This document shows, in pieces, positions 1 to 21,469 of a stretch of 21,469 nucleotides of DNA. Where the stretch lies: positions 1-21,469 of IMG/VR virus record IMGVR_UViG_3300027777_000178; one strand, given 5' to 3'. The stretch comes from a virus. The notes beneath the pieces are model-generated. The model was not told where the DNA came from, ran no database searches, and saw only the letters and a program-made list of their open reading frames with translations. Both the position numbers and the translations under genes were made by a program. Each line of letters starts with the position of its first letter. Position 1 is the stretch's first letter.

Positions 1-1
1 C

Positions 2-652
2 GTAGACTTGGCGAACCGGATGAAGAACTTCCAGAACGCTCTCGTGATGGACAAGGAAGACGCCTACCAGCAAAAGCAGCTCACTTGGTCCGGTCTGGCT
101 GAAATGTGGAATGAGATCCGGCTGAACCTTTCGGCGGATTTGAAGATTCCGATGAACAAGCTGTTTGGCCAAAGCGCCACCGGCTTTGGCAGCGGTCAGG
201 ATTCCATCGAGAACTACAACTCCGTAGTCGAGCAAGTCCGCGTCAATGCCGAGCCGGTAGCCATCGAGGTTATCGACCTGCGGTGCCAGCAACTTTTCGG
301 CTTCATTCCCGACTACACGATTGCTTGGAAGCCGCTCAAACTCCTCGACGGGGTGCAAGAGGAAGAGGTCAAGAGCAAGAAGCAGAGCCGGGTCATGGAG
401 TTGTTCCAGCAACGCCTTGTCACCGGCATCGAGGCCTCCACCATCCTGCGCCGAGAGAACCTTCTCGAAATCGACACCGAGGTTTCCCGAGGAGAACGCG
501 ACATCGAGCCTATGCAAGACACCGCAACTGATCCCGAAGCCGTCAATGGCAAGAAGGAGAAGGCGGAGTTGTCAGGCAAACCCGAGAAATTCAAGGACCG
601 GGACAATGCGGTAGCCCATGCCGCCATCTACGGAGGTCGCGCAGGGCTATGA
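2..652 (+). CDS. Phage portal protein, DUF1073 type (C-terminal part)
   Basis: This is the C-terminal part of a portal protein; the reading frame is open to the left edge, so the gene starts outside the window and 216 residues are visible. The portal forms the ring at the capsid vertex through which DNA is packaged and to which the neck binds. The segment KIPMNKLFGQSATGF followed by a Gly/Ser/Asp stretch and ENYNSVVE matches the conserved core of DUF1073 portals. Downstream, a PDYTIAWKPL strand-type segment and a helical region with REN (as in 'G-x-x-s-x-x-x-lR-e') are also family-typical. The last 40 residues are rich in Lys and Glu and probably disordered. The stop overlaps the next gene by 4 bases. 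The TTG at 8 is an internal codon rather than the true start. Some databases now name this family after the anti-CBASS protein Acb1; the head-gene context here fits the portal role. Confidence 0.85.
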   Translation, partial: VDLANRMKNFQNALVMDKEDAYQQKQLTWSGLAEMWNEIRLNLSADLKIPMNKLFGQSATGFGSGQDSIENYNSVVEQVRVNAEPVAIEVIDLRCQQLFGFIPDYTIAWKPLKLLDGVQEEEVKSKKQSRVMELFQQRLVTGIEASTILRRENLLEIDTEVSRGERDIEPMQDTATDPEAVNGKKEKAELSGKPEKFKDRDNAVAHAAIYGGRAGL

Positions 653-867
653 AAGTCACCAACGCACAGACTGGAAAGACTCGGAAAGGGAGCGTAGGGC
701 AGGCGTTCTGTGGTGAATCTTTTTCTAAAATTATCTTTGAGGCTGGGGATTTGGATTACATCAAGGGATCGGAGATTGAGCGGAAGAATTTCCTGCGGTG
801 GCTCGAACACGCATTGTTCGTGAGGCTCAACACTGCGGAAATTCAAAAACGCTGTTTGAAAAAGTGA
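649..867 (+). CDS. Small protein of unknown function between portal and minor head genes
   Basis: A 72-residue protein that I do not recognise. It is mixed in charge with a basic N-terminus (MKVTNAQTGKTRKG) and a probable helix near residues 44-65 (ERKNFLRWLEHALFVRL). There is no signal peptide and no clear metal-binding motif, although one Cys lies at residue 21. The ATG overlaps the portal stop (ATGA) and the TGA overlaps the GTG of the next gene (GTGA), so it is tightly coupled on both sides, which supports a real gene. It is also one of the few genes here with a Shine-Dalgarno-like sequence, GGAGGT at 632-637, 11 bases before the ATG. Its position suggests a head-assembly accessory, but that is only inference from context. 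Confidence 0.7.
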   Translation: MKVTNAQTGKTRKGSVGQAFCGESFSKIIFEAGDLDYIKGSEIERKNFLRWLEHALFVRLNTAEIQKRCLKK

Positions 868-1832
868 AAAAGACTCTAGCTCCTATCATTCATCGGGACC
901 GCTACACCGACGAGGTGTCGAAGGACTTGGTCGTGTATCTGGAGCAGACCCTGTACGACCCGCTGTTCAACTTGCTGAAGCCCGAGGAAGTTCGCCAGAA
1001 CGAGAACAAGGAGCACCCCCATATCTGGGACGCTTTGCTGGCTGGCGTCATCTGGTACGCCTCTGGGATGTTCATGGGAAAATTTGACGCTGCGATCAGT
1101 CGGGAGCTGCGGGAGATCGGGGCTACACGGCGAGGCGAAAACTTTTACCTGCCAGTTGATCAAGTTCCCTTGGTCTTGCGGGGAGCCCTTGCGGTTTCTG
1201 CGGCCAACAGCACTTCACTACACAACGCGATTTTGGTGACTCTAGCTGCCATGCAGCTCCATATCGACTCAGCACCTACAGGGCTTGCTTTTACGGATAC
1301 TGTTGACAACATCACCGAAGACTTACAGGAGCAGTTAATCGAAACCGTATCCGACGAGGAAGGACTACCACCCCCTTTGGAGACTCCGGCGAGTCTTTCC
1401 GAGGAGCTGAGAGCCGACCTGACTCTCGAAACGGATCGGTTGATCAAGAGTTTCAGCCTAGAACAAATTTCAGCCCTACGTGCAAAAGTCCGTGACAATC
1501 TTTCCGAAGGAGGACGCATCGACAAACTCATCCGAGTTGTCGAAGCAGATTTCGGCATTGCCAAACGGCGGGCACGGTCGATTGCCGAAAACGGAGTCGC
1601 AGCACTTGTCTCCATGTTTCGTCGGCGCAGTTACGGGAATTTGGGCTCGACTCAATATATTTGGGAAACCAGCCACGACGAGCGGGTCCGTCCAGACCAT
1701 GCGGCGCTCAACGGTCGAGTTTTCTCATGGTCTTCTCCTCCGATTGCAGACCGGGCTACTGGGTTCCGTGGCCACCCCGGTGAAGCTGCAAACTGCCGCT
1801 GTGTCGCCCGCCCGATAATCCTCTCACCGTGA
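864..1832 (+). CDS. Minor head / head morphogenesis protein (Mu gpF / SPP1 gp7-like)
   Basis: A 322-residue minor head protein. The conserved C-terminal domain lies at about residues 265-315: YIWETSHDERVRPDHAALNG, then GFRGHPGEAANCRC. This is the hallmark of the Mu gpF/SPP1 gp7 fold, in which the ETSxDxRVRPxH core and the closing HPxxxxNCRC motif are conserved. Members bind the portal and are carried in few copies in the capsid; some are ejected with the DNA. Residues 1-200 are helical and less conserved. I chose the GTG at 864 because it overlaps the previous stop in a GTGA, whereas the upstream in-frame ATG at 798 would overlap the previous gene by 70 bases. The next gene also starts with a GTGA overlap. 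Confidence 0.88.
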   Translation: MKKTLAPIIHRDRYTDEVSKDLVVYLEQTLYDPLFNLLKPEEVRQNENKEHPHIWDALLAGVIWYASGMFMGKFDAAISRELREIGATRRGENFYLPVDQVPLVLRGALAVSAANSTSLHNAILVTLAAMQLHIDSAPTGLAFTDTVDNITEDLQEQLIETVSDEEGLPPPLETPASLSEELRADLTLETDRLIKSFSLEQISALRAKVRDNLSEGGRIDKLIRVVEADFGIAKRRARSIAENGVAALVSMFRRRSYGNLGSTQYIWETSHDERVRPDHAALNGRVFSWSSPPIADRATGFRGHPGEAANCRCVARPIILSP

Positions 1833-2887
1833 GCACAGTCATCGAAACTCCTCCGGTAGCCCTCCGATTTGCCGAGAGCGTGCGGTTCAACATCGCCGCC
1901 GAGTCGAAGAAGTTCGACTGCAAGTTTATCGAACCTGGGATCGTGTCCTACAAAGACTCGGGCGGCGGCATCGAGCTGCTCCGCAAAGAGACCATTGACC
2001 GCTGCATGGCGTCGGTGATCGGCAACCCTCTCATCGTCGGGCACACCTACATCACCGCCGGCAACCGCATGGAGCTGGAGCAGGGTATCGTCAATGCCTG
2101 GTCATATAACTCCGACGACGGATGGTATTACGTCTCGGGCGAAGCCGACACCCCCGAGGTTCAAGACCGGATGCGCCGGGGGGAACGTCCCTCCTGCGGC
2201 TACCGTGTCAAAGAGCTGGGGGCTGGTGGGGTGTATCACGGTCTCCGTTACGATGCCGAGATCCTCGACATCGAGTTCAACCACCTTGCCGTCGTGGATC
2301 GTCCCCGCTACGAGCACGCAGAATTTCGTCTTAATGCCATTGCAACCGTCAGCAACCAAACCATGAACGTATTCAAGTTCCTCAAGAAGCTCGTCACCCG
2401 CGAAAATGGTGCTGACGGCAAACCCGTGGACACCACCAAAGTGGAATCTCACGAAGTCTCCGGTGAGACGGAAATCGAAATTGACGGCAAGCTCGTCAAA
2501 CTCAACAACCTCGCTGAGACCTACATGACCGAGACCAAAGCTGCCGTAGTTCGCTGCGCCTCGGGCGACGACGAAGTTGAGATCGACGGCAAAAACGTGA
2601 AGGTCAACGAACTGGTCGAGACCTACCGCAAAGCCCGTTGCAATGCCGCGCCGGCCAAGGTTGAGGAGAAAGTCGAGGCTTCCCGCGACAATGCGGCCCC
2701 CGCTCCTGCTCCCGACGCCGCTCCGGTGGTCCCGGCTGCGGCTCCCGCTCCAGCCCCCGAGGCCCGCGACAATTCAGCGTTCATCAAACTCAGCACCGCT
2801 TCCCTGAGTGCCGCCGTTCCCGGCGACTACTCAAACAACTCTGATTCACTCTCCGAGCGGGTTGCTCGCGGAGCGAAACGCTACTGA
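1829..2887 (+). CDS. DUF2213 protein, probable prohead protease with scaffold-like tail
   Basis: A 352-residue protein. Residues 1-168 match the DUF2213 family, found in the head operons of many phages at the place of the prohead protease. Candidate catalytic residues by pattern are His72 (VGHTY), Ser122 (RPSCGYR) and His152 (FNHLAVVDRPR). The arrangement resembles phage maturation proteases, but the assignment is inference. Residues 170-352 look like a scaffold: charged, then Ala/Pro-rich at about 285-312. Within this tail the pattern E-I/V-EIDGKxVKxNxLxETY occurs twice (residues 214-232 and 248-266), an internal duplication. The GTG start overlaps the previous stop (GTGA). No separate scaffold gene is visible before the capsid gene, so this protein probably supplies both protease and scaffold functions. 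Confidence 0.75.
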   Translation: MSTVIETPPVALRFAESVRFNIAAESKKFDCKFIEPGIVSYKDSGGGIELLRKETIDRCMASVIGNPLIVGHTYITAGNRMELEQGIVNAWSYNSDDGWYYVSGEADTPEVQDRMRRGERPSCGYRVKELGAGGVYHGLRYDAEILDIEFNHLAVVDRPRYEHAEFRLNAIATVSNQTMNVFKFLKKLVTRENGADGKPVDTTKVESHEVSGETEIEIDGKLVKLNNLAETYMTETKAAVVRCASGDDEVEIDGKNVKVNELVETYRKARCNAAPAKVEEKVEASRDNAAPAPAPDAAPVVPAAAPAPAPEARDNSAFIKLSTASLSAAVPGDYSNNSDSLSERVARGAKRY

Positions 2888-2928
2888 TTATCCCGCAGTC
2901 CAACATCAACCACTAACTATCACCTATC

Positions 2929-3423
2929 ATGGCATTCCTCACGCAAGCTATGAATCAGCTCACTCAGCTCCCCATCTTGGGGCTCGTGAGCATGATTCCT
3001 TCCCCGAGCGTCGTCTCGGCTCAGATCACCGCCAGCACCGCAGCCACTTCTATCCAAGTGGGCGATGCTGTTAAACTCGTCGATGGCACCTCTGGCGCTA
3101 TCTTGGTCGATAAATGCTCCGGCCCGACCGACGGTCCCGTGTATGGAGTAATTCCCTACAACGCCCGCAAAAACGTCTATGTCGCCAACGACATGATCGA
3201 AGTCGCCTGCGCAGACACCTACGTCTACCTTCGCACTTCTGCGGCGGTTGCCCGTGGTGCCAAGGTCACGATGACCGCATCCACGACCACCACCGACTCA
3301 CTCGTCACGACCGTCTCAGTCCCCAGCACGCAATACGTCACTGGCGTTGCCATTGACAAAGCGGCTGCGGCGAACGACCTCATTCGTGTTCGCGTTCTCC
3401 CGTCCTTCAACCTCGGCGTCTAA
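2929..3423 (+). CDS. Small capsid cement/decoration-like protein
   Basis: A 164-residue protein just upstream of the major capsid gene. It is Thr/Ala/Val-rich with alternating short beta-type segments: QVGDAVKLVD near residue 43, then GPVYGVIPYN, and a closing LIRVRVLPS. The pattern of a GDAVKL strand, a GVAxD strand (GVAIDKAAA) and a final short strand is typical of DUF2190-like or related small head-decoration proteins that stabilise the expanded capsid. The position between the DUF2213 and capsid genes agrees. The family assignment is by resemblance and context only. The ATG is preceded by a 41-base pyrimidine-rich gap with no Shine-Dalgarno motif. Confidence 0.6.
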   Translation: MAFLTQAMNQLTQLPILGLVSMIPSPSVVSAQITASTAATSIQVGDAVKLVDGTSGAILVDKCSGPTDGPVYGVIPYNARKNVYVANDMIEVACADTYVYLRTSAAVARGAKVTMTASTTTTDSLVTTVSVPSTQYVTGVAIDKAAAANDLIRVRVLPSFNLGV

Positions 3424-3447
3424 GCCATAACCCTAACCATACGCACC

Positions 3448-4572
3448 ATGAAAAGCGTTTTCCTCCGCCCAACTGGCAAACTCGACGCAACCGGCAAAGA
3501 AGTCCGCGAGCCGATCTTCCTCAACAATCGCGCCACTGCGAGCAAGTCGCTCTACGTCGGCGGCACCCGTGAAAATGGGCTCGACACCCGCTTCAATGCG
3601 GCTGCGGCCACCGCCGAGCAGGCAACGGGCTATCAAATCCTCATCGACACGCTGACCTACATCAAGCAGCAGCAGAGCGAGCAGACCTTCTACGAGCTTG
3701 GCTCGTTTGGTCTGACCCCCTCCAGCTTCGTGCCGGTCGCAGTCGGTGACGGTTCGTGGGCACAATCCATCCTCACCCGCCGAGTCTACTCGAACGGCGG
3801 CGACTTTGAAGCCGGCCTCGTTCGCCAAGGCGCGAGCAACGCCCGCACCAGCCAGTCCGACGTGTCGATGGACTCAGTCACCATCCCGACGTTCATCTGG
3901 AGCGACGGTGTGGAATACTCCCTCGCCGAAATCGAGCAGGCTCTCACCGCTTCCAACTGGGACATCATCTCCTCGAAGCATGAATCCCGCATGAAGAAAT
4001 GGCAGCTTGGCATCCAGGCTATCACGTTCCTCGGTAGCAAATCGGGCAATATGGAAGGTCTCTTCAACAACACGAAGACCAACATCAACACCTCGTTCAT
4101 CACTGCCCCAATCAGCGGGCTCAGTGCGGCGAACTTCCTGACCTTCGTGCAGGGCATCATCTCGACCTACTGGACGAACACGAACAGCACGGTGCTCCCA
4201 ACGCACTTGGCTTTGCCCATGACCGATTACCTCGGCATGATGACGCTGGTCCCCGGTTCCGCCGGCACCTTCCCGGTTCCGATGCTCACCTACTTGGAGA
4301 ACGCATTCAAGACCCTCTGTGGGCCGAACTTCAAGATCCTGCCAGTTGCTTACGGTGATGCCACCGTCAGCAACACGCTTCGCGGCATCAACAAGAACAC
4401 GTATGCCCTCTACCGCCACGATCCAAAGTCGCTGCGCATGGACATCCCCGTGGACTTCACCGTCACCCAACCCCAGACGATCAACAACTGGCAGTTCGAG
4501 GACGTCGCTTACGGGCAGCTCACGGGCGTCGGCTTCTACAAGCCGCTTGAGACCCTCCTGTTCCAATACTAA
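3448..4572 (+). CDS. Major capsid protein (DUF2184 family, HK97-like fold)
   Basis: A 374-residue protein with the length and layout of DUF2184 phage major capsid proteins. Visible features are an N-terminal arm (residues 1-50), the segment SLAEIEQA at about residues 157-164 followed by a long helix with KKWQLGIQ, and the GSKSGNMEGLFNN loop in which a glycine-rich turn leads into 'xxGLxN'. Near the C-terminus, ALYRHDPKSLRMDIPVDF and PLETLLFQY match the beta-rich axial domain and closing strand of the family. It should form the icosahedral shell around the scaffold/protease encoded upstream. The N-terminal region is shorter than a classical HK97 delta domain, in line with a separate scaffold region in the upstream protein. 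Start context is ACGCACC-ATG, without a Shine-Dalgarno sequence. Confidence 0.87.
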   Translation: MKSVFLRPTGKLDATGKEVREPIFLNNRATASKSLYVGGTRENGLDTRFNAAAATAEQATGYQILIDTLTYIKQQQSEQTFYELGSFGLTPSSFVPVAVGDGSWAQSILTRRVYSNGGDFEAGLVRQGASNARTSQSDVSMDSVTIPTFIWSDGVEYSLAEIEQALTASNWDIISSKHESRMKKWQLGIQAITFLGSKSGNMEGLFNNTKTNINTSFITAPISGLSAANFLTFVQGIISTYWTNTNSTVLPTHLALPMTDYLGMMTLVPGSAGTFPVPMLTYLENAFKTLCGPNFKILPVAYGDATVSNTLRGINKNTYALYRHDPKSLRMDIPVDFTVTQPQTINNWQFEDVAYGQLTGVGFYKPLETLLFQY

Positions 4573-4589
4573 GATTAACCTCCACTAAC

Positions 4590-4880
4590 ATGGCCGAAAA
4601 GATCCCTACCACCGTGCGCGTCTACAACCGCAGCACGACCCGTTCGTTCATCCACGACAAACTCGTGCTATCCCCCAGCTCCTTCGTCAACGCCCCCGAG
4701 GACGTGGCGAAGATTTGGTTGGACGGTTGGCCCAATGAAATCGTGGAAGCGGGCGTTGCCCAAAAAGAACTTGGTGGCGTGCAAGCCGAACTTGCCGCTG
4801 CCAAGGCCCGCATCGCCGAACTTGAAGCGGCTGCGTCGTCTACCAAACCCAAGAACAAATCAGCCTCCGAAGTCGTTTGA
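4590..4880 (+). CDS. Small head protein with C-terminal coiled coil
   Basis: A 96-residue protein of unknown exact role. Residues 1-52 form a likely small beta-type domain (TTVRVYNRSTTRSF, then a conserved-looking APEDVAKIWLDGWP). Residues 57-82 (QKELGGVQAELAAAKARIAELE) are a strong heptad-type coiled coil that could drive oligomerisation, and the last dozen residues are a charged Lys/Ser tail. Similar short proteins lie between the capsid and DUF4054 connector genes in related myophages. It could be a head-fibre base, a minor capsid component or a connector accessory; the sequence does not decide. The gene begins 18 bases after the capsid stop and its own stop lies 6 bases before the next start. 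Confidence 0.65.
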   Translation: MAEKIPTTVRVYNRSTTRSFIHDKLVLSPSSFVNAPEDVAKIWLDGWPNEIVEAGVAQKELGGVQAELAAAKARIAELEAAASSTKPKNKSASEVV

Positions 4881-4886
4881 TCTCCT

Positions 4887-5591
4887 GTGGCCTTCCTCCT
4901 ACCCACCATTGCGGACTTCAAAGCGCAGTTCGTACGGGATTTCCCGTTCGCTACTCCGTCTGCGGTGACTGGGGTGGTTGGAGCTACAGCTACAGCGTCA
5001 ATCAACGATAGCGGCTTGGTTACCGGAGTGGTCGTTAATACGACCGGCTCTGGGCTCCCCGATCAACCAACCCCCTCTGCCGTGGTCTACGGCGGAGGGG
5101 GTATCGGGGCTCTCCTTTTAGTGACCGTCGTTTCTGGTGCGGTCACCACCATCTCCGTCACGAATGGCGGATACGGATACGCAACCGCTCCCTTGGTCTA
5201 TGTCGCTTTAGGCGGCGACAACACCAACATAAAGCGTGTGTCCGATTTTGACATCGCCCGAGCGTTCAACGCCGCCGAAGCGTTCAACATGACCCGCAAT
5301 TTGTCGGGGGCTCAATCGGCCTTTACCTACGCCTACAATCTGCTCGCCGCCCACTACCTCTGCGTGACGCTCCAAGCCAGCATGACGGGCTTGGCCGGCA
5401 AAGCCGAGTGGCTCACCAACTCCAAGACCGTTGGCAATGTCATGGAGTCGTATCAGATTCCCCCTCGCATCCTCAACAGTCCGTTCCTCTCCAAGCTCTC
5501 GCGCACGACCTACGGTGCCCAGTTCTTGGAGTTGTTCTCTCCGCAGCTCATCGGCAACATGGCGTCGTTCCACCGCCCCACCCTACCGTAA
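4887..5591 (+). CDS. DUF4054 head-tail connector with an inserted repeat domain
   Basis: A 234-residue connector subunit. The DUF4054 core is split. Residues 1-26 (PTIADFKAQFVRDFPF) give the usual N-terminal helix. Residues 117-234 give the rest: VSDFDIARAFNAAE, LLAAHYLCVTLQ, and GAQFLELFSPQLIGNM near the end. Proteins of this family form a ring under the portal. Residues about 27-110 are extra: two degenerate repeats of about 38 residues, each with a GxVTxIxVxxxGxGY-like turn (GLVTGVVVNTTGSG and GAVTTISVTNGGYGY) followed by a P-x-V-x-Y strand. This pattern is common in phage and surface beta proteins. The start is GTG at 4887, with no Shine-Dalgarno motif. The stop TAA overlaps the next ATG by one base. 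Confidence 0.8.
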   Translation: MAFLLPTIADFKAQFVRDFPFATPSAVTGVVGATATASINDSGLVTGVVVNTTGSGLPDQPTPSAVVYGGGGIGALLLVTVVSGAVTTISVTNGGYGYATAPLVYVALGGDNTNIKRVSDFDIARAFNAAEAFNMTRNLSGAQSAFTYAYNLLAAHYLCVTLQASMTGLAGKAEWLTNSKTVGNVMESYQIPPRILNSPFLSKLSRTTYGAQFLELFSPQLIGNMASFHRPTLP

Positions 5592-6091
5592 TGCCCGTCC
5601 GACTGAACCTGGCCCCTTTGCAGCTACTCCGGTCTAACCTAGCCGGATTGGCGCAGCAGCGGGCACACGTCGGCATCTTTTCCAATAACGCAGCCCGTCG
5701 GCAGGACAGCACTCGTAAGAACGCAATCCCAGACAACCCCAGCTTGGGGGCTATCCACGAGTTTGGTTTGTCCTTCAGCCGAGTACGGGGTCAATCCACT
5801 ACGACAATCCCTCGCCGCTCTTTTTTAGAAATGCCTCTATCGCTGGTTCTCGGACCCGAGATTCTTTGCTGCGGCATAATCTGGATCAACGAGCTGGTTA
5901 ATCATGGGGGCCAATACACCTTAGCCCTTCTCGGAATGCTTGGGGAAGACGTAGTCGAGGAAGCGTTCAACACCGGGGGGTTTGGCCAATGGCCCGCCCT
6001 TGCGCCTGAGACGATTCGCCGGAAGCGTTCAGCCCGAATTTTGATCGAGACGACCCAGCTCAGAAAATCAGTCTCCTCCCGTGTCGTCTAA
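5591..6091 (+). CDS. Tail completion/virion morphogenesis protein (Mu gpG / HK97 gp10-like)
   Basis: A 166-residue protein with features of the phage virion morphogenesis (Mu gpG) and HK97 gp10-like group. These are a segment VGIFSNNAAR near residue 27, NPSLGAIHEFG near residue 49 followed by IPRRSFLEMPL, and a C-terminal block WPALAPETIRRKRS then TTQLRKSVSSRV. The motif 'aiHEFG...ipxRsFl' and the closing 'TGqLrxSvxxrv' are typical. The protein acts at the head-tail junction or in tail completion. I chose the ATG at 5591, in the TAATG overlap with the previous stop, rather than in-frame codons upstream that lie inside the DUF4054 gene. The next gene starts with the same kind of TAATG overlap. 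Confidence 0.83.
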   Translation: MPVRLNLAPLQLLRSNLAGLAQQRAHVGIFSNNAARRQDSTRKNAIPDNPSLGAIHEFGLSFSRVRGQSTTTIPRRSFLEMPLSLVLGPEILCCGIIWINELVNHGGQYTLALLGMLGEDVVEEAFNTGGFGQWPALAPETIRRKRSARILIETTQLRKSVSSRVV

Positions 6092-6501
6092 TGATCCCGC
6101 AATCTGGCATCCCCTGCGCAGCCGACCGCGACATCTTTGAGACTGCAATCTCGCTGCCTACGGTGCGGACCACAATTACTGGGTGGTTCCGCCCGCTGGT
6201 GGTCGGTCGGGTCACCAAGACTGTGGTCAATTTCGAGGTCAAAGAGTTGTTTCGGGAGACTAGCTGCTTGGGCGTCATTCAACCTTTCGGTCCTTCGCAA
6301 CTGCGGATCAAGCCAGAAGGGCAGCGTTCCTGGGAGTGGAAAATGCTCCACACCACCCCCGACATACATTTGGAGAATGACGAGCGCTTCACCATCGCGG
6401 GAGTCCCGTATCGGGTGATGAAGAATCAGGATTTCTCCGAGTACGGGTATATGCAATACGAGCTAGTCCAAGACTACCAGAAGGCTCCCAATGTCATCTG
6501 A
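6091..6501 (+). CDS. Neck protein of unknown family (head-tail joining region)
   Basis: A 136-residue protein between the gpG-like gene and the tail-terminator gene, so it very probably belongs to the neck. The sequence is beta-rich, with WSWEWKM-type aromatic strands (RSWEWKMLHTTPD near residues 79-91) and a closing segment FTIAGVPYRVMKNQDFSEYGYMQYELVQDY. Such a run of 'xLxvDDxfxixGvpYrVmxxxdxsxyGyxxYelvxdy' is what I expect from a small head-completion or adaptor protein, but I cannot name the family. The start overlaps the previous stop by one base (TAATG). Its C-terminus overlaps the next gene by 11 bases. Confidence 0.7.
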   Translation: MIPQSGIPCAADRDIFETAISLPTVRTTITGWFRPLVVGRVTKTVVNFEVKELFRETSCLGVIQPFGPSQLRIKPEGQRSWEWKMLHTTPDIHLENDERFTIAGVPYRVMKNQDFSEYGYMQYELVQDYQKAPNVI

Positions 6502-6997
6502 GACCATCAAAGTCATCGCAGAGATTCTGAGGACTGAGCTGACCTTGCAGAAGGATCAAGTCATCCTTTACAACCAGAAGTTCAACATCCCTCCTGACGA
6601 GCGACTCTACCTGTCCGTCTCCCTTCTCGGTTCCCGCCCGTTTGGCGCAAAGACCAGCTACGTGGGCGATCCGATCACCGGGGATCTCGTGGAGCAGCAG
6701 TCGGTCAACGTGCAGGAATTGTATTCAGTCTTAGCCTACAGTCGTGGCTCCTCCGCCCGCACCCGTAACTGGGAAATTCCTGCCGCCCTTGTCAGCACCT
6801 TCGCCCAGCAGCAAATGGAGGTGAACTCCTTCAAGCTGGGGTATTTGCCCGCAATGGTCGATGTCTCGGAGCAGGACGGCACGTCCATAGTCAACCGATA
6901 CAGTTTGACCTTTGCAGCACTCGTCGCATACCGAAAGACGAAGCCCGTGGACTATTTCGACAACTTTTCTCAACCGTCCATCACTTCAAACCCATAA
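6491..6997 (+). CDS. Tail terminator-like neck protein
   Basis: A 168-residue protein placed directly before the sheath gene, where myophages encode the protein that caps the tail tube and joins it to the head. It begins with a helix (IKVIAEILRTELTL) and then strands including RLYLSVSLLGSRPFG. Later come QQSVNVQELYSVLAYSRGSSARTRNWEIPAAL and a C-terminal strand pair with RYSLTFAALVAYRKTKPVDYFD. The 'R.y.l.f.vl.ayrk.k.v.YyD.f' ending resembles LIC_12616-type phage neck terminator proteins. The ATG lies 11 bases inside the previous gene; a weak AGAAGG at 6479-6484 might help initiation. Confidence 0.75.
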   Translation: MSSETIKVIAEILRTELTLQKDQVILYNQKFNIPPDERLYLSVSLLGSRPFGAKTSYVGDPITGDLVEQQSVNVQELYSVLAYSRGSSARTRNWEIPAALVSTFAQQQMEVNSFKLGYLPAMVDVSEQDGTSIVNRYSLTFAALVAYRKTKPVDYFDNFSQPSITSNP

Positions 6998-7003
6998 CGC
7001 GCC

Positions 7004-8179
7004 ATGAGTTTCATCGCAGCCAGCAACTTCGTCAGCGTCTCGGTTTCTTCTCCGCCCACTGGTCTCCAGCAGTATGCGGTGAACAACCTCGCCATTTTCA
7101 CCAACGAAACGCCCACCAGCCTTACCCCGCCCACCTTCGCCGCTCCAGGCATCTACCTCAGTCCAGCCGACGTGCTCGCTGATTGGGGTAGCGGCTCCGA
7201 GGTCTACGCGATGGCAAATCTGGTCTTCGCTCAGTCGCCCAACATCCTCGATGGTGGCGGCTCGCTCATCATCGTCCCTCTTCCCGTCAGCGGAACCAAC
7301 TCGACGCTCGCTGAAGCTATCCCAAATGCCCTCTTGATTAACTTCTTTGGTGGGGCTCTCTGGGCTGGCATCACTCCTGACGACGCAGCCATTCTCGCAG
7401 CCGCCACGGCGTGCGAATCCATTCGCGTCAAGTTGTTCGCCAGCTCCTACCTTTACGCCTCGGTGGCGGGCTTCTTCACTACGATCAAGGCAGCGTCTGA
7501 AATCCACACCCGCTGCCTGCTGTGCATGACCGCACAAGGCGCAGAAGTCTCCGCCTCCGCCAAGTCGGCCCGCCTCATGGCTGCGGCTTACGCTGGGCGG
7601 GCGCTTTCGGTCAACTTCGATGGCGCGAACACGACCGCCACGATGCACTTGAAAGTCCTCACGGGCATCAACCCCGATGTAGGCATCACCCAGACGATCC
7701 TCAATGCCTGCAAAACCGCCGGCGTGGACGTGTATCCTTCGGTCGGTGGCGGGGCGCAGTACGTCGGCAAGGTCTACAGCACTGGCGGCAACGAGTATTT
7801 CGACAACGTCTACAACCTCGATTGGCTCGTGTTTGCGCTCCAAGTCGCCGGCTTCAATGCTCTGGCTACCACCAGCACCAAGCTGCCCCAGACCGAGCCG
7901 GGAATGGCTATCTTGAAGGGTGCCTACATCAACGTCCTCCAACAGGCTATTGGCAACGGGTTCGTCGCTCCCGGCACCTGGAACTCGCCCGAGCTGTTTG
8001 GTAACCCTGCCGACCTCCGACGCAACATCCTCAATCAGGGCTACTACATTTACAGCCAACCCGTGAACCAGCAGTCGCAAGCCACCCGCGAAGCTCGGGA
8101 AGCCCCTATCGTTCGTATCGCCATCAAATACGCCGGTGCGATCCAAAGCAGCGACGTGATCGTTTCGGTCAACAAGTAA
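7004..8179 (+). CDS. Contractile tail sheath protein (DUF3383 family)
   Basis: A 391-residue sheath subunit. The N-terminal segment runs FVSVSVSSPPTGLQQYAVNNLAIFTNE, followed by LSPADVLADWGSGSEVYAMANLVFAQSPN, which is the classic DUF3383 signature ('y.s...V..dfg..s.ey..A...F.Q.P.P'). Further along are GALWAGITPDDAAILAAAT, the domain where the protein packs around the tube, and a C-terminal block GYYIYSQPVNQQSQATREAREAPIVRIAIKYAGAIQSSDVIVSVNK. The Gln-rich 'QS.A.R..R..P.i.ia.k.aGAih.v.v.i.vn' ending is strongly conserved in the family. Subunits stack around the tube and contract to drive it through the cell envelope. The gene lies just before the tube gene as in other simple myophages. No Shine-Dalgarno motif precedes the ATG (context ACGCGCC). 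Confidence 0.92.
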   Translation: MSFIAASNFVSVSVSSPPTGLQQYAVNNLAIFTNETPTSLTPPTFAAPGIYLSPADVLADWGSGSEVYAMANLVFAQSPNILDGGGSLIIVPLPVSGTNSTLAEAIPNALLINFFGGALWAGITPDDAAILAAATACESIRVKLFASSYLYASVAGFFTTIKAASEIHTRCLLCMTAQGAEVSASAKSARLMAAAYAGRALSVNFDGANTTATMHLKVLTGINPDVGITQTILNACKTAGVDVYPSVGGGAQYVGKVYSTGGNEYFDNVYNLDWLVFALQVAGFNALATTSTKLPQTEPGMAILKGAYINVLQQAIGNGFVAPGTWNSPELFGNPADLRRNILNQGYYIYSQPVNQQSQATREAREAPIVRIAIKYAGAIQSSDVIVSVNK

Positions 8180-8191
8180 CCAATCACTCCC

Positions 8192-8647
8192 ATGCCCACC
8201 GTCTCACTTACTGGTCAAGACACCCTCGTCATCGGCGGCATCGTCCTAAGCGACGTTGCCGATGGTGATTGGTTTACGGTCACCTACGACAACGATCTCG
8301 CCAACTTAAAGCGAGGCAAGAACGGCAACTCGATCTTCGCTGAGAACTCGATGGGCCTGGTTGGCTCCGCCGTGCTGCGCTTGATCCGCGCCAGCAATGA
8401 CGACAAGTCCATCGACGCATTGCTCCAGCAGCAACTGCAAGACTTCTCCTCTTTCGTCCTCCTCGAAGGTCAAGCCACGAAGCGGGCCGGCGACGGTCAA
8501 GGCAACGTGACCAGCGACACGTACAAGATGCAAGGTGGTATCTTCAAACGCATGGTGGACGCTAAGTCCAATGCGGAAGGCGACACAGAACAAAGCGTAT
8601 CCATCTATCGGTTCGAGTTTGCGAACGTGGGTCGTCAGGTGTTCTAA
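8192..8647 (+). CDS. Tail tube protein (DUF3277/KPP10-structural-protein type)
   Basis: A 151-residue tube subunit. Family-like features are an early strand (TLVIGGIVLSDVADGDWFTVTYDNDLA), then KRGKNGNSIFAENSMG. These are followed by a helix with ASNDDKSIDALLQQQLQDF and a C-terminal strand series SIYRFEFANVGRQVF. The sequence 'l.Dfadgd.v.i.y.nd......G.dG......n....a.v.l.l...S.nd..l' matches the DUF3277 tube family. Subunits form the inner tube through which DNA passes and which sits inside the sheath encoded just upstream. The gene follows the sheath stop by 12 bases and is followed by a 106-base gap with a strong inverted repeat, so its transcript may be handled differently from the downstream low-abundance genes. 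Confidence 0.88.
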   Translation: MPTVSLTGQDTLVIGGIVLSDVADGDWFTVTYDNDLANLKRGKNGNSIFAENSMGLVGSAVLRLIRASNDDKSIDALLQQQLQDFSSFVLLEGQATKRAGDGQGNVTSDTYKMQGGIFKRMVDAKSNAEGDTEQSVSIYRFEFANVGRQVF

Positions 8648-8653
8648 TCAACT

Positions 8654-8733
8654 GACACCGAGCAAGCAGAGGAGACGTTACTAGGGGTCACGAATCCTCA
8701 CACCGTTCACCAACAGCGGTCTTGCTCGGTGTC
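8654..8733 (+). promoter_or_regulatory. 13-bp perfect inverted repeat with nested stems in the tube-chaperone gap
   Basis: Arms GACACCGAGCAAG (8654-8666) and CTTGCTCGGTGTC (8721-8733) are exact reverse complements, separated by 54 bases. Inside the loop two smaller stems are possible: GAGGA (8669-8673) with TCCTC (8695-8699), and ACCG (8702-8705) with CGGT (8717-8720). Together they give a three-way-junction-like RNA. No U-run follows the right arm, so it is not a standard intrinsic terminator. It occupies most of the largest intergenic space in the window, at the boundary between the abundant tube protein and the scarce chaperone. A role in RNA processing, stability or translation control is inference. 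Confidence 0.7.
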
Positions 8734-8753
8734 TCTCGGACCCCGACCAATCT

Positions 8754-9170
8754 ATGCAAGACCCCATCACACTCAAGAGCGGCTCGATCTTGGAAATCGG
8801 GATCGCTCCTTTCAGCACCGGGACTCGTCTGATGAAGACGATTGCCCGCGAACTCGCGTCGGTGAAATTCGACCTCGATGCGACCAACTTGTCCAACCTC
8901 TCGGGGCAGGACATTAACGTCATCAAGAATGCCATCTTCCAGCTCGTGCAATCCGAGACTGTCGAGACGGCAGTCTTGGAATGCGCCAAGCGTTGCCTCT
9001 ATAACGGAGAGAAAATCACACCGCAGACTTTCGAGCCCGAAGACGCTCGACAGGATTACCTGCCTGTAGTGTGGGAGGTGGTGCGGGCAAACCTTTCCCC
9101 TTTTTTCAAAAGCCTCGGCTTGTCGTCGTCGACAAACGAAAAGCTGACGTCCGACGACCAGAAATCCTAG
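8754..9170 (+). CDS. Tail assembly chaperone, short (G-type) product
   Basis: A 138-residue protein in the position of the phage tail assembly chaperones, between the tube and the tape measure genes. It has a beta-type N-terminal part (DPITLKSGSILEIGIAPFSTGTRLMKTIARELA) and a helical middle (GQDINVIKNAIFQLVQSETVETAVLECAKR). Next comes ITPQTFEPEDARQDYLPVVWEVVRANLSPFF, a layout like the Mu gp41 type of chaperone ('F.d.e.r.dy..v..eV...nl.pFf'). It would hold the tape measure during tail-tube assembly and be absent from virions. A slippery heptamer near residues 116-118 allows a longer fused product. The short form ends in a Ser/Lys-rich tail. The ATG has no Shine-Dalgarno motif. Confidence 0.82.
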   Translation: MQDPITLKSGSILEIGIAPFSTGTRLMKTIARELASVKFDLDATNLSNLSGQDINVIKNAIFQLVQSETVETAVLECAKRCLYNGEKITPQTFEPEDARQDYLPVVWEVVRANLSPFFKSLGLSSSTNEKLTSDDQKS

Positions 9171-9343
9171 TAACAATGGATCCGGCCAAACTCATGTCCT
9201 TGCGGCTTGCCCGCGAAGGCTTCGGTGGTGGAGACCCCGAACGCATCATGTCCATGCCCACTGACGTCGTCTTCGACACCTGGGAGTTTATGAACTTCCA
9301 AAACGAATACGAAGAAACGGCGCACGAGTTGAATCGTTCCTGA
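8754..9343 (+). CDS. Tail assembly chaperone, frameshifted fusion (GT-type) product
   Basis: A predicted 196-residue product made by a -1 ribosomal frameshift: 118 residues in the first frame up to 9107, then base 9107 is read again and 78 residues follow in the overlapping frame. The second part reads QKPRLVVVDKRK, crosses the normal stop region and includes MDPAKLMSLRLAREGFGG, then DTWEFMNFQNEYEETAHELNRS. Its stop lies 2 bases before the tape measure ATG. G/GT frameshift pairs are a conserved device of tailed phages, and the gene order here is exactly that of G-T-tape measure. The second frame has only one internal ATG (9176) that could give a 55-residue protein on its own, with no Shine-Dalgarno motif, so the fusion is the better model. 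Confidence 0.75.
9101..9107 (+). promoter_or_regulatory. Slippery heptamer T TTT TTC for -1 frameshifting
   Basis: In the chaperone frame the codons are CCT TTT TTC, giving the heptamer T TTT TTC, which fits the X-XXY-YYZ rule. After a one-base slip both tRNAs pair with TTT. The overlapping -1 frame is open from 9071 to 9343. About 14 bases downstream a possible stem can form (see 9122-9158). Confidence 0.75.
9122..9158 (+). promoter_or_regulatory. Possible stem downstream of the frameshift site
   Basis: GTCGTCG (9122-9128, or the same heptamer shifted by three at 9125-9131) is the exact reverse complement of CGACGAC (9152-9158), giving a 7-bp stem with a loop of 20-23 bases. It starts 14-17 bases after the heptamer, longer than the usual 5-9, so its part in frameshifting is uncertain. 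The repetitive GTC triplets could produce this match by chance. Confidence 0.35.
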
Positions 9344-9345
9344 CC

Positions 9346-10524
9346 ATGCAAATCGCTGAACTTTTCGTAGCCCTCGGGTTTACAATCGACAACCCACAAG
9401 CCATTGCGTCTTTGGAGTCGTCGTTGACCAACATGGCTGCGCAAGCTCGTGACTTGCTGGCATACATGACAGGTCTTCAAGGGATGCGGCTTCCTCGTCC
9501 CCCTCGCGGCGGCGGCGGAGGCGGCGGAGGCGGAGGCGGCGGCGGCGGCTACGGACAGTTTAACCGCATGATGGGTAATCCGGCTCCGGTCCCCGGCAAC
9601 CCCGCCTTTGTTGGGCCTTTGGCCCCTATGGCTCCAACCCAAGCTGGCGGCACGGCGATGGCTCTAAGTCTGAGGCAATTTGTCACTTTTGCTCGGCAGT
9701 TAGTCGGGTTTGGATCCCTTGCCTTGATCCTCAAGAAACTGATTTCGGGGCTTATTGATCTGGCCAAGAGTGCTTTCAAAGCAAGCTTCGCCACCGACAA
9801 ATACAGCAAACAAACGGACCTCTCATTAACCGAGCTGGAGCGTTGGAAAATTGCCGCAGCCAAATCAAACGTATCTCAAGAAGAGATACAATCGAATCTA
9901 GCAGCACTTGCTGAACAATCCTTTGGCCTTCTTCGTGGAGAGAAACTCGCCGCAGCTTCGGTCGCGGCCCCCTACGGAATCGACCTCTACGCCTCGGCGG
10001 ATAAGATCCTCCAGAAGTTTGGCCAAGTAGCCCAGACGCTCTCGCTAGTCGAAGCGCAATGGCTCGGAAAGAACATCGGCATCTCGCCCGACGTGGCTTA
10101 CATGATGCGGGAAAACCGGGGCATCTTACCAGGAGTCCCTGCGGGCCAGCCGTTGACCAATGAGCAATTAAAAGTCACTCAAGCTGCCACAGCGGCTTTC
10201 AACGAACTGGGCGTAGACTACGACGCCTTAACCAAGAAAATAATCGCGGGGTCTTCTTCCTTCCTTGCTTGGTTCGCTTCAAGCAACGCTGATCTGATTC
10301 GGTCAACCATGACGCAGAGTCCTTCGTCCCAAGCCTACCAAGACTTGTTTGGCGGGGGCTTTAAGTACCGGACGCAGTCCCCTTCCGGTGGCACCATCAA
10401 CAACACGAATAACATCAACATTGATGGCTCAAAAAGCCCAGCGGCTACCGGGAAAGAAGTGCAGCGGGCGCTTACTCCCACCATGTTCCAGACTCCGAAC
10501 TTCATGCTCAATCAAGAATACTGA
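9346..10524 (+). CDS. Tape measure protein (short)
   Basis: A 392-residue protein in the tape measure position, after the chaperones and before the baseplate genes. The N-terminus (MQIAELFVALGFTIDN) is typical of tape measure starts in simple myophages ('l..l.v.lgfd.dd.s.k.le'). Residues 55-68 are 14 consecutive glycines. A hydrophobic segment at about 112-142 (FVTFARQLVGFGSLALILKK and on) could be the membrane-active part. The rest is helical, with a late GGTINNTNNINIDGS segment before the C-terminus, as seen in other tape measures. At the usual rule of about 1.5 angstrom per residue it would set a tail of roughly 55-60 nm. The stop overlaps the next ATG by one base (TGATG). Confidence 0.82.
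   Translation: MQIAELFVALGFTIDNPQAIASLESSLTNMAAQARDLLAYMTGLQGMRLPRPPRGGGGGGGGGGGGGGYGQFNRMMGNPAPVPGNPAFVGPLAPMAPTQAGGTAMALSLRQFVTFARQLVGFGSLALILKKLISGLIDLAKSAFKASFATDKYSKQTDLSLTELERWKIAAAKSNVSQEEIQSNLAALAEQSFGLLRGEKLAAASVAAPYGIDLYASADKILQKFGQVAQTLSLVEAQWLGKNIGISPDVAYMMRENRGILPGVPAGQPLTNEQLKVTQAATAAFNELGVDYDALTKKIIAGSSSFLAWFASSNADLIRSTMTQSPSSQAYQDLFGGGFKYRTQSPSGGTINNTNNINIDGSKSPAATGKEVQRALTPTMFQTPNFMLNQEY
9508..9549 (+). repeat. GGN triplet tract coding for 14 glycines
   Basis: Fourteen GGC/GGA codons in a row within the tape measure gene. The mix of GGC and GGA means it is not a pure triplet repeat, but slippage could add or remove glycines without breaking the frame. It separates the N-terminal segment (1-54) from the hydrophobic region and probably forms a flexible hinge. 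Confidence 0.95.
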
Positions 10525-11375
10525 TGAACTTAGTCCCAACAGACTCCGTCAGCATCTACGAGCAGCTCTCCACTCTGGCGAATCGGAACCGACGCCTCGC
10601 GCTGGTGAGGCCCAACAACCCCCCATCGGGCATTGCCGGCTTCTTGCTAGACATCGTGGAGGACGACGGCTCGGATTTGGAAAGCGACATCACCGATCAC
10701 TACGTCGAGGATAACACCGCCGTGCAGGATCATATCGCCCTGCGCCCCGAGACAATCACCGTCTCTGGTCGGGTAGCTGAATTGGTGCGGGCAGTCCCCG
10801 TTGCCCAACCAATAACTCCGGTAACCAACCCTCTCCCGCTCATTCCTGACCTGATGCCGACCTTGGCCCCAGGCTCTCAGGAACGTGAGGCGGCGGAGTT
10901 GCTTGCTCAGACTGAGGGAGATGCCGTGATTGGTTTTTCTGAAAGCCTCTACGGGTTCTACCAGAGCAACGCCCGCCAGCAACCGGGGCAAACTAAGCAG
11001 AGCTACATCTACGGTTACTTTTATCAACTCTGGAAAGGTCGGCAGCTTTTCTCGGTTGAGACCCCGTGGGGGATTTTCGAGAACATGGCGATCCTCAGTG
11101 CCTCGGTGAAGCAGGGGGCGGAAAGCCGCTCCGTCTCGGAGTTCTCCCTCACGTTTAAGAAAATCCGTGTGGCCCAGACGATCAATGCCGTGCCGGGGTT
11201 GTTGGCTCAACGATCTGTGTTTGACCAGTCAGTGGCCAACAATACGAACTTCTTGGCGGGGCGATCCGCCTTTGAATGGTCAGCCCCATCCAACAACGGC
11301 TTGGCGGGGCAGACACCCATGACGGCTGCGGAGACCCTGCAATTCAACGGGCGGATTAACCCGACACGTCTATGA
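10524..11375 (+). CDS. Baseplate/tail-tube initiator protein (Dit-like)
   Basis: A 283-residue protein directly after the tape measure. Residues about 33-88 (GIAGFLLDIVEDDGSDLES, then DITDHYVEDNTAVQDHIALRPETITVSG) carry a motif that I know from baseplate proteins of simple myophages: an acidic strand, 'dITdHyvEDNtavQDHial.Pe.iTv.G'. Later comes GRQLFSVETPWGIFENMAILSASVKQGAESRSVSEFSLTFKKIRVA, a strand pair as in Dit-like and other tube-derived initiator proteins. It should form the ring joining the tube to the hub. A Pro-rich linker lies at about residues 92-116. The exact family name is inferred from motif memory and gene order. It overlaps its neighbours on both sides (TGATG and ATGA). Confidence 0.7.
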   Translation: MNLVPTDSVSIYEQLSTLANRNRRLALVRPNNPPSGIAGFLLDIVEDDGSDLESDITDHYVEDNTAVQDHIALRPETITVSGRVAELVRAVPVAQPITPVTNPLPLIPDLMPTLAPGSQEREAAELLAQTEGDAVIGFSESLYGFYQSNARQQPGQTKQSYIYGYFYQLWKGRQLFSVETPWGIFENMAILSASVKQGAESRSVSEFSLTFKKIRVAQTINAVPGLLAQRSVFDQSVANNTNFLAGRSAFEWSAPSNNGLAGQTPMTAAETLQFNGRINPTRL

Positions 11376-11716
11376 TAAACGTAACTGGGCTGACCTCCCA
11401 ACCCAAGCAGTCATTCTTCCTCACGTTAAGCGACGGGTCTTTTGTGTCAGTCTATATTGAATACCGCCCGCAACAGCTTGGGTGGTTTGCCAATTTCTCG
11501 TGGGGGACTTGGATCGTCTCAGGGATGCGCCTCTGTGCCGCCCCCAACATCCTGCGCCAATGGAGCAATCGTATCCCTTTCGGCCTATCTTTGCTGACCA
11601 CGGACAACAACGAACCTTTGCACTTGGATAACTTCTCCAGCGGATACGCCAAGTTCGTCCTCCTCAACGCCGATCAAGTAGCCCAAGTAAACGCCTTGGC
11701 CTATTCGGGAAACTGA
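11372..11716 (+). CDS. Baseplate plug protein (Pam3 gp18-like)
   Basis: A 114-residue protein resembling the phage baseplate plug family. Visible pattern: SFFLTLSDGSFVSVYIEYRPQQLGWFANFSWG, GMRLCAAPNILRQWSNRIPFGLSLLTTDNNEP, then DNFSSGYAKFVLLNADQVAQVN. The aromatic strand 'yrpqqlGWFanfsW', the 'GmrL...pN.LRq..n.iPFGl' block and the final 'LLnadqV..vN' are characteristic. In simple myophages this protein seals the tube lumen near the baseplate. The ATG overlaps the previous stop (ATGA) and the stop is one base before the next GTG. Confidence 0.75.
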   Translation: MINVTGLTSQPKQSFFLTLSDGSFVSVYIEYRPQQLGWFANFSWGTWIVSGMRLCAAPNILRQWSNRIPFGLSLLTTDNNEPLHLDNFSSGYAKFVLLNADQVAQVNALAYSGN

Positions 11717-11717
11717 C

Positions 11718-12638
11718 GTGGTTAAATTCAATCGAGTTTATTCGCTGCGGGTCGAAGTCGAGGATGGCACCAGCGCCGACCTCCCCATCGCTCAACGGGC
11801 AAACAAGAACGTCGAAGTGGCGCTGCCCTATACGGTCGAATTTCACATTACTCGGCAGGCTCTGGGCTCGTCTCAGACGGGGACATTTCGGGTGTTTAAT
11901 CTCCCCGAGGCTATCCGCAACTCGGTGCAAAAGGATCTGTCCCAGATGCGGCAGCTTCGCGCCATTCAATTTCGCTGCGGCTACGCCCCTAATTCGGACA
12001 TTGATCCCCCGCTGGTATTCAACGGGACGGTACTGACGGCTTTTAGCTTCCGTGAGAAGACCGACTGGGTTACCGAAATTGAGGCTTTCGATGGGGGCTG
12101 GCAAATGGCTAACGCAAATAAGGTGTCCCTGTCTTTGTCGCCGGGAGCCTCGGCGTCTTCAGTTATTTCTCAACTCGCAACGCAACTTTTATTTACTCAG
12201 TCCTCCCCGATCATCGGTAGTTTCCCCACTAAAAATAAGCGTGGTGAAGTGTTGTTTGGGAATGCTTGGACGCTTCTTCAGCAGAAAGCAAACGGCCTGG
12301 CATTCATCGACAACGGTCAGGTTAAAGCTCTGAACTATTACGAAGTATTTATCGGGCAAATACCCGTGCTCTCCGCTGACAGCGGGCTACTGGGGAGCCC
12401 CAAGAGGACGCAAACTTCGCTGGAGTTCGATATGCTGTTTGAACCGAGGCTCAGTGTCGGTCAGATTGTAGAAGTGAAAAGCTCTTCCAACACCCAATTC
12501 AACCGCCCTTGGAAAGTCTTGGGCTTTGAACATCGAGGCACCGTGTCACCAGTGGTAAGCGGAGACTGTCTCACCAGTGTTCGCCTATGGCTTACTGACA
12601 AGCAACTCACTATCGTCCCAGGTCTCGCTGCCGTATGA
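11718..12638 (+). CDS. Baseplate hub protein
   Basis: A 306-residue protein with the layout of the minimal-myophage hub, a relative of T4 gp27 and P2 gpD. After an N-terminal VKFNRVYSLRVEVEDG comes LPYTVEFHITRQALGSSQTGTFRVFNLPEAIRNSVQKD, then FNGTVLTAFSFREKTDWVTEIEAFDGG, and near the C-terminus LFEPRLSVGQIVEVKSS and NRPWKVLGFEHRGTVSP. The 'f.V.NLp...rn.iykD', 'G.i..a.s.r...dwvt.iea.DG' and 'llnPrl.vGq.v.v' patterns are those of hub proteins. It joins the spike encoded next to the tube. The start is GTG, one base after the previous stop, without a Shine-Dalgarno motif. Confidence 0.8.
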   Translation: MVKFNRVYSLRVEVEDGTSADLPIAQRANKNVEVALPYTVEFHITRQALGSSQTGTFRVFNLPEAIRNSVQKDLSQMRQLRAIQFRCGYAPNSDIDPPLVFNGTVLTAFSFREKTDWVTEIEAFDGGWQMANANKVSLSLSPGASASSVISQLATQLLFTQSSPIIGSFPTKNKRGEVLFGNAWTLLQQKANGLAFIDNGQVKALNYYEVFIGQIPVLSADSGLLGSPKRTQTSLEFDMLFEPRLSVGQIVEVKSSSNTQFNRPWKVLGFEHRGTVSPVVSGDCLTSVRLWLTDKQLTIVPGLAAV

Positions 12639-13375
12639 GCGATCTAATCGTATCTCCCGTTCCGCCTGATCTGCGCACCGTTCTGGACAATCTGAAGGCG
12701 GACATCCTTTACAATCTCAACTGCCACCAGCTTGGGGTCATTGAATCTTTCGACGCAGCAAAGCAGACGGCATCTATCCAGCTATCCGTGTTGCGGGTCG
12801 TCGGGAATGAAGAGATCCCGTATCCTCTCCTCACTGACTGCCCCATCATGTTTCCTGCTGCCGGGGGAGCCTACATGACCTTCCCCGTAGTCCGAGGAGA
12901 CCCCTGCCTCGTGCTTTTCAACGACAGGGACATCGACAACTGGTTTACCACGGGCAACGTCGTAGCTCCGAATACTTCCCGAGCGCACAGCTTGAGCGAC
13001 GGCATAGCCATCCTTGGTATCCGCAGCTTGGCTAATCCTCCGACCTACACAGCCAACGACGCTGTGGTACTTGCCTTGGGCGGGGCTTCAGTGTCTATCA
13101 CCACCGCAGGAGTCGTCAGGATGACCAAGGGATCGGGATATGTAGAAGTCAGTGCAGCGGGTGTGCCCAAGCTACATGGCTCCAACGGAGCGGAAGTAAT
13201 CGCTGACAACAAGGTGGCAATACTTGCCAACTCAGCTTCGTTAAGAACTGGGATGGAGCAACTGTGTGACGTGCTGACGAATTTCAAGGACACTGCTGGT
13301 CACACGCCAAACGCCGCAACTCTCGTCAACATCGCAGCGATGAAGCTGTATTTCCAAACCCTCCTCTCTTCCTAA
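12635..13375 (+). CDS. Baseplate spike protein with gp138 N-terminal OB domain
   Basis: A 246-residue central spike. Residues 29-130 match the gp138 N-terminal domain: NCHQLGVIESFDAAKQTASIQL, PYPLLTDCPIMFP, GAYMTFPVVRGDPCLVLFNDRDIDNWF, and AHSLSDGIAILGIR, with the 'GD.clv.F.dRdiD.W' core and the closing 'H.lsDg.a..G'. This OB-fold is the base of the membrane-piercing needle. Residues 140-200 are a short beta-helix-type stretch (VSITTAGVVRMTKGSG, YVEVSAAGVPKLHGSN, AEVIADNKVAI), and residues 203-246 are helical, which is unusual as a tip and may fold back or bind the hub. It overlaps the hub stop by 4 bases (ATGA). Confidence 0.87.
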   Translation: MSDLIVSPVPPDLRTVLDNLKADILYNLNCHQLGVIESFDAAKQTASIQLSVLRVVGNEEIPYPLLTDCPIMFPAAGGAYMTFPVVRGDPCLVLFNDRDIDNWFTTGNVVAPNTSRAHSLSDGIAILGIRSLANPPTYTANDAVVLALGGASVSITTAGVVRMTKGSGYVEVSAAGVPKLHGSNGAEVIADNKVAILANSASLRTGMEQLCDVLTNFKDTAGHTPNAATLVNIAAMKLYFQTLLSS

Positions 13376-13376
13376 T

Positions 13377-13745
13377 ATGCCACAACCATTTCGAGGAATC
13401 ACCGCTGTGAACGACTGGACTTTTGGCAAAGGTCGCAACTCCTACTTCACCAAGCAGCAAGCCATCTCGGCAGACATCAAGACGTCGCTCCTGTTTTTCT
13501 TGAATGACTGCTTTTTCGCCATGTCCACGGGCATCGACTGGTGGAACTTGCTCGCCTCCAAGGGTGAGTTAGCCAAGCAAAACATCTTGCTCCAAGCCCG
13601 CCAAACGATCATTCAGCGGGAAGGCGTGGTCCGTATCAATTCTGTCGATGCCTTGGTTGATTCGGCACAACGCCGACTCACGCTCAAGTTTAACATCGAC
13701 ACAATTTACAGCCGCAACGTCTCAGATTTTGTCCAACTCCCATGA
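13377..13745 (+). CDS. Baseplate wedge protein, gp25-like
   Basis: A 122-residue gp25-like protein. The N-terminal segment NDWTFGKGRNSYFTKQQAISADIKTSLLFFLNDCFFAMSTGIDWWNLL and the C-terminal VVRINSVDALVDSAQRRLTLKFNIDTIYSRNV follow the phage form of the family. The hallmark is 'DW.fGkG...y....AI...IkTrLl.flnDcFFa...GIDW.nll', followed by a 'v..v.sv......R.lt..f.i.tiys' strand pair. It forms the conserved inner wedge core that links sheath and hub. It lies directly before the J gene, the usual order, with an ATGA overlap. Confidence 0.88.
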   Translation: MPQPFRGITAVNDWTFGKGRNSYFTKQQAISADIKTSLLFFLNDCFFAMSTGIDWWNLLASKGELAKQNILLQARQTIIQREGVVRINSVDALVDSAQRRLTLKFNIDTIYSRNVSDFVQLP

Positions 13746-14977
13746 ACGCAATCGACCAGAACGGTATCCAAACCGATACTTCGGCGCAGACTCTGGCTAA
13801 ATTTCTCAATGGGTTCACCAGCAATGCGGGCGTAAGATACGCCGGGATGTTTGAGATCTATGGGGCGACCATCAACGTCAACCCCAACTCTCCTGACGGG
13901 CAGTTCGTTAATCTCGGAGTGCAGTTCACCCAGGATATGCTGGCTTTCATCCAGCAAGCCTACGCCAGCTTCGACCCCGATCAGGCAATCGGAGTTCAGC
14001 TCGACCAGCGCTGCGCGATCAACGGGGTAGTGCGTAACGCCGGCACCTACACCTACACGAACATCACCGTCACTGCGACCCAAGCCGTAACGATCAATGG
14101 GCTAGACACCGCGCCAAACGCCCCCTTCACGGTGTCGGATTCCTCGGGCAACCAGTTCGTGCTGGTATCCACTCACGTCTTTGGCGCAGCGGGCAACGCA
14201 TCCTTGGCTTTCCGTGCTCTCGTGCTTGGTTTGGTGGAGACCGTGCCAAACACGATCACCGTCATCACCACCGTCACGCTGGGCATCTCCACGGTCAACA
14301 ATCCGGCTGCGGCTACCTCTGTTGGCACCAACGAGGAGACAGATTACAACCTGCGTATCCGTCGTGCTCGGTCGGTTGCTTTGCCAAGCCGAGGCTATTT
14401 CGACGGGCTCTATGGTGCTCTGGTCGATATAACCGGGACGACCTCCGTCAAACTGCTGGAGAACACCACCAACACCACTGACGGCAATGGCATCCCTGGC
14501 CACTCCATCTGGGCAATAGTCCAGGGCGGATCCAACACCGACATCGCCAACGCAATCTACGTGAAGCGCAACGCGGGCTGCGGCATGAAGGGAAGCGTCT
14601 TAGAGTATATTACTCAGGTGGACGGATCTTTCTTCGCCATCTTCTTCGACCGCCCGACAACTCAAGACCTCTGGATCGAGTTGGATGTTCATGCGGTCAC
14701 TGGCACGGTGGATACTGCGTATCTGGAGAACCAGTTACTGGCCGCATTGACAACACCCACAATCAATTCTGCGGGCTTGCTGCCCTACGCCATTGGGCAA
14801 AGCGCCGTCGCCTCCACCATCGCGGCATTTATTCAATCGCTTGCGCCTAACGTAGCCATCTCTGGCGAAGGTGTGTCTACGGCAATCGGTGGTCCCTTCG
14901 TGTCGTTCGTCGCTCCGACAGCGGTCAACTACCAATTCGCAACCTCTCTGGCCCGCATCACGATTACCGAGATATGA
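13742..14977 (+). CDS. Baseplate J protein (gp47/gp6-like)
   Basis: A 411-residue baseplate J family protein. Features: an N-terminal segment with PDGQFVNLGVQFTQDMLAFIQQAYASFDPDQAIGVQLDQRCAINGVVRNAGTYT, which matches 'G.ll.l.a....d......ay..ldP..A.G..LD....inGi.R..at.t'. Then comes GTNEETDYNLRIRRARSVALPSRGYFDGLYGALVDITGTTSVKLLENTTN, the classic 'GteETD..lR.R...s...p..g....l..al..i.GV..v.v.eN.t' core. The C-terminal half holds the small alpha/beta domains (IWAIVQGG, IELDVHAV). It forms the wedge ring that transmits the contraction signal. Neighbours on both sides overlap by ATGA. Confidence 0.92.
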   Translation: MNAIDQNGIQTDTSAQTLAKFLNGFTSNAGVRYAGMFEIYGATINVNPNSPDGQFVNLGVQFTQDMLAFIQQAYASFDPDQAIGVQLDQRCAINGVVRNAGTYTYTNITVTATQAVTINGLDTAPNAPFTVSDSSGNQFVLVSTHVFGAAGNASLAFRALVLGLVETVPNTITVITTVTLGISTVNNPAAATSVGTNEETDYNLRIRRARSVALPSRGYFDGLYGALVDITGTTSVKLLENTTNTTDGNGIPGHSIWAIVQGGSNTDIANAIYVKRNAGCGMKGSVLEYITQVDGSFFAIFFDRPTTQDLWIELDVHAVTGTVDTAYLENQLLAALTTPTINSAGLLPYAIGQSAVASTIAAFIQSLAPNVAISGEGVSTAIGGPFVSFVAPTAVNYQFATSLARITITEI

Positions 14978-15861
14978 GTCTGACGACGCTCACCGATTAC
15001 TACAGCTCGCTTTTGGCCTACCAGTACCGGGGGCTGCCCAATGCTGATCGGCAAGTGAAGCTGTGGGCGAGCCAGATGATTGGAGAGAACCTCGCGGGGT
15101 CTTTTCTGACGTGCTTTGACCTCGATCAAGCTATCGGTCCTCAACTCGACATCTTGGGAAAGTATGTCGGAGTGGCTCGCAACATCGGGGCACCCGAGGC
15201 TCGACCTTACTTTGGGCTTTGGACTTACGCCGAGACGATTTTGCTCCAAGCCAGCTACCAAGGCACTTGGAATCCCACGACTAACGATCCTGCGCTGACT
15301 TCCAGCACATCAGGTAATTGGTGGGTGGCGAGCAGCGCCGGCACCTCGACCAGCCCAGTAGCCGCAACCTTTGCCTGCGGCGACGTGCTCTACTGTTCTG
15401 GGGGAACGGCTTTCAGCCATTACGTCACAGGCACTCCCAACGGCAACGGTTTGACCAGCTACGCTTCCCCAGGGGTCAACGCCAACGGCATCTTCTACCG
15501 CTACGATTTTGCGACGGGCCAGAATAGCAATCTCACCGACGAGCAATATCGCACGGTCATCAAGCTCAAGATCGTCCTCAACTCTAGCGACGGCACCTTG
15601 GCGAACATCATGGCGTATCTCCAAGAGTTCTTCGCGGGGCAGATTTTTTTAGTGGATACTCAGAACATGAATCTGGCCTACACCGTTCTTTCGACGGTAG
15701 CCCTGTCCCCAGAGCTGCTCTCAATCTACTTGCCTCGACCTATGGGGGTCGGTATCAGCGTGACCATTATCTCACCGATACCGGGAGGAGGCAGCACCCT
15801 TACGACCGAAAGTGGGGATACTCTGATTACTGAAGATGGTTTAACCCTGACTACCGAATAG
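14974..15861 (+). CDS. DUF2612 baseplate wedge protein with inserted domain and repeat tail
   Basis: A 295-residue protein of the DUF2612 family, which occupies the place of P2 gpI after the J gene. Residues 1-82 (YYSSLLAYQYRGLPNADRQVKLW, then CFDLDQAIGPQLDILGKYVGVARNIG) and 185-260 (NLTDEQYRTVIKLKIVLNSSDGTL, YLQEFF) are the family core, built on 'fdldtAvG.QLD.lG..vGv.R' and 'lsDeqYR..ikl.i..N'. Residues about 93-152 are extra: a YQGTWNP-TTNDP segment, SGNWWVASSAGTS and ACGDVLYCSGGTAF, a beta-type module known to me from fibre proteins. The C-terminus (275-295) is a period-8 repeat. It probably anchors fibres to the baseplate. ATGA overlap with the J gene. Confidence 0.83.
   Translation: MSLTTLTDYYSSLLAYQYRGLPNADRQVKLWASQMIGENLAGSFLTCFDLDQAIGPQLDILGKYVGVARNIGAPEARPYFGLWTYAETILLQASYQGTWNPTTNDPALTSSTSGNWWVASSAGTSTSPVAATFACGDVLYCSGGTAFSHYVTGTPNGNGLTSYASPGVNANGIFYRYDFATGQNSNLTDEQYRTVIKLKIVLNSSDGTLANIMAYLQEFFAGQIFLVDTQNMNLAYTVLSTVALSPELLSIYLPRPMGVGISVTIISPIPGGGSTLTTESGDTLITEDGLTLTTE
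15796..15858 (+). repeat. Period-8 peptide repeat at the end of the DUF2612 gene
   Basis: The codons specify TLTTESGD, TLITEDGL and TLTTE: 2.6 units of an octapeptide with consensus TLxTExGx, ending at the stop codon. The DNA of the units differs at synonymous sites, so the peptide pattern rather than the DNA repeat seems to be kept. Confidence 0.85.
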
Positions 15862-15863
15862 AC

Positions 15864-17519
15864 ATGAGCAACATCACTATCACTGGCTTATCAGCCATCG
15901 GCACGATCACGTCGGCTACGTTGCTCCCCGTGGTGGATGTATCCGGCACCCCGACTACCAAGAAAGCTACGGTCGCGCAGCTCATCAGCGGTCTGCCCGT
16001 TGCTACTTCATCCACGGTCGGCACAATGTCTGCCGCTGACAAAGCCAAGCTCGACGCCGCTACCGACGCCAACACCGCCAGCGCCATCGTGCGCCGAGAT
16101 GCGTCAGGGAACTTCACGGCAGGCACGGTCACGGCAGCAACAGTCACCGGACTCAGCACGCCGACCAACCCGACCGACGCTGCCAACAAGAGCTACGTCG
16201 ATGCCAGTGCCGCAGGACTTACCGTCAAGCAAGCTGCCCGCGTTGCTACCACAGCAAACGTCACTCTCAGTGGTGGAGCACCCAACGTGGTGGATGGCAT
16301 CACACTCCTCGCCAACGACCGCATCTGCGTCAAGAATCAGTCAACCCTGACTCAAAACGGTATCTACTATGTCGCTACGTTGGGCACGGGATCAAACGGA
16401 ACTTGGACGCGAACCACTGACGCCGACACCGGAGCCGAGCTTGCCACGGGAACTTACATCTTCGTAACCGCTGGAACCGTCAACGCCAACGCAGCCTTCA
16501 CGATGGTCACCCAGGGGACAATCGTGATTGGGACGTCAGACATCGTCTGGGCCTTGTTCTCGCAGGTAACCAGCATCGCAGCTTCCAGCATCACGGGGCA
16601 GTTAATTTCCAGTCAAATTCAAGACGCGGCAATCGGCACAGCTAAGTTCGCCGCAAGCTTAACCCCTGTGGAGATTCTGGGAACCCTTCCAAGCTCGGGC
16701 AACTTTGCGGGACGACAAGTCTTCCTGACCACCGACTCCAAGCTCTACCGCTACACCGGATCGGCCTTCACCGTAGCGGTGCCAACGGTGGATTTGACCG
16801 GCCAAATCACGACCACCCAGATCACCGACAACGCCATCACCTCGGCCAAAGTCCTCGCAGGAGCCATCGTGGCTGGCAAAATTAGCGCCAACGCCGTCAC
16901 TGCCGGGACAATCGACGCCAACGCCGTCACTGCCGGCACCATCTCAGCAGGAGCGGTCAACACGACGGAGCTTGCAGCCAATGCTGTCAACGCCAGCAAG
17001 ATCGCCGCAGGAGCAGTCACGGTGGGCAAAATTTCAGTCGCTCAGCTCGACGGAATCAGCGCCAACCTTGGCAACATCACAGCTGGAACCTTGACCAGTG
17101 TCGATCTGACGGCATCGAGCGGACTCAGCCAAGTCTCAATCACCTCGGCGGGGATGGTCGTGGGCGCTGGGCGCATCACGTTTGCCGCCTCTGGAAGCAA
17201 TCCGACTGTGCGCGTATACGCTATTGGAGGCACCGACCGCATCGAAATCAACGGCAACAGTACCTCGGGAATACCCGCAGCGATACAAGCCTTCGACGGG
17301 ACGGGCGTATCCGGCGTAACCATAAGCTCCGCCGGCGTGGTGATGACCAACGCAAAATCCGTCAATTTTGGGGCAGGTTCACGCCTGCAAAAATCTTCTA
17401 GCGATTCGTGGACCCCCAAGATGTTCGACGGGAGCCACGACATAGAGTTCCAGTGGGACGGAGCAGACCTCAAAGTCCGCATCGACGGCAGCACCGTCAA
17501 AACCATCCAGACCTTTTAA
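15864..17519 (+). CDS. Tail fibre protein
   Basis: A 551-residue fibre. Residues 1-45 (ITITGLSAIGTITSATLLPVVDVSGTPTTKKATVAQLI) form the attachment head found on many phage fibres. Then come SASAIVRRD-type and TNPTDAANKSYVDA segments and a module at about 122-235 (VTLSGGAPNVVDGITLLANDRICVKNQ, then NGIYYVATLG and GTWTRTTDADTGAEL), well known from phage fibres. Residues 240-400 are built from short repeats of the form I-x-x-x-A-I/V-x-x-x-K/T-I, including tandem ANAVTAGTI units, as in lambda gpJ-type stalks. The C-terminal 130 residues are beta-rich with a final strand block (DIEFQWDGADLKVRIDGSTV). No chaperone or autocleavage domain is visible. It starts 2 bases after the DUF2612 stop. Confidence 0.85.
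   Translation: MSNITITGLSAIGTITSATLLPVVDVSGTPTTKKATVAQLISGLPVATSSTVGTMSAADKAKLDAATDANTASAIVRRDASGNFTAGTVTAATVTGLSTPTNPTDAANKSYVDASAAGLTVKQAARVATTANVTLSGGAPNVVDGITLLANDRICVKNQSTLTQNGIYYVATLGTGSNGTWTRTTDADTGAELATGTYIFVTAGTVNANAAFTMVTQGTIVIGTSDIVWALFSQVTSIAASSITGQLISSQIQDAAIGTAKFAASLTPVEILGTLPSSGNFAGRQVFLTTDSKLYRYTGSAFTVAVPTVDLTGQITTTQITDNAITSAKVLAGAIVAGKISANAVTAGTIDANAVTAGTISAGAVNTTELAANAVNASKIAAGAVTVGKISVAQLDGISANLGNITAGTLTSVDLTASSGLSQVSITSAGMVVGAGRITFAASGSNPTVRVYAIGGTDRIEINGNSTSGIPAAIQAFDGTGVSGVTISSAGVVMTNAKSVNFGAGSRLQKSSSDSWTPKMFDGSHDIEFQWDGADLKVRIDGSTVKTIQTF
16887..16946 (+). repeat. Tandem 30-bp repeat in the fibre stalk
   Basis: Two adjacent 30-base units coding for ANAVTAGTID and ANAVTAGTIS (residues 342-361). 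The first 20 bases of each unit are identical (GCCAACGCCGTCACTGCCGG) and the rest differ at a few sites. Looser copies of the motif lie on both sides (AGAIVAGKIS, AGAVNTTELA, ANAVNASKIA, AGAVTVGKIS), so the stalk probably grew by duplication in 10-residue steps. Confidence 0.9.
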
Positions 17520-17521
17520 CC

Positions 17522-18361
17522 ATGCCTGCCATTCAACGCTACACGCAAAAAGTATTCGGTGGGTCGCTTACCCCGACCGGCAACGTCGCGGTCTACGGCA
17601 GCTTGGCCGCAGGTTCGCCAACATACCCCTCGATCACCTCGGACTTGGCGACCATCCAATCTTTGGCAGCTTGGACTACTGGGCTCAACAATGCCGTGAT
17701 CGGCAACCGCAGCCCCGCGTTGGAAGACCTCAACGGCTTGTTCGTGGTGTTGTCTCAGCAAATTGCCTACCTGCTCCAGAACGGCATCGCCGAATGGGAC
17801 TCGGGCACGGCCTACTACGTCGGCCAAGCCGTCCGCGTTCCAGGCACCGCTCTGGTCTGCTTCAGCCTCGTAAACAGCAATCTGGCGAACAACCCCGCCA
17901 CCGACTCGAACAACTGGTGCGCCAGCGGTTCGTCCTATCCGGCAATAGCGGTAACTGCTGTTTCTCAGATCGTCTCGGTAGACGGGGGAGGGCACACCAT
18001 CAATTTCGACTCTTCAGAGTATGACCCGCAAGGGCGCTACTCAGTTTCAACGTACCGTTACACCGCGCCAGTGCCTGGGGCTTACCGCATCTCGGCTAAC
18101 CTCCAAGTGGATAACAACACAGGCCAGACCAGCACGATGGAGTTAGCCTGCCGCGCCGTAAAAAACGGTTCCGTAGTCCTTCGCGCCGCTGGCACGTCCG
18201 TAGCAAATCCCCCCGGCAGTCGCTGGTATCCGCAACTCAACACCGTCGTAGTCCTTGCCGCCGGCGACACGGTGGAGATCCAGCTTGAGGCCAATGACAC
18301 GGTGAACTCTGGCACCGTCACCGTCTCCAACTCCGACTGGTCGATCAGCAAACTCCCATGA
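17522..18361 (+). CDS. Tail fibre/tip protein with carbohydrate-binding-like and C1q-like domains
   Basis: A 279-residue protein. Residues 1-90 (QRYTQKVFGGSLTPTGNVAVYGSLAAGSP, then PALEDLNGLFVVLSQQIAYLLQNGI) are a common phage fibre N-terminal module with a helical stretch. Residues 92-133 (WDSGTAYYVGQAVRVPGTAL, ending in SNNWC) resemble the W-x-Y-x-x-G-x-x-V-x-x-x-G ... W pattern of small CBM5/12-like sugar-binding modules. Residues about 148-279 look like a C1q/TNF-type jelly roll: INFDSSEYD, YRYTAPVPGAYRISANL, NTVVVLAAGDTVEIQLEAN, and a final strand. Such trimeric jelly rolls often form receptor-binding tips. I chose the ATG at 17522, two bases after the previous stop, over in-frame codons inside the fibre gene. 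Confidence 0.75.
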   Translation: MPAIQRYTQKVFGGSLTPTGNVAVYGSLAAGSPTYPSITSDLATIQSLAAWTTGLNNAVIGNRSPALEDLNGLFVVLSQQIAYLLQNGIAEWDSGTAYYVGQAVRVPGTALVCFSLVNSNLANNPATDSNNWCASGSSYPAIAVTAVSQIVSVDGGGHTINFDSSEYDPQGRYSVSTYRYTAPVPGAYRISANLQVDNNTGQTSTMELACRAVKNGSVVLRAAGTSVANPPGSRWYPQLNTVVVLAAGDTVEIQLEANDTVNSGTVTVSNSDWSISKLP

Positions 18362-19185
18362 GCACTGTCCTTGAACAGATCCCCATCCGGCTATCCTTCA
18401 GTCCGGTCTCTAATCCGCCCAACGCCCCCATCGACTCCAACACGGGGTTAGCGGCTGCGTGGTGGCGCGGGAATACGGTAGCCTTGCAATGTGGTATCTT
18501 TGACTCGCTGGGCGTCAGTGTGAACCTCACGAATGCCACGGCAGTCCAGCTCCTCATCCAAGACACCCCGACGAGCGCCAACGTGCTGCTGAACAAGTCG
18601 CTCGTATCCGCCGACATCATTCCGACCATCTCTTCGGCGGGCTGGGCCTCGGGACAACAGCAGCAGTTCACTTTCAACCTGCTCAATGGTGACACCGACT
18701 TTGACCTTGGCGGAGCCGAGTCCGCAACCTTCTGGTTGTCGCTGCGGGTCTTCACGGGTGTATCCACGTTCTTGATCTACGGTGCAGGCTACATCACCGT
18801 GTTCAATGCGGGAGTCCTGATTCCCGTCCCCAACCCCGAGTTCGTGTCCCTGCATACCCAGACCAACAGCACCGGCAACAGCACGGTGTCCCCGACGGCG
18901 GTGGTGCATACCGAGAAGATTACCCTCACGGGTGGAGCCACAGTGCGCAACGTCCTCGTCAGCACGGTGGGCTTGCCAGTAGGGGCTCGCATCGACTTAG
19001 CCTTGGTCTTCAGTTGCGCCAACGGGACCACGGTCAACATCTACAACACCTCGACCAGTGGTGCCCTCCTCTTCTCCTTCATCCGCGCCGGCGATGAGCC
19101 CAATGCTCTTTTCCGCCTTGTCGCCAATGGCGTAGGCGGCTTCCTCAATGTCGAGCAAGTTATCCCGGCTTTCCCCGCCCTCTGA
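18358..19185 (+). CDS. Structural protein of unknown family, two-domain (possible fibre connector)
   Basis: A 275-residue protein that I cannot place firmly. Residues 1-155 are beta-rich: [14 protein letters not shown], an [21 protein letters not shown] segment, then [17 protein letters not shown] and [13 protein letters not shown]. This outline (a charged 'wwRG..v.l.v.lf' strand, 'n.t...v.l.d', then a 'fwl.l.v.t' strand) recalls BppU-type N-terminal baseplate domains that carry fibres, but the match is loose. Residues 180-275 form a second beta domain with [22 protein letters not shown] and [24 protein letters not shown], a shape often seen in fibre C-termini. The ATG overlaps the previous stop (ATGA), so it is coupled to the C1q-like gene. 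Confidence 0.65.
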
Positions 19186-19189
19186 TCCC

Positions 19190-20446
19190 ATGAAACGACT
19201 ACCTGTTTTCCTCCTCTTGGCATCCACTGCGCTTGGACAGGTCAATGTCCAGAAAGCGTCAGGCACAAACGAGATCAGCGGCTCGTTGGTAGTCGGTAGC
19301 GGCAAGACCCTCACTGCCACGGGCAGCGGCATCATTGCGGCTACGTCTGCGCCCGCCTCTGGCATTACTGGTGTTGTCGGGGTTGCCAATGGGGGCACAG
19401 GCATCTCCACAACTCCCACAAACGGGCAGTTGCTCATTGGCAACGGCACAGGGTTTACGGCCAGTACGCTGACCGCTGGTTCGGGAATTTCGATTTCTAA
19501 CAGCGCAGGCGCAGTTACCATCACGGCAACTGACGGCAACATTGCGCTCGACGACGGCACGGCGGCGGCTCCCTCGCTCAACTTTATCAACGACGCCAAC
19601 ACCGGACTTTATCGGCCAACGGCAGACACGGTCGGCATTGTCGGCGGAGGCCACGACATCCTGCGGCTGACTGACGTGGCAAGCGCGACCGACTATCTTG
19701 AAATTAAAAATGGCATCGGCGTCGGAAACCCGCTCCACGTTCTTGCCGAGGGTCCGAGCGCGAACATCGGGATGCACTTGCAGCCAAAAGGCAGTGGGCT
19801 TCTGACGATTTCGGACGGCACGGATTTCAACAAAGGTATCCGGTTTCGCTCCTCGTCAAGTGCCGCCAGCGCAATCACGCTGCTCGATGCCGTCTCGACT
19901 GCGGGGCGCGTCGTGACCCTGCCGGATGCAACAGACACCCTCGTCGGACGCTCAACCACAGACACGTTGACGAATAAAACGCTCGTCGCTCCCGCGCTTG
20001 GCACCCCTGCCAGTGGAGTTGCAACCAATCTGACCGGCTTGCCCCTCACGACGGGAGTCACTGGCGTATTGCCAGGGGCAAACGGTGGCACCGGCGTGGC
20101 CAACACCGGGAAAACGCTCACCTTGCAAAACTCAGTGGTCTTTGCGGGGGTGAACGGATCGACTTTGAACATCTCCACTGGGGGCACTTTGGGGAGCGCG
20201 GCCTTCACCGATGCGAGCGCTTACCAAGCAAACGGAGCGGGCATTACCTCCTTGGCGACCCTTTCAGCCATATCCACCACAGCATTGACAGTTCCAGTGA
20301 TTCGGTTGTGGATACAAACGTCGGATGGAACCTCGCAGATGTGGGTGCTCAAGACGGGCACCGACGCCACTGATACGGGGAGCGTCCAACGACCCGACGA
20401 CTACAACGCTTCCACCAATGCTAAAGTCTGGTATCGCGCAGGATAA
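19190..20446 (+). CDS. Fibre-like protein with N-terminal Sec signal peptide
   Basis: A 418-residue protein. The first 16 residues ([16 protein letters not shown], then Q) form a Sec signal peptide: two basic residues, a Leu-rich core and an A-L-G cleavage site. The rest is phage-fibre-like: [76 protein letters not shown] and a second GANGGTG at about 296-302. The last 60 residues are shared with the protein at 20774. I chose the ATG at 19190, 5 bases after the previous stop, because it gives a clean leader; the upstream in-frame ATG at 19148 would put the signal sequence inside the chain. The name fibre is by sequence; the leader is unusual for a cytoplasmically assembled virion part. Confidence 0.75.
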
Positions 20447-20455
20447 TTTTTACTT

Positions 20456-20764
20456 ATGAGCACCTTCCGACATTCCTCCAGCGGCGCAGCAAAAACGCTC
20501 GTTGTCGCCGCTTCGCCCGTCAACTTCGTCGTTGGCGACTTCTCCACCCCCACCGAGCCCTACCTACGGCTCCAAGTGCAGGACAACTCGATCTACGTCA
20601 CCTATGACGGCACCACCCCGTCTGCTTCCAATGGGGAGATCCTGACTCCAGGTCTGGGGGGCTACTTCCTCAAAAGTGACGTGCTGAATTGGAAGTTCCT
20701 GCAAGTGTCTCTCGCGGCTCGGGTCTTTGCCCAGCCTTGCGACAGCATCAGTCCAACCAACTGA
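20456..20764 (+). CDS. Small virion-associated protein
   Basis: A 102-residue protein without signal peptide or membrane segment. Features: a Ser/Ala-rich N-terminus (FRHSSSGAAKTLVVAASPVNFVVGDF), then LRLQVQDNSIYVTYDGTTPSASNGEIL, LKSDVLNWKFLQVSLAARVFAQPCDS. The pattern 'Lr....d..iyvT.DGt.PsasnG..l..g....l.....l..wkf....s..a.vf.q..' recurs in short phage structural proteins placed among fibre genes. It probably decorates a fibre or baseplate; I cannot name a family. It begins 9 bases after the previous stop. Confidence 0.65.
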   Translation: MSTFRHSSSGAAKTLVVAASPVNFVVGDFSTPTEPYLRLQVQDNSIYVTYDGTTPSASNGEILTPGLGGYFLKSDVLNWKFLQVSLAARVFAQPCDSISPTN

Positions 20765-20773
20765 TAAAACATC

Positions 20774-21085
20774 ATGCTCACCGCAACCGCAGTTGCCTCG
20801 CGGGGTTGGCTATTGGACACAGCCTCCTCGGCAAGTCCTTCTCCCTACCCTGTCGTAGTCAATACTGGCATTACCTCGTGGGCACAGCTTGCAGCAGTAA
20901 CTACGACCACTCTGCCTCTCGCCAGCGTCATTGCCTGGGTCGAAGCATCCACCCTGATCCTGATTGTCACCCAACTCCTTGCAGGGACTGACGCCACAGA
21001 TACCGCCAACGGAGTTCAGAGACCCAATGATTTCAACTCCTCCACCAATGCCAAGGTGTGGTTCCAAGTTGGCTACGTCCCCTAA
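20774..21085 (+). CDS. Small protein sharing a domain with the C-terminus of the upstream signal-peptide fibre
   Basis: A 103-residue protein. Residues about 35-100 align with residues 354-418 of the signal-peptide fibre at 19190. Both have the order W/L-A-x-L-x-A-V/I-x-T-T-x-L, then V-I-x-x-W, then TGTDATD/AGTDATD, a V-Q-R-P-N/D-D segment and STNAKVW. The N-terminal 30 residues (ATAVASRGWLLDTASSASPS) are not shared. The domain therefore exists both as a fused tip and as a free-standing protein, which suggests a module that can be swapped or that associates with the fibre. The start is 9 bases after the previous stop, with no Shine-Dalgarno motif. Confidence 0.68.
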   Translation: MLTATAVASRGWLLDTASSASPSPYPVVVNTGITSWAQLAAVTTTTLPLASVIAWVEASTLILIVTQLLAGTDATDTANGVQRPNDFNSSTNAKVWFQVGYVP

Positions 21086-21092
21086 TTTACCG

Positions 21093-21469
21093 ATGAAAAA
21101 AGTCACCCAGTCTCTTCTTGCCCTGATCCTCGCGGTCTTGCCGGTTACCGGCTTCTCCGCTGCGTCCGACGTGCTGTTCTCACAAAAGAACGCATCCAAC
21201 ACCGCTTGGTCGAATGTGGTCGTATCTCCGGTAGCCAACGGGGTAATGAGTTATTCCTCGACCAAGGTGCCGATCAGTTCGTCGCTGTTCACCTTCAACG
21301 CAACCACTGGGTTGCTGTATGCGCCTACGGTGAGTGACGCAGGCGGCACCCTCGCCGCGCAGCGCAACGCCCTCGCGCCCGCGCAGGGGTTGTCGTTTGT
21401 TGGGGTGAACCCCGCAAACATTTCAATTGCAGCGTTCAGCACGGGAGCGTTTACCGTCGCCGCAACGGT
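21093..21469 (+). CDS. Secreted fibre-like protein, N-terminal part (runs off the window)
   Basis: An open reading frame from the ATG at 21093 to the window edge, 125 complete codons with no stop. Residues 1-23 (MKKVTQSLLALILAVLPVTG then FSA) are a clear Sec signal peptide: KK, a long Leu/Ala/Val core and an A-x-A-like cleavage site at F-S-A or S-A-A. The mature part, ASDVLFSQKNASNTAWSNVVVSP then VMSYSSTKVPISSSLFTFNATTGLLYAPT, is Ser/Thr-rich and beta-type like fibre proteins. It starts 7 bases after the previous stop, in line with the operon. It is the second leader-bearing gene in this cassette. The remainder and any C-terminal domain cannot be judged here. Confidence 0.72.
   Translation, partial: MKKVTQSLLALILAVLPVTGFSAASDVLFSQKNASNTAWSNVVVSPVANGVMSYSSTKVPISSSLFTFNATTGLLYAPTVSDAGGTLAAQRNALAPAQGLSFVGVNPANISIAAFSTGAFTVAAT

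Follow-up and report, generated by a model that had tools for sequence, protein, structure and literature searches.

Predicted Sec leaders on fibre-like proteins in the tail-fibre cassettes of a phage group linked in part to Verrucomicrobiota

Two fibre-like proteins encoded in the tail-fibre cassette of the virus contig IMGVR_UViG_3300027777_000178, referred to here as fibre B (P0001) and fibre C (P0002), begin with predicted leaders for Sec export and signal peptidase I cleavage. The observation is wider than first reported, as predicted leaders were detected in the fibre cassettes of related metagenomic contigs and in integrated prophages of Verrucomicrobiota. What can be read from the sequences are the predicted leaders and their starts, the fact that they are confined to the fibre cassette, and the exact boundary at which a leader is added. 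Standard knowledge of the Sec pathway and signal peptidase I makes it very probable that the leadered proteins are exported and cleaved; that the mature proteins end up on the virion is a weaker inference, which we consider slightly favoured. For the reading as a whole, in which real tail fibres are made as Sec precursors, exported, cleaved and docked on virions at lysis, we see about an even chance.

The late operon and its fibre cassette

The window analysed (21,469 nt) is the complete linear IMG/VR contig and is the late operon of a myovirus (contractile tail), in which a DUF3383-type contractile sheath, baseplate J and DUF2612 genes are followed by a fibre cassette that is truncated at the contig end (Table 1). 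The nearest isolate according to the gp25-like baseplate protein is Bdellovibrio phage phi1422, which also has the most similar sheath segment and is described as a phiPLPE-like dwarf myovirus (PMC3391216). The window has the features of this group: the DUF3383-type sheath, a short baseplate gene set and a conserved order of gp25-like gene, baseplate J, DUF2612-like structural protein and fibres. The baseplate proteins are homologous, and the N-terminal domain of fibre A, the first fibre gene, is shared with phi1422 gp67. Genomes of this type are about 45 kb, whereas the window is a 21.5-kb fragment.

Table 1. Features of the late operon and fibre cassette in the window.
Feature	Position	Strand	Remarks
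DUF3383-type contractile sheath gene	7004-8179		
gp25-like baseplate wedge protein	13377-13745	+	Anchor for relatives
Baseplate J-like protein	13742-14977	+	
DUF2612 baseplate-associated protein	14974-15861	+	E 1.7e-26
Fibre A, first fibre gene	15864-17519	+	Leaderless in the window (MSNITITGLSAIG...)
C1q/BclA-like tail-fibre protein	17522-18361	+	No leader (MPAIQRYTQKVFGG...)
Conserved leaderless protein	18358-19185	+	Immediately upstream of fibre B
Fibre B (P0001), leadered fibre-like protein	19190-20446	+	418 aa; starts at ATG 19190
Predicted Sec leader of fibre B	19190-19237	+	Cut before Q17; rule-based test and homology to leaderless L102
N-terminal domain of mature fibre B (QVNVQK...)	19238-19420	+	Conserved; alignment A9
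Central fibre module with NTGLYRP	19397-20101	+	About aa 70-304
C-terminal module of fibre B	20171-20446	+	Repeated in the 20774 ORF (44% identity, E 2.6e-15)
102-aa ORF	20456-20764	+	Kept in syntenic relative; no convincing leader
103-aa leaderless ORF	20774-21085	+	Resembles the fibre B C-terminal module
Fibre C (P0002), leadered fibre-like protein	21093-21469	+	Truncated by contig end
Predicted Sec leader of fibre C	21093-21161	+	Protein begins MKKVTQSLLALILAVLPVTGFSA, then ASD

The initial annotation had described fibres B and C as fibre-like members of a tail-fibre cassette, and this was borne out both by their location downstream of the sheath, baseplate J and DUF2612 genes and by similarity to known structural families. 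P0001 matches PHROG tail-fibre and virion-structural families, as do several other leadered proteins, and P0002 has a weak match only. A full-length syntenic homologue of fibre B (87% identical) is present in L003/L095, and the complete fibre C homologue in L095 is 447 aa long. No match to P0001 or to the fibre A N-terminal domain was found in the isolate phage collection, and comparison of alignments A8 and A9 with solved structures yielded nothing credible. The AlphaFold2 model of P0001, made with 33 sequences, had a pLDDT of 50 and was uninformative.

The modules of these genes are also found in other contexts. The NTGLYRP module of fibre B has 117 matching stretches in viral contigs, and the 80 that were kept lie mostly within long leaderless proteins that have an unrelated cytoplasmic-type start (MIHTQTEIDNLVELAIIQRAELK...). 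The final 91 residues of fibre B reappear in the separate 103-aa ORF, and similar endings (HPNDYDPTTNPRVWKQIL and RPNDYNATTNARVWKQIL) occur on tail proteins of prophages in the Verrucomicrobiota genomes G217 and G329. The C-terminal half of the C1q/BclA-like protein is C1q-like (PF00386, E 2.8e-5).

Distribution and boundary of the predicted leaders

All leader calls were made on simple gene calls with a single rule-based test, which looks for a charged n-region, an uncharged hydrophobic core (h-region) and small residues at -1 and -3, and which accepted seven of eight textbook E. coli leaders compared to 7 of 4480 random internal 45-mers. Fibres B and C both passed, as the initial annotation had proposed from their leaders, and their starts are supported by the spacing from the upstream stop codon. 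Fibre B starts 4 nt after this stop, with a 4-nt ATGA overlap instead in the syntenic L095, and fibre C starts 7 nt after it, with an identical gap in L095. The test places the fibre C cut after TG in the window and after FAAA in L095, the exact site being our own reading. Lack of an export signal is usual for fibres, if not strictly defining, and by sequence fibres B and C and their relatives depart from it.

The gp25-like gene served as the anchor for relatives (alignments A3 and A4), and 85 loci were scanned. For proteins of at least 100 aa, leaders were called on 61 of 441 genes downstream of the anchor, but on only 2 of 714 upstream, and a stricter score with flexible starts gave 63 and 3 leadered genes respectively; many of these contigs nearly duplicate one another and come from related samples, and the numbers should not be read as independent events. 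For most leadered genes, the start codon either shares a 4-nt overlap with the preceding stop or is found at a distance of 1-13 nt. The downstream hits in L091, L108, L122 and L152 probably represent spanins, lipoproteins or membrane proteins, and the tree does not treat them as fibres.

In the anchor tree, which is based on 121 columns and has weak deep forks, the window falls in a clade of 43 contigs (SH-aLRT 99), 26 of which have leadered cassettes and 2 do not, the remaining 15 being too short. The next wider set (50 contigs, support 93) includes 30 leadered cassettes and again 2 without. The sequences of the window clade derive from metagenomes. One fibre cassette, at L101 7226-14088, carries four leadered genes, and a fifth gene there (13696) has a leader-like start but no charged n-region. 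Cysteine content was considered as a sign of oxidative folding and gives no support, at 0.40% in leadered proteins vs 0.72% in their neighbours.

The leaders themselves diverge in sequence. Between the window and L095, the fibre B leader codons have a pN of 0.52 and a pS of 0.72, and mature residues 1-60 have a pN of 0.054. The L095 leader, MKKLLLALLAVANLHA followed by Q, differs in its letters and keeps the leader pattern; judged from these alignments, the letters of the predicted leader are nearly free to change while its character is conserved. Orthologues of fibre A in the closest relatives are leadered, and leadered fibre A is found in L092-L098 and L103. In L095, where this is added to the leaders of the other two, all three fibre-like genes are leadered. 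The leadered forms in L095, L096, L097, L098, L103, L126 and L158 have the same N-terminal domain as the leaderless ones.

The leaderless forms also locate the putative cut. Leaderless fibre A of the window (MSNITITGLSAIG), of L102 (MSDVKITALPTAS) and of phi1422 (gp67, MGIKISQM) begins at the predicted cleavage site of the leadered forms, and leaderless fibre B of L102 starts MSLKINVQK where the leadered rows read QVNVQK directly after the cut. As these homologues start at the predicted cut position, the leader is a precise add-on. The fibre B boundary is defined by homology, independently of the scoring rule. Of the 12 leadered rows, 10 have A or G immediately before it, and in the other two (L098, L099) the small residue is found one position further upstream. 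This homology-defined boundary is the best evidence for the predicted cleavage. The commonest predicted +1 residue is glutamine (22 of 63 leadered genes). Substrates of Bacteroidetes signal peptidase have a strong preference for glutamine at this position (PMC5837995), and the +1 glutamine was therefore not used for host assignment.

Cultured relatives, hosts and prophages

In phi1422, two late genes are leadered, gp68 (MKFMIAFIIALFSVTMATA followed by Q20) and gp75 (MKSFAFLFILLFGFLAQA followed by S19). Neither has a PHROG match, and the fibre A orthologue gp67 is leaderless, which argues against the fibre-export reading. In the cultured relatives from Gammaproteobacteria, Elizabethkingia and Agathobaculum, seven in all, no fibre gene has a leader, and leadered fibre genes were absent from the Bacteroidota phages L236 (hankyphage-like) and L237 (Riemerella) and from Elizabethkingia phage EKP1.

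The sole match to the anchor in the genome collection was a MAG contig labelled as an uncultured Opitutae bacterium (Verrucomicrobiota), which is moderate host evidence since it is a binned phage contig. A search of 388 Verrucomicrobiota genomes with the baseplate anchor gave nothing beyond this MAG. Stronger host evidence comes from integrated Verrucomicrobiota prophages, in which leadered genes with PHROG tail-fibre matches sit at the end of the tail region. On a 201-kb contig of G217, a prophage includes genes for terminase, portal, head protease, tape measure and integrase and encodes a leadered fibre (MKPILAILLFLSGSAFA followed by QNAAVTKNPSNNFLTGDLVMPGGRTL), which matches a PHROG tail-fibre family as well as the N-terminal profile of fibre B (E 1.7e-6). 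G329 is arranged in the same way, and in G211 and G241 leadered fibre-like genes follow the tape measure. At most other tape-measure loci inspected in Verrucomicrobiota there was no leadered fibre, so leadered fibres are not universal in this phylum. These prophages and the window are of different phage lineages, and the trait may therefore be linked not only to phage lineage but also to the host. The large group of contractile-tailed phages with leadered fibre genes is linked in part to Verrucomicrobiota. The G217 prophage may be interrupted: its head and tail genes are separated by a transposase-like gene and two leadered host-like genes (L214; G217 C48, about 109.9-112.5 kb).

Destination of the leadered proteins

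If the fibres are exported, the Sec leader would take the chain across the inner membrane and signal peptidase I would cut it off, so that the fibre would mature outside the cytoplasm. Virions assembled in the cytoplasm would then meet the mature fibres at cell lysis, and docking would occur via the conserved N-terminal domain, as it is found in the leaderless homologues. Fibres usually attach through an N-terminal domain. The virion is favoured as the destination for three reasons: homologues with and without a leader are found at one and the same place in the operon, leadered fibre A has no second copy on the contigs tested, and the mature N-terminal domain is common to the leaderless forms. 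In textbook extract experiments, tail fibres or tailspikes are added to particles that are already complete in other respects, which makes attachment after lysis plausible. A point against docking is that exported fibres would have to reach the baseplate before they diffuse away. Of the three readings given in the initial annotation, the addition of fibres to the virion outside the cytoplasm appears to fit the sequences best.

The main rival is that the leadered proteins are exported to work on the infected cell or in its vicinity, by receptor masking, superinfection exclusion or degradation of surface polymers, and are fibre-like because they bind the same surface. It holds this place because some leadered genes are not simple fibres and look like enzymes or membrane proteins. 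A late-cassette protein of L164 (16155-17348) has a C-terminal membrane segment in addition to papain-family protease and thrombospondin type 1 (TSP1) domains, fibre B of L098 (16033-18147) has a GDSL hydrolase domain close to the end of the available sequence, and beta-helix and EPS-depolymerase matches also occur within the leadered set. Two leadered proteins have an S74 fibre-chaperone domain, a point for the virion reading. In L106 (14870-16513) the leader and S74 domain are accompanied by a C-terminal hydrophobic stretch with a basic tail that could serve as an anchor. A leadered S74 protein in a Verrucomicrobiota genome (L181) has a similar hydrophobic stretch and basic tail. Export is the predicted fate of these proteins, and signal-peptide genes of Porphyromonas phages have been proposed to modify the outer membrane (PMC10367356). 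The shared operon position and N-terminal domain of leadered and leaderless forms count against action at the cell surface, as does the finding that contigs with a profile match, the 47.8-kb L096 contig among them, carry no copy of the fibre A domain besides the leadered one, so that the virion would lack this fibre. For the same reason an exported decoy, as raised in the initial annotation, is unlikely to exist alongside a separate virion copy kept in the cytoplasm. Display on the infected cell may still occur, although overall we judge action there to be rather unlikely.

The hydrophobic N-terminus could also stay uncut, as an inner-membrane anchor for tail or fibre assembly at the membrane or as a hydrophobic plug in the virion. 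The case for cleavage is made from sequence rules and homology, and AXA-like sites can stay uncut, but the leaderless starts fall at the boundary, a small residue precedes it, and the frequent +1 glutamine would have no obvious reason in an uncut anchor; we find this reading improbable. Leaders could also have been captured by recombination with host genes, as the initial annotation suggested, here those for secreted proteins, and have no role. Donors exist, as leadered S74 proteins are encoded by Verrucomicrobiota genomes, and the leaderless fibre A of the window indicates that leaders can be gained or lost. Chance capture is nevertheless very improbable: leaders recur in dozens of divergent contigs of one supported clade and persist at anchor identities down to about 40%, several non-homologous genes are leadered per phage, and the hydrophobic pattern is kept while the letters change.

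Extending the export and docking of fibres to phages of Verrucomicrobiota and of some other diderm bacteria, we tentatively propose a two-compartment assembly, for which the chances are somewhat below even: heads and tails would form in the cytoplasm, the fibres would be exported through Sec and then be processed and mature outside the cytoplasm, and the virion would gain them only when the cell opens. Tailed phages are taught to assemble wholly in the cytoplasm. Filamentous phage coat proteins are virion proteins made with Sec leaders, and filamentous virions are assembled at the membrane and extruded, whereas the phages here are tailed.

The initial annotation knew of no described system, and full-text literature searches likewise gave no account of tailed phages whose tail fibres carry Sec leaders; subscription papers, in which prior art is possible, fell mostly outside their scope. 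The main text of the report on phiPLPE-like phages does not mention signal peptides (PMC3391216), and phi1422 differs from the window in having leaders on gp68 and gp75 only. The nearest report concerns the Nixviridae phages of Porphyromonas gingivalis, with signal-peptide proteins of which five expose a glutamine after the predicted cleavage, but there the genes are of unknown function and the term 'tail fiber' is absent from the text (PMC10367356). Host-encoded secreted proteins of Verrucomicrobiota resemble the phage proteins in combining a leader with an S74 fibre-chaperone domain; they differ in being known as genes of bacterial genomes and not of phage tail operons.

Fibres determine which cells a phage infects. 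If fibres are indeed exported, virion assembly would involve one more compartment and one more step in time; such fibres could encounter periplasmic folding or modification, and might cover the infected cell ahead of its lysis. The isolate phi1422 makes the question of fibre export testable now.
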